Below are positions 1 through 64,000 of a stretch of DNA of 64,000 nucleotides, one piece after another; position 1 is the stretch's first letter; each line of letters begins with the position of its first letter. The translations under genes were made by a program, and so were the position numbers. Under the pieces are notes generated by a model. That model was not told the DNA's origin. It worked only from the letters and a program-made list of their open reading frames with translations, and searched no databases. The DNA is from Haliotis asinina (taxonomy: Eukaryota > Mollusca > Gastropoda > Lepetellida > Haliotidae), in contig NC_090288.1 in NCBI RefSeq assembly GCF_037392515.1, positions 10,271,969 to 10,335,968 of the forward strand, written 5' to 3'.

Positions 1-36
1 GCTGAGTGCGGCGTAAAACTAAACTCACTCACTCAG
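1..36 (+). mobile_element. SINE-A 3' tail fragment
   Basis: This is the terminal part of the main SINE-like family in this window (called SINE-A here), recognised by the GAGTGCGGCGTAAAAC box followed by ACTC repeats. The rest of the element lies outside the window. Full copies run from an ACCCGTGAAGGTCCCGGGG head to this tail. Confidence 0.8.
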
Positions 37-40
37 TATT

Positions 41-117
41 ACCACAGGAATGGGCTTCACGTGCTTCTGTCCAAGTAGGGAATGGAACCCGGACACTTTA
101 ACCGCCCCTATTCCTAG
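41..117 (-). mobile_element. SINE-B (tRNA-derived) fragment
   Basis: The fragment contains the ATGGGCTTCAC and GGAACCCGGACAC...TTTAACC blocks seen in better copies of the tRNA-derived SINE family (SINE-B) at 4350-4479 and 40648-40780. Read on the minus strand these are the degenerate B box and anticodon-arm region. Confidence 0.6.
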
Positions 118-1442
118 CTTAAAGATCACATGCAACGTAAAACACAACTTTTCAGATTCTGATACCTTACGGTATGCACTTGCCGAAACAAATCATCAAA
201 AATGCCAATTCAACCTTTAAAGTTGAAAAATACGCGATCAAAAAAAAAGCACTAACGATTTACTAAATTTCCTCCAGTGCTGGAGGAAAAGTGGTTTCAA
301 CAGCTGTGCTGCGCTGCGCCCATAACGCACGTGTAGTGAATAGGTTCGCGGAGCTTGAAACAGTATGCCTGCCCGGAGTGTGTGGTCGTGAGTAGTAGTC
401 TAATCTTGTGTACGCAAACAAGTAAATAATGTACTCGTTATATAAAAAAACTTGTTGATTGTGGTAAGCAGCCTCTGTCACAGACAAAGCTCAATGTCTG
501 GTTTATTGACACCTATGTCTGCCTCCCTGTCTGCTAAAGACAATATGCAATACACAGCTTCTATCACTGACCACATGCAGTTTGATCTTAACACCTATCA
601 GGCTATATGCCATAATCACGTAAATGTACGACCAAAGCGGAAGTTAGCCGGAAGATATTTTTACAAGCTCTGCTCATGCGCACAACGATTCTTAAATTAA
701 TGTGAAACCAACGAATGTGTGGTTGACAAAATGCCCGTAAGAACAAGGTTGAACTGAACAGGATGATATATCAGCTAGTGGCAGTTATTCGTATTAATCA
801 GATGGATAAGTTTCTGTGTTATACAGCAATACATCAATCCGATACTGTCCCGTTTTTGACCGGACTCTATCACTATAGGGTAGGGTGAGAGTGGTTCAAG
901 AATATAGACTGTATTATTCTTTTTCAGTACAAGTAGTTACGCGTTAGGCAGTCTCTTTGATCTTACACCAACTCTGAACCATTTTCATGAACCATTAAAC
1001 AGTGATGCACCTCATATTTATGTGGAGTAAATACGTTCGTTCATGCTCCACTTTTTATTGCCTCATTAGCGTGTACATGTTGTGCTTGTCAATTTCTCTT
1101 TGTCATCACTGATATTCACACGCAACAAACACATTCTTCATGTTTTTCATGTGAATGTACCAACTGACCTGCGATGCATGTTCGGTGTATTTCTTTGCCT
1201 CTAAAACACCGATAATTATCTCAATAATATGCTCTCTGTCACGAAATGCAGACAGGCTAGTAACTGTCCCATAAAAAAACAAACAAAAAAATTAAAAGTG
1301 TGAACAGGTTTTATTGATTCCCGTGCAAATATGCCGATCGTATAATTTTTGCATAAAAATATGTCTTTGGAGACTGACATTGTATATTCATGAGTATATC
1401 AAGTCATTACACTACATATTATGCCAAGTACCAGATTATCCA
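118..1442. other. intergenic, no gene recognised
   Basis: AT-rich sequence with only short open frames lacking family motifs or convincing splice sites. No repeat family was recognised apart from short A and T runs. Confidence 0.5.
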
Positions 1443-1671
1443 CATTGTACACACATAGGGCTGTATCTCACCTAGGGATGACAAACTGTGTTCTAGAAAG
1501 CTAACCGCCATATACATTCTGTGCATTATCGGACTGAGTGAGTTAGTGAGTGAGTACATTGTACACACATAGGGCTGCATGTCATTTCTCACCCAGGGAT
1601 GACAAAGTGCATTTTGGAGGATAGCTAACCGCCACATACATTCTCTGCATTATCGGAGTTAGTGAGTGAGT
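1443..1671 (+). repeat. two-copy tandem duplication, ~115 bp
   Basis: Two adjacent copies share the blocks TTGTACACACATAGGGCTG, CAGGGATGACAAA, GCTAACCGCC and GCATTATCGGA, and each ends in a GAGTGAGT-type run. They occupy about 1443-1556 and 1557-1671. The copies differ by small indels, so the duplication is not very recent. Confidence 0.8.
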
Positions 1672-1674
1672 ACT

Positions 1675-2083
1675 TTTGGTTTGGTTTCCAGTCATACGTG
1701 AAAGAGTAACTGTTTGGGTGTACTGTGTATTTTTTTTTTTTTTTTGAGATAACAACAACGAAGACGTATTTATATAGACTAATGGGTAATCCATTAGGAG
1801 CGTGTAAATAAAATACAAGATATAACCTATCACCTACAACATCATTACATCGTATACCGGACTAGATTTCCGATCCGTATATTGACTATGTTGCATGGCG
1901 AATACAAGAAAAGACCGACAGATTGTGATGTATTTGAATCTGGCATCAGAGGCGATAGTGCGCACACGTCGCAGTTTCATAGGTCGGCTTTATGAACTGA
2001 GTTGAGGAGTGAGTGTTCAAGTGTATAATTTCTTTCGTCCGGCTGTTTAGTTCACCTGCATGCACTCAAAAACCACCTCTCGT
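1675..2083. other. intergenic, no gene recognised
   Basis: Contains a poly-T run at about 1730-1745 and no supported gene. Confidence 0.5.
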
Positions 2084-2296
2084 ACCTGTGAAGATATGGG
2101 ATAGAATTAATCTTAAGCAGCACATGCTTGTCGTAACAGGCGACTGAAGGGTTCGGGTGACCAGGCACTCTGACTTGGTTGACACATGTCATCATATGCT
2201 AATGCTGTCGGTCACTGGATTGTCTGGACCAGACCGCCGCCATATATCTCGGATATTGCTTAGTGTGGCGTAAAACTAAAATCACCCACTCACTCA
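2084..2296 (+). mobile_element. SINE-A copy, diverged
   Basis: Head (ACCTGTGAAG), middle blocks (CTTGTCGTAACAGGCGACT, TTGGTTGACACATGTCATC, GTCACTGGATTGTCTGG) and the GTGTGGCGTAAAAC/ACTC tail appear in the same order as in other copies. It carries small internal deletions. Confidence 0.85.
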
Positions 2297-3118
2297 TATC
2301 TCTTTTCTTGCTGGACCCTAATTTCCAAATTTTCATGGTTTAGAGATGTGGACTTGACACGATCAAATGACCAAATGAAATCATTAAGTTTTATTACTGC
2401 ACACCAAGAAACAATGAACGGTTAGTCCGAAGAATCTTGAAATATCCATTTGTATAGGCAGCACCAATCGTAGGATTAAGGTATCACTCAACTGTTGTGT
2501 GGACCTATAACACTATACATCAGTTTTCTCAAAAACAATTATTGAATTTATTATTCACTTGGGGGTTTTTTTAATTAAAAAATGGGTACACATATTAAGA
2601 TGTTGTTATAAGGTGAAAGTTTACAGTTAAGCATTTAGGATGTTGTTGGCTTAAGGCTTAACAATAACCCTTGACAAAGCATGGCTGTTCTTGGAAATCA
2701 GTCATAAGACAGCCGCTCACTGGTGTAAACGGCCATCACTAGCACATCCAGGATGCAATGCATGCTGGTATGTACAGAGCAGGTTATAATATCAAGATGC
2801 GCTAACGCAGTCGTTTCCTTTGTACCCCTGTGAACACCGACTGGTGTGTTGTCTCTGGCAAAACCACTTTAACCGTGGGATATGTACGTAACAAATATCC
2901 TTCCCGCCAGGTATATTATGTACCAAAATATAAAGAAAACGGAGTTAATTGCATTGGGAGGGTCTGTGTATTACCATGTCGAGTGAGCTTCAAGGGTAAC
3001 GTTAAATAATTTACTCCACGAAAACATATTAAATTTGTTACATGAAAGGAAAGAGGTGGAGATCAGGTACAGTATGTGTATCATATCGTGGAGTCATCCT
3101 GCACATGATATCCTTACG
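2297..3118. other. intergenic, no gene recognised
   Basis: No open frame with a recognisable domain and no clear repeat. Confidence 0.5.
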
Positions 3119-3121
3119 TTA

Positions 3122-3166
3122 TGAGCCTGCGTCCAACTGATCAGGGGTTCGAATCCCACCACGCCT
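3122..3166 (+). other. tRNA-like 3' half (SINE head or tRNA relic)
   Basis: Contains a good RNA polymerase III B-box-like sequence (GGTTCGAATCCC) followed by ACCACGCC. No matching A box or 5' acceptor strand was found upstream, so it is not a functional tRNA gene. It may be the remnant of another tRNA-derived SINE. Confidence 0.3.
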
Positions 3167-3169
3167 CTC

Positions 3170-4007
3170 GCAATCTTTACGCCAGATGCGAAGGCCGCCG
3201 GCATGGGGTGTGAACATGCTTATAATATAATTGGGCAAAGTATGTCTTAGTACCCTGCTATGTGGCCCAGAAGGAGCCTTCTGTTGACCGGGGCAAACAA
3301 ACAACATATACTACAAGTCTATAAAGTTTTAATCCAGGTAAAGGAGTTCATACGTGTAAGACTGTATACGGACCTATTCCAAAGAATTTGATAATTGTCA
3401 TTTCAATGACAGTCTATGGATATTTTGGGTTGCACAATGTATGGACCTTTGTGTTAAAACAACAAGCATGGCGAAGACTGTATTTGAAAGATCATGCAAG
3501 GACACCAGCATGTTGCTTAAATGGAATGTGCAAATGGTGGATATCCACTGTTTAGTTGAGCACTGTCTATAAATTTATTCATGTTTTATATCTTAATTTC
3601 AAGTTTTCATTTTGCAAATGTACAACGTTGCAAAATCGCACATGGACTCTTTCACGTAAAAGTGACTGGTGGTGAGGAACAAACAAAACACTTTCTGTTT
3701 GATTTGCAAAGCATCCGACTTCATCCAAGTGAAGACCTCTTCGGGCTTGGTGGTCTTCTCAAGTGCCTTGCCTTGAAAACACAAGCCTGTGTCTTACAGC
3801 ACACTACGCTAGGTTGACACTCACCAACAAAATCAACACTGACGTCGTGATTATGTCCTTTATCCTTTGCTCATTTCAGACAACTGTAAAATGTCTCGTT
3901 CTCACCATGAATCTTGACATGCTTCACACGACAATCGTCACAGAAATACATGTTTACAGAAGTGCACCATGACACTCTGTAATGAAGAATATCCACGTTA
4001 ACCAAAT
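3170..4007. other. intergenic, no gene recognised
   Basis: Open frames of 60-80 codons are present on both strands around 3580-3820, but they overlap in antisense and show no motif. No gene is called. Confidence 0.5.

Positions 4008-4041
<34 letters not shown>
4008..4041 (+). repeat. (ATC)n microsatellite
   Basis: About eleven ATC trinucleotides in a row, directly upstream of a SINE-B fragment. Confidence 0.95.
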
Positions 4042-4042
4042 G

Positions 4043-4130
4043 TATGTGAGGCCCATTTCTCGTGTCCCCCGCCGTGATATTGCTAAAATACTAACTAATA
4101 GCGGCCTAAAACCACACTCACCTACTCATC
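4043..4130 (+). mobile_element. SINE-B 3' fragment
   Basis: Carries the GTGTCCCCCGCCGTGATATTG block and a degraded GCGGCCTAAAAC/ACTC tail of the tRNA-derived SINE family. The tRNA-like head is absent. Confidence 0.7.
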
Positions 4131-4349
4131 AACACTTCAACCATCGTCTCTGACGTCATCATCATATAAAGTGAAACCATTTGATTCTTGGCTAATTGTT
4201 CACAGCAAAGTTTCAGCAAAGCGATGTCACACATGTCCCCCAAATATTTCTCTCCGTCAGCTATGTTCATACGTCATACTCACGTCATTAACACTAGAGA
4301 TACATGACGGCTGTGAGCGGCGGTTGCACTGTTGTAACATACGAAATGT

Positions 4350-4479
4350 AGGGTAGCCTAGTGGTTAGAACGTTCGCTTGTCACACCGAAGACCCGGGTT
4401 CGATTCCCACTTGTGTACACCCATATCAGGTGTCCCCGCCCTGATATTGCTAGAATATTGCTAGAAGCTCACTCACTCA
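4350..4479 (+). mobile_element. SINE-B with intact tRNA-like head
   Basis: This is the clearest copy of the tRNA-derived family. It has an A box (TAGCCTAGTGG, 4354-4364), a B box (GGTTCGATTCC, 4397-4407), then the GTGTCCCCGCCCTGATATTG body and a short ACTC tail. The two pol III boxes are spaced as in a tRNA gene. The body and tail share sequence with SINE-A, so the two families probably use the same retrotransposition machinery. Confidence 0.88.
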
Positions 4480-6058
4480 GCATATCACTCGGTATCAACT
4501 GAACGTCAATGCCTGGTATTCGTACATTAATCATTTGTAGCAGTACTTCACCGGGCATTCCCTCATTGTCACATACATTGTTCACCTCTGCCAACGACCT
4601 TTATCGCATCATGAGATGAGATTTACATGATATCTGACAAGAAAACAAACACATGTATTTGAATTATGTCGTTTCGTATTAGGTTTAGGCATCGCAACAG
4701 TGTCTGTGACGAAAATGAAAATAGTAGGAGAAAGAAAGTCAAACTGAACATTCACTTTAAAAATAATTTACAAACGTTATCAATAATTACTTTCTTGAAT
4801 CAATCCAAACTCGTAATAAATACATCAAGTACCAATTTTCTGTTTTGGTTTGCCCTGTAGTCCCTCGTAGTTTAGACCAGGAATAAAGTAAATGCTTCAC
4901 ATAAATACTTATAACAGTGTTGAATCAATGAAATGGTGCATGATAAAGTAATTAGGGGGTTTCACTATTGATAGGAATGTTAGTAAGAATGTAAATGCTG
5001 TAAATCGTATTCTCTCATTTTCGCACTGTCTATCATAGCGCCATAAAAAGGCTCTTCACTTCCTCGTTTTGATGAAATAAATTAAATTAAATATTTACGT
5101 TGTTATAATATATTATGTTGTTCCTTTTTACTTCTATGGCGTTGGGTACATATATGTTTTGTGTTTAAATGTGAATCCTTGTGCCTCATCGATACACCGG
5201 TACCTGCTTTCGGGTTGCTTTGGGGATCAATACAGGTGTCAGTTTCACTACATTCTGTGTGAGGTCCATATCGGTCACTATTCCTACAGAATTTAATGAA
5301 GTGAGCTACAGTTTCAAGTCGCTTCGACATTATATCAGTCATATATCGAATACAATGATGACTCTGCTGCCATTCAATTTCACCGAAGTGATTTACGTCC
5401 ATCTTTCGAGATGCTGTCAATTTGCTGGACGAGATTCTTCCTTGTCACAATTGTAATCAATGTTTCAAATTCACTTCCTGGTTCACAGGACCTGATATTG
5501 GGTCCAGTCACATAGTTCACAGAGTGCATACTGCAGTGGTTCAGTTAAGTTAATTGGATCCCCACTTTCATTAGTAATAACACGATTCTAAATTCGATGT
5601 TAAGGGCAAGGTCAAGGTTTGTTATTTTGGCTGATAACATAAAAGCAGAGAACTCTATACGTCTAAACAGCACTCGTAATTCAAAATTATTTAAGTGGAG
5701 TTTCCTGTCCATCAATCAGTTGATTGTCTGGTTTGTCTACACGTCGAGGTCTGCCGTGTGGTTTCCGGTATAAATATCTGCCTAATGTGTTACCGTGGTA
5801 CCGTTCAAGCTGACCAGTACAGAGCAGGGCACGAGGATCCTTTTGGTGAACACCTGGTGTCAGACCTGATTTCATTGATCCATATATAAATACGTTCACA
5901 GCTATTTCCATTTATACAAAGCGGAATTTGTTTCTGATAATCATCACTGTTTCTTGTTTGTAAATGACGTTCGATATTGTAAATAGTCGAGTTAGGATCG
6001 GACAGTCATTGTCTGACAATATGGTCTTCGATCTACGCAACTGGTACAAGTTGACTAG
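4480..6058. other. intergenic, no gene recognised
   Basis: The longest open frames (5103-5420 minus and 5181-5456 plus) overlap each other in antisense, have no recognisable domain and no codon bias that stands out. They are not called as genes. Confidence 0.45.
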
Positions 6059-6215
6059 GTGAGTGAGTGAGTTAGTGAGTGAGGTATTACTCACTTTTAG
6101 CAATAATCTAGCAATTCAACAATGGCGGACACCAGAAACAGGCTTCACATAGTGTCCCTGGTAGATCGAACAGGAGCCATCTGAGTAAACACTTAAACCA
6201 CTACCGCCCTAAAAC
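6059..6215 (-). mobile_element. SINE-B copy, diverged
   Basis: Begins with a GTGAGTGAGT run, followed by TTAGCAATAATCTAGCAAT, GGACACCAGAAACAGGCTTCAC and a degraded tRNA-like part, which is the minus-strand order of SINE-B. Confidence 0.7.
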
Positions 6216-8750
6216 TCCAAGGGGCTATATTTCTTCACAGCGTTTTTTGAGAATCACAACCAGTTGATATCGTATATAACTGTTTGGGAGTTATTGCTTC
6301 TTATTTTGTTTAAGTATAATGTCATTCACAACTGCAACACCTTTGACGAATGGATTAAATCATAATTTTCCGCTTAATTGTTCAGTAGCTCTTTTCCGAA
6401 AAGCTATATTTGGAGTACTTTATGAAGAAGGGTTATTTGTTCCAGATCTCCGGTTCACGGAACATCGGACAGAAGTCATAGATATTCAAGTGAGTTTGTT
6501 CAAAATTGCCTCTGTTCACCCATTAGAAAATGGGTACCCGGTGACATAATGTCATGTGATTATAACCTTCTAGCGCCTAACAAGCAGCTTGGGTTATCCG
6601 GGGTAATGATCGATGATGATCAGAGTGTTAGCTCTTTGAGTATGCTTTCATGGAGATTAGCGCATTATAAGACTTCACATTATTATATACATGTCATGTC
6701 ATCACAAGCACATGCACTATGACATCTACAGATAAAACCCGTCATACCCCAACCGTTTAACTGCAATTGAGTAATACAGGACTTTTATGCAGTCTGTTTA
6801 GTTCAGCTCAACCTGAGCTGAAGGGCAGGATAAGCCCCGAAACCTCGTAAAAAAACTCAAGAAGTTGCAATCCATAAAATTTGACCTGTATTACCACGTC
6901 AACTTCTAAATGCCTTTGAAGAATCACATGTATTTGAGTTACCATTATACCACTTTTTACTCCAGCTTCAAGAGTCTATCTCGCCACAATGTCACACCCC
7001 TGACGACACTTGCCATTACATTAAGTTCTGTGTCCATGTGGCCATGTGGCTGAGTTCGAAACTCAGATTCGTTCTGACTTTCCAACACCATTCTCACTCA
7101 TTCTTTTCACTAAAGTCTACAGCATGCGTTACTACGGTTTGTTCTCCTATAATAAACAGACCGATATAGTTGATACAGGGGTCTACCCAGTGTGCAGATT
7201 GTCGTTGGTCTGAAGTGAATGAATGAGTGCCACACCTGGCAATCCTACCAGCAAGTGGTTCCCTCATCGTCAAAAAAATCAATGATTATCGTTTGTTAAA
7301 ACATTTTTGATTCCGATGTCCAACGTTATGACACAAATCATCAGTTGGTTTGTCGATTTCATGTATCTTGTGCACTTAGTGAGCAATCACCGATCTCAAA
7401 CGAAATCATGCGGACTGTAGCGTCGCTTATATTTTATGTACGCTTCATAGACCGAAACGGTGATCTTGACATCAGCTTTAGTTATGTGATCATGTCAGTA
7501 AAGTGATGTAAGTGAAAGTTTACTAACTGCATGAAATCGACCAGTAAGCAGAGAAGAGCAATTTAGACAAAACACTGTATTTCCAAAACAGATACGACAG
7601 CTTTGTTAAACAACACTGAAGCAAACAAATCCTTTGTTCTCCGTATAAAAAGTTTATTTTACACTATTTTACTACATTGTAAACCACGCATGTCATCAAT
7701 TGTTGGTTAAAGTTTACACATATATGTCAATGTAACAACACGTCAAAGAACAGAATAACTAGTGTCAAGTATCCGCCGAATCAAACTCACCCTATTTAAA
7801 GCCTTATTAGTGGTTAAATGCATCGATTAGTAAGAATCAGTTTTAAAACCAACGTTTAACGACTCACAAGTTCTGCTCTTCAGGCAGAACCCGTCCACAG
7901 TGTAACTGGATGTCTTTGCGTTTTGCATAGAGACAAACAGAAGCAAAAACAAAATACAAAACAACAAACACGCCTTCACAGACACAGACACACACACGCA
8001 CGCACACGCCCGCACGCACACGCACACACGCGCGCGTGCGCACGGACAGATGACCATAAGATTTTCACTTGTGTTTACTGCCTATGCATTGTTTAGTATA
8101 GCCCCAATTCTCTAGACACCAACATATATAAGTTCAAGGACAGCGAGCACTTCAGATCTATAACTCACGAGATGATATGTCTGTTTGTCAGTTTTCCCAG
8201 TTTCCCAACAAGTGTCACTGTCTGAGGGAAATTGACAAACAGTTCTTATCTGTGACAGACTATGGTTACAGCTGCAAAATAGCTTAAATACTCGCTCTAT
8301 GGTCGTCATCTTGTCACAACACGTAGAAATGATCACAAGTCGTGGAAATGATCACAACCCGTGGAAATGACTGTTCCCGCAGTTAACAGAAGTACAACCA
8401 GTCAGTCTCAGATTGTATGCCATTACTGTTATCAGGAAACTGTTACATCTCGATTTCTATTTTAATGCTCAGTTGTTCCAGGGGTCATCAAGTACGACAA
8501 TTACTTTTAAACAAAGAAACAAAAAACAACGTCAAACAATAGGCATTTGTATTGTCTAATTACATATCTTCACAAAACCAATGCAAATTACTGCAAAGGA
8601 ATTCCAATGGTGGGTCAAAAGATACGACGGCACTCCTAACGGTAATTATAGTCACATAACAGCATGATCATTAAGTGAGTGTTTAGCAATATACCATTAA
8701 TTCTAGAACTTTACTTAATTCATTGTACGCATGTGTGAAATTCAAACAGG
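6216..8750. other. intergenic, no gene recognised
   Basis: No supported coding region. The only notable feature is the CA/CG-rich tract at 7978-8043. Several 60-75 codon open frames lack motifs. Confidence 0.5.
7978..8043. repeat. CA / GCAC-rich microsatellite
   Basis: Interrupted CA repeats that pass into GCAC and CGCG units, an alternating purine-pyrimidine tract. Confidence 0.9.
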
Positions 8751-8795
8751 GCCTTCGACGTGTCGAGCGAACGCTTTGTCCGCTACCCAACGCCC
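8751..8795 (-). mobile_element. SINE-B head fragment
   Basis: Contains GAGCGAACGCTTTGTCCGCTA followed by CCCAACG, the minus-strand complement of the A-box and anticodon region of SINE-B. Confidence 0.5.
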
Positions 8796-8970
8796 ATACT
8801 TCCGAAAAAGACCTGGATTAGACATCCAGCATGAAAATTAGAATTTCTACAGACTGGTGGATTATATAATATAATCTATACACGCACAGAGATTCCCGAC
8901 TTGACCCTGCTACGATGTATTATCCCGGCTGATCTAGAAACGCACAGATTACTCCTGCCTCATAATCTGA

Positions 8971-9176
8971 ATATCAGGCTATTTGGCGGTGGCCTGTAAA
9001 TAATCCAGTGTGCTCTAGACAATCCAGTGATCAATAGCATGTGCATCAATCTACGCAATTAGGATACGATGACGTAACAGCCAAGACAGCGAGCCCGACC
9101 ACTTGATCACGTTAACCGTCTTTTACAACATGCGTGAGTTGGTGAAGATCAATTCTAACCCGGATCTGCACGGGTC
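8971..9176 (-). mobile_element. SINE-A copy, tail missing
   Basis: Blocks TGGCGGTGGCCTGTAAATAA, GACAATCCAGTGATCAA, GCCAAGACAGCGAGCC and the end CGGATCTGCACGGGTC occur in the order expected for a minus-strand SINE-A. Confidence 0.85.
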
Positions 9177-9370
9177 ACAAATATACACTAGCACACAAAG
9201 GTCTGCTTTTTACCGAAACTTAACAGAAACAATTTTGTACAACACTGGTAAAGTCATCAATAACCCGGGTACAAGCAATACCATGCTTGGGTCTAGAATG
9301 TTTAATGATATCCAGTTATATAGGGTATGGGACGCATCTGCAGTTACGTGCTCCGTCATGTCAACATCAT

Positions 9371-9508
9371 AGTGAGTGACTAGTTTTACGCCGCTGTTAG
9401 CAATATTTCAGCAATATCGCAGCGGGGGACACACGAAATGGGCTTCACACACTATACCCACGAGTGGAATCTGATGAGTGAACATTTCAACCATTAGACT
9501 ACACCACG
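9371..9508 (-). mobile_element. SINE-B copy
   Basis: AGTGAGTGAC tail, ACGCCGCTGTTAGCAATATT body, GGGGGACACACGAAATGGGC block and a degraded tRNA-like end (ACCATTAGACTAC). Orientation is minus. Confidence 0.8.
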
Positions 9509-10788
9509 GTCACTAATATCAAACTCACCCAGACTCGATTGTTTACGGGTATATACGTTGTCACATATGTGGAATATTGTGGTCGCTGTTGAGCAATTTT
9601 GTTGTTAGGTGCAGTAGATTAAGAACCTGATCGTTCCTGGACGTTTCACTGTGATGCCGCGTTATTTCCGTCTATCATAAAACTTACACAAAAATTTGAA
9701 AGCAAAGAAGAGCGACCATGTTTTTCATCAAATTCTTTTCAGTATATGATGAGGTGTTTTCGGTTCATGTAAGTAAAAATCGATGTCTTACATGTCATGT
9801 TTTTTTTGCACGCGAACAATAAACTAAAGACTACAGTGGAGACTTGTTTTCATCAATAGTTTAATGACAATATAAATACAGAAAAAATATATTTAAATGT
9901 TGTGAGGTCGATAAACATTCGAGGTAAACGACTATATTTGTTTGGGGAGTGGATAACTCCATAGTGATCATTAAACTCAGTCGTGTGTGTCCCTAAAGAA
10001 TGAACGATTTTAGGGAATATTTGTTTATATTTTTGGAGATACATTTGGTCGAAAGTATTTTTTAACATCACTCATCCATCCTGCAACGACTTTGGTCATG
10101 TGACCTTGAACAATCACAGAGCGGCGTTAGTGAGATCAGCTTAGTGTCGAGGAAAGAGGGTGAAGTCTTGAGGAGTAGCTGGGGCATTGTTGATAAGTAA
10201 ATGTTTGTTTATAATTGATCCTGGTTGATCGTAGGTAAGTAGTCACATGTTGTCCTGCATGGCGGTATCGAGCACGTTTCCTTCACAAGATCAATCAGAT
10301 CGTGGCTTATCGTGTGTGTTCTTTCTTCTGTCAAATCTGCTGGAGCGTTATCTCCAAGTGGCTGTATATTTTCTTCGGGGTGTATCTGTATAATTCAAGC
10401 TACTTTCGATTTTTCATCTTAAGACTATCTGAGAGGGTAGCAGGTAGCGTATACATGTACAAGCGAATTAACATCAAATCAGTTTTTAGTACATTAAAGA
10501 GGGTTGTATTTTAACATCTTTACCAAATGAAGGCATATTGGTATTTTGACACTTCACATGGTATCGAGGGAGACCACGTGTATACCCAGATTGATGCAAA
10601 GAATGTTTGTGAATCTTATGAATGAAATTTTGAACTGCACGAAATTTGTCAGAAGCATGACATATTTGAGAAAAATCTTCAGCGTGTTCACTTAACAAAG
10701 CCGTTCAGAAAGACCACATTTGTCCTTATTTTTGTGAAAGTATGAATAAGTATCTCCCAGCGTGAGGCAGCTTGTCGATTCTACGTCC
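9509..10788. other. intergenic, no gene recognised
   Basis: No convincing exon. A minus-strand open frame of about 70 codons at 9853-10071 has no recognised motif. Confidence 0.45.
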
Positions 10789-11043
10789 ATGGAACACCGT
10801 TACAAGGATGACGTCACGTTACTGACCATCCCTGTAGTGTCCGACCAGCAGGTGCGACCCCGAAGATCGATGGATTCGAACCAGGCACCTTCGACACAAA
10901 CTCCAGCCAACAACTCGGTGCAACGCCTGACAACAATGTGCCTACACGAACGTTTCTACGACGTCGACGGCCAGTTTCGGAGCAAGTGCATCCACGTCGA
11001 CATCTTCAGTGCAGCAGAGTTCACCATTCACAGCGTTGTCTAG
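10789..11043 (+). CDS. hypothetical small ORF (84 residues)
   Basis: An ATG in good context (GTCCATGG) opens an 84-codon frame in a patch that is clearly more GC-rich than its surroundings. The product begins MEHRYKDDVTLL and contains a Pro/Gln/Thr-rich middle and a Cys/His-containing end (TTMCLHERFYDVDGQF). It has no signal peptide, membrane segment or recognised domain. The frame is closed by TAG at 11041-11043. It could be a first coding exon, a small gene, or chance. No neighbour explains it, and function is unknown. Confidence 0.25.
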   Translation: MEHRYKDDVTLLTIPVVSDQQVRPRRSMDSNQAPSTQTPANNSVQRLTTMCLHERFYDVDGQFRSKCIHVDIFSAAEFTIHSVV

Positions 11044-12450
11044 TGTTTGTTTTAAAATCTAAACAGCAAATATTCTCTGATAGTTCTGGAAAGCATATTT
11101 GTGACCACGGGCACAGTAGTGACTGAGCCGTATTGCGAAGTGCTTCCATATCAAGTTACACATATGCTGGTTATGTCTAACAGATTTACATCAGCGAGTT
11201 CCCTTTATCGATGAGTCATGATTAATTCTAACCCGGGTTGACGGCATGACAGGTGTGAACGTTGCAGCAGCAGGTCATGTTCCGGAAGGGGACTCATTTT
11301 GACGGGAAGTTATGGAAGGGATAACAACTGCAGTAAACGGCCAGTTTACCTTTTGGTTTTGTTTTTACCACATATTACAGAGAAAAGAATGAACACAAGC
11401 GAAGAAAAGAAAGAACAGAAACACAAGACACTGATTTAAAACTTAAACATAACATTTAAAAATATCTTAGTGTCTGTCCCTAAAACAGTTTTCTGTCAAA
11501 CTAAAACCTGTTTTTTTAGATCCAAAGATCCCATCCAACGGATCTAACTAAAAATCCAACTAAACACATTTATGTGTATCCAGTAGAAACTATGAAACAC
11601 TTACATACTTGACTTTTTTATCCACGAAAAGTAGTTCGCGTAAACAATGTATGTTATGTATTAATTTTAAACGTAAACAGAACTTAGGTCGTAGTATGAA
11701 TTATATGGATATTTATGGATTTTAAGAATTGTTTTCTAAATACTTCCTACACGCTGTCGAAACATTCACAGGTGTTTTCAAATTAAAGTTCTTCATGGAG
11801 GCTTTCCTATGGACAGGCATGCTCGTTAAATCTCTTAGTTTCTTACTTACTTTGGCATTGAATCTTTCTTCAGTTTTGCTCCCACAGTTCTGTAGAAACT
11901 AAGAAACTAAAAGATTAGCCAAGTTTCTATAGCTTGCTGGGTTTTTCAAAGTGCACAAGACGTCGCTGTACCCCAAGTGTTTCCCTTGCTGGATTGGTCC
12001 TTACGCTTTGATGCCCGAAGAAATGACACATTTTACCTTTTCGTGATGGAGTGAGACATCACAGTGAAATACAGTTTCATATCGCCAGTAGACCGCACAC
12101 TGAAAACAGCATTACTTTATTGTCATGAAGATGCATCAGTGTTAGCAAGGGAAAATGGGAAATGTCTCTCCACTACAATGCCACTGACTGGAGCTGGGAT
12201 TACGATATTCATAAGAACACATTGATGATACTTGAGTAGTTGTTTGTTGCTTTGAAGATAACAATAAAATCACCTACAACTATTCATGTATGTATATAAA
12301 TGTAATTCGTCTGTCCATTTAACAAATCTGAAAAGGTCTGTATTCAATGTATATTATTCCATATGAAACTTATATACGGTATTTATATATTTAGTCTTCC
12401 ATATGAAAACGAACGCATCATTTCTAAAATGTACAAAAAGCAAGTGCAAG
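11044..12450. other. intergenic, no gene recognised
   Basis: AT-rich sequence. A 12-bp inverted repeat (CTTAGTTTCTTA near 11830, complement near 11895) could form a hairpin. Nothing else stands out. Confidence 0.5.
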
Positions 12451-12462
12451 ACTAAAGGGGCC

Positions 12463-12515
12463 GCCATATAGCTGGAATATTGCTGAGTGCCACGTAAAAC
12501 TAAACTCACTCACTC
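12463..12515 (+). mobile_element. 5'-truncated SINE-A with target-site duplication
   Basis: Only the last ~53 bp of SINE-A are present (GCCATATAGCTGGAATATTG through the ACTC tail). The insert is flanked by perfect 12-bp direct repeats ACTAAAGGGGCC (12451-12462 and 12516-12527). A 5' truncation plus a target-site duplication is the signature of LINE-driven retroposition. Confidence 0.92.
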
Positions 12516-12527
12516 ACTAAAGGGGCC

Positions 12528-13694
12528 CTTCAGATGGCAAGATGCGTTGCTACACTTCACGACAAACTCTCGTAGTTGATGTTCTTAGAGTGTTCACTCT
12601 GAATAGTTGCCAGACTTCCTATTTCTAATGTTATAACAAGCGCTGTATTCTGTAAAAGTAATTGTTGAAATTGCCTGGAAGTGTTTTCAAATAAATATTT
12701 CCTGTGGTGGTAATCAGGAAAATAACAAGACAATGTGGAATGACATGTAGTTACCATGGGAGACCAAATAAAATGGAAATTTGGAACCAAATCTTGTAAA
12801 CATTGGCATGATGGCTTTCGTCAGTCAATCACAGGACGTCTTAAAACAGTACATGCGAGAATGTTCCGTATTTTTTGTTTCATTTTGACCATTTCTGAGA
12901 TCGATGTAAATTTGAGGAGGGGTGAGGGGTGTAATGTCGAAAGGGAATCGGAAGTGTTTGCTAACTGTGTGCTGAGTTTATATTTCTAACACGGAGAGCC
13001 AACCAGCGAAACCTACACAATGTGTCGAGTTTCGGAACCCCAGTTGCGGCACAATCAGTAACCTATTCTAGCGGTAATGTATAGGGAGTGAATTGCCGTA
13101 CCTTTGCGTCCGTGGTAAATGGCATTTCGCGGGAAAATGGCTACCATTATCAAGCGAAGTGAAAATGACGTACATACATTAAATGCTTATTTGCTTTACC
13201 CAGAGTCGTGTCTTTTTATAATAGTAAAGGGAAGCAACTCTTGCTGAAACGTGGGTCTTGATTCAGTAGTCCGGATAATTCGCAATCCGGACGAATTTGC
13301 TGAAAAACACAACTATCCGGATTAACGAGGCTTCATTGTACATCTTCTAGTACTGCTACGTGGTAGTTTATTCTGCCTGACGCTGGACAAGGGTTTGATT
13401 ACTACATCACAATTTCTGCGTTACAGAGAAAATGCAATTCCAAATATAACATGTCGTACATTTGACTATGTACTGAATATTAAATCGCATTGTGTATTCA
13501 CATCAAACCTTTGGTTGACTAATCCAACAGTACACAGAGCCAGAGAGGAAATTCAACTGGCGTATTTAGTCTTGGGGTGCAATAGTGTGCAAGACCAACA
13601 ATAACGCCTGGAATCAGGAATGTGTATGCAAAGTGAAAGAGAAACAATTTAACAATAATAGATGCATCAGTACCCATGGATACAACATTCATGG
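12528..13694. other. 3' flank of the IgGFc gene; no further gene
   Basis: The part near 13565-13690 resembles the sequence just after the stop codon of the inverted copy at 44868-44980 (shared TTATTGTTGGTCTTG and AATTGTTT blocks), so the duplication includes the 3' flank. No AATAAA was found close to the stop codon. No other gene was recognised. Confidence 0.5.
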
Positions 13695-16600
13695 CTAAAA
13701 GGCTCTTTTCAGGTGCCTAATTATTCGTGGAATGTCTCCAATGAACATAATAACGCAACACAAAGTGAGAAATGTACAGCCTGTTGCCCCAAAAGTCTTT
13801 GACGAAGGCCTGTCATCAGGCGCACTTATCTTTCTCCTCTTCGCTTTGGACGTTTGGTTTGGGAGGATCCGGAGGTCTGCTTGCAGATACTTTATGATTA
13901 TCTGAAGTTCCTCAAGGGTCATATTCTGATATATATTGTTAGATTCCCCTTGACATGAACAACTTTGTCGCGGGTCCACGTTACCAGCTACCGTTGTTTC
14001 ATCAGCACCTGAAGCGGAGAGAGTTGTGTCCATGCTGATCGTGGTTTCTGCTTCAGTATTTAAAGAAGTGGTAATAGCAGTTGGAGCAGCTCTCGTAGTT
14101 GTGGGCGGAGTTGTCGATGTTGTTGTTGCAGTGGTAGTAGATGTACTGGATGAGGTACTCACAGATGTCGTGATAATGTTTGTGGTAGTAGAATCTGTTG
14201 TGGGTGTCGAAAATGTGCTTGACTGACAATTTGTATTTTTCTCTTTTGTATGAATCCAATTCTGTAAAGAAAGAATATTGAAGTATATTCAGTTTTGTGT
14301 AAATACTTTGTCAGCCTAGCATTTGCAATGCTTCATTTTGCCAGTCAACCCTGAATGAAATCTGAAGGCCCAAACAAAATAAAATGAAAACAGGCTCCAC
14401 TGTAACAATTTCACAATGTTCTGACAAAATCCGTTAGCGAAACCTATGATGCAGAGAGAATTTGGAATTTCTATGAGCAAAGCGCTGAAATACCAGGAGG
14501 TAAATTATCGTAACAAGATGGATCATGGGTGATAAAGATAAAATGTATACATAAGATTCCAGTTGAAAAAATAACAGATACTTTACTCAAGGTCTGCAAA
14601 TATTTCAAACTGTTGGCGCCCCGGCCGGTGGTTATTTCAAAGTGCTTATGAGGCCGTAGGAAGTGCAAAAATGCAGCCTAAAATTTCTATTCGGAGCTAC
14701 TGTCATGATTCTTTAGATCTGATGTTAATGACTTTATCAAGGAAGTAATTGATGTTTGTAGTCCCTTACCTCATTTATTGGAGTTAAATTCATTCCGACT
14801 GCTGAACAGAAGGCACCTGTACCTTTACTCTTCTGGAATATGTATACAGCAAACACATCCCTGACACTTTGTATGACGTAATAGCCTTTGGGAAGAAGAA
14901 TGCATCCAGATGTCATGTTCGTGTGCATGACACTGACCCAGTTCTGTATATCTAGGGGTTGTGAGTTTAGCATTAAAGTTGATTTGAAGGACGAATCAAT
15001 GACGACAATTACATACGCAGAACTCTTTTTGGAAGGAAACCGGAAGCTGTATTGATATTGCCACTGGGTGTTGGGATGAACAATCATCATACAGGGATCA
15101 AAGGTTTTTGTAACTGTCACAAACTTTACGAGCAATATTGCTTCATTCGACGTGACCTCAACAGGATCTGTTGCCGAAATCGTTGTTTCCAACCAGTCCC
15201 CTTCTTTTTCAAGGCGGTAAATTGAACCACCCACATGTACAGTTGTGTTTGGGGTGCTTGCAAGAATGCGATACAGGTCCTTGGATGTGTTCGTCTTTTC
15301 TGGGGAGAGAACGGACACAAAATGTTTCCCCCATGTAGTAACTGGGGTCATCTGTTGCGCAAGGTGATCTTTTGTTTTTGTAGTGTCCAAGTAGGATTTC
15401 TGTGCCCCTGCTATCACAGCAACTGGTTTAGTTGAGGACACATACGTTCCCGTCAGGTCCTTGTCGTTTTGCATCTGAATAACTTCATGCTTCTGTAGGG
15501 TTACATTTATCACACGTGGATTCAGAATGGTGATACCATTATACTGTAATGTAGTCAGACCAGGTGGGAACTCTATGGTTACTGAAGTATCGGCGGATGA
15601 GGACGTCACTGAGAATTGTGTCTTATCATCTTTACTCTGGTATGTCACCACATAGAAACTGTATCCGAATTCCTGAACGGGTAGTGCGAGATATACATCC
15701 ATTGAATCTTCTCCAAAATCCACAGCAAGAACATTAACGTCATTATTAGAAATGATACGTACGACTTTATCCATTATCCCACTCCCTGACAACTGGATGC
15801 CTTCCTCTAGGCAAATGTAACCGCCTTCAGCGCTGGTGATGTTCACAATTTCTGTAAAGTTGATGCTCTGAGACAGACTGGTGACCTGCACAGACGCTAC
15901 GCTCAGAACGGTCGTAATGATGATACATTGTTGTTTTGGCTTGTTGGGATTTAACACATTTTCTGGAAAGGTAACCAGGAATTCCTTTCCGCTGCTGTTG
16001 TTTCCATTTGCTAGGTAATAAAGAGGTATTTTATGTAGAAACGAGTTTCAGTAATAACAGACTCGTACAACTTTCATGATAAAATTGTTCATGTCATGCA
16101 CATATTTAAAAAAATATGAAATATCCAAAGGCTTGAAAATCTTAAACAGATCCAAGCTTGTCGTCTGATTCATTTGTCTATAATTAGTCAACCATGGAGT
16201 CAGTTTAAACCTTTGATCTGACAATTTACTTTCCTCGGGCGTAGTATTGTTATGAAAGTGAGCATTTGTCTCAATATATAAATACTATGACAAACCAGTC
16301 ACCGAAGGCAAGGAAGCACATGTGCCCATTGTACTCCTGTTCCAGGGACGCTGTGTGAACTGCATTTTGTCGTTTTGACAATTCAGCGCTAACAAAGTGC
16401 GAGTTCACCGAAAGATAATCTCATGTTGACATTAAGATGCGATGCGCATTTTATGACCTAACTCAAAAACTGAAATAAAACAGGTGTTAAATTGTGTCTT
16501 TTGTTTGTGCCTGAACAAAATGGTCATCTTTAATGATAAGTCTTATAAATAATAAACTTACACATTCCGAAAGTTTCTACAGGGATGTGAAACATTTGAG

Positions 16601-16993
16601 ACTATATTAGATCACAGTAAGTACAATACTATATTGGAGGAGGATTACTCAGTGAAACAAACAGTATGAGAAATGTAAAATAGACGTGAAAATGATATGG
16701 AAGGAATCATTGGAGATCAGCGATGACATTATATAAAATCGTGAAGAAAATACTGTGCTAAAAAGTTGGACTACATAAATAACAGTAATAATAATTATTC
16801 ATTTAGAGAGGGTTATTCAACAAAACATGCTCAATGAAACATATAAGACAAAATGATATGAAGGAATAATTGAAAATCATTAAATCAAACATAATATTGC
16901 CATGAAATCACAAGTGTAAAGTTTTACTGTCAGCCGTGGCACTGTCTTACCGTTATTTCCCACAACACAGAGACACATCAGTAGCAGGAGCAT
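13695..16993 (-). CDS. IgGFc-binding-domain secreted/membrane protein, 3 exons
   Basis: Minus-strand exons are 16951-16993 (signal peptide), 14770-16010 and 13695-14261. Donors are GTAAGA and GTAAGG, acceptors CTAG and TTTACAG, intron phases 1 and 0. Spliced product: 616 residues. Residues 1-12 (MLLLLMCLCVVG) are a short signal peptide. About residues 22-428 match the IgGFc-binding N-terminal domain seen in FcGBP-like proteins (GKEFLVTF near the start, then TYVSSTKPVAVIAG and QQMTPVTTWGKHFVSV). Residues about 446-515 are a Thr/Ser stalk likely to be O-glycosylated, CSC is at 529-531, an amphipathic stretch (LEELQIIIKYLQ) follows, then a basic cluster KAKRRK near 567, and a hydrophobic stretch near 590-604 with a basic tail, suggesting membrane anchoring. 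Family members are usually secreted or surface adhesive proteins. The ligand here is unknown. A relict inverted copy lies at 42897-44867. Confidence 0.9.
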
Positions 16994-17052
16994 GTTGACT
17001 GTCCCGCTGCTTCACGACAACTAAGTCAGCGCTCTCTCGTTTTGTTCATATT

Positions 17053-17075
17053 GTCAATACCTTTAGCATATTGAC
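17053..17075. promoter_or_regulatory. palindromic motif upstream of IgGFc gene
   Basis: A perfect 7-bp inverted repeat GTCAATA-N9-TATTGAC lies about 60 bp upstream of the ATG at 16993. The same motif with the same 9-bp spacer is kept at 41057-41079 upstream of the inverted copy, embedded in conserved flanks (GCGTCAATATGCTAA). It could be a transcription-factor site or core-promoter element. No TATA box is evident. Confidence 0.45.
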
Positions 17076-17099
17076 GCATTGCGCCATTGCGCTCTGTAC

Positions 17100-17850
17100 A
17101 CCGTCGGTTTGGTCATCGTATTGTCAGTGTACATCTGTTTCAGCTCAGTTTCGCTAAGTTGAAAAGCAACCTCTTTCCTTGCTATTGATATATGACGAAA
17201 ATGTATTTAAATGGAGGTTGTCCCGCCATAGTGTGATGAATGGGGAAACCACTGTGGGAAGCTGATTCGGATGACTAATCAGCAAGCTACACAGCTTACT
17301 CGCTCATGTAGCGAACTGCATGGTGGTTTTATTCGTATATAGGCAGTGGGTCTGTCTGGTGGTAAAGTCGTTGCCCCTTCACGATGATACAGGTTAGATT
17401 CCCCATATTGGATACTACGTGTGAACTCTCTTGCTATGATTGGTATAAGTGGCGTAAAAAGCGCGCGCGCTCGCGCGCTCTCGCGCACGCACACACACAC
17501 ACGGCCCATTCTCGTAATTAATAGCATTTCCAGAAATTATTGAGAACGTTGTTTTGGTAAATAGCCAACAGATATTTTAAAGTCTGTCACACATCGCAAG
17601 CAGCACATTAGTTTATGGTGTTCGTTATGTCTATATGTATTGATATATTTGGGCATGTCACCGTTGCGAGTAGATAAGGATAGGTTCATTGATTGTCAGT
17701 CAGACACTGACTTAACAGTGTTTGTTTTTTGTGACTGTGTCATAGTGAAACAAAGCGCCAGGAGCAATGCCTATTCCCTTGAGTAGTCTGCAAGAGAAAT
17801 GGCTCTCAGAGACCATTCCAGTGTCCCATTCCTCCAAGCGATCGTGAAGC
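17100..17850. other. 5' flank of IgGFc gene with dispersed repeat
   Basis: Includes GC/CA microsatellite sequence at 17459-17502. The segment 17503-17585 (TTCTCGTAATTAATAGCATT onward) is repeated at 25655-25732, also beside a CA array. No gene recognised. Confidence 0.55.
17503..17585 (+). repeat. dispersed repeat R1, copy 1
   Basis: About 80 bp (from CCCATTCTCGTAATTAATAG to ACAGATATTTTAAAGTC) with a close second copy at 25651-25732. Both copies directly follow a CA-type microsatellite, so they are probably the same end of one transposon family. Confidence 0.8.
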
Positions 17851-18422
17851 TGCGACAGTCGTATGTCGATGTAAAAGTATGGGAGTTGCACTACGACAGT
17901 CGTATGTCTATGTCAAAGTATGGGAGTTGCGCTACGACAGTCGTATGTCTATGTTAAAGTATGGGAGTTGCGCTACGACAGTCGTATGTCTATGTTAAAG
18001 TATGGGAGTTGCGCTACGACAGTCGTATGTCTATGTTAAAGTATGGGAGTTGCGCTACGACAGTCGTATGTCTATGTTAAAGTATGGGAGTTGCGCTACG
18101 ACAGTCGTATGTCTATGTTAAAGTATGGGAGTTGCGCTACGACAGTCGTATGTCTATGTCAAAGTATGGGAGTTGCGCTACGACAGTCGTATGTCTATGT
18201 TAAAGTATGGGAGTTGCGCTACGACAGTCGTATGTCTATGTTAAAGTATGGGAGTTGCGCTACGACAGTCGTATGTCTATGTTAAAGTATGGGAGTTGCG
18301 CTACGACAGTCGTATGTCTATTTTAAAGTATGGGAGTTGCGCTACGACAGTCGTATGTCTATGTCAAAGTATGGGAGTTGCGCTACGACAGTCGTATGTC
18401 TATGTTAAAGTATGGGAGTTAC
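17851..18422 (+). repeat. 41-bp minisatellite, ~14 copies
   Basis: The unit contains GCTACGACAGTCGTATGTC and TATGTTAAAGTATGGGAG; most copies are nearly identical (C/T change in GTYAAAG). Each unit holds a short palindrome ACGAC-A-GTCGT. Because 41 is not a multiple of three, one reading frame passes through all three phases every three units, and the plus strand stays open for hundreds of bases. This apparent coding potential is an artefact of the repeat. Confidence 0.97.
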
Positions 18423-18954
18423 GATCATCTTAGTGCCATGACTGCTTTGTGGAACAGGACCCCGACCCACAAGGGACGCCGCTAGTGCCTACAATAAAAC
18501 AGGTTTTCGGCGTACACGTTTTTCATCGCTTGATAATATAATGTAAACAAAATCCATTGCCGTGTAGCAATCTGTAGCCTGTTTTTAAAATTAAATTGTC
18601 CTCTGTATTTAAAAAGGGTGATTTAGATTATTTAGTTTTATATCTATGTATGCGATCTTCTAGCTGTTGTTTGACAGTTCTTTACTGGCAATGTATTATA
18701 ATTTCACTTACGAATCTGATGCTTGTTTTAGGCATGATATGGCTGAAATATTGCCGATGTGACAAAATCTTATGATGTCACTCACACGCTCATCGTATCA
18801 TGGCCAATTGTCAATTGCACTACCTGTAACTGTGATGTGGCCATGGCAGCTTTCAAGCAAAAATATTGAATCACGACAAGCTTCGTTTTTTATTCACGTG
18901 TAATAGGCGTCGTTCTCTCTTCTGTTTTCGTCTTCTTGCTTCTTGGCAGAAGGT
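18423..18954. other. intergenic, SINE-tail fragment near 18727
   Basis: 18727-18795 carries GATATGGCTGAAATATTGCC-GATGTGAC followed by TCACTCACACGCT, a degenerate tail like those at 29351-29402 and 45368-45420 (a third SINE type in this window). No gene recognised. Confidence 0.5.
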
Positions 18955-19220
18955 ACCCGTGAAGGTCCGGGGTAGAATAGGTCTTCAGGAACCCATGCTT
19001 GCCATAAAAAAGTTGACTTTATCGTAAGAGGCGGCTAGCGGCATCGAGTGGTCAGGCTAGGTGACTTGGTTGACATGTGTCATCGGTTCCCAATTTCACA
19101 GATCGATGCTCATGCTGTTGATCACTGGAATGTCTGACCCAGGCTCGATTACTTACAGACCAGCGCCATATTGCTGGAATATAGCTGAGTGCGGCGTAAA
19201 CCTACACTGACTCACTTACT
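18955..19220 (+). mobile_element. SINE-A, near full length
   Basis: Runs from ACCCGTGAAGGTCCGGGGTA to GAGTGCGGCGTAAACC plus a degenerate ACTC tail. All internal blocks are present. TCTTGGCAG before and TCTTGGCGG after look like a diverged target-site duplication. Confidence 0.93.
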
Positions 19221-19299
19221 CTTGGCGGTATAAGAATGTTGAGTTTGATTCTCAAGTGGATCACCTACACTTGATGCATTTTGTTACTTAGTACCCTCT

Positions 19300-19400
19300 T
19301 AGACAGTTTAATTCAGAGAAAAAATACTATAGAGATTTTTGTTGATCTTTCGAGGGCATTTGATAGTATATATACACAGTGGAATGTTATGTAAGCTTTT
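19300..19400 (+). mobile_element. LINE reverse-transcriptase fragment
   Basis: A short plus-strand frame reads IFVDLSRAFDSIY, the conserved D-x-x-x-A-F-D block of non-LTR reverse transcriptases. The frame is closed soon after by a stop. This is a decayed LINE fragment; the clade cannot be set from so little sequence. Confidence 0.65.
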
Positions 19401-19837
19401 TGACAAGGCGTTAAACCTCACAAGGCAAATACTTTATCACAAAGCAAACTTGAAACTGTTTCGTCTCGATACAAGGGATCACCTATCATCGGGTGTCTCC
19501 AACTCGACAAAAAGCACCTGTCGAACGCTCCTTGTTTACCCGATAGCGGTATCCGTGGAACTGAACCTTCAAGCGAGTACGTAAATCGCTGTGCCGACAC
19601 CATAATCGATGCCAAACAAAACAGTGATAGCTGTGATCCGCATGCTTCCGCGAACAACGGTGAGAAAAATCCATTTGGTATTGCTAACATGTATCATTCA
19701 TACCCCAAACTAACGCTAGCCTACCCTTTTCTGATATATATTGTGCCCAATATTTTTAGCTCCCGTTACCAGCTTTTGTGATTTTCTCATGTCTGAATAA
19801 TGATATTTATATTGTTACGGTTAAAAGTTGTTGTGAC

Positions 19838-20115
19838 AGGAGGTGAAAGAAATCCCCTCAGAACCAGCAAAATACAACACTGAAAAGTCTAAGATTTTCA
19901 ATAAGTTGCATTCAGCAAAAACACAGGCAAGATACAAAAGATTACTAAAGAGGTTTCATGTACTATACAACTGTGTCAGTTCTAAAGTAATGGGTCACAA
20001 ATATAATGTCAACTCACCGAAGTCTTGGTGTGAGAGTGAGAAACAGTTTTACAGAATGTAACACAGCGAGCAGTCAGTCAACGGTTGTGTAGGTCAAGCG
20101 TTGACGAAGGCAGTT
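19838..20115 (+). repeat. dispersed repeat R2, copy 1
   Basis: Aligns with 26075-26350 (blocks AGAACCAGCAAAATACAA, TCTAAAGTAATGGGTCACAA, GAATGTAACACAGCGAGC). The identity is moderate with indels. Both copies lie near LTR-like sequence (20557-21240 and 26450-26691), suggesting parts of one old element. An open frame of about 70 codons here is not conserved in the other copy. Confidence 0.75.
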
Positions 20116-20135
20116 TGATATTAGAAACGGTTTTG

Positions 20136-20165
20136 GGATTCGGGATTCGGGATTCGGGATTCGGA
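20136..20165 (+). repeat. ATTCGGG short tandem repeat
   Basis: Four consecutive GGGATTC units. Confidence 0.9.
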
Positions 20166-20194
20166 AAATCTTAATTTTTTTTCACAAATTTGAA

Positions 20195-20552
20195 TTTCTG
20201 TCTGTCTGTCTGTCTGCATGTATGTATGTATGTATATCTGTATGTATGTATGTATATATGTATGTATGTATCTATGCATATATCTATGTGTCTATCTATG
20301 TATCTATGCATCTAAGTATGTATCTATGTATCTATGTATGTATCTATGTATCATGTATCATGTATGCATCTATTGTATCTATGCATGTATCTATGTATGT
20401 ATCTATGCATGTATCTATGTATCTATGCATCTAAGTATGTATCTATGTTTCTATGTATGTATCTATGTATCCATGTATGTATGTATGTATGTATGTATGT
20501 ATGTATGTATGTATGTATGTATGTATGTATGTATGTATGTATGTATGTATCT
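20195..20552 (+). repeat. (ATGT/ATCT)n tetranucleotide array
   Basis: About 350 bp of TGTC, then ATGT and ATCT units. Long open frames rich in Met, Cys, Tyr and Val in this stretch are repeat artefacts. The array resumes at 21241 after the LTR-like insert. Confidence 0.97.
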
Positions 20553-20556
20553 AATG

Positions 20557-20803
20557 TTACGAGTATGTATTTTCTGTATATTTTGGTATTAATTAAGTAA
20601 TCATTTTCATTGGGTCACAACATTTCGGGTATAGCTATGATGGATCACATTTCGTTTCAATAGCTGGTCAACACTTTTAGTATTCTGGTTTTCCGGAATT
20701 TATCTGCTGCTAGTTTTCTATGTGTTTTCTTCCGGGAGACTTATTCTAGGACATTCTACAGCGTTGACGATTTTCGTTTGTGCCCGAACTTTCGGGAAAT
20801 GGC

Positions 20804-20848
<45 letters not shown>

Positions 20849-21240
20849 ATATATATGGGCTGGTTGCCGTGTTGAGGGCGACACTCATGATCACATTCAT
20901 TCATATTTGCTGGAGTTACATCTCTGCCACGCTTGATCATCAAAACCCGTCAACGCCTGACCTACATTATCTGCTGTCGCACCGATCGCTGTGTTGACAT
21001 TCTGCATAGTTGATTACCTCTCGTTCTGAGACTTTGGTGAGTGTCCTACTATATATATCTTGTGACCCACTGACTTAGATTTTGTCTCTCAGCATTGTTA
21101 TATTGACTTGTGACTTTGTATACCTTGCTCTCGTTGCATAATAATAATATCTGAATGTTTTAAACTTGTCTTTGTTCTGTTTTGCTGGTTCCCGGGGGAT
21201 TTCTTAAATTGTTGTCACGGTAAATTTTTAACCGTAACAC
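20557..21240. mobile_element. solo-LTR-like fossil inserted in a microsatellite
   Basis: The segment begins TGTTACGAGT and ends CCGTAACA, the TG...CA inverted ends usual for LTRs of the Gypsy/Metaviridae kind. It interrupts a tetranucleotide array that continues on both sides, so it is clearly an insertion of about 680 bp. It contains a TA/TG microsatellite at 20804-20856. A partial copy lies in the opposite orientation at 26450-26691. No internal coding region remains. Alternatively it could be a DNA element with short terminal inverted repeats. Confidence 0.45.
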
Positions 21241-21364
21241 TATGTATGTATTTATGTATCATGTATGTATCTATGAATCTATCTATGTATCTGTGTATGT
21301 ATCTATTTATCTATGCATGTATCTATGTATCTGTCTATGTATCTATCTATGTATCTATGTATCG
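21241..21364 (+). repeat. (ATGT/ATCT)n tetranucleotide array, right part
   Basis: Same unit composition as 20195-20552, from which it is separated by the LTR-like insert. Confidence 0.95.
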
Positions 21365-22569
21365 GGATTATAATCTTAAAAACATGAACATCACAATCCT
21401 ATCAAACAACCAAGCGATTTATTCTCTGTATATTTCAGAACATGCAAACAGATTCATCTTCGTTTTAGTCATAGAATGTTACAATCTAGGCCTAGTGATT
21501 GATTGATGTATTGAATGTCGCATACTATGCGCGTTGAGTTTCAAGCTGGATCGGCTGGACACGCTGAAAGGTTTCACTGTAAAATATGGTTTGGCATTTC
21601 GTCCTACAATGAACCAGTAACACTGACATGTGATGACAAAAGCCAATGAAAGCCAGAAAACCTTCTAGGTTTCCATTTCATGTTTTCCTATAATCTGTTC
21701 TTATTTCCTTAATATTTTGTTAAAACATATGACGTTTTATGATTCTGACGACAACACGAAACTGTAAGTTCAGATAAGTATTGTTTGTTATGTTTTTATC
21801 TTTATGAACTGTTTGGATTTGAGACTGCCTAAGAATGTGAAAGACTTTCGCTGCAGTTGCCATAGCTACAGGAGAAACCCAACTTAAGGTGAAATACCTA
21901 ATCTAATAACGATACTATAAGATCAATACAGAGATTGTTTTGCATTGACTGTTAGAATATGTCATCATATAGCTATATTGACTTGCTAATGTTTTCGCGC
22001 ATGATAAATTTTGTATGTGCCTTATTGTTGTTAGTTGCAGAACTTGGGCTTCTATTCACGGTGTCTTGCAAAGGATAATGCACCTAAGCATACTCAGTTG
22101 AAATGAATATCCTTCAAGAAAAGTAAGTGCAGTTACAAACAGCACAATAAAGTCTAAGACCATGTGTACTTTGTTTGGTGGTATGTTCGGTAGAGAAGAC
22201 ATGATATCATCAGGAGACGAAGAGAAGGAAGACGTTTATTGTCCTGTATGTAGGCTCATACAGAATCTGAGTATTTAACTCACAAAATCTGATGTCACAT
22301 CCAGTATTTCATCAATCTGGATAAATATATAGACCAGCTCCAATGACATCAATTTCCACGAAATGCTTCGAGAGAGTAGTGCTCTGATTTTTACTCAGAC
22401 CAAAACGTCTCAGAACAGTTCCATCCATTACAATCCGCCTTTCGCTTCAAGCTTGGAGTCGGGGATGCAGGAAACATATCGAAAATCACACATTTTATTG
22501 GCAAAAATGTTATCTGTGAACGTGAATTTAACATCTTGTTACGGACTGAAAAGGTTTGAACTGAAAGAC
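21365..22569. other. intergenic, no gene recognised
   Basis: No supported gene. The sequence from about 22360 may be the eroded upstream part of the LINE fragment that follows. Confidence 0.45.
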
Positions 22570-22862
22570 CACAGTTTCCTAGAGTAACTACATCTCCCTG
22601 GGAGGCACCGACCACCGACACTGGAGCCCCACATTGTTGCATACTCTTACCACCGCTGTTGTTAGTGTACCCAAATGACTTTGGTTGCCAGCATGATTGC
22701 TCTATAAGTTTGTAGACGACGTAACTCTTGTAGGCTTGTCGACAAACATACGCCACACCTACAAACAGGAAACCGTGATTGTCACAATCACTTACTGCTC
22801 AATGTTTCTAAAACTAAAGAAATGATTACTGATTTCAGAACACCTAAGCCTGGGAATTTATA
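22570..22862 (+). mobile_element. LINE reverse-transcriptase relic (Rex1/CR1-like)
   Basis: Three plus-strand pieces in different frames give consecutive RT blocks: TGAPHCCILLPPLLL (family TGAPQGCVLSPLLF), KFVDDVTLVGL from 22706 (the F/Y-A-D-D catalytic block, here FVDD), and NVSKTKEMITDFR from 22801. At least two frameshifts separate them. The pattern is that of a non-LTR retrotransposon of the CR1/Rex1 type; the clade is an inference. A 121-codon frame on the opposite strand (22391-22756) is a shadow of this element. Confidence 0.88.
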
Positions 22863-22869
22863 AGTCAAT

Positions 22870-23339
22870 GTCATCATGTTTTAGCTGCATATTTTAGTAT
22901 GTGTTCAATTATGTATGTCGCAGTACATTAACTCAGAAACGCTCTTTTATCTTTTTTTTATCCTATATTCATGTGTGCACAGCAAAATTCCCATTCAGAT
23001 TTTTCTTCTTTTTCTCTAAAATGCTTTGTACAGCAGGCTTTACGTGTAAAGATAGTTGTAAAATAGCGGTATGATTTCTTAGGGTAAAAAAGAAGAGAAT
23101 GCAATTTTTAGTGCTTTACTATATAGTACATGTACTTTTTGGTACAAACCCCATTCACTTTGCATTGGTTCATCTTCATATCAACTTTTTATGACATCAT
23201 TAGCTGTTGTAACATCATTATCCCTTGAAGGATTATCATATACTAATACGTACTGGGATTAATAGGGAAAACCTCGGCCCCGTCTTGATTATCCATATTC
23301 TCCGTCGTGAAACAATGACATCGGCAATTGTTGAATATT
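22870..23339. other. intergenic, no gene recognised
   Basis: AT-rich sequence without motif or repeat that I could place. Confidence 0.5.
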
Positions 23340-24000
23340 TCACTCTTGTACTAGAGTACATCACGTGTTAAGTACATTCACGTTGGTGTGATTTTGATGA
23401 AAATAACTAGATTCACCCAGCATTACATATCAAGAGACGTCAAAATAAATTGCCATGTGGTCTGTACAAGAGCAATTACACATGTCACCGACGGAAACAT
23501 ACAGTTGAGTAACATGGACGTGTAAGGCTTAAACGATTGTTACCATGACAACTGGTTAAACAAAACCATAATCATTAACCCTGGAGGGTAGTCATGTAAA
23601 GTCTTTGAATAATTTTGAACCATACTGTGTAGACTTAAAAATCAATTTATAATCTAACAATATAGTTACTAAAGTAACTGTCCCAAACAATCATATCAAT
23701 GTTCTTCCAGATCATGGATTTCTCCAGCGCTGCATCACGGCTAAAGAATGTCCTGTATCTACCTGCAACGGGAGTTTGTGGATTTCTAGATAGGAGTTCT
23801 ATTGCAATATTTCTGAAAGGAGAGAATGTGGAGTGGATTCATCCATGCAGTGATTCCCATACATACTTATCCTCAAAGGCTTAAACTTTGGATCAGTGTG
23901 GTAAAATAATCTACTGTACCACGGGACAACATGGTTGTGCCTCATATAAAACTCATACGTAACCGCTTCATTAATCATGCCAGGACCTCATGGCGACTTG
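23340..24000 (+). repeat. duplicated segment X, copy 1
   Basis: Aligns in reverse complement with 37660-38330 over its whole length (blocks AACGATTGTTACCATGA, CATTAACCCTGGAGG, TTTGTGGATTTCTAGAT). A shorter third piece is at 31170-31270. Within it, 23699-23884 is open and reads GVCGFLDRSSIAIFLK. The copy at 37734-37961 reads AVCGFLDESSIAIFLK in the same frame. The function of this peptide is unknown. The pairing of copies 1 and 2 supports a large inverted duplication that also includes the IgGFc genes. Confidence 0.85.
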
Positions 24001-24009
24001 TCAGACAGC

Positions 24010-25549
24010 GTTTTTCTGACAATACTCATAATTTAGCAGACTGAACATATTACAACAGTTTCTAACGTTTTAATTGTAGGTTATTAAAACAAAGTTAAAT
24101 TTATATGACAAAATATGAAGTTTTATCTCAATAGTCAAGTTGTATCTTGATATCTGATATTTGTTTGAGTATTCTTAACGAATTTTACAATGTTGCTTAT
24201 TTGGATCCTTAATATATGGAAATATACATAGTATATCTAGCCGCAAATAGCTGCCAAACTGAAAATGCAATGTAAAACATTTTTCACTCACTCACTCACT
24301 CACTCACTCACTCACTCACTCACTCACTCAGTTCAGCATATTTGAAATGACAGTCTTCCTTATCCAGTCGTATGTACATTTCAGACCGTATTATGATCAT
24401 GTTTCTTTTCTTTAACGCACAGCATTACAGGTGTAAACCCACGGTGGAAACTGAACCACAGAAACCTGTGATTGACACGTTTGGTTACGATGACAGACCA
24501 TTTCACCGTTTCAATGAAAATGAGGGTGTTCGATAAAATGTGAGCGTATCCTGCCTCATTTGGGGCACGCGTCATTAACTTGTGAAGTGCTGGGATGGAT
24601 ATCAAACGCCGTTTGACATCGTCAGTGGAAACTGAAAGTGAAATAGCTGGGAAAACACGTAAGATCTTATACCCCGTGTATCATGCGACCCCTTCCCTGA
24701 CCCCCTCATTCTAGGTACGAAAAACTCGCATTATACGCGGGTATATACGGAATGGAATTCTGGTAAAATTCAGGAAAGAATAGTACAGGTCAAAAATAGG
24801 AATTTCATCTTTAAAATGTTGGTACAAGAGCATACTTCATTGTACGTCATGGGTTGTAAAATGGTAATACCAAAGCCTGGCGCTGTTGGAATGTTGCTCG
24901 ACATAAATGAAAGACGACAACTGGCATTATTGCTTTCGTCGAACATCCTTGTGGAGAGATTGTTATGCGTAAATCTTAATATTGTTTCCTTTATTTAAAA
25001 GTTCAATAAATCAGCCGAGAATAATTTGCTATTTGGTCACTGATGTTTCTCACTGGTAACGGTGCTAGACCATCGATTTAGCTGGGGCTAAGTGAAGGTT
25101 ACTTTGCTTTGGTCAGTTTTCATTAATAGGTACGTGCCTATGTCTTGTCGAAAAGCTTTGTTCCAAACGTTTATGAAATCGATACCAATGGGGAAGTCCA
25201 GAATTACACACCATATTTTCAAAATACGTGTATATTTTCGGAAATGTAAGATGATTACAGAAGCACACGGGAACGTCTATCAATGGTAATGGAGGGGAAG
25301 ACACAGCGTGACGATCAGATGTTGCTGGTGAAGTCTGCAGGGCGTAGGACGTTCGTAAGGACGCCTCCAGCTGGGTCACGTACTATCCAAATTATTATTA
25401 TTCAACAAGTTCGAATGTGTCGATTGTGCGTTTGAATCTGCTCACAGGCCTTGGGGACAATTTCTGATTACATATGACCTTGTTCCGTTTTCTGGTGCTA
25501 GTGACAAACTTGTATTTTGAATGAATTTCGGCATTCGGCTTATGTTTAA
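24010..25549. other. intergenic with an (ACTC)n SINE-tail array
   Basis: 24285-24329 is about eleven ACTC units preceded by a degenerate GCAATGTAAAAC box, probably the tail of a decayed SINE. Otherwise no gene recognised; short open frames have no motif. Confidence 0.5.
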
Positions 25550-25554
25550 CACAA

Positions 25555-25585
<31 letters not shown>

Positions 25586-25650
25586 AAAAAAACAAACAAA
25601 AAAAAAAACAAACAAACAAACAAACAAACACACACACACACATACACGAG
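25550..25650. repeat. compound CA / A / CAAA microsatellite
   Basis: A CA run, then poly-A interrupted by C, then CAAA units, then CA again. Cys- and Phe-rich open frames on the minus strand are artefacts. Confidence 0.95.
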
Positions 25651-25732
25651 CCCATTCTCGTAATTAATAGCATTTCCAGACATCATTGAGAAAGTTGTTT
25701 CGGTAAATGTCCAACAGATATTTTAAAGTCCT
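25651..25732 (+). repeat. dispersed repeat R1, copy 2
   Basis: Second copy of the 17503-17585 repeat, again immediately 3' of a CA-type microsatellite. Confidence 0.8.
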
Positions 25733-26074
25733 TTTCGTTCTATTCTGTCCTTCATTAGTCCCGACACGTTCTCAATAAGCTTAGGAAGTCAGCAGTAACT
25801 AGGTCAGTTTAAAATCTGAACTTAACAACCACTGTTTTGTGAAGCCGGCAGTGTGTTTTATGTCGTTATCATACTGGAAAATCCAATTATACAGTGTGCG
25901 GGCTGTTGGGAGGAGGTGATCACTAAAGATGTCAACGTATTATGCAGAAATCATGTAGAAGCAACTTTTTTTCTCATCTGCAGTCAAATCTGTCATGACA
26001 GCCAAGGAAACCGTTTGCTACACCAGGGGAGAAACTACACCGGGGGAGATATTGGTAAGGTGAATACTTTGCTG

Positions 26075-26350
26075 TCACAAAAGGTTTAAGAAATCCCCCC
26101 AGAACCAGCAAAATACAAGAGAAGTCTGATATTTTCAATAATTTGTATCCGGCAAAAACCCAACAAGATACAAAGGTACACAATAGTGGTTTCATGTACA
26201 ATGCAACAGATTCAAATTCTAAAGTAATGGGTCACAAATAATGTCAACTCATGATCACCGAAGTCTTGATGTGAGAGTGAAAACAGTTATGCAGAATGTA
26301 ACACAGCGAGCGGTCTTGCGGAGGTGTTGTGAGTCAAGTGTTGACGGAGT
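26075..26350 (+). repeat. dispersed repeat R2, copy 2
   Basis: Matches 19838-20115 in the same orientation with small indels. Confidence 0.75.
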
Positions 26351-26449
26351 GGCAGAGTTGTGTACTCCAGTTAATCTGTGCGTGTCCCATGTGTCATCAA
26401 CACAACTAGTAGCCTTTATTCATACAGTCACTGACTGAAATATTGGAGC

Positions 26450-26691
26450 TCATACATCCATTGCCATTAACGTAGAAGCTTCTCGCAATATTCTCGGATG
26501 AAAATAATCAAAACATACGCTCAAGAGGAGGTTACTCCTTAAAGCCTGCTGCCAAAATACTAAAAGCATTGAACATTTATGATACGGAATGTGACCCATC
26601 ATAATTATCATTCAAAACACTAAACGTTGTGACCCAATAATAATTATTACTTAATTAATAATACAATTACAGAAAATACACACTCGTAACA
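26450..26691 (-). mobile_element. LTR-like fossil, partial copy
   Basis: Reverse complement of the first part of 20557-21240 (starts TGTTACGAGT at 26691, shared block TTGGGTCACAAC). Old and partial; no coding region. Confidence 0.5.
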
Positions 26692-26699
26692 GTGTTCGG

Positions 26700-27650
26700 A
26701 AACAAAGATCTATTTCTGGGTATAATATACATACATGTAGCCTGGAACTTACAACCGACTGATTTAAACAGAAACCAGGACCAGGATCATTGTTCTCGAA
26801 ACGACTGTATGATTAGAACTTTTAACTTTGATAGTAGCGAAAGCGTTCATAATGGGCTTACCAAGTTCTAAGGTTTACAAAGGGTTCGAGAGAAAACTAA
26901 ACAGATACTGTGCCTTTATTGAGAGGAGAAATAATCCAAGTCAATTAATTACGTGAACCTGCTCCATCACTATGTTTAGTAATCTAGTCGAACGATTCTG
27001 TGATCTTGATCAAAAGCGCCTTTGCTAAACAACGAACCCTACAAGAAATGGTTGCCCTTGAGACAGGGTTGAATGCACCTAATGTTGATGTAGATAATGG
27101 TGTCAGATTAATGGTATAGGTCAGTCAGAAGTTCCAGGAAATAAACTTCTACTAGAACAAGCTTAAGTCGATGTGACACGCACTGAGAACAATAGGGATA
27201 AAGGTCTTATCGGATTTCATTCCAGCTTATAAGATGGATTTTGTAATGGTTTACGTGTGCTGTGTGCACCTACCTTGAGTTAAGTTTTTGCTCATTGGAT
27301 GTCAGTTGTTGGTAACTTGTAACCCTTTCTTATGTTGTAGTGTCTGTAGTAATTTCATTTTATAATATAGCATACTAGTTTTATATGTCTATCTGTGATA
27401 CTATAGTGTTTTTTTCTGTCCCTCGATGACACTCTAAATTTCTTGATATCCATATTGATATAAATGAAATTGTTCTCTTCATGATATGGTTGAAATAGTA
27501 CAGATGAGACACGAAATATCATGTCACTGAGTGAATGAGGTTGTGATACTGTCGTCATAATCTTATACCACAGCGTGAGCATGTCAGTTCAGTTTCATCC
27601 ATGACGATATAGGTAAGAATTGTCTTCAACATCACGTCTCCATATGATAT
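26700..27650. other. intergenic, no gene recognised
   Basis: No convincing exon or repeat. Confidence 0.5.
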
Positions 27651-27745
27651 TCTTGCTGTTGATCACCGGATTGTGTGATCCAGACGCTGTTATTTACAGA
27701 CCATCACCATAGAGCTGGAAATTGCTGAGTGCATCATTAAACAAC
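27651..27745 (+). mobile_element. SINE-A 3' fragment
   Basis: CTGTTGATCACCGGATTGT, TTATTTACAGACC and AGCTGGAAATTGCTGAGTG are SINE-A blocks in plus order; the ACTC tail is lost. Confidence 0.8.
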
Positions 27746-29350
27746 AAAAAGACTGACAAACATACATCTCTTTAACTACCAAGTCTTATATCATGCCGGC
27801 CGTACACCGGTTGTCCTCTTTGCTAAACCCTTGATCTCACATGTTCGCTCGTAATGGTAGAAGAGGTCGTCTTAATGTTGGGGTCGAATTTCTTAAAAGA
27901 AATATATTCTGGATTGTAAATTAATCCAGCATGCCCTCTCAGACTCCTGTGAAAATCCAACTTAGAAAACAGGTTTTGTTGTAGCGGTTGTTGGGTATCG
28001 GATGGTCATGGTAATTGTTTGCATGTCGTCGTTTGTAACCGCCGTTTGTTTGGTTTGTTTGGTCCAAATTTGAACATTTCCTGATATCTGTCACGTGGCT
28101 GGAATATTGAAGCGTTTGACGGTAAACAAAAAATCCCCAAACCCAAAGAACAAGAGAATTCCGAGTGAACATATACACATATGTGACATTGCCTGACATC
28201 CCTATCGAATCATTTACCTTTCATGTATGAAAAAAACAATTGATCAAAACGGCATGGTTTTCACGCATGATTGTACTCAACATGCTGTTCAATAACGTAT
28301 GTAGGTGTGGACTTGGTAATAATATGCCTTCACACTGATTTGTACCTCATGTGACCTCGTGCTAACATGGGATCAATCTCTTGCTGTTATAAGTGGTTGC
28401 CTCGTTTCCCAGTACTCCAGGTTTATAGTATGGGTGACTGAACGAAGACCAATAGCATGGTAACAATGTTATGATGTCAACATTCAACATTTATACCTGA
28501 TTTATGCACACCTTCCTCAGGGATATTAGTAGATACATGGAGGGGGGGGGGGGGGGGATATTTTTATAACAAAAACATCAGTGAAAAACAATGTATGTGG
28601 CAATTCTTATTTTGAGATGTGTTCCTGTAATTTTATCAGGTGTAAGATGACTTGGTTTGGTCGTTCTTTGAGCAATATTCCGGCTATGTGTCGGCGGTTT
28701 GTATATAATCAAGATTCAGATCAGATTTTTGATCATACAATAGGCTGTGCTTTGAGGCTGTGCCTCTATGATAAGAAAAGTATTATTAAGTGTTTTCTGG
28801 CAACTGGTTTCAGCAGTTCATGGTTCGAAATACTCTATTCAAGTCCGGTGAAGCCAGTCATACATCTACATACCCGGCACATTCCCCTGGATTCCAGCTT
28901 CTGAACAGTCCTTTAACATAATGATATGTAAGTGTTTTCGAAACATACCGAGTTTGTATGGTGTATAATTCCAAGTTGAATTATCATCCACGGTGCACTA
29001 GGTTCTTGTAGTGTTTGAAACGAAGTTTCATTTGAGAGATGGCATCACTTAAAAGTTAAAAATCCACTTAATTTCGTAACTGAAGAGACCAATTATTGTG
29101 AAGGAGGCTTCTATTTGGTATGGCATTTAAAAGCAGCGCTAGGAAACCATGCAGGAAGCAACAGTATTATAAAACCCCGTGTTCCTTAGTATTTTGGTCA
29201 AACTCTATTTGCTTGAGATCTATAGCTCTATTTGACATTGTGTCCGTCAATTGATAATTTATTTTTTAAATACACACAGAATAATGTTATTACTATGTGA
29301 TAATCCAGGTACTGCACTGTCCTTCGATGACAGCTTTGTTTTTTTATTTA
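27746..29350. other. intergenic; SINE-A scrap and poly-G tract
   Basis: 28541-28557 is an uninterrupted G run. 28668-28725 holds a diverged minus-strand SINE-A piece (AGCAATATTCCGGCTATG, TCGGCGGTTTGTATATAATC) which accounts for part of the 107-codon open frame at 28581-28904. No gene is called. 29351-29402 carries a third SINE-type tail (GCCGATGTGACGTAAAA...CACTCAC-like). Confidence 0.5.
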
Positions 29351-29402
29351 AGTCATGACTTTCTGCCGATGTGACGTAAAATTTGAAATCACCCTCACTT
29401 AA

Positions 29403-30194
29403 ATGCACTTCAGACTAACAAATCACTGTTGAAACTTAGAGTAATCAAAGTATTACGCAAGACTGATCCCAATGTTCAGGACGTGCATTGGCGGGCGACT
29501 GTTCTTAATATGAAGATCGCAATCTTTTTGCACAAATATTCCTATCCATATACCTGCACTGAGTTTCCTCAATACTTTTCTTAAGCGGAACTGTTGAAGT
29601 TCTAGAAATTGGCGCTATTCCAAATAAATGGATTTTCTCGCTCATCGATCAGTTGACTGTGTACTGACTGGCGTCGCATACTGTCGGGTTGTAAATAGAA
29701 TTCTCTCAGTAATAATACTTGTGTAAACCCAGTAATAACAATATTATACTATACGAAGTGATAAAATATTTCGATATCCTGGTTTGGCCAGTTTCGTTAC
29801 ATGTTTAATCGGTATATTTTAGGACCACAAACGCAAGTGCTTGTCATTTGGTAATACTAGTCTATTATTTGGTAGCATGTCTGGAACGATCATGGGTTTG
29901 CAATATTGTTTACCACTTTGTTACATAATATCCACGTATGCATTGTAAACTGAGAAAATAATATAGATATGCTGTTGGGTTTTTATATTTCTTTTGAGAG
30001 CAGCATACAATTTATATTAGTTAGAACTGATTTTCTTGTTCAACAAATGTTTAAACGACAAATCTGAAAACTTATTCAAAGATCGCATATTTTGTCGTCT
30101 TCGTCTTCACGTCAGTTCTCTCGTTGAAAGTGGATAGGGTTTTAGTCCCACACAGAATCAGTATAATTGTTCTGCAGGACTAGGGTATATCGGA
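29403..30194. other. start of duplication cluster, no gene recognised
   Basis: No exon of the IgGFc gene could be recognised here although a copy of its 3' flank follows at 30195, which implies loss of the gene body from this unit. Confidence 0.4.
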
Positions 30195-30460
30195 AGTATG
30201 AAAATGTGAGCATTATAGAAATGATTTGGTGATCGTGTATGTTTATAAGTGAATATATCACGACATGACGATCCACTGTCCTGCCATACCTCGTTTGTTA
30301 TGGTGATGTTGAAGGACGCTTTAATCCTGTCAGTGTTTTGCACATTTCTCAGTGCATATCGATATTGTTCACATTACGACGAGAACACTATTATGAAATC
30401 AAAGACGGCAAATGTATGTGTCTTCTTTTATTTTTTATTTTTACGTGTACTGAACAGTTA
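30195..30460 (+). repeat. copy of IgGFc 3' flank, unit A
   Basis: Aligns with 35795-36110 and with 45455-45780 (shared CTGTCAGTGTTTTGCACA / TCAAAGACGGCAAAT-type blocks). On the minus strand one frame reads FNITITNEVWQDSGSS, which resembles the E-to-F strand region of an Ig V-type domain. The other copies keep a similar but broken frame (EFEYRVFVQNSD). This may be a relic of an Ig-like exon on the opposite strand. Confidence 0.6.
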
Positions 30461-30680
30461 ATGAATGTCAATTCCATGAGGTTTATATGAACCACTGCCA
30501 CCTTAACCCGTATTAGAATAGATTATGTAGATGCATCCTTTGAACAAGAAGTAAGTTTGAAGTAGTGCTTGCAAAATACGACATTTACAATAAAATACAA
30601 TGATAAACTGCCTGAAACAGCAACTCTGGTACAACACATATTTAATAATTACATTATCATGGTCATATATCTCACTGAAG

Positions 30681-30953
30681 TGAGTGAGTCAGTGAATTTA
30701 ATTTTAACGCTACACTCAGCAATTTTCCAGCAATATGGTGGCGGTCTGTAAATAATCGAGTCTGGACCAGACAATCCAATGATCAAAAGCATGGCCATAG
30801 ATCTGCACATTTGGGTACTGATGACATGTGTCAACCAAGTCAGCGGGCCTGACCACCCGATCCCGTTAGTCACCTCTTACGACAAGCATTGTTGCCTTAT
30901 ATGACATGCATGGGTTGCTGCAGGCCTATTCTAACCCGGGCCTTCATGGGTCT
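30681..30953 (-). mobile_element. SINE-A, near full length
   Basis: TGAGTGAGTC tail, TTTTAACGCTACACTCAGCA box, all middle blocks, and the CCGGGCCTTCATGGGTCT head. Minus orientation. Confidence 0.93.
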
Positions 30954-31169
30954 CTCATTCAGACAACGACTGTAGTGGTTTAACACGGGATATATATTTT
31001 TAGATTATTGATGTTTAATTCTCCGGAGTAAGGTTTAAATTTATTAACAGACATATGCCTAGCAAGCTGGTTTGATGGCTATGGTTATGCTTATCCAATT
31101 GTCTTCACGCGTCGGTGCTGTATTCTACTGTGGGAGGTTCTGTGGATGATATTTGTAAAGAGATTAATT

Positions 31170-31270
31170 CTTCATGTAGAAGGGAAGTAAGTTTTGACGT
31201 CCCTTGATATGTAATGCAATGAAGCTTTGTATTGTTTCTCAGAGTCACGTCAAGGTGTACTAACTCAAGT
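31170..31270 (-). repeat. duplicated segment X, copy 3 (partial)
   Basis: Reverse complement shares GCATTACATATCAAGGGACG and TCAAAA with 23420-23450 and resembles 38260-38300. Same orientation as copy 2. Confidence 0.6.
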
Positions 31271-32774
31271 CGATGTTTCTAAAACGTAATGTACTCTCTT
31301 GGGGAATTGTGCTTCTCAAAGGGAGCAACAAAAGCGTAAATTCTTGCGATTATCATTATCTTTACCATGTACTGCCAGATTGTCACATATCCAGATTTCA
31401 GAGTACTTTTTGTAACATTGGCATGTCTGTTAAGTGTCTCCATAAATATTTTCCTTTTTAAAATTAGCTTTCAAATTCAAATGAAAATATATGACATGAA
31501 TCTCACAAATCCTGTTATAATCTTCTTGAACTCGAAACAATATATCTTTTCATACTAACGCCTTAGTTGTTCAGTTAGGGTGGGGTTAATAAGAATTAAT
31601 GATCAATGAAGTTAGATTGGCATTGATAAAAATGGAAGCTATGTTATAACAAGATTTAGAGAGAAGGAATTCCGCTTTGTCTTTACATGCTCTACTCTTT
31701 GTAACCTGAGAATTTAGTAGATAAAAATACTTTAGTAAACCACTAGAAATTGCATTGTCTTCATTTATGACCACTACAAGTGATACCAATATGTTTCACT
31801 TGTCCTTACATGTAAAGTATGGTTTATAAAGCATGATGTTTGTATCCAAATTGATGAAATACTCCATGTAACATCAGATTGTTTGAGTTACTGTGTATTT
31901 TGATTACTCTGTATGTCAGCCGAGGCCTACAGTAAAATAAATGTCTTCGTCTTGTACTTCTTCTTCTTCTCCTGATGATGTCATGTCATCTCCAATGAAC
32001 ATGACATTAAGCAACCGTTACGGGAAATATACGATCTCAGATGTTATGTTACTGCTACTTGCAAATATTTTCCTTACTGCATATTCATTTTTGTTGAATA
32101 TGCTTTAGGTGCAGCATTCTTTGTAAAAATAAAAAGAGAAATACTTAGTTCTGAACAGAGGTTTTACAGCTGACAATAGTCAGGCATATACAATATTTAT
32201 CATGCACGTAAACATTAGCTAATGACAATATGATGAAATATTCAGACCTCTTGGAGACGAGTCAAGGGCCATCAATCAATCGATATTGATCCTTTTGTAT
32301 GGTGATTTGATTGTTATTTGTGGAATAGTTTGTCTTGTAGTTATGGCAACGGCATCAAACGTCTTTGATATTCTTAGGTTTGATCAATGCCCAACAATTC
32401 GTAAACATAAAACAAACCAAAAACCAAACATAACAAACAGTAGTTTCCTAGTTGTATTCAGAATCATTAAAACTAACATATGTACAGAAGATGTTTCCTT
32501 GTTAGCACATTAGTTATCTTTGTTTTTAAAAGTAAATATTAACGAAATAGGAACAGGTTATGGATATATATCGACTGGAGGGTATGAGGGGATATATAGA
32601 TTATTATACTTATGTAATGAGCATGTGTATAACAATTTCACTGGCAACGGCATCGCCAGTGTTAGACGCCGTTCAATGATTCAGAACATTAACTATTATC
32701 TTTGAAATTTTCCTATACCACTGCACCTGTAATTGTCAAAGCTGTACTTTTGTCGAGTTCAAAGCGCACATTCA
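31271..32774. other. intergenic, no gene recognised
   Basis: AT-rich; open frames of 60-75 codons lack motifs. Confidence 0.45.
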
Positions 32775-32993
32775 TCAATAATAACTCAGCTGTCTCATTT
32801 CTTTGCATGTTATTCCGATATCCTCTGTAATTAAAACATGGAAACTTGCGGACGTTTGCAGATCGTCATCAAGTTCCTTGTTTAACTGTTTCATTGTAAG
32901 ATAAAACGGCGAGTCTGTCCATTCTAGTAAACTTCTCTTTTTATCTAGACGGTCCAACTTGAAACAGAGAGCGCGGGGTATAGGACATGCCAC
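32775..32993 (-). other. possible cytoplasmic-tail exon of the 33-kb gene
   Basis: An open frame reading LDKKRSLLEWTDSPFYLTMK with many charged residues lies just downstream of the membrane-segment exon on the same strand. The exon above ends near a consensus donor (GTAAGT at about 33016-33021), but an intron joining the two directly would be only about 28 bp, too short to be plausible. It may be a separate exon or a chance frame. Confidence 0.2.
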
Positions 32994-33014
32994 TTAATGA
33001 ATAAATAAATCACT

Positions 33015-33647
33015 TCACTTACAATGTAACATTGGGAGTAGATAAAACAAACACAAAGCCACAAATATATACAGAATCTCACCCAAGTGGCTGCTGATAT
33101 CTGTTGTATGAAGTTGTGATGATACGGTTACAAATACCCGATCCTTGCCGAGCATATTTCTACTTTTCGTCAACGAGTATTCTGATATCCCAAGAAACGA
33201 GGTCAAGTTTCTATTTATCATGAAAAGATCACTCTTACAATGAAAAATGTACACCGTGCTGCCATTAGATACCACAAACAATAAAGGCCGGGTGGGACAA
33301 CTTAGGAATGGAAAGCGAGTTCCTAACTTGACACATGCAGGAGGGAGCAAACTATATTGACATATTTTATATCATTGGAAAGATCTCGAAGAGATGAACA
33401 CGAAACACGAAAAGTTCATGTGCCTGTGTGTTCACCTGTTAAATATGTGTAGAATACAATTTTCATTGATAAATATAAGCTCAGAGATACTTCCCGGGTG
33501 ATATTGAATGCTGGAGCGAAATTTTAAGTCTCTTGCATTCCGCTCGTCGCAGAAATCAGCTGAGTTTTGCTTCCAAATTGCAAAATAAATTCCGAAGTTT
33601 TCAGACATAAACATGTAAACATGACACAACTTGAGTTCACTATTCAT
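33015..33647 (-). CDS. candidate single-pass membrane protein with Ig-like features
   Basis: Two minus-strand open pieces join in frame by an 84-bp intron. The first runs from 33647 or earlier to 33436 and ends in donor GTGAAC. The second runs 33351-33015 after acceptor ATATAG. A possible acceptor TTTTCCAG lies just before 33651, so the first piece may itself be an internal exon. The product has a C...W pattern (LCHVYMF ... FAIWKQN), RSSIQYHPG and LIFINENCILHIFN, which recall an Ig V-set domain. It then has Asn-linked glycosylation sites (SNGST, NRNLTS), RVFVTVSSQ, and a hydrophobic segment ILYIFVALCLFYLLPML near the end. Pieces resembling its first part recur at 39660-39950 and 46060-46250, so it belongs to the duplicated unit. 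Signal peptide not found; the Ig assignment is tentative. Confidence 0.35.
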
Positions 33648-33654
33648 AACGGCT

Positions 33655-34070
33655 GGAAAATTGTTTATAACAAAAAATATTGTCGGTATTAAAGAATGTT
33701 GTTTGTACGTTACTATGGTTACAATACAACTACGACCAGCACAATTAACACTTTACCTTGATTAGGTGAGTGAGGAAGTGAGTGTGTTAGTAAATAGTTT
33801 AAGTCACATCGACAGTATTTCTACTATATCATCACAAGTAACAGATTCATAAGACAAAAAGACAAATGATAAAACTCTGTCAGTGAAGGACAATGAAACA
33901 ACAGCTAGAAGATCACAGGCATAGCTTCACAATTGTTATGGAAATCTAAAACGTTTTGTACTTTAGATGACAAAACAATAAAGACAGGCCGCAGATTGCC
34001 AACACCTGAAAGTAGATCACCATACTAGGGACCATGGGGACTTACATGATATTTGCTTTCTGCATCCCTT
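33655..34070 (+). repeat. distal 5' flank copy, unit B
   Basis: Resembles 39890-40240 and 46180-46400 (blocks AACAACAGCTAGAAGATCAC, AAATCTAAAACGTTTTGTA, GTAGATCACCATACTAGGGA). A minus-strand SINE-type tail (GTGAGTGAGGAAGTGAGTG ... AAGTCACATCGACAG) interrupts it at about 33766-33830. Confidence 0.7.
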
Positions 34071-34840
34071 CAACTTTTAACAATTTAGACGAATCTAGCC
34101 GTAAAATTAAAATGACATATAATCTGATATTGAAAAAAAATGTTAGAATAAAATTACTTTTGGACATCTACGTGGCAGTGGGAGTAGCTTTAATTTTAAT
34201 TTCATCGAGTGATATCGGTTTATACTGATTGAAATATCAATGAGTTACTGAAAAAATTATAAAAAAACTGATTCCAATTGTCTTTTACTCTGACGCATTT
34301 CCTGTTTTCTGTTCCTGTTTTAGTTCAAGATTAATTAAATAATTCAATCTCAGCTAACAATAACCATCTATCATTTTCTCATTCAAGAGTGAGACTAATG
34401 ACGTCTCCTGCTGGTTTGGACTGGTCTCTGAGAGGAGGAGCCATTGCTCTTACATAGTAATCCTACAGTGAACATTGCTGGTTGCGTTTTGCTTCACTTT
34501 GACAGAAAAAAACCCAATACAAATACTGTGAAGTCAGTGTCTGGTTAAAAATCAATGAACATGTCCATGACTTCCTGTGACAATGACGTACGCAAAATAT
34601 CAAAGAATATCAGTATAATGAATGATGTGATGTGCAGATTGCGCGTAAGGCGGTTGGCGAGGGAAATTGACAGACGTACAAACTGCAGGTGATGTCAAAA
34701 TATATAATAAATTCATACATATTTTAAACACACATGTGTTGTTTAGATGCTACCGGCATGGTCAAATCAGTATACTGTGAATCCATAAGATTTGCTTTTT
34801 AAAAACCTAATGTTATTTTCCATCGTTCTTTCGAAGTTTA
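34071..34840. other. intergenic within duplication unit B
   Basis: No gene recognised. Confidence 0.5.
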
Positions 34841-35100
34841 TGTGGTAATGTAGCTCATATCTATAAGCCGACCAATAACGACTGTCAACATATCATGTTG
34901 GTTCAGATACCTATGTGTGGAGCAAAAGGTATGTTTTACGGAAATGGCAGTTGCAATGACGTTAACGTCATTAGAGGGTCGCACAAAAATTACGTCCAAC
35001 ATTCAAGGACACAGAATTTTTCTGACAAATTTTTTTATCTAAATGACTAAAGTGCATGCGAGAGCTTCCATTCCACTTTCAAAACCTATACGCTATTTCG
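34841..35100 (+). repeat. promoter-proximal flank copy, unit B
   Basis: Aligns with 40425-40615 (blocks GCAGTTGCAATGACG, GTCGCACAAAAAT, TATCTAAATGACTAAAGTGC). Lies just upstream of the detached exon 1 at 35185. Confidence 0.75.
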
Positions 35101-35184
35101 TATTGGACCCTGTGCATCAGTATACAGTATGTATTGATATTAAGTCAGACTTAGTGATTTTATGTACGTTTCACGTCTGTCAAC

Positions 35185-35450
35185 ATGTTCCTGCTACTGA
35201 TGTGTCGCTGTGTTGTTGGACATAACGCTAAGACAGTGCCACGGCTAATCGTAAAACTTTACACTTGTGATTTCATGACAATGTTAGTTTCTGCTCGATT
35301 TTGATGTGGTGGCATCACCAATTCCTTCGCATCATTTTCATGACTATTTTATACATCTCATAGAGTTTGTTTCGTTGGATAATCCTCCTTAGATAAATTA
35401 TTATAATTACTGTGATGTAATAGAGTCTCAAACACATCTCACGCTCTTTT
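35185..35450 (+). pseudogene. detached exon 1 and start of intron 1 of an IgGFc gene copy
   Basis: 35185-35227 encodes MFLLLMCRCVVGHN, matching MLLLLMCLCVVGNN of the intact gene, with conserved flanking sequence (GTCAACATG before, AAGACAGTGCCACGGCT after). The splice donor that is G|GTAAGA in the intact gene is G|CTAAGA here, so normal splicing at this point is not expected. Homology to intron 1 continues to about 35450 (CATTTTCATGACTATTTT, GATAATCCTCCTTAGAT). Exons 2 and 3 are missing: the 3' flank begins near 35628. This unit has lost the gene body. Confidence 0.85.
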
Positions 35451-35627
35451 TGAAATTCTTTGTGTCTGAATATTTAAGGTGAGAAAGAAATTTGATACCT
35501 GAGGTCATTGCTTTTCAGTCAGATAATATATTTCGCATCACAGTGTCAATATAAGACCATATCTAAAAATCCCACATATCTTTACACTGAATAATTGTCA
35601 AATCTCCCTGGCTTTAGTGCACATCGG

Positions 35628-36110
35628 GCTTTATTGTTGGGCTTGTGACGCTATTCCACTACGAAGATTAAACACGCCTGTTGAATTTCTCCTTTGGCAC
35701 TGTGCACTGTGCGATTTAGTATAGTGAATTGTGAAATGTACTGTACCTGTAAATAAGTGTAAAAATGGTACATAAAAAAAACTTATTATGTTATAAAATT
35801 TGATTATTGGAGTAATGATAGGAAGATCGTGTGCTTTAAAAAGTGATCATGTCACCACATAGCGATCTGCGGTTCTGTCCTGTGCCAGGGATGTTTGGAT
35901 GATGTCACTGTTTTGCACAAATACTCTATATTCAAATTCCGTTTTGCATTCAGGCAGTGCTTATCAATAGTTTCGACATTAAGACGAGAAGACTGCTCAG
36001 AATCAAAGACATAAAATGTGCAACAAATAAAAACAGCCTTTCCACTATATCTTCTTCTGTTGTGTATTGTACTGAACTGATCTGAGCAAATATTTAGAGT
36101 CACATCGGCC
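35628..36110 (+). repeat. copy of IgGFc 3' flank, unit B
   Basis: Starts GGGCTTTATTGTTGGGCTTG and AAGATTAAACACGCC, matching the sequence after the stop codon of the 44867 copy (44930 onward), and ends with the block shared with 30195-30460. Confidence 0.85.
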
Positions 36111-37659
36111 ACATCATGACGAGAACAATTTGATTTACACAGGGAGCCTATGTAGAGAGGGAGAAGAAGCTGCCCAAAAAGCCCCTGAACGTATGTCTCG
36201 GGTCGTTACGTAACCAGTGTAGCCCGGTTTATTTTCAACAGCCGATTAAGTTCTCCGTGTGCCGTAACAACTGAAATCCTACACGTAGAAGATAAGTGAA
36301 CCATTTTGTCACTTCAATTTAAGTCATATTTTTGGTATTAGTGTCCGTATTAGGACAGCAGATTTGTAGTTAAGTTTCAAGTCGGTATGTTATAGCTCAC
36401 TGGCTTCTAGTCTCGATTCATCGCGAAGATAGACTAAATTGTGCCGATAAAAACTTCTTTCGCACATTCCTTTAATTTTTAGAAGGAAAACATACCTTTA
36501 CCTGAAAGGTATTTGCAAGTAATAGTGATAGGTTTATGGCTTAAAAAATTGTTAGGGTGTAATTAAGGTGTGTGAAAAATATGACATTTCGCCGACCTGT
36601 TTAAATGATATCCACCATTAAAATGATATACGTCGTTGTTTTATTATTCCTAGTTACTTCCTCAAAAACATTTTCGCATACACTTTTAATTCATATGAGG
36701 GGAATATACTATCCGGTGAAATGTGTTTCCAAGTAATAGTGATAGTTTCATAATCTAAAACAAAATGTTAGGGTGTATTTGGGGTGTGTGAAAAATATGA
36801 CATATTTTCTGATCTGATCTGATCTGATATGATTCGCCATTGATGCTTGTGATGTTTGAGGGTAATAGTTTCATAACTTCTTTCTTTTTTGTTGATCTTA
36901 TTATTTGACAACACTGGAAAGGTGTTATAGAACGCTTTGTGACAGTTTTACACTTTATTTTTTGAGGGCAATGTGACAGTGTCAGTTAACGTTTTGTTAA
37001 TGTCCATTCCATTCTCCACATGCAATAAGATATCTGAATTAATTATTAATGTAAACAAAAATGTCTCAAAGTAGATTTTTTAAAAGGACAGCTGATGTTA
37101 ACACGTGTTCTCGCGATACTTTTGCGTTCTTTAACATGTTTTGGGAGGGAAAGCGGCGGTGTATCATTTCTTCTTTCATTCATTCACATATGTACTTCTT
37201 TCTTTATTCTTTTAATTTCTTTCTTTCATTCATTCACATAAGTCTTGTTATTAATTCTCACTATAATTCATTTATTCATCCATTGTAAAATTCCGACTCA
37301 TACAATGAACTGGCTGAAGTTTCGTTAAACACAGCTGAAGTTGCGCTGGGAAAGAGCCAACTTACTGTGTGCGTTGGAGCATGACGAGACACGTTAATTA
37401 GTACAGATGGTAAAGAAAGCAAGCGAGTGACGTATCCCTGTTGTAGATTATCCCTGATTTACATAAATATCAAAATGAATAAATTAAGAATGTGAAAAAC
37501 TGTCATCTAAGGACAGTGAAATACTAGACTGTCACAGTTATGAATTTCAAACTAGTACGCTATCATAAAAATATATCACAGGAGGCAACAGTACAACGCT
37601 AAATCACCACCATCTACGCGTTGATCAGTACACCAAATTTAGAGACCATGCCATGAACA
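36111..37659. other. intergenic within the duplication cluster
   Basis: 36570-36830 holds a repeated block GTGTGTGAAAAATATGACAT (near 36568 and 36785) with surrounding similarity, a local duplication of about 215 bp spacing. Part of 37490-37560 resembles the distal flank (ACAGTGAAATACTAGA). No gene recognised. Confidence 0.45.
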
Positions 37660-38330
37660 GAGAATGAACAGAGAATGACATGACGTGATTAATGGAGTGG
37701 TAACAATTGAATTTGATCTGAAGAAAAGCCATGTTATCCTAACGTACAATAGATTATGTTGCCACACTGGCCTGAACATGCAGTTGAAGAGTTTGACGAT
37801 GTATATGTACTGAGATCAGTGCATTGATGACTCCTCTCCACATCCTCTCTTTTCAGAAATATAGCTATTGAGCTCTCATCTAGAAATCCACACACTGCAA
37901 TCAGATACAGAAACATCTTTTGATCATGAAGTAGTTTTGATGTAGCCCTGGAGAAAGCCATTATCCATGATCTTATAGAAGCACAATCGTTCGATTGCTT
38001 GGGACAGTAATTTTAGTAACTATATTTTTACATTATATATTGATTTTTAATTCCACGTAATGTGGTTCAAAATTGTTCAGAGACAAATGCATGACAATCC
38101 TCCAGGGTTAATGATGGCAGCTAAATTTAACCAGTTTTCATTGTAACAATCGTTTGAGACTATGTCTATGTTACGTGTACATGTCTATGTGTGTTTCGGT
38201 TGGTGACAAAACGACTAATTCCTCTTAAATAGCTTGTACATAACACATGGCATTTTTACGTCTTGTGACATGTAATGTAATATTAAGATATGTTTTGTTT
38301 CTAAAAATCGCATCAACTTGAATGTCACTC
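37660..38330 (-). repeat. duplicated segment X, copy 2
   Basis: Inverted partner of 23340-24000. The open frame at 37734-37961 keeps VCGFLDESSIAIFLKRE and a Cys/Ser/Thr-rich end (SSNSSTACSGQCG). Conservation of this peptide in two inverted copies could mean it was once an exon. Confidence 0.85.
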
Positions 38331-38359
38331 GGCCGAATGTGTCTAAAAGGTGTTGTACT

Positions 38360-38712
38360 GTTGTGAGCAAATTTATCTCTGTAAGAGGATGAAAGGTTTT
38401 TTCATATCTTTAGCACTACCATGTATTTTCAAATTTGGAAATGTTCTACTGCTATAGGAATTTTGGTAACACTGAACATTGCTTCACAAATTAGAAGCCT
38501 TAAGTTCTGGTTAAATATTTTACACATGGATGGACAAGATCTACCGAAAGTAACCCATAATATGCTCTTACACTTAAACAAAGCAGGTAAGGTAACATGG
38601 GCGCGATACATTCGAAAACTTTCATTCTCATATGGTTAAGGTATTGTATCCTTGCTCCAGACAATTGGCAATGTTCGTACATATTAAGAGAATTCAGGGA
38701 ACGCTCCATAAA
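38360..38712 (+). mobile_element. LINE ORF2 C-terminal relic, plus strand
   Basis: A frame at 38421-38639 reads KFWLNILHMDGQDLPK, LLHLNKAGKVTWARYI and LSFSYG. A continuation in the frame of SYG after its stop reads GIVSLLQTIGNVRTY. These are the C-terminal repeats of a mollusc non-LTR retrotransposon ORF2. It carries stops. It is cut on its right by the tail of the next LINE. Confidence 0.75.
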
Positions 38713-39335
38713 GGCAGGCAGGCAGGCAGGCAGGCAAACAGACAAGTTTATTCAGTTAAAGGCCACAGGCCCATCATACCGTCATTTGCATATGGTGTTG
38801 GATTCAGTGCACATGCTGTTTATGAGGAGCATTTCTAGTGCGCTGAAGTACATAGTACAGAAACATACTAACATCTTTTAAAACATAGTCATTACTTGTT
38901 TTCATAACATTAATAAAATTAGCATTTGGATCAAAATCAGTCAAATATTTCTGAATATATCGTAATCTTAAATCCGAAAAGCGTTCACACTTCAGGAGTA
39001 CATGAAATTCATCTTCAAAAACATTTGTCATTCATTTTACAAAATAAACATAATCTTGCATGTACGAGTGTCTTGAATTGGGAGTAATAAAAACATTTAT
39101 TAGAGTTTTTGACTGAAGTGAACCAACATTGTTTAAGATTATCTGAAAGTCTCTGGTTAAACAAGAATATGAAGTAATCAACACTGCCAACATAATGACT
39201 GATCCATGCATAGCCAAAGCCATACTTAAATAAAATATGACTGACACAAGTTGTCCAAGTATTTCGGCCAACATCATCTAAGGACATGAGCATGATATAA
39301 CAATGTTTTGGCAGTATATTATAAGGCATATGTAA
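38713..39335 (-). mobile_element. 5'-truncated LINE with 3' end and (CCTG)n tail
   Basis: The minus strand from 39329 reads PYNILPKHCYIMLMSLDDVG and LFKYGFGYAWISHYVG. After one frameshift near 39015-39030 it reads FEDEFHVLLKCERFSDLR and NVMKTSNDYVLKD, ending at 38804. This is the ORF2 C-terminus of the same LINE type as the plus-strand relic beside it. A short 3' UTR (GGGCCTGTGGCCTTTAACTG, AATAAACTTGTCTG) ends in a CCTG microsatellite at 38713-38738, which is the element's own tail. The 5' end is truncated near 39335. Confidence 0.85.
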
Positions 39336-39654
39336 TAAGCGACACCAGTATAAGTTTTATAGCAGAAGAAACGAGTTGGAGATTCTATTTGTCATCAAAA
39401 GTTCACTCTTCATTAGTTTTCAGTGCACCGATTGCAGTGTACCGATGTCATCAAGTTCATGACGTCATAGCACTGTCAGAACGACATCACCTTGGAGATC
39501 TCACAAGTGACAACCCCAGTGGAACGCAATTTATAAAAACGATAAATATAATAAGTTCAATGATACATCTGAGATGACCTTGAAACATTGATCAAAATAT
39601 ACAATTACTTGATGTCCGTTCGACACAGGCATCAGTTGATTTATTTTTCCAGAA

Positions 39655-40300
39655 CATCAAACGAACATGCAACGTTCGCCTGTAGATTTTAACAATACTG
39701 AAGTACTCAGTCGGCATATGCCTGATGCAGACAAGATGCCAGTGTTCGAGAAAATGTGAAAGAATCGAGCACAATCAGTCGGCATAAGCCTGATGCAGAC
39801 AAGATGCCAGTGTTCGAGAAAATGTGAAAGAATCGAGCACAAACAAGTCATCAGCGTGTCATACACAAGTTACAGATATCAGTGTTCAGACTGGAACATG
39901 AACCATTAGAATTCACTTTTGTACCGATAAGGATTAGTAAATGGTGTGAAGAAAAACGAGTTGAGAGTTATTGTCACATTGGCATAATGTTTAAGCCATA
40001 TCGTGACTCAATCAGGTAACAAATTTATAATAAATAAAGCTGAATTACAAATCCCTGTCATGTGGAGGACAATAAAACAACAAATAGAAGATCACACATA
40101 TGGATATAATACTACTACGAAAATCTAAAACATGTTTTAAACTATATAAATACAGACAATACGTTGCCAACGATTGAAGGTAGACCACAATACTTGGGAC
40201 CATGGGGACTTCCCGTACATTGATGTGGGGCTTTTGGTGAAGGACATTTCCACACATACAAACCGCAGGTGCTGTCAGAATACCTTATATATTCATACGG
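39655..40300 (+). repeat. distal 5' flank copy, unit D
   Basis: Matches 46055-46440 (ACGAACATGCAACGTTCG, GATGCAGACAAGAT, GAACATGAACCATTAGAATT) and 33655-34070 (AGAAGATCACACATA, GTAGACCACAATACTTGGGA). It includes a two-copy direct repeat of 68-69 bp at 39708-39843. Confidence 0.75.
39708..39843 (+). repeat. two-copy tandem repeat, ~68 bp
   Basis: The block CAGTCGGCATATGCCTGATG ... GAATCGAGCACAA occurs twice in a row with about two differences, so it is a young duplication. Confidence 0.95.
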
Positions 40301-40424
40301 CGGAATGCTTGTATGTGCATACTTGTCTCCCGACGCTACGGAATTGGTCAAATCAGTGTAACAAGAACAAGTTCTGCTTCAAATAATTGTAATATGTGTT
40401 ATTCCTCTATGTTCTTTAGAGGTT

Positions 40425-40615
40425 CAAATAGTAATATAGCTTACATATGTACGATTTGTGTGGCGGAAGATGCAGTTGCAATGACGCTGACATCATCATG
40501 GTGTCGCACAAAAATGAGGTCTGATGATCAAGGCCGATCTTATCTAAATCACTAAAGTGCAAGTAAAGGCGTCCATTCCTCTTCCAAAAGCTACACGTTA
40601 TTTTGCATATCAACA
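40425..40615 (+). repeat. promoter-proximal flank copy, unit D
   Basis: Counterpart of 34841-35100. It is separated from the promoter relic at 41030 by a SINE insertion. Confidence 0.75.
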
Positions 40616-40647
40616 TTTACCACAAAACTAACCCATATCCCATATAT

Positions 40648-40780
40648 GAGTGAGTGAGTTTGGTTTTACGCCTCTGTTAGCAATATTACAGCGATATCAC
40701 GGCAGGGCTTCACACATTGAATCATCGGGGAATAGACTCCTCGTCTTCGGCGCGACAAGAGAACGCTTTAACTGCTTGGT
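40648..40780 (-). mobile_element. SINE-B with target-site duplication
   Basis: GAGTGAGTGAG tail, ACGCCTCTGTTAGCAATATT body and a degenerate tRNA-like head (GTCTTCGGCGCGACAAG, AACGCTTTAACTGCTTGG). Flanked by perfect 12-bp direct repeats TATCCCATATAT (40636-40647 and 40781-40792). Confidence 0.93.
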
Positions 40781-41029
40781 TATCCCATATATAATTAGGA
40801 CTGCATCATGTTAACTATTTCCCATTTGGCTCAAAAGAGGACGGATGAAACATAACAAAGCTCAATGAAACGCTGATCATGTTCAAAACATCAGCCGAAA
40901 TCTGTGTTTTGGGGTTTTTTTTGCAGATATAAACAGAGAAACAGCCAGGCGTGCGAGAGAGGACGGAACCGGCACAACACGGGTAAAGAAATCAATAACT
41001 TTGTCGGCACTTGTGCACGTGGACCCCGT

Positions 41030-41210
41030 ACAATTGGCTGCCCCTTTTCACAATGCGTCAATATGCTAAGTGTATTGACAATATGAACATGGCGATGTTA
41101 TTTTCTTCTCGATATGGATTTAGCGATTTTTAGTGATGCCTTCGTATCATTTTCAAGCCTGATATGTTTCACGGAATCTATTTTGGTGGATAACTCTCCT
41201 TAAAGGCCCC
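41030..41210 (+). pseudogene. IgGFc promoter and intron-1 relic lacking exon 1
   Basis: 41048-41085 matches the promoter of the intact gene (CAATGCGTCAATATGCTAA, GTATTGACAATATGAAC). The sequence then jumps to intron-1 sequence (GATGCCTTCGTATCATTTTC, GTGGATAACTCTCCTTA). About 115 bp spanning the signal-peptide exon are absent. The exons at 42897-44867 therefore lack their own first exon. Confidence 0.75.
41057..41079. promoter_or_regulatory. palindromic motif, second copy
   Basis: GTCAATA-N9-TATTGAC, identical arms and spacer length to 17053-17075. Confidence 0.45.
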
Positions 41211-41329
41211 TTAACACTTATCAGGAACTGACGGGAATCAAGGAGTATCAATGTTAAAATAAACAATTTTTTCAAGTTTTATAAGAATGCGACTCCCGAA
41301 TGCTATCAGCCGTTTCAGTGACAGATGGA

Positions 41330-41530
41330 AAGGTTTTGTGCGATTCGGTGGCGTTCATTAGGACATACGAAGAGCATTCGGGACGTTCTGACCGTATTCC
41401 AGGTGTATTCGAGGTACATTCGAGTTCTGTTCAATCGCAATATTCCGATACATTGGAAGCATATTCCACGTGACGTCCAGCAGTAATCGAGATACATTCC
41501 AAGTCATTCGAGGCGTTTTCGAGACATTCT
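41330..41530 (+). repeat. degenerate short-period repeat (ATTC/GAGG-rich)
   Basis: Words such as GTATTCCAGGT, GTATTCGAGGT, ACATTCGAGT, ACATTCCAAGT and CATTCGAGG recur every 10-16 bp. It looks like an old minisatellite inside the intron-1 relic. Confidence 0.6.
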
Positions 41531-41640
41531 CCTTTGGAAGTGGCTTGTGTTTTTGATGCTTCAAAATGGAAAATGATGCTTTAAAACTTCTCTGCAGTAG
41601 GCCCGTATACGGACGGAGAGGAATTCCTGCCAACAAACCT

Positions 41641-41752
41641 GGCTAGCTGTTCTCGAAACGTTCGTAGCCCTGCGTAAGTCCATTCCTATCACATGGGTTA
41701 CGATCAAAATTAAGAATCCTTTTGGCTACGAACTGTTCGAGAATAAGGGCCC
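41641..41752. mobile_element. MITE-like hairpin element
   Basis: Near-perfect 20-bp inverted repeats (TTCTCGAAACGTTCGTAGCC at 41650-41669 and its complement with two changes at 41724-41743) bound a core of about 54 bp. Size and structure fit a non-autonomous DNA transposon. Similar TTCTCGAAACGTTCGTA ends occur on DNA elements of many marine invertebrates (from memory). Confidence 0.6.
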
Positions 41753-42059
41753 TGATATTTCCCTTTTGAAGCAGCCAGTGAATTTGTTTGCATCGTTGAA
41801 TTTGTGTTCCATTTGACAGCTGCGTGATTGGCAAGAGTCAGGAAAAGCATGCTGTGTATGGGCAAATCGCCTTTGAAGTGTTTCATTTGCATCCTAAGTA
41901 CAGTGTCATCAGAGGCCCCATTGTTCTCTGCGCAACTGGTTTGGAACCTCCTGATCTGCGCCAAGAGATTGCCTCGGTTTTCCACCGGGAGTACATCCCT
42001 TCTGATACCCTGGGTTATACAGAAGGCTGCAGTTTTGGGAGGTTTACATATTATCTAGA

Positions 42060-42380
42060 AAGTTTTGGTAGGTTCGACCTGGCACCGTTTCCTAAGAGAA
42101 GTCCCAATCGCTGTCTGGTTTGCGTTTAGAGGGGCAAGGGCGCTGAGCTGATGAAAGACTTACCAGCCTGACTGTGCCATTATCACCCGAATCCTCTCTA
42201 CTGTATGCGGTCTTTTATTTGTAAGGCATAATAAGAATCTACATATTCTCCCGAACGTTCTTGGTTGGTTCGACTAGGCCTGGGAAATGTCCCATTTGCT
42301 GTTGTGGGCCTGAGCTGATTATGTGCCTTACCAGCCTGACTATGCTAAGATCAACCGAACCCTCTCTGACGCATTTTCAT
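42060..42380 (+). repeat. two-copy tandem duplication, ~190 bp
   Basis: GGTTCGAC, GTCCCAATCGCTG / GTCCCATTTGCTG, TGAGCTGAT and CTTACCAGCCTGACT occur in the same order in both halves, followed by ACCGAACCCTCTCT-type sequence. The copies are well diverged. Confidence 0.7.
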
Positions 42381-42896
42381 CTTAATCTGTTAAAACAAAA
42401 CAGGCTATACATTGCCAACAACTGAACGTAGATCACCACATTAGGGACCATGGGGACAAAGTGCCTTTGCTTCCTGCACGAACCCTGCCTAAGGTTTACA
42501 CAATCCCTTCAGATGTTCGCAAGTTTTGACAATCTAGCCATAAATTAAAAATTACACAGATACTGTGGTTACATGAGTTGCAAGTATAAATTTAGCTTGA
42601 ACGTTTTGGGACTTACATACCCTCTCAGTATTACAGTCATTTTACGGTACTTTAACTACCTTGAGAACAAGGTCCTAGTATGAAGGATCCTGGAGAATGT
42701 TTTACTCTGTGGTTGAACTCTCAGTCTAAATTAGTCAAATGAATCAGCCGAACGAATCAAATGAATCTATTTAAGTTTTTAAGGGCTTTGAATATATTTA
42801 ATTGAAAAAAAATGTTTGAATTACATTCAATATTTATTTGTGAAAGTTGTACCGATTGAATCTCGTTTCTACATAAAATACCTTTTTATTTCGTAG

Positions 42897-44867
42897 CAAA
42901 TGGAAACAGCAGCAGCGGAAAGGAATTCCTGGTTACCTTTCTAGAAAACAAATTAGAGGTCAACAAGCCAAAACAACAATGTATCATCGTTACGACCGTT
43001 CTGAGCGTAGCGTCTGTGCAAGTCACCAGTCTATCTCAGAGCATCAACTTTACAGAAATTGTGAACACCACTAGCGCTGAAGGCGGATACATTTGTCTAG
43101 AGGAAGGCATCCAGTTGTCAGGGAGTGGGATAATGGATAAAGTCGTACGTATCATTTCTAATAATGACGTTAATGTTCTTGCTGTGGATTTTGGAGAAGA
43201 TTCAATGGATGTATATCTCGCACTACCCGTTGAGGAATTCGGATACAGTTTCTATGTGGTGACATACCAGAGTAAAGATGATAAGACACAATTCTCAGTG
43301 ACGTCCTCATCCGCCGATACTTCAGTAACCATAGAGTTCCCACCTGGTTTGACTACATTACAGTATAATGGTATCACCATTCTGAATCCACGCGTGATAA
43401 ATGTAACCCTACAGAAGCATGAAGTTATTCAGATGCAAAACGACAAGGACCTGACGGGAACGTATGTGTCCTCAACCAAACCAGTTGCTGTAATAGCAGG
43501 AGCACTGAAATCCTCTTTGGACACTACAAAAACAAAAGATCACCTTGCGCAACAGATGACCCCAGTTACTACATGGGGGAAACATTTTGTGTCCGTTCTC
43601 TCCCCAGAAAAAACCAACACATCCAAGGACCTGTATCGCATTCTTGCAAGCACCCCAAACACAACTGTACATGTGGGTGGTTCAATTTACCGCCTTGAAA
43701 AAGAAGGGGACTGGTTGGAAACAAGGGTCTCTGCCACAGATCCTGTTGAGGTCATGTCGAATGAAGCAATATTGGTTGTAAAGTTTGTGACAGTTACAAA
43801 AGCCTTTGGTCCTTGTATGATGATTGTTCATCCCAACACCCAGTGGCAATATCAATACAGCTTCCGGTTTCCTTCCAAAAAGACTTCTGCGTATGTAATT
43901 GTCGTCATTGATTCGTCCTTCAAATCAACTTTAATGCTAACAACCCCTAGATATACAGAACTGGGTCAGTGTCATGCACACGAACCTGACATCTGGATAC
44001 ATTCTTCTTCCCAAAGGCTATTACGTCATACAAAGTGTCAGGGATGTGTTTGCTGTATACATATTCCAGAAGAGTAAAGGTACAGGTGCCTTCTGTTCAC
44101 CAGCCGGAATGAACCTCAAGCTGATCAATGAGGTAAGGGGCTACTGATATAATTACTGTCTATATTAATTGCTTAATTTCCCCATTGCCGTAGAAAATAG
44201 TATCAGATCTGAAGAATCCTGACAGTACTTTCGCATTGAAAGGTAGCCAATCTGGAAAAAACAACACTGAGTAAACTTCAATATTCTTTCTTTGTAGAAT
44301 TGGATTCACACAAAAGAAAACATTACAAATTGTCATCCAAGCACATCGTCGACACCCACAACAGATGTATCTATAACAAAAACGATCACGACATCTGTGA
44401 GTACTTCCACCAGTGCAACTACTACCACTGCAACCACAACATCGAGAACTCTGCCCACAACTACGAGAGCTGTCCCAACCACAAGCACCTTCACTTCTTT
44501 AACTACGAAAGCAGAAACCACGACCAGCATGGATACAACCCTCTCCGCTTCAGGTGCTGATGAAACAACGGTAGCTGGTAACGTGGACCCGCGACAAAGT
44601 TGTTCATGTCAAGGGGAATCTAACAATACATATCAGAATATGACCCTTGAGGAACTTCAGATAATCATAAAGTATCTGCAAGCAGACCTCCGGATCCTCC
44701 CAAACCAAACGTCCAAAGCGAAGAGGAGAAAGATAAGTGCGCCTGATGACAGGCCTTCGTCAAAGACGTTTGGGGCAACAGGCTGTACTTTTCTCACTTT
44801 GTGTTACGTGGCTATTTTTCTTGTAGACATTCCCCTAATAATGAAGCACCTGAGAAGAGTCACGTAG
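42897..44867 (+). pseudogene. IgGFc-binding-domain gene copy, exons 2 and 3, damaged
   Basis: Exon 2 is 42897-44132 (acceptor TTTCGTAG, donor GTAAGG) and exon 3 is 44298-44867 (acceptor TTTGTAG). They match the intact minus-strand gene at about 96 percent of residues over the first 350 codons of exon 2. Exon 2 is 1236 nt against 1241 nt because of a 5-base deletion near 43940 (after LMLT), which shifts the frame and stops it at 44077. Exon 3 stays open for 189 codons, with the Thr/Ser stalk, CSC motif, LEELQIIIKYLQ, KAKRRK and the hydrophobic end. The local signal-peptide exon is missing (see 41030-41210); the nearest one (35185) has a broken donor. It is probably a pseudogene, though a transcript from exon 3 or an assembly error cannot be excluded. 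Confidence 0.88.
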
Positions 44868-44929
44868 TACTGATAGTTGTATCAATGGGTATTTGATTAT
44901 TTAATTGTTTAATTGAAACGGTTGAAGGC

Positions 44930-45960
44930 TTTATTGTTGGTCTTGTGACACTATTCCATTTACAAGATTAAACACGCCAGCTGAATTAACTATTTAGCTC
45001 TGAGCAGTGTTGTACTAATAAGTAACTGTTATGAATACGCAATGAGATTTTGTATTAATAATTTTCAAACAAAATTTATGTTAAATTTGAATTTGTATAC
45101 AATGGTTAACATCTGAAGGGACAGCGTAAATCTTGGATCCATGCAGGTAGCTAAAGTACTGTAAAACCTCAAAGTCCCATGTATGGTGATCTACCAGCAG
45201 TTGTTGCCAGTCTATAGCCCATTTTTCACTTTCCTGACCTCGTTTAAAGTCATGCTAGTTTTAATTCTTGATACTGCGATATTCTAGTTGGTTTACTGAC
45301 CTTCGTTGACAGTTTGCTTTTCATGATTTACATGCATTATGGTCATTTTGAAACTTGTTTTAGTGAAGATATGGCTGAATATTTCCAATGTGACTGTAAA
45401 AAAACCTAACTCACTTCAATTCTTTACAGTCTGTTATCATTACATCTTAGAAAATATGATTATTGGGTTAATGATCTGAAGATCTTGTACGTTCGTAAGT
45501 GATTGATTGTGAGCACATGCCGATCAATTGATGATGGACTTCATGTGTTTTAAGTGTTTCCCTAGCTTGCCATGGTGATTGCCATTAAACCCCAAGCCCT
45601 TCTTTCGATCCTGTCAGTGTTTTACACAAACAATCTACAGCCAAATTCCGTTTCGCCTTTAAGAAAAACGGGACTTAATGCATGAAAACACAGTATTTAT
45701 CGATATTATCGATATTAAGATGACAACACTGCTTGAAATCAAAGAAGTCACATTTGCAACAAAAAAATCAAATATCCGCTGTGCCTTCTTTTTCTTAGTA
45801 CTCCTCGCAAGCCAAAATCAAAGTAATGTATGTACCAACAAGCGCCTATGCGCCAAGAAAAAGTTGCTAATCAGTATAATGAAAGGTTCAAATGGGCAAA
45901 TCGTTATAGCTTTTAACTGTTATTTCAGTGCCTATATACATCAAAATAAAACATAAATAA
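44930..45960 (+). repeat. IgGFc 3' flank, unit D
   Basis: Best preserved copy of the segment also found at 35628-36110 and 30195-30460. It includes a third SINE-type tail near 45368-45420 and an inverted copy of the short dispersed block TAGATCACCATACATGGGA (minus, 45175-45200). Confidence 0.8.
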
Positions 45961-46049
45961 ATTCTTGAAAGTTTGATCATGCAAACTTTGCTTTGGTAAC
46001 TCGGTAGGATTGACTGCGTGAGTTTTATGTAAGTCACGTCGGAAGTGTT

Positions 46050-46440
46050 TCAGTAAAACGAACATACAACGTTCGTTTGTACATTTTGACAGCGCCATAA
46101 GGTTTGATGCAGACATGATAACAATTCTCGAGAACGTGTGAAAGAAGAAAGAAAAAAACATCAGAGTATCATACACACACATCAAATGTCATTGTTCAGA
46201 ATTGAACATGAAACTATTGGAATTCACTCTGGTACTGAGAAGGCCTGGTAAATGGGATGAATAAAAAATGTTATTTGGATGACGGAATGTTATTTGTATG
46301 TTACCATGGTTACATTGCGGTTATGGGCAGCATAGGTGCAACTGATGTTCATACGACGAGTTAAGAATATGGTCACATTTCAGCCATATATTGACTAAAT
46401 CAAGATTCATTATGAATGAAGTCAAAACAACCCTTGCCAA
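46050..46440 (+). repeat. distal 5' flank copy at the right edge of the cluster
   Basis: Repeats 39655-40020 (ACGAACATACAACGTTCG, GAACATGAAACTATTGGAATT). It implies that another tandem unit once began here, but no gene body follows. Confidence 0.75.
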
Positions 46441-46478
46441 TGAAGGTAACTATAACAACTGGACATTGCGGAAGCCGC

Positions 46479-46560
46479 GGTAGCTGAGCGGTTTAGGCTG
46501 CTGACTTGTGTGATGGCGGCTAGGTGTGGATTCGAATCCCAGGTGGGACTCAGTTCAACG
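46479..46560 (+). other. tRNA-like sequence, probably a SINE head
   Basis: GCGGTAGCTGAGCGGTTTAG carries an A-box-like TAGCTGAGCGG, and GGATTCGAATCCC about 50 bp later is B-box-like. No convincing cloverleaf with matched acceptor stem was found. Confidence 0.4.
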
Positions 46561-46985
46561 CAAATACTACAATATGTATTTTACTAAGAGAGTGTAATCC
46601 CAAATATGACATTTGTATGATCTACATGTTAAATAAAGTTAGAGACAGCACATTGCCTTGTGAGACTTGCCAATCCTGTTTGAAATGATCAGAAAGAGTA
46701 GAGCCCGTGCTCACTTGAAACTGCCTGTGTCGGTTAAAACCTCTGCCTTATCTAGATTCAAGCAAATGGCCTCGTAGTTAAATGGCATGTAAATCTTTTA
46801 ACATGTTATGTCTCCAGGCAATGTCGTATGTGTTTTCTAAGATTGAGACATGCTGTTTCCTTACAATGACATCCTTAACGAATGATTTCAGTCGGACTCA
46901 ATGGTCAATAGTACTACGCTCCTAATGGAAACCATATTGGATATTTATGATTAAATCATTGGATTCCAAGTGAAAAACAAAAGTG
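46555..46985 (-). mobile_element. Jockey-like LINE reverse-transcriptase relic
   Basis: The minus strand reads YDIAWRHNMLKDLHAI, then after stops STGSTLSDHFKQDWQVSQG and NVLSLTLFNM, preceded by KDVIVRKQHVS. These align with the Jockey-clade RT (AYDTTWRHGILKDL, GSTLSDHF, QGSVLSVTLF). Several in-frame stops are present, and the element is 5' and 3' truncated. Confidence 0.82.
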
Positions 46986-48526
46986 CAGAGTGCATTTCCT
47001 GTGTTGTACTGTATTGTAAGTGCTGTAATATCAATTTTCACTCCACCCTGAAATGTTCACTTGTTTGAATTGGATAAAAAGAAGAACCAAGTCAGTATTT
47101 TATTGAGCATGGTGCCATATTTTTTTCAAACGCAAGTAGTCAGTGTATTATATCTATATATGTGATTGGGGGGTTGTGGTGGGGGGATTTCCTTTCATAT
47201 ATTTCAGTGTACAAACGTATTACAATATATTGTTGACTAAGTTGTTACAACTGGTTTTGATTATTGTATGCATGGTGCTCTTTCTTAATATCTAATGTCC
47301 TAAAGTCCATTTCCACTTAAACCCTTAACAGTTAAAAGTGTATCAAGTGTTTATATGTGACGAGTAAATTTCCACTTCCCTGCTGCCCAAAGCTCAGCTT
47401 GACCTCTCCAAAGTTCATCCACCTCCGTATGGTTGTCACCCAGCTGACTGTAAGCTGAACTACATATGTACAGACAAATATGTGAGTGCTTTACCCTTCC
47501 ATTGCTAAGTTGTACATGTACTACTTGTACTTTATAATGAAATGTTCATTGGTTAGAACAAACATTGTTACAGTAACTATATCCCCTACTTGTAAATTTG
47601 TGGTTGTTAATTTTGCAGTTTCATTCGTATATTATTTGAATGAATATTGAATGTTATATACAATGAAACTTGTACATTTTCTGAACTTCATGGAAAGCCA
47701 TTGTTTATTGTAATCTTCTGTACTTCATCAGCAACTCTATTCCTCAACTCAACGTAATATTCACCTAATCTTCATCAAGTCCACAGCCGTAGCCATGTAT
47801 TAAGTGTCTTTCCTAAAGTGTCAATACAATAAACCCCGTTGTTGAGAGTATCAGTTTCGTGTTCTTGCATTTTGTGTTCCAGGTCCAAACGTGTTACCCA
47901 GTACTGTCCACGAGTTTTTTCCTCATACGAGAAACAAGAAAATATCAACTTTCTGAAAAACGTTATTTGCATTCATTCTGAAAAGCAGTTTTCACTTGTT
48001 CATAAACATCAACGTTTTTGTTCTCAGTCCACACGCATATCGTTGTAAGAAAGTGCTCAAAGCGAACGACTTTACAGTTGAAGCCCAAAGATCGTTTTGT
48101 GGGAGAGGATTAAGATCGATACCTGTCTTTTCCTATAAACATTTACTTTGTCTCCACAACAAAGAGACAAACAAATAATACGTTATTTTTTAAATAGAAA
48201 CATGAGATAAGATACCGTAAGAGCAGACCTGGTTCCCTTTCTACTAAGATGTGGTATGTTTTGCGAATGAAGATGCAATCTGTTTTATGATCTACGAATA
48301 ATGTAATGATGCAAAAGAAATAGCATTGCTTATCACTCCACGCTTGTTGAATACCCCCACCGGACCTTTTCACAACAGGCACAATGACTGAGTTTAGTTT
48401 TACGCCGCAGACTGCAATATTCCAGCTATATGGAGCTATATGCATATTCAACAAACACATCTGTAAGCGGGTTGGGTAAAGCAGGTATACGTGAATTCGT
48501 ATGAGACAAGCAAGACGAGAACGGCA
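46986..48526. other. intergenic between the cluster and the reductase gene
   Basis: No gene recognised. 48387-48440 is a minus-strand SINE-A scrap (GAGTTTAGTTTTACGCCGCA). Confidence 0.5.
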
Positions 48527-48532
48527 TTTATT
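48527..48532 (-). terminator. polyadenylation signal of the aldo-keto reductase gene
   Basis: AATAAA on the minus strand (TTTATT on plus), about 100 nt after the stop codon at 48633. Confidence 0.7.
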
Positions 48533-48632
48533 CCATTAATGGTCACTGAAGAGACACACAGATATGTGTTCAGTATTAAAACATATTCATGAGTGTTTAG
48601 CATCCGGGTACAGGTCGTTGTCTCAGGTCTTA

Positions 48633-51600
48633 CTAGCTGGAACTGTTCTGTACGGTGTAAGAGGGGATGAAAGAGTTGCTTCGACCTTTGTTCAGGCGAA
48701 TGTTGAATTCGTAAGGATAGGGAAGTTTGGGCGCCGATACATCATCGAGGGCCGCCATCTGAAAGAAACCATGAGAATTTAAGGTATTAAGGTATCAGAG
48801 AGGAGAGAGATATCAATTTGTGCATGCCCAGTTTTACTGTTAGACCCGGGTAGCCTTGTACCCTATATAGTGAAGCGTTTGCTAATTTTGTTATAAGTAC
48901 TGTTTAAATTTTCCACATCGATGCCAGTTTTGGTAGTACTACCCTGTCGTTTCTTCCCAAGCGGCATGACCCCATACCCACTCACGCCATTCACATCCGA
49001 TAACCAAAACGATTCCTGTTCAGACATTTAAAAAGGGGTATTGTGGATTAGTGTTGTCCAAAACTAAAGGTGAATTGATTACAGTTAATGCACATTGTTA
49101 AACCAATATCTTCAGATTTGAAAGATAGTCATTGATTAGTGCTAAAAGGCTGAGAATCCTAAATAAACACATCAACTGAATACATCATATTGGAATTCGA
49201 GAAACTAGTAAATAAATATTATTTTAGTAAGCTTTGTAAAGAAGTCTTTTCCTTAGTCACACATGGTCGGAACTGATAACATAAAACCGAAGCTACCTGT
49301 AATGGACAACGAACATTATAAAAATTAAGCGAAACACGAAATGGAAGCGTCGGTTAATTAAGACTGAGACATATAGTGCGGGAATGAATTATAGGTGTTC
49401 AAGAGTACTATACCTTCTAACTAGTGTATAGAGTGAGTTAAGTTTTACGCCTCTTTAGCAATATTACAGCTATAAGATGGCGGGTGACACCACAACTGAG
49501 CAACCGAGCCCGTGTGTTCGGCGTGACCACATCAGAGCATCTAGATATAGACATCGTGAAGTACGTACGTCCTCGGGTGACAATTTCCATCCGTTTGCAG
49601 CGCCCATGTTATCTTCCAGTTGGGCCATCTTGGTTGTCCCGATGAGAACAGATGACACGATGTCCTTCTGGAGAACCCAACGAAGGGCCACTTGGGCCAT
49701 AGACTTGCCTGGAATGTTACAGGTATCAACTTTCCATAATCGTCTCTGATATGGTGAACATTGTTTAGGGGTTGGTATAGTATAAATACAGACAGGTAAG
49801 AATACTCAGCCCATATTTTCATGCATGTTTGTTTGTTGCAGTCTCAAATAATCGAGTCTGGATCAGACAAACCAGCGATCAAAATTACGTGCATCGAGAT
49901 TACGCAAGTAGGTCACGATGGAATGTGTTAACCAAGACAGCGATCACGTCTGTCGCAACTTATGACCAGCTATTAACCGAATGTTCACGGGCCGTTAGCG
50001 AGAAGCAACATCACTTCACCGGAAACCTGATGGCTACATACATTCTAAATAGCCAAACTTACAACTCCGGTTAAATCACAAAAGACTTGTCCACAGTATA
50101 TTACTTCGCATGAGTAAATTATATTGAAAAAGTCTGAAAAGTAATTGCAGTAAAAATCTATTATAAAATTGCATAATGGCCGCTTGTGATCACCATGTTT
50201 CTTTGAAATGCCCTCCAGTGTATCCAGGGTGTTCCATATTTGGTCATCTTGGAGAAGTGAATCCCAAGCAGGCCAGGCCTGTGCCCCAAGTCCTTTCTCC
50301 GCTGCCCAGCCAATCCTGCCCTCTTTGGGGCGGGAATCACGTTTGTACTTGCCCGTCAGCAGACCCCTGAAGAGATTTATATATTTCTTTGTTCATATTA
50401 TCAAGTAAGAAGGAACAGATAGGGTGGCTCGGTGTTGCCCTGTATACATCTCCTTCACTAACATAAAGACAAAAGATGTGTGAAATATGATGAAAGACTG
50501 ATGCAGCAGTCAACATGTTCATCCAGCTATGCACCACTTGCACTATGAAATATTCAGTACTAGTGTAAAAACAATAAATAAGAAATGGAGACCAACTCTA
50601 GAGCAATTTGTTCGTTTTTTATTTGATCTTGGAATACATTCTGATGATTCCTCTGTTGATTGTTATTGATCTTGTATTATTTCATAAGACGTTTTGGTCT
50701 TTTTTTCGTATTGAGTAGAACGTAATTTCGACCTACCAACCCATTTCATTTATAAATCAATTTCAAGAAATATCACTTTTATGTAGCCTTGAGTTGTTCT
50801 AGGTTGTCAATTTAATCACACTTATATCTGAATCACTATAACATTGACAAAAAAGGTATGGGAGGTCGGAGATTCTCTTCAGCATTTCAGATGAACGCTA
50901 CCATCTTGACTCAGAGGCAAAATGTATTGAAACATGGAACTATTTCTTTGGTAAAATTGTGAATGATGTTTTGGATTTGAACCAGACAAAGAGTGTTAGA
51001 ATGATGGACCCAGCATTTTTTGTTTGCACTGAGGGCAAAGAGCGGGACATATTCCAGACATTGGCTCGCTGTGTTTACTTTAAAATGTCAGACAGCCAGA
51101 CACTTATTATTTCCATTCAATGCAGCCTTAAGAAGTCACAAAGAACACCTCTGTTCATCGTTCTGGAACCAGTTCGATATGACACGCCGAGTGGAACACG
51201 GCAGACAGAGCTGTTTGTACGTCTCAGAGTTCTACCTTGCTACGTGACGTTGCTCGCCGGTTTCAAAGAGACAGTATTTGCCACTTATGGAGACGTTTTC
51301 ATGGAAGAGATCGAGCTATAATATCTCGTAACTAATGCTCCATCGAAACACTTACGCCTTCAATGGACTCCATGGTAAGACACCCATACCGTTAGCTTTA
51401 CACACTTGGAAAGCCTCGAGCTCCGAGTCCCGGCTAACAAGACTGTATTGTTGCTGTTGAACAAAGTAGGACTGTGTAGCTTTTGAAACTTGCATTGCCT
51501 CTGTGTCATGGGGTTAGCATGCAGAACATATGTTTAAACTAAACTTAAAGATAGCAGATCAATACAGTGCCTTCAGATCACTTGATCAAAGTTGCTAAGA

Positions 51601-54600
51601 CTGCAAATGGCGACCGACCGGTACTCAAATGTTCCCCATGGATCAAACAGTTAGGTTTCTCAGTTCTCGGTGTGTGTGTGTGTGTTTTTGTTGTTGTTGT
51701 TGTTCGTTTGTTTATTTGTTTTTGCGAGTTTGTCAGCTCTGACTGTTCTTAACTTTCGTAAGTCGTAAATGTCAGTTTGGTTTTTTCAATGAATTAAATG
51801 GACACAAACATGGTCTTTGGATCATGTAACGCTTCTCAAGCCTCTTACCACAGTAAGTAGCCACGAGCAAGTGAGCCATCAGTGTCCCTTCTGTAATACT
51901 CTCTCTTACTGAGCAGAGAAACGTTTAATCGTATGCATGACACGCACGATACCTGTAAACTGATGAAGGGATTTGTCCCCATCATTTGGGTGATGTCGAC
52001 CAGACGCTGCATCTGCCAACCCAACATGTTGCTGGCCCCAATATATCTGACCTTGCCACACCGGACAAGGTCATCTAGCGTCCGCACGGTCTCCTCAACA
52101 GGTGTAGCGTTGTCCCACAGATGCATCTACAACGTCACAACTGCAGTTACATAATTACGGTGGAATCTCATGTTTAATATCGCTCTTGGTATGACCATAG
52201 TACCCAGAACACCGAAATTTACTTCATGTAATCCATGCCATGTAATTCTTACATTTCCATAAACCGTTTCGAATACCTTAACATCAACTAATAGAGACAT
52301 ATCAAATACATTTAGTGGCAAACAAGGATACGTTCACCACCGACCTGACAATTAACCCGTATAAAGCATATATGTCTACCGCCCACTGGCGCATGCCATT
52401 GTAAGCGAATGGGGCCCAGCTTGTCCGAGATCAATTGTAGTGCGATGTGTGAAGCGCGCGCACTAGCTTTCATCTGCTCCACCTTCCACAAACCAAATGG
52501 GTTTGCTCATTACCCGCCTACTTCTCGAAAACGCGTTCTCTGCTCCGGTCCAACTTATTCTTCTTTGCCAGTATAAATATATATAGAAATAAGCAGTTAA
52601 GGTTTCCAGAGTATGCTAAGGTCTTGAAAAACCTAGACATAAATTGGAATGAACCATGGTTCGAATCCACGATCAGAGCACCCTGATGTCAACAAGTAGC
52701 TTAACTCTGCAGAGCGAACTTGAAGTGGTGCGGCCAGCTGGGTTGTTTAATGGAATGTCATTTATTGAAATCCAGCTGGGGATGGCATATATCTGACCCT
52801 GTCTCACCTGGTACAGATCGACCCGTGAAGGTCCCGGGGTAGAATAGGCCTTCAGCAACCCATGCTTGCCATAAAAGGCGACTCAGCTTGTCGTAAGAGG
52901 TGACTAACGGGATCGGGTGGTCAGGCTCGCTGACTTGGTTGACACATGTCATCAGTTCCCAATTGCGCAGATCGATGCTCATGTTGTTGATCACTGGAGT
53001 GTCTGGTCCAGACTCGATTATTTACAGACCGCTGCCATATAGCTGTAATATTGCTGAGTGCGGCGTAAAACTAAACTCACTCACTCACTCACCTGGTACA
53101 GATCCACATAGTCGGTTTGGAGCCTCTCCAGGCTGTTCTGAATGCTCTCCACGAGGTGGCGTCTGCTTAGTCCAACACTGTTCGGGTTGTCAGCAGACAT
53201 CGGGAACCGCACTTTAGTCGCAATCACAAACCTTTCCCTCTCTTGTCTGAAACAGTGAGTGGGTGATGAGACAATTTGAGGAGCAGTACGCCTAATCTTT
53301 GGTCATAGGACCTGTTCGACGCAATGCACCGGTCACACAAATAACACGCAGGGTGTATCCAGCATCATAATGAATTCAAGAACAACGTTCATGATCAAAG
53401 TCTTTCACAGAAAATTTAGACTAACTTCTTCAACCAGTTGCCCAATATCGATTCCGACTTTCCACTGGAATAAGCGTCTGCAGTGTCGATGAAGTTGCCG
53501 CCCCACTCCACGTATCTGTCCAGGATCTTGTGAGCCAACTCCTCGCTCGTCTGGCCCCACATTCCCATCTGAAGATAGGAGAAAGAGTGAGAGATTTTAT
53601 GGTTTACACCGCCCCCAGCAATTCTCCAGCTATATGGCTGTGGTCTGTAAGTAATCGAGTCTGGACCAGACAACCCAGTGATGAACAGCATTACATGTGT
53701 CAAACCAGGTCTGCGAGCCTGCGAGACCATTCTAACATCCCCCATTAGTCGCCTCTTACGACAAGCATAGTCACCTTTTGTGGCAAGCATTGGTTGCTGA
53801 AGACCTATTCTACCCCGGATCTTCACGGGTCTCAAACTGAAGAAGAAGAGGTGTCATGCAGTGGGCAATTATTTGGGCTCGCTCGTCTTTGACCAGAGCT
53901 ACAGTTGTAAAGTGGTCGGATAGATTTAAGCAACAAGAACGTTCAAAATGACGCCTGCAGAAGAGTTTACATGTTTCCACCTTGCACGTCTTAATGATGA
54001 GGGACCATAAGTGTATTACCCATCCATATTTACTATAAAGCCATGAGGTAGAACTGGTCTTCCGTAATCGTATCCCAAATGCCTAGATCGATGCTCATGC
54101 TCTTGATCACTGGAGGTAGACAAGCCGCTAATGCTCCTCACTCCGACGGCCCGAGTTCGATTCCCAATGATTGGCACATTATATGAAGCCCATCTCTGGT
54201 TTCCCCGACAGCCAGATTGACGAAATAGTGCTATATGAGGCGTAAATCTTAATTCACACACCAACACTTAACAACCTTGCTATCGAACAACCACTCATCT
54301 TCCAGGAAACATGGGACGTTGGGATAGCGTAACAGAGATAACTCTTGACGCCGTAGACCCGAGTTCGATTCCTCACATGGGTAAAATGTGTGAAGCCCGT
54401 TTCTGGTTTCCCCAGCCGTGTCAACTACCCGTAACAGCCCCGACAAGCATAAAATTTATCTACGTTGAATAAGGGTTATCTCCCTTGGAAATAGAATCTA
54501 AATGACACGGCACGTCGCCTTTACTGCCGTTTTAGATATCATTTCAGTTACTTCATGGCTGGCCAACTTGAGGGAAGACAACCTCAAGTGATACAAGTCT

Positions 54601-56141
54601 CAGATGCTTACCACCTAGGTATAACCAAAAATGTATATACGTCTTTGGTGTAACGAATACGGGTGCAGGAAAACCCGAATCTTAAGCCTCATATGCGTAC
54701 ATGTTTAACGTAACAAAATAGCAACATCTCGCAGCCCGCATGTTGATTTATTTGAATGTTCCATAAAACAAGAAATTCATGCATCGATACACTGAGTTCG
54801 AGGTGACAACCATTCATCCAACATTGACATAGCGGCCATGGGGAACAGTAACAGGTGTGCCAGAAGCCTGCCATCTGCTTGAATCGTGTTCCTGCTGTAA
54901 ATATTTTTGTAGTGATTTACTATCTGTGGCACGATATGTTTTCCAGGGTCACTGTGAAGTCTTTGGGTTGTGTTTTTACATCCACATTTATCTTGCATCC
55001 ATGCTCCTGTTATCGCAGACATGATAAAAAAAATATAGGTCAGTTGTTATGATCGTGACCGTTAGCATTATTGCTTGTCTTGCCTGGCCTTGACCAACTA
55101 AATAATGATCATCACACCGCTCCGTTTACGGGACAGCGTTCTCATCAGGGTAAACCATATCCTTCGGTTTTTTAAACAAGGAACGAGTAAATGTTTGCTT
55201 TATATGCTGGTTGTTCTGAAAGGAAACTGTCAACACGTTTCTTTAAAGAAAAAAATGTGACATGATGCCGCGACTGTATCTTCTGTTAGTTACCAAATGT
55301 TTCTTGAACTTTTCCGGAGTCCAGGGACTCCCTTTCAACACTCACATACTAACCAGTAACAGTGTCTACAATTTGTATCATTTCACTGAGTGCTGTTACA
55401 TCGCTTCATATCTGCATCGGGTAGACCTTAAAGTACATCAAGGTCACGCCCTTACGTGCACGCGGGTGCATGTAATCCGCTGTTGTGAAGATGTCGACTA
55501 TGGCGTTCACTTGTGTCTGAGCCGTGATGACCTTGACCTGCTTCACCACCGAACGTCTCTATCTAGTTTTCGGTAATCATGTGTGATGAAAATCTCCTAC
55601 CACCCGTCCTCTTGAAACATCAAAACCAGGGGCGGATATAGCTGTTTTAGAAAGGGGTGCGCACTTCAGCAAAGGGGGTGGGGTGAGGGAGATAGCGCAG
55701 TTCATTTACACACATTCTCTAAGTGTTTCAATGACCATTTAGTAAACTTGCAGGACAAAAGGCGGATGCGTACTATTGCACCCCACCACCACCCCACCAC
55801 CACGCCACCCCACCCTACACCATCCCACCACCTACACCCTCTATATATGCCTATGGAAGCCATAACAAACATATAATTACACATTATATTTTAATTAAAT
55901 GACATTCCTGTTAATCCAAATGTATCAAAATTGTAAATGCATGGTATAACCAATATATATATTAACATAGTGAGTAAATACAGGTAAAATTATTCAATTT
56001 TTAACATGTGGCATAAACTGTTGGTATACATACCTTGTTTTCTCCAAATGTCATCGTTCCGAGGCAAATATTAGACACTTTCAGTCCAGACTTGCCGAGA
56101 AATTTGTAAACCACTTTGGATTCGTCTGGAACCACCGCCAT
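48633..56141 (-). CDS. aldo-keto reductase (AKR superfamily, KCNAB/YajO-like branch), 8 exons
   Basis: Minus-strand exons: 56034-56141, 53426-53568, 53093-53246, 51953-52126, 51356-51453, 50194-50366, 49569-49708, 48633-48758. All introns are GT-AG and phases agree, giving 371 residues from an ATG in good context (ACAATGG) to TAG. It has the (beta/alpha)8 AKR pattern: [20 protein letters not shown] at the start, [14 protein letters not shown] (D64, Y69), FVIATKVRF (K95), DYVDLYQMHLWD (H137), [47 protein letters not shown] for NADPH binding, and [10 protein letters not shown] near the end. All four catalytic residues are present. Such enzymes reduce carbonyls with NADPH in the cytosol; the substrate is unknown. 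Length fits the family. No stop or frameshift was found. SINEs abut the splice sites of exons 2 and 3 (separate entries). Confidence 0.94.
49431..49540 (-). mobile_element. SINE-B fragment in reductase intron 7
   Basis: GAGTGAGTTAAGTTTTACGC, AGCAATATTACAGC and GTGTTCGGCGTGACCAC are SINE-B blocks in minus order. It lies about 30 bp beyond the donor of exon 7. Confidence 0.75.
49840..49970 (-). mobile_element. SINE-A fragment in reductase intron 6
   Basis: AATAATCGAGTCTGGATCAG, CCAGCGATCAA, GTGTTAACCAAGACAGCGA and CGCAACTTATGACCAGC match the SINE-A middle; both ends are missing. Confidence 0.8.
50367..51355. other. reductase intron 5 with an antisense open frame
   Basis: A 120-codon plus-strand frame at 50959-51321 lies antisense within this intron. 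Its product has no recognised domain, no signal peptide and no partner copy in the window. It may be chance or the remnant of an unknown element. Confidence 0.3.
52821..53087 (+). mobile_element. SINE-A inserted at the donor of reductase exon 3
   Basis: Full-length SINE-A, antisense to the gene. It is flanked by perfect 17-bp direct repeats CTCACCTGGTACAGATC at 52803-52819 and 53088-53104. Read on the gene strand, the repeat is the last 12 nt of exon 3 (GATCTGTACCAG) plus donor GTGAG, so the insertion duplicated the exon end and its splice donor. The donor next to the exon now continues into the SINE tail (GTGAGTGAGTGAG), while the original donor context (GTGAGACAGG) is stranded 285 bp downstream. 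Confidence 0.95.
53585..53832 (-). mobile_element. SINE-A next to the acceptor of reductase exon 2
   Basis: Near full-length SINE-A in the same orientation as the gene. Its tail (CTCTCACTCTTTCTCC on the gene strand) lies directly before the acceptor TATCTTCAG of exon 2 and so provides the pyrimidine tract. CTGAAGA plus purine-rich sequence on both sides (53569-53583 and 53837-53851) may be a diverged target-site duplication that includes the acceptor. Confidence 0.88.
54049..54115 (+). mobile_element. SINE-A fragment in reductase intron 1
   Basis: CCTAGATCGATGCTCATGCT and TTGATCACTGGA are SINE-A blocks; the following SINE-B cuts it off. Confidence 0.7.
54112..54260 (+). mobile_element. SINE-B-like copy
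   Basis: GGAGGTAGACAAGCCGCTAA, B box GAGTTCGATTCCC, GAAGCCCATCTCTGGTTTCC and a GCGTAAATC-type tail. Sequence differs from the main SINE-B, probably a subfamily shared with the next entry. Confidence 0.7.
54313..54425 (+). mobile_element. SINE-B-like copy
   Basis: GACCCGAGTTCGATTCCTCA holds the B box, followed by GAAGCCCGTTTCTGGTTTCC. Same subfamily as 54112-54260. Confidence 0.7.
54470..55860. other. reductase intron 1, no further exon recognised
   Basis: A 104-codon plus-strand frame (55262-55576) is antisense to the gene and has no recognised domain. It contains two perfect TCAAGGTCA sites in opposite orientation (55438-55446 plus, 55528-55536 minus). 55780-55845 is a C-rich CCACC tract. 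Confidence 0.5.
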
Positions 56142-57160
56142 TGTGAACAGTGCTTGAAGACCAGTCTCAATATCACAATGAAGCAAAGGCGCAGCTACCT
56201 GTGTTGGGTGCAAAGTGCATTATGAAGGTCATTCGCATTATGAGTCAATTCAGGACAACGAAAAGAGATAAACACATGGGCAAAACAGTGAAAGGCGGAG
56301 CCAAGATTTTGAAAAACTTGGTAGGGGCGAGACTAGAATCGTAGGCAGTTTGATATGTTGCAGGTAGTATCGCCGACGTGCAACTGATATATATTTAATG
56401 TTTGTTTGCTAATACATGCATTTGTATAGCGTCAGTATGCAGCGCGGTTGCCCAAAAGCGCGTTGTTTCTCCGTCGATCATTGGATGACAATCTCAAACG
56501 GCGCGTCGTATTGTCAATCTCAACTCCCTGTGGATCATACAACACTTGCAGCCAATAGGTGCGCTGAGTTAATAGTTTTCCCATCCATCCGAAGTACCAT
56601 TCGCAACTGGTGTTCATGTGGCCACCATCTAGTCATTTACCAACGGATTCGTAGTTTGCACACAAAGGTGACTCAGAGGTTTCTACAAACAGTCACAGGT
56701 GGGCTCGATCCCGACACCCCAACCTGGCAGGATCACCAGCCGGGCGCCTTAGACAGCCCGCACACCACGCCCCTAAATATCTATACATTGAATTTGACAT
56801 TGCGGTCTGTTAAAATGCAATAGCAGCAGCTGTTATCTCCATGCCGGCTACTGGGGTATGATACTATAGATTACCTGCTGGATACTACAGGCTGACGAAA
56901 TGTGTCACCTATTTCCACTTAATAAATTGAATAATACCATAGGGTGTACGTTTCGGAATCTGAATTAATAAATTTCTATTTTTGATTACAGATACTCTTT
57001 CCTGATATGAATTTGTTCCGTAACATAGATCATTTCACTTCAACACATGGTAATATATATGTTAAATGTTTGAATTTAACTTTATTTTACTTCTTGGCGC
57101 TTTGAGTAAGCCCCGTCGTGGTGTGGAGAATTGAGAGGCATAAATTCCATTATTATGAGA
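56142..57160. other. 5' flank of the reductase gene; tRNA-like SINE head at about 56690-56775
   Basis: A TGAGTCA (AP-1-like) site lies at 56241-56247, about 100 nt upstream of the reductase ATG. No TATA box seen. On the minus strand 56690-56775 reads GGCTGTCTAAGGCGCCCGGC ... GGGATCGAGCCCACC, an A-box/B-box pair of a tRNA-derived SINE. This explains part of the 135-codon open frame at 56416-56823, which is not called. Confidence 0.5.
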
Positions 57161-57165
57161 CAGGT

Positions 57166-57167
<2 letters not shown>

Positions 57168-57216
<49 letters not shown>
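57168..57216 (+). repeat. (ATCT)n microsatellite
   Basis: About twelve uninterrupted ATCT units. Confidence 0.97.
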
Positions 57217-57676
57217 CATTATTATTGTTATGATTAATGGACCTACTCATCCAGGTTTGGTGCATACTACCTAAAATTCCATATCAGTATATTGTCCATT
57301 ATAAATATTGACAACACGTAAGCATATTTGACGAATAACGTATAATTTCGCCAGTTGACAGCAAAGTGTATGTCCTGCACGAATCGCGCGTGCCCCCGGG
57401 GTATAACTGCATAATTGCCTTCAACGTGCCTTCTTTTTTCATGGCTGACCTTAACAACGTGTGAATGTCGAACAACATGTGAGTGTCGAACAACATGTGA
57501 GTGTCGATGTTCATTTCACCTTGAGGCAGGACTGTAATGTCTCGTGTATTCGCCAAGAGCTGTTAGTTGAGGCGCTGACAAAATACACGCCTCCGTTGTG
57601 GCTTGATGTTTTTGTTAGCATCTCAAGGACATTGCCCTGAGAACATAATACCAAAGCTGTCTTGTCAGCATAACCC

Positions 57677-58100
57677 AGTGAGTGAGTTTGGCATTACCCC
57701 TTTCGCAATAGTCCAGCAGTATCACGGCAGAGGTCACCAAAAATGGGCTTCGCACGAACCTGGGTCTTCGGGACCCGTGAAGGTCCCGGGGTGGAATAGG
57801 CCTTCAGCAACCCATCCTTGCCATAAAAGGCGACTATGCTTGTCGTAAGAGGCGACTAATGGGATCGGGTGGTCGGGCTCGCTGACTTGTTTGACACATG
57901 TCATCGGTACCCATTTGCGCAGATCGATGCTCATGTTGTTGATCACTGTATTGTCTGGTCCAGACTCGACTATTTACAGACCGCCGCCATATAGATATAA
58001 TATTGCTGAGTGCGGCGTAAAACTAAACGCACTAACTCACTAACTAACTGGGTCTTCGGTGTCAGTTACGAACGCTTCAACCACTAGCTGTAGGCTAACC
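57677..58100 (-). mobile_element. SINE-B split by a younger SINE-A
   Basis: The outer element is 57677-57771 plus 58060-58100: GTGAGTGAGTTTGGCATTAC tail on the left, CTTCGGTGTCAGTTACGAAC and ACCACTAGCTGTAGGCTAAC (head) on the right. Confidence 0.88.
57772..58047 (+). mobile_element. SINE-A, full length, nested in SINE-B
   Basis: Runs from GACCCGTGAAGGTCCCGGGG to an ACTAACTCACTAACTAA tail. Perfect 12-bp target-site duplication CTGGGTCTTCGG at 57760-57771 and 58048-58059. This is one of the best preserved copies and gives the family consensus. Confidence 0.96.
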
Positions 58101-58240
58101 CTCTGCCCTCAGCATACTGGACTGAAACAGATCCATTAACACTGTTTTCCTATTATTTTTTCCTTTCATCATCTCGTTATAATGTTAACAGTTAATCTGC
58201 ACTGATGTTTGCTAACTATTCTTAACTGTGTCCTTCCTGA
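58060..58240 (+). repeat. segmental duplicate with 60140-60330
   Basis: The sequence after the SINE-B head (CTCTGCCCTCAGCATACTG, TCATCATCTCGTTATAAT, CTAACTATTCTTAACTGT) is repeated at 60140-60330 with scattered changes. The shared part includes the SINE-B head plus about 150 bp of flank, so it is a duplication of genomic DNA and not two SINE insertions. Confidence 0.85.
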
Positions 58241-58375
58241 CTACTTGCAGTTCTCGGACCAGACTGTGTGTAAACTAACTGGCCAAAATTACTTACATCA
58301 ACGACGATCAGATTAATACGAAATTCACTTTGGTAACATTAACTTGCTTAAACTATTAATTTTAATGATACCCTT

Positions 58376-58441
58376 GAAGATCCGTGTTTGAATTGGTCTT
58401 CAGGAACCTATGCTTATCCCAAGATGCGACAAATGGGATCT
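58376..58441 (+). mobile_element. SINE-A 5' fragment
   Basis: GGTCTTCAGGAACCTATGCT and GATGCGACAAATGGGATC match the first third of SINE-A. Confidence 0.6.
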
Positions 58442-58890
58442 CGCTTTTCCCCCTGTTTGATATCACCCCTCACATGATACTTGCCAGTTAACTAATGTTA
58501 TTTGTCACTATCTCACGCCAAATACAAGATGATATGAAGGCACCCTGGATAACAGGATGGAACGTTGCTCACACAGTAAGCCATCGGTTCAAGTTGAAGA
58601 GTTCACACCAGAGTCTGTTTTGTGGACTTGGAAGTGATAACCCTAAACAATTAGCGATAACATTTACAACTTTGTTTTGAAAGAGTTCGCTCGCAGAGTC
58701 TTCTCATTTTCGCTATCTTCTGATCTATACCTAACATCAAATGATATATGAGTGTTTGAAATCAGTTATAAAATATCGTTCATGATATCGTTCAAGTTCA
58801 GAGTGAAAAATGTTCTCAAGCAAAATTAGACCTGCAGCTTTTAAATATAAAGGCAGACGCTCTACCACACGGCCACCGAACCGACGTAAG
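58442..58890. other. intergenic; tRNA-like scrap near 58852
   Basis: On the minus strand 58852-58886 reads GGCCGTGTGGTAGAGCGTCT, like a tRNA A box and anticodon stem. No B box follows. No gene recognised. Confidence 0.4.
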
Positions 58891-59634
58891 AAGTGGATAC
58901 TCGGCAGTGTGACATCAAGGTGATATTCCCAGTGTAGGCTCGGCAGTGTGACATCAAGGTCATATTCCTAGTGGATGGTGGGCAGTGAGACATCAAGGTA
59001 ATATTCCCAGTGGAGGCTCTGCAGTGTGGCATCAAGGTAACATTCCCAGTGGAGGCTCGGCAGTGTGACATCAAGGTGATATTCCCAGTGGAGGCTCGGC
59101 AGTGTGACATCAAGGTGATATTCCCAGTGGAGGCTCGGCAGTGTGATATCAAGGTGATATTCCTAGTGGATGGTCGGCAGTGAGACATCAAGGTCATATT
59201 CCCATTGGAGGCTCGGCAGTGTGACATCAAGGTGATATTCCCAGTGGAGGCTCCGCAGTGTGATATCAAGGTGACATTCCTAGTGGATGGTCGGCAGTGT
59301 GACATCAAGGTCATATTCCCAGTGGAGGCTCGGCAGTGTGACATCAAGGTAACATTCCCAGTGGAGGCTCGGCAGTGTGACATCAACGTCATATTCCCAG
59401 TGGAGGCTCGGCAGTGTGACATCAAGGTAATGTGTGACATCAAGGTAATATTCCCAGTGGAGGCTCGGCAGTGTGACATCAAGGTAATGTGTGACATCAA
59501 GGTAATATTCCCAGTGGAGGCTCGGCAGTGTGGCATCAAGGTAGCATTCCCAGTGGAGGCTCGGCAGTGTGACATCAAGACAATATTCCCAGTGGAGACT
59601 CGGCAGTGTGACATCAAGGTAATATTCCCAGTGA
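58891..59634 (+). repeat. 39-bp minisatellite, ~18 copies
   Basis: The unit contains GAGGCTCGGCAGTGTGACAT then CAAGGTRATATTCCCAGTG. Because 39 is divisible by three, frames stay open on both strands (13-residue repeats such as SHCRASTGNITLM on minus). Two units carry an extra 18-bp partial repeat near 59428 and 59485. The frames are artefacts of the repeat. Some units contain a perfect TCAAGGTCA. Confidence 0.97.
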
Positions 59635-59813
59635 ATGAGTGAGCGAGTTTAGTTTTACGTCGCAAATATTTAGTCCAGCTATATGGCGGTGGTCTGTAAA
59701 TAATCGAGTCTGGACCAGGAAATTGGGAACCGATGACATGTGTCAACCAAGTCAGCGAGCCTGACTACCCGATCCCGATTGTCGCCTCTTAGGACAAACA
59801 TGGGTTACTGAAG
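59634..59813 (-). mobile_element. SINE-A with internal deletion
   Basis: GAGTTTAGTTTTACGTCGCA tail through GATCCCGATTGTCGCC; the block around GATCAACAACATGAGC is deleted. It directly abuts the minisatellite and faces the next SINE-A head to head. Confidence 0.88.
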
Positions 59814-59821
59814 ATCACACT

Positions 59822-60049
59822 CGTGCAGGTTCCGGGGTAGAATGCGCCTTCAGCAACACATGCTTGCCATAAAAGGCGACTATGCTTGTCGTAAGAGGCG
59901 ACTAACGGGATCGGGTGGTCAATTGCGCAGATCGATGCTCATATTGTTGATTACTGTATTGTCTGGTCCAGGCTCTATTTACAGACCGCTGCCATATAGC
60001 TGGAATATTGCCGAGTGCGGTGTAAACCTAAACTCACTCACTCACTCAC
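59822..60049 (+). mobile_element. SINE-A with internal deletion
   Basis: GTTCCGGGGTAGAATGCGCC through the GTGCGGTGTAAACC/ACTC tail; the TTGGTTGACACATGTC block is missing. With the preceding copy it forms an imperfect inverted repeat. Confidence 0.9.
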
Positions 60050-60109
60050 ACATTTTCTTTGAAAATGTAATTATAACGCCGTGAAGATGTCTCATCTACA
60101 TGATACTCA

Positions 60110-60330
60110 TGTACTCATGTGGGCCATCGATACTGGGTCTTCGGTGTCAGTTACGAACGCTTCAACCACTAGCTGTAGGCTAACCCTCTGCCCTCAGCAT
60201 ATTGAACTGAAACAGGTCAATTAACACTGTTTTTTCTATTGTTTTTTTTTTCATCATCTCGTTATAATACTAACAGTTACTCTTTACAGATGTTCGCAAA
60301 CTATTTTTAATTGTATCTTTCCTGATCTAC
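60110..60330 (-). repeat. SINE-B head and flank, segmental duplicate
   Basis: 60115-60195 is a minus-strand SINE-B end (CTGGGTCTTCGGTGTCAG, ACCACTAGCTGTAGGCTAAC). 60140-60330 repeats 58060-58240. Confidence 0.8.
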
Positions 60331-60580
60331 ATGATACAGACGATTTTAAGTATAATATAAACATCAATAATAATTTCTCCCATTCTATTGGGACAGCTTG
60401 GGACACTTGAGCGGAGTCGCAACGCATTGCCCTTTGTTCACAACTGAATTTCCTAATCCCAAGGAACAAAGGCCTCACAATATTTGCCAACACCGCAACA
60501 AAGTGTCACTGTTACCACTAGCAAGAGCGGGTGCAGATAAACATGTTGTATAATACGGCTTTCTTTGTCAGGCTTAGTTG

Positions 60581-60833
60581 AGTGAGTGAGTTTAGTTTTA
60601 CGCCGCACTCAGCAATATTCCAGCTATATGGTGGTCTGTAAATAGTCGACCAGGCAATACAGTGATCAACAACATGAGCATCGATGTGCGCAATTGGGAA
60701 CCGATGACATGTGTCAAGCAAGTCAGTGAGTCTGACCACCCGATCCCGTTAGTCGCATCTTACGACAAGCATAGTCGTCTTTTATGGCAAGCATGTGTTG
60801 CTGAAGGCCTATTCTACCCTGGGACCTTCACGG
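60581..60833 (-). mobile_element. SINE-A, full length, with target-site duplication
   Basis: AGTGAGTGAGTTTAGTTTTA tail to TGGGACCTTCACGG head. Flanked by GTCAGGCTTAGTTG (60567-60580) and GTCAGGCTTATTTG (60834-60847), a 14-bp duplication with one change. Confidence 0.95.
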
Positions 60834-60849
60834 GTCAGGCTTATTTGTG

Positions 60850-63080
60850 ATAAGAATAATGTGGTCACGTGTACATTGATTTCAAACTTACTAAAATGTG
60901 TGAAAAAGAAATTATGTGAAGTAAGTAATTCACATCAAGGAAACACATGACCATCTTGCTTGAGCATAGGTTAAAAAAAGATGTGTCGTATGAACTGTTC
61001 ATATACATTTCCATGAAGTCAGGTACATATAAATGATAAATATCTAAAGTGTTTAAACATTTGCAAATTTGAAGAATTACATGTTTCCCCACTTAAGACA
61101 ATATTACATGTTTCAAACCCGAGTAAAGGAGGTACATGCTCTGAAACACACACACACAGAGTAGGATATATATATTTCTTGCTGTATTTTACGTTTAACG
61201 GTGCAGTAGCCGGCTTTTGGTCCTATGCAAGTAACGCGGTACGAGGGAGTAGTTTATTATAGGAGGCTGTACGACGCGATGACAACTGACATGCATCGGT
61301 AATTACCAAGGGGCCGAAGAAGTATGGCGCGATGACGCCCATGCAATCTGACGTCACGCAAAAATAATAATTAAAAAAAATACCACACTCATAACATACG
61401 AATCATACGCAAACTCGTTTCGTACACTTCGTATGTAATGAGACCTCGTGCAGTATTCTTTACTTATTGTCGCCTTAAAATTCGGTCCCGCGAAAGCGAT
61501 ATGACGAGAAAGCGACACACCGTAGTGTGACTCCTGGCTGTTGCGGTTTTCACGTGCAGCATGTGACTCGCTTCTTGTACTAAACTTTGAGCAGGCGACA
61601 CCACGCGGTCTCTCACCTCGGAAAGTTGACGAACCGCCCAGGTTGCTGTGATTAAATCAGATGCTTTCTTCTGACTTTGGGGGACCAGTGACTTTCACAA
61701 TATGCGATAGCTGCTTTTCAGTAGGACATTTGGTTTTGGACAAATGCGATGCAAGTACGATTTCTGAGCTGACAAACATTGAGAATGGATGGCAGGCGTC
61801 GCCAGCGACAGGTAGGACCTCACTAGCTGTGTTAGTTAGCCATATCAACAAAACTATTTGAGACAGTTGCTTGGCACCTCCCCAAACCAAACTTCTTCAG
61901 GGAAGATAGGACATCACATAGAACATAGTTTGTTTGTTGAAAATGGGAGTTTCGCTCGCACCCTTTTCTTTTTATATCTTAAATCTGGTTCACTTGTAGT
62001 CCTTGAGTAATATTCCAACACTGAAGTGAGTTCACTGGTTGTTTGTATACCTGTTCTAGGATACTGAATGTATATTTAGGGTGGAGTATGCACGTCATTT
62101 AGCAATTTTGTTATTTGATGGAGTTTGGGGGGGGGGGGGGTGGAAGCTATCATTGGAAACTGTATTGCTGTCACCATCTGTTGCTTTCCCAACAGTCGTT
62201 TGTCGGTCACATTGTCGTGATTATTAGAACGCTGCATCGGTTTGTTTTCACCGTCTCCTCTGAATCACCGTTCCATCTTAACAGTTGCCGTAATGTGTTG
62301 AAACCATTCTGTCTAGCCGAGAGTTTGTTCGCTGTTTCCATGCCCACATAATCAGTATGAACAGGACACGAACTCATTCTTCATTAGAATACTTTTAAAA
62401 TTAGAAATCGTTTAGGTTATTTGTAAACACATAACAAGAGCCGGCACTCACATATCCCTCGCACTACAGAGACTCTAGCAAACACTTGTACCAAAACATT
62501 AGAAGCAAGCACTTGCCATATCCATCACAGTACCTGGAAATGAGAAAGCACTTACCTTACACAACGAAGATTATTTGACACAAACGATAAATCTAATTGG
62601 GTAACGAAAATGTATTACTCATTGTGGTTTTAGTCACGTGTTTGTCACAAAATCCTCCCCAAAGTCATTTTACAATGCTTTATGGCAAAGATTAAAACGT
62701 GTATAGTCAGACCTTGAATCCACAGTTAATAGAGTCGCATAAAAGCACATTTTCCAGTTTTTATTTTTTTAACTACAGAGCAATACATCCATGATATTAA
62801 TCTCAGAAAATTCCTCCTGCTTCCATATTTAGATGCTTTAAACGTGATCTTGTGATCGAGAAGGACAGATATTATACATTCCAAGAGAAAACAGATTATG
62901 CCAGTTTGTACACTATATGTATCTGAGGATAAGTTTGACTTAATACACCAATTTTACGACAAAATAACTGCCACAATATTACAATACATTTCACACCATG
63001 TTCCAATTTAATCTGTAAATCAACAACAATAACACCGCTTATATCAGCGAACTCAGTATTCTCTCCATCAACTTGAAAAT
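60850..63080. other. intergenic; no gene recognised with confidence
   Basis: Poly-G run at 62128-62140. 61661-61813 is open in both directions and ends at a possible donor (ACAG|GTAGGA); its plus product (TFTICDSCFSVGHLVLDKCD) has no recognised domain. An acceptor-like TTTCCCAACAG is at about 62184-62194. None is strong enough to call. Confidence 0.4.
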
Positions 63081-63084
63081 ATAC

Positions 63085-63765
63085 ACTACATATCGTATCG
63101 CCGACAATATAATGCAATTTCATCTTGTATCTACAGTTCGGAACGTATCAAATACTCAGACTGTATCATGCAATTCCGCCTTATACGTACAGTAGAGGAC
63201 ATAAGATGTCGTCCGACAACTTCATACAGCTACAAATATATGTACACTACAGTACATATCATATATCCTCCGAGTATACCATGCATCTTCTATGTACAGT
63301 AGAGTATCCATCGTACCGCCTACTTGGAATGCAATTCCGTCGTGTATGTACAGTACAGCACATATCATATATCGTCCGAGTATTTGATGCAGCTACTACT
63401 TATATGTACAGTACAGTACACATCACATATCGTCCGAGTATATCATGCATCTTCTTGTATGTACAGTACAGTACATATCGTATAGACGACGTGAAATGCA
63501 ATTCCGTCTTGTATGTACAGTACAGTACATACCATATATCGTCCGAGTATTTCATGCAGCTGCTTCTTGTATGTACAGTACAGTACATGCCATGTCGTCC
63601 GAGTATTTGATGCAGCTACTACTTATATGTACAGTACAGTACATATCACATATCGTCCGAGTATACATGCATCTTCTTGTATGTACAGTACAGTACATAT
63701 CGTATCGCCGACGTGAAATGCAATTCCTCTTTTATGTACAGTACAGTACATATATCGTATTTAAT
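63085..63765 (+). repeat. ~55-bp minisatellite with palindromic core, ~12 units
   Basis: Units alternate between ATGCAATTCC-, ATGCATCTTC- and ATGCAGCTAC-type starts. Each contains TATGTACAGTACAGTACATA, which is nearly self-complementary, and most contain ATATCGTCCGAGTAT. Unit length varies from about 52 to 57 bp. Open frames here are artefacts. Confidence 0.95.
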
Positions 63766-63771
63766 GCAGTT

Positions 63772-63833
63772 GTGCGTGCGTGCGTGCGTGCGTTCGTCCG
63801 TCCGTCCGTCCGTCCGTCCGTCCGTCCGTCCGT
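63772..63833 (+). repeat. (GTGC)n(GTCC)n microsatellite
   Basis: GTGC units followed by about eleven GTCC units, ending directly at a splice acceptor (GTGCAG). Confidence 0.95.
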
Positions 63834-63837
63834 GCAG

Positions 63838-63922
63838 GTTGTCTTGACGCCTTCTTACCACGTGTCTATTTCACTGACCACAAAGGCAACAAACTGGTGT
63901 ATGAATATTTCAACGTGGGCAG
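63838..63922 (+). CDS. internal exon of an unidentified gene, possibly thioredoxin-fold
   Basis: An 85-bp stretch is bounded by acceptor GTGCAG (63832-63837) and donor GTGCGT (63923-63928). It enters with two bases and leaves with two bases. The open frame reads CLDAFLPRVYFTDHKG then NKLVYEYFNVG, which looks like real protein. The pattern FLPRVYF-D-KG-Y-YF recalls the region after the cis-Pro in AGR2/TXNDC12-type thioredoxin-fold proteins (PRILF-D-SGK), but this is tentative. The rest of the gene lies beyond the window or in unrecognised upstream exons. The GTCC array serves as the pyrimidine tract. Confidence 0.55.
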
Positions 63923-63929
63923 GTGCGTT

Positions 63930-64000
63930 GGTTGGTACGGGGGTGGGTGCGTGCCTACGTGCCTGCCTGGGTGCGTGCCTACTTTCGAGTGTGCCTGCCT
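63930..64000 (+). repeat. GTGCGTGCCT-type low-complexity sequence
   Basis: Interrupted GGGTGCGTGCCT and GCCTGCCT units continue to the window edge. Confidence 0.85.

Follow-up and report, generated by a model that had tools for sequence, protein, structure and literature searches.

The aldo-keto reductase gene and the SINE at its exon 3 border

The window, the whole 64,000-nucleotide stretch of Haliotis asinina DNA analysed here, carries an intact aldo-keto reductase gene of eight exons on the minus strand, which join in frame without stop codons. The coding part of exon 1 lies at 56034 to 56141 and is followed by exon 2 (53426 to 53568), exon 3 (53093 to 53246), exon 4 (51953 to 52126; MHLWDN...PFISLQ), exon 5 (51356 to 51453), exon 6 (50194 to 50366), exon 7 (49569 to 49708) and the coding part of exon 8 (48636 to 48758), which ends in NSSS and a stop codon. 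Exons 1 to 7 were placed by their in-frame joins, and exons 3 and 4 also by structural relatives; exon 8 was placed by translation and by the Pfam and structure matches of the whole product, amino acids 331 to 371 having been read off the translations and then located at 48758 to 48636. The product of 371 amino acids matches the Pfam family Aldo_ket_red (PF00248, E = 9.5e-82) over residues 25 to 337 of 371, the span of a whole-protein domain, and its best solved relative is 7utf (E = 5.7e-93). Exon 3 ends in ...GTGGATCTGTACCAG and exon 4 starts with ATGCATCTG, and the spliced junction YVDLYQ/MHLWDN (the slash marking the border, here and below) aligns without gaps to two solved aldo-keto reductases. 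Three lines of evidence fix the exon 3 border: this gap-free junction, the Pfam match and seven paralogues whose exon 3 ends at the corresponding codon. A search of the window for exons of other aldo-keto reductase paralogues gave only weak matches, with E values of 1.7 and above. Elsewhere the window carries an inverted duplicate of an IgGFc-binding-domain gene, at 13476 to 16180 on the minus strand and 42732 to 45056 on the plus strand, with two blocks that are 92% and 82% identical; the plus-strand copy diverges from the other near the end of its longest open frame, as if by a frame change.

At the exon 3 border, a 268-bp, ACTC-tailed SINE body (52820 to 53087, plus strand) lies antisense to the gene between two exact copies of the 17-bp target-site duplication (TSD) CTCACCTGGTACAGATC, at 52803 to 52819 and 53088 to 53104. 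The TSD consists of the last 12 nucleotides of exon 3 plus the intronic pentanucleotide GTGAG, the 3' end of the exon reading GATCTGTACCAG/GTGAG on the minus strand. One copy remains attached to exon 3, and the other, displaced into the intron, carries the copied exon end followed by GTGAG, part of the ancestral donor GTGAGA (whose GT lies at 52807 to 52806). The exon-side donor (53087 to 53092, minus strand) takes its first five nucleotides from the duplicated target and reads GTGAGT because its sixth base now comes from the SINE tail. A chance repeat was rejected as an explanation for the TSD, given the exactness of the repeat and a crude flank test in which none of 4,000 shuffled flanks reached its score, against 3 and 4 of 4,000 random flanks, which were drawn from the same window and so could include the true site. 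The original prediction had described this arrangement, and it is borne out: the composition of the TSD follows from the exact repeat and an exon border placed by translation, the two candidate donors are 285 bp apart as measured from one copy start to the next, and the antisense ACTC tail can be read directly as GTGAGT repeats extending the donor beside the exon. The insertion of a SINE with duplication of an exon end and its donor is thus a real and well-explained event, of a known kind but in an unusual place. Among the titles and abstract openings listed by the literature searches, at most 20 for each, none reported an exon end and donor copied by a SINE.

The element behaves as a SINE in each respect considered. 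It is short and dispersed with many similar copies, 42 matches being found on many contigs, of which 40 are near full length at 96 to 100% identity, this copy included (40 of 1,958 first-look candidates were scored). Its copies have a simple-repeat 3' tail of ACTC units, and 31 matches start inside the consensus, representing either 5'-truncated copies or a related family with the same 3' end. They are flanked by TSDs of variable sequence, with exact TSDs of at least 9 nucleotides in 39 of 82 3'-complete matches. Several further copies and fragments of the family occur in the window, and the copy in the aldo-keto reductase gene is the least diverged of seven window copies (7 differences in 262 positions from their leave-one-out consensus). 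The tail pattern gave 0 matches in viral and prokaryote collections. Two SINE copies in opposite orientation adjoin a tandem array (58892 to 59633) in which a 39-bp unit occurs 19 times and which lies inside a frame open for more than 300 codons on the minus strand.

Age of the border and its duplication in paralogues

A protein search of the same 1.14-Gb assembly placed paralogues of the gene on C9, C14, C4 and C13, and all seven exon 3 matches listed besides the window's own were examined, each with roughly 100 nucleotides beyond the exon. All seven (7/7) share the codon at which exon 3 stops, and a phase-0 donor follows it (GTGAGT in four paralogues, and GTTGGT, GTACAA and GTATAC in the other three); in none of the seven does a SINE lie at the border within these pieces. 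The insertion therefore postdates intron 3 and its border. This bears on the possibility that the intron or its border was created by the SINE and was not already there when it inserted. Work on introners (PMC9860276) describes transposons whose duplications provide splice sites, but an insertion that creates an intron does not account for the same intron position and phase in seven paralogues without the element at the border, and the SINE is followed by about 680 bp of intron free of SINE matches, with its own acceptor. Intron creation by the SINE, to which we assign a negligible probability, was accordingly rejected as contradicted by the paralogues. The original prediction that the insertion hit an exon-intron border is thus upheld, since the TSD carries both exon end and donor and the same border exists without a SINE. 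Its further claim, that splicing was left apparently workable, finds indirect support in the eight stop-free exons with exact frame joins, the full-length family match and the border shared with the SINE-free paralogues. In one paralogue (C9:10919540-10919800), what by eye seems to be the 3' end of an old, antisense SINE lies about 45 nucleotides past the exon 3 donor, within the intron.

In three C9 paralogues a 35-bp unit, GTGGATCTGTACCAGGTGAGTACTGACTGTAGTGT, which consists of the exon 3 end and the donor, repeats into intron 3. At 10.926 Mb about 1.5 units were counted by eye, Tandem Repeats Finder reporting no array there; the other two genes have 8.5 units (10.954 Mb) and 98.0 units (10.941 to 10.944 Mb). 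In the last of these genes (C9:10940620-10944420) most of intron 3 is taken up by the array, which spans 3.4 kb with about 98 units, and exon 4 lies beyond it; among the 96 units in register, CAG/GTGAGT is present in 57, CAG/GT in 77 and GT at the donor position in 95. In the paralogue with 8.5 units (C9:10953560-10954080), 7/9 read CAG/GTGAGT. All 38 genomic occurrences of a 23-base pattern taken from the unit fall within these three C9 genes. Because the unit comprises the exon 3 end and the donor, the border that a SINE copied in the window's gene has been duplicated as a minisatellite in its relatives, the two duplications being noted here simply side by side. A small literature search (titles and abstract openings) found no report of a comparable donor minisatellite. 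The tolerance of extra donors in these genes fits predicted use of the first donor, and the paralogue in which the real donor is followed by dozens of identical copies of the consensus offers a natural experiment on how the spliceosome chooses a 5' splice site.

The two donors and the predicted transcript

The exon-side donor now reads CAG/GTGAGTGAG, in full GTGAGTGAGTGAGTGAG, and the displaced donor, 285 bp further on, reads CAG/GTGAGA. With a generic donor matrix that is not fitted to this species, the exon-side donor scores 8.51 bits and the displaced donor 6.89 bits, ranking first and second among the 73 GT sites between the start of exon 3 and exon 4; by the same matrix, the tail registers at +4, +8 and +12 score only 1.22. 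Pairing with the 5' end of U1, likewise generic, gives a duplex of -11.9 kcal/mol for the exon-side donor versus -11.1 kcal/mol for the displaced one. The two donors are therefore not equal, the exon-side donor scoring higher by both the generic matrix and the generic U1 end.

Use of the exon-side donor would leave the mRNA unchanged, whereas use of the displaced donor would insert 285 nucleotides, through which the frame reads YQVSE and then a TGA stop codon. It is conceivable that some transcripts are spliced from the displaced donor at 52807, so that the antisense SINE and one TSD copy are kept in the mRNA, since CAG/GTGAGA is still a strong donor by the generic matrix and the inserted length of 285 is a multiple of three. 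Nevertheless, the early stop would cost the product about 63% of its length and make the mRNA a likely target for decay, and the exon-side donor is both stronger and nearer; we consider such partial retention unlikely. The displaced CAG/GTGAGA could also act as an AG/GT site in nested or recursive splicing, the SINE being removed first as a 285-nucleotide intron and the old intron later. An AG/GT arises automatically where a duplication spans a donor, the final mRNA would again be unchanged, and the site is preceded by 8/16 pyrimidines and a TTCAC at -19, by a crude count no worse than the real exon 6 acceptor (8/16). Against this, the pyrimidine tract is weak and single-step splicing is simpler, and we regard a two-step removal as very improbable. 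Judged from sequence, the gene probably still splices correctly, and single-step splicing most likely uses the exon-side donor.

Tail-target microhomology, proposed mechanism and comparison with known systems

The insertion sites of the family were compared in the window and in 39 loci drawn from the best-scoring genome matches and their surroundings (7; 20 of about 10 kb; 12 of 800 bp), a sample that leans towards copies that are young, full length and similar to the query. The 82 3'-complete matches comprise 43 without and 39 with an exact TSD of at least 9 nucleotides, and in 8 of the latter the bases before the TSD are not a clean ACTC repeat, making them unscorable (some seem by eye to have low overlap) and leaving 31. 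The start of the target continues the ACTC repeat by at least 1 nucleotide in 31/31 sites, at least 2 in 28/31, at least 3 in 16/31, at least 4 in 6/31 and 5 in 3/31. The corresponding figures for random window sites, from at least 1 to at least 5 nucleotides, are 43.5, 15.8, 5.3, 1.6 and 0.5%, in agreement with a null from the fetched loci, and the binomial P for an overlap of at least 2 nucleotides is about 1e-19. The aldo-keto reductase copy, with an overlap of 5, is among the 31; without it the first four counts become 30/30, 27/30, 15/30 and 5/30, and when the eight unscorable copies are set to zero overlap they become 31/39, 28/39, 16/39 and 6/39. These data supersede an earlier, post hoc test on four copies.

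Both ends of the target show a preference. Among 30 hand-listed TSDs, 24 end in TC and 16 in ATC, directly before the SINE head GAC, and four of the 30 sites start with TCAC or CTCAC, which is 25 times the genomic TCAC rate (3/29 without the copy studied here); the aldo-keto reductase site has both the TC end and a start of this type. Of the 36 TSD-bearing matches with a complete 5' end, 22 have T directly before the site and 24 have C as the second target base, which gives a consensus site of roughly T/TCA...ATC/. At such a site the primer strand ends in TGA or GTGA and is able to pair with the tail RNA. Given the overlap between tail and target, a GTGAG donor is thus a natural place for priming, and the tail then restores it; because this donor provides such a primer end on the sense strand of the gene, the insertion comes to lie antisense and the tail rewrites GTGAGT. 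An endonuclease preference for T/TC sites would give similar overlap without annealing and could contribute. What is new here is the tail-target microhomology across the insertions of this SINE.

Very probably, an ACTC-tailed SINE entered the existing exon 3/intron 3 border by target-primed reverse transcription, and the tail-completed exon-side donor is the one used. In this scheme, insertion would have taken place in a working gene, with its sense strand, ending in ...CAGGTGAG, as the priming strand, the 3' end of which would pair with CTCAC in the (ACTC)n tail RNA. A staggered cut would then have duplicated the 17 bp, leaving exon 3 with its own end and GTGAG, while the SINE tail would have supplied the rest of a perfect GTGAGT donor and the old donor would have been pushed 285 bp into the intron. 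Splicing from the exon-side donor would remove the SINE together with intron 3, so that the mRNA stays as it was. Four observations underlie the scheme: the 17-bp duplication, the structure of the gene, the presence of the border in paralogues that lack a SINE at it, and the tail-target microhomology; from these we infer the annealing step and the choice of donor. Plausibly, then, the tail both guided the insertion and repaired the donor.

We tentatively extend this scheme to a general hypothesis of donor-seeking, self-healing SINEs, although the chances are rather against it. ACTC-tailed SINEs might be pre-adapted to splice sites, their tail steering them to GTGA-ending strands, GTGAGT donors included, and rebuilding the donor, so that hits on donors would tend to heal themselves; sense copies may bring a branch-like CTCAC motif and pyrimidines to acceptors; and the exon 3 border would be a recurrent duplication spot in this gene family, additional donors being tolerated there because the exon-side donor outcompetes them. 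In the genome, exact junctions between the tail and CACCTG (antisense CAG/GTG) number 18 with three tail repeats and 14 with four, the latter including the one in the aldo-keto reductase gene, against 0 for reversed controls. At these 32 junctions, which cover three or four tail repeats plus CACCTG, a crude check of open frames ending at CAG (with only about 60 codons examined at 12 of the 32) gave evidence of a host exon only at the aldo-keto reductase gene. A Pfam search at E values up to 1 with ten peptides from nine junction loci gave three matches far below the cut-offs (DDE_3 transposase, 0.01; Phage_blade, 0.095; UBA_RNF31, 0.15) and none for the other seven; several open frames of 40 to 63 codons without a Pfam match could be exons. 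No excess of surviving insertions at coding donors was found among the 32 junctions, a weak negative. As for acceptors, a second, older SINE of a related kind (53585 to 53831, minus strand) is oriented in the sense direction of the gene, and its tail ends about 16 nucleotides upstream of exon 2. Within the last 40 nucleotides of intron 1, the single match to YTNAY (a generic consensus not fitted to this species) is a CTCAC in this tail, with its A at -20. The branch point of the exon 2 acceptor, along with some of its pyrimidine tract, may come from this tail. An old TSD across that acceptor was also considered for this SINE and rejected as not established, its score being reached by 2 to 8% of random or shuffled flanks. 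The hypothesis ties the sequence of the tail both to where a SINE lands and to whether the hit does harm, and it is testable genome-wide in any species with ACTC-tailed SINEs.

Parts of this arrangement have counterparts elsewhere. Hellsten and colleagues reportedly described in 2011 intron gain by tandem duplication of AGGT, in which duplication of an AG/GT segment gives a GT...AG unit. There the duplication is said to yield a new unit of this kind, whereas here the duplicated AGGT sits at an existing border. In introners and other introns made by transposable elements (PMC9860276), the TSD can likewise supply a 5' splice site beside the element; these elements, however, create new introns, in most cases probably by DNA transposition, whereas here the intron pre-existed. 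With respect to the tail, there is a likeness to the Bov-B LINE and the Sauria SINE (PMC13295347), in which the first target nucleotide continues a microsatellite-like 3' tail, an observation explained there by nicking and priming. In that system the continuation is one nucleotide (A or T), with a run of T about 10 nucleotides upstream, whereas here it is usually 2 to 5 nucleotides of the ACTC repeat, and a per-position table of the 36 sites is clear only for T at -1 (22/36). Finally, in canine merle an antisense SINE with a 15-bp TSD lies at an exon-intron boundary of PMEL17 (PMC7349775). It resembles the aldo-keto reductase insertion in its antisense element at a border, an original splice site that is still usable and a repetitive tail that decides splicing. 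The merle insertion is at an acceptor, however, where a longer tail diverts splicing to a cryptic acceptor and so harms the protein (PMC7349775), whereas the insertion described here is at a donor that the tail completes.
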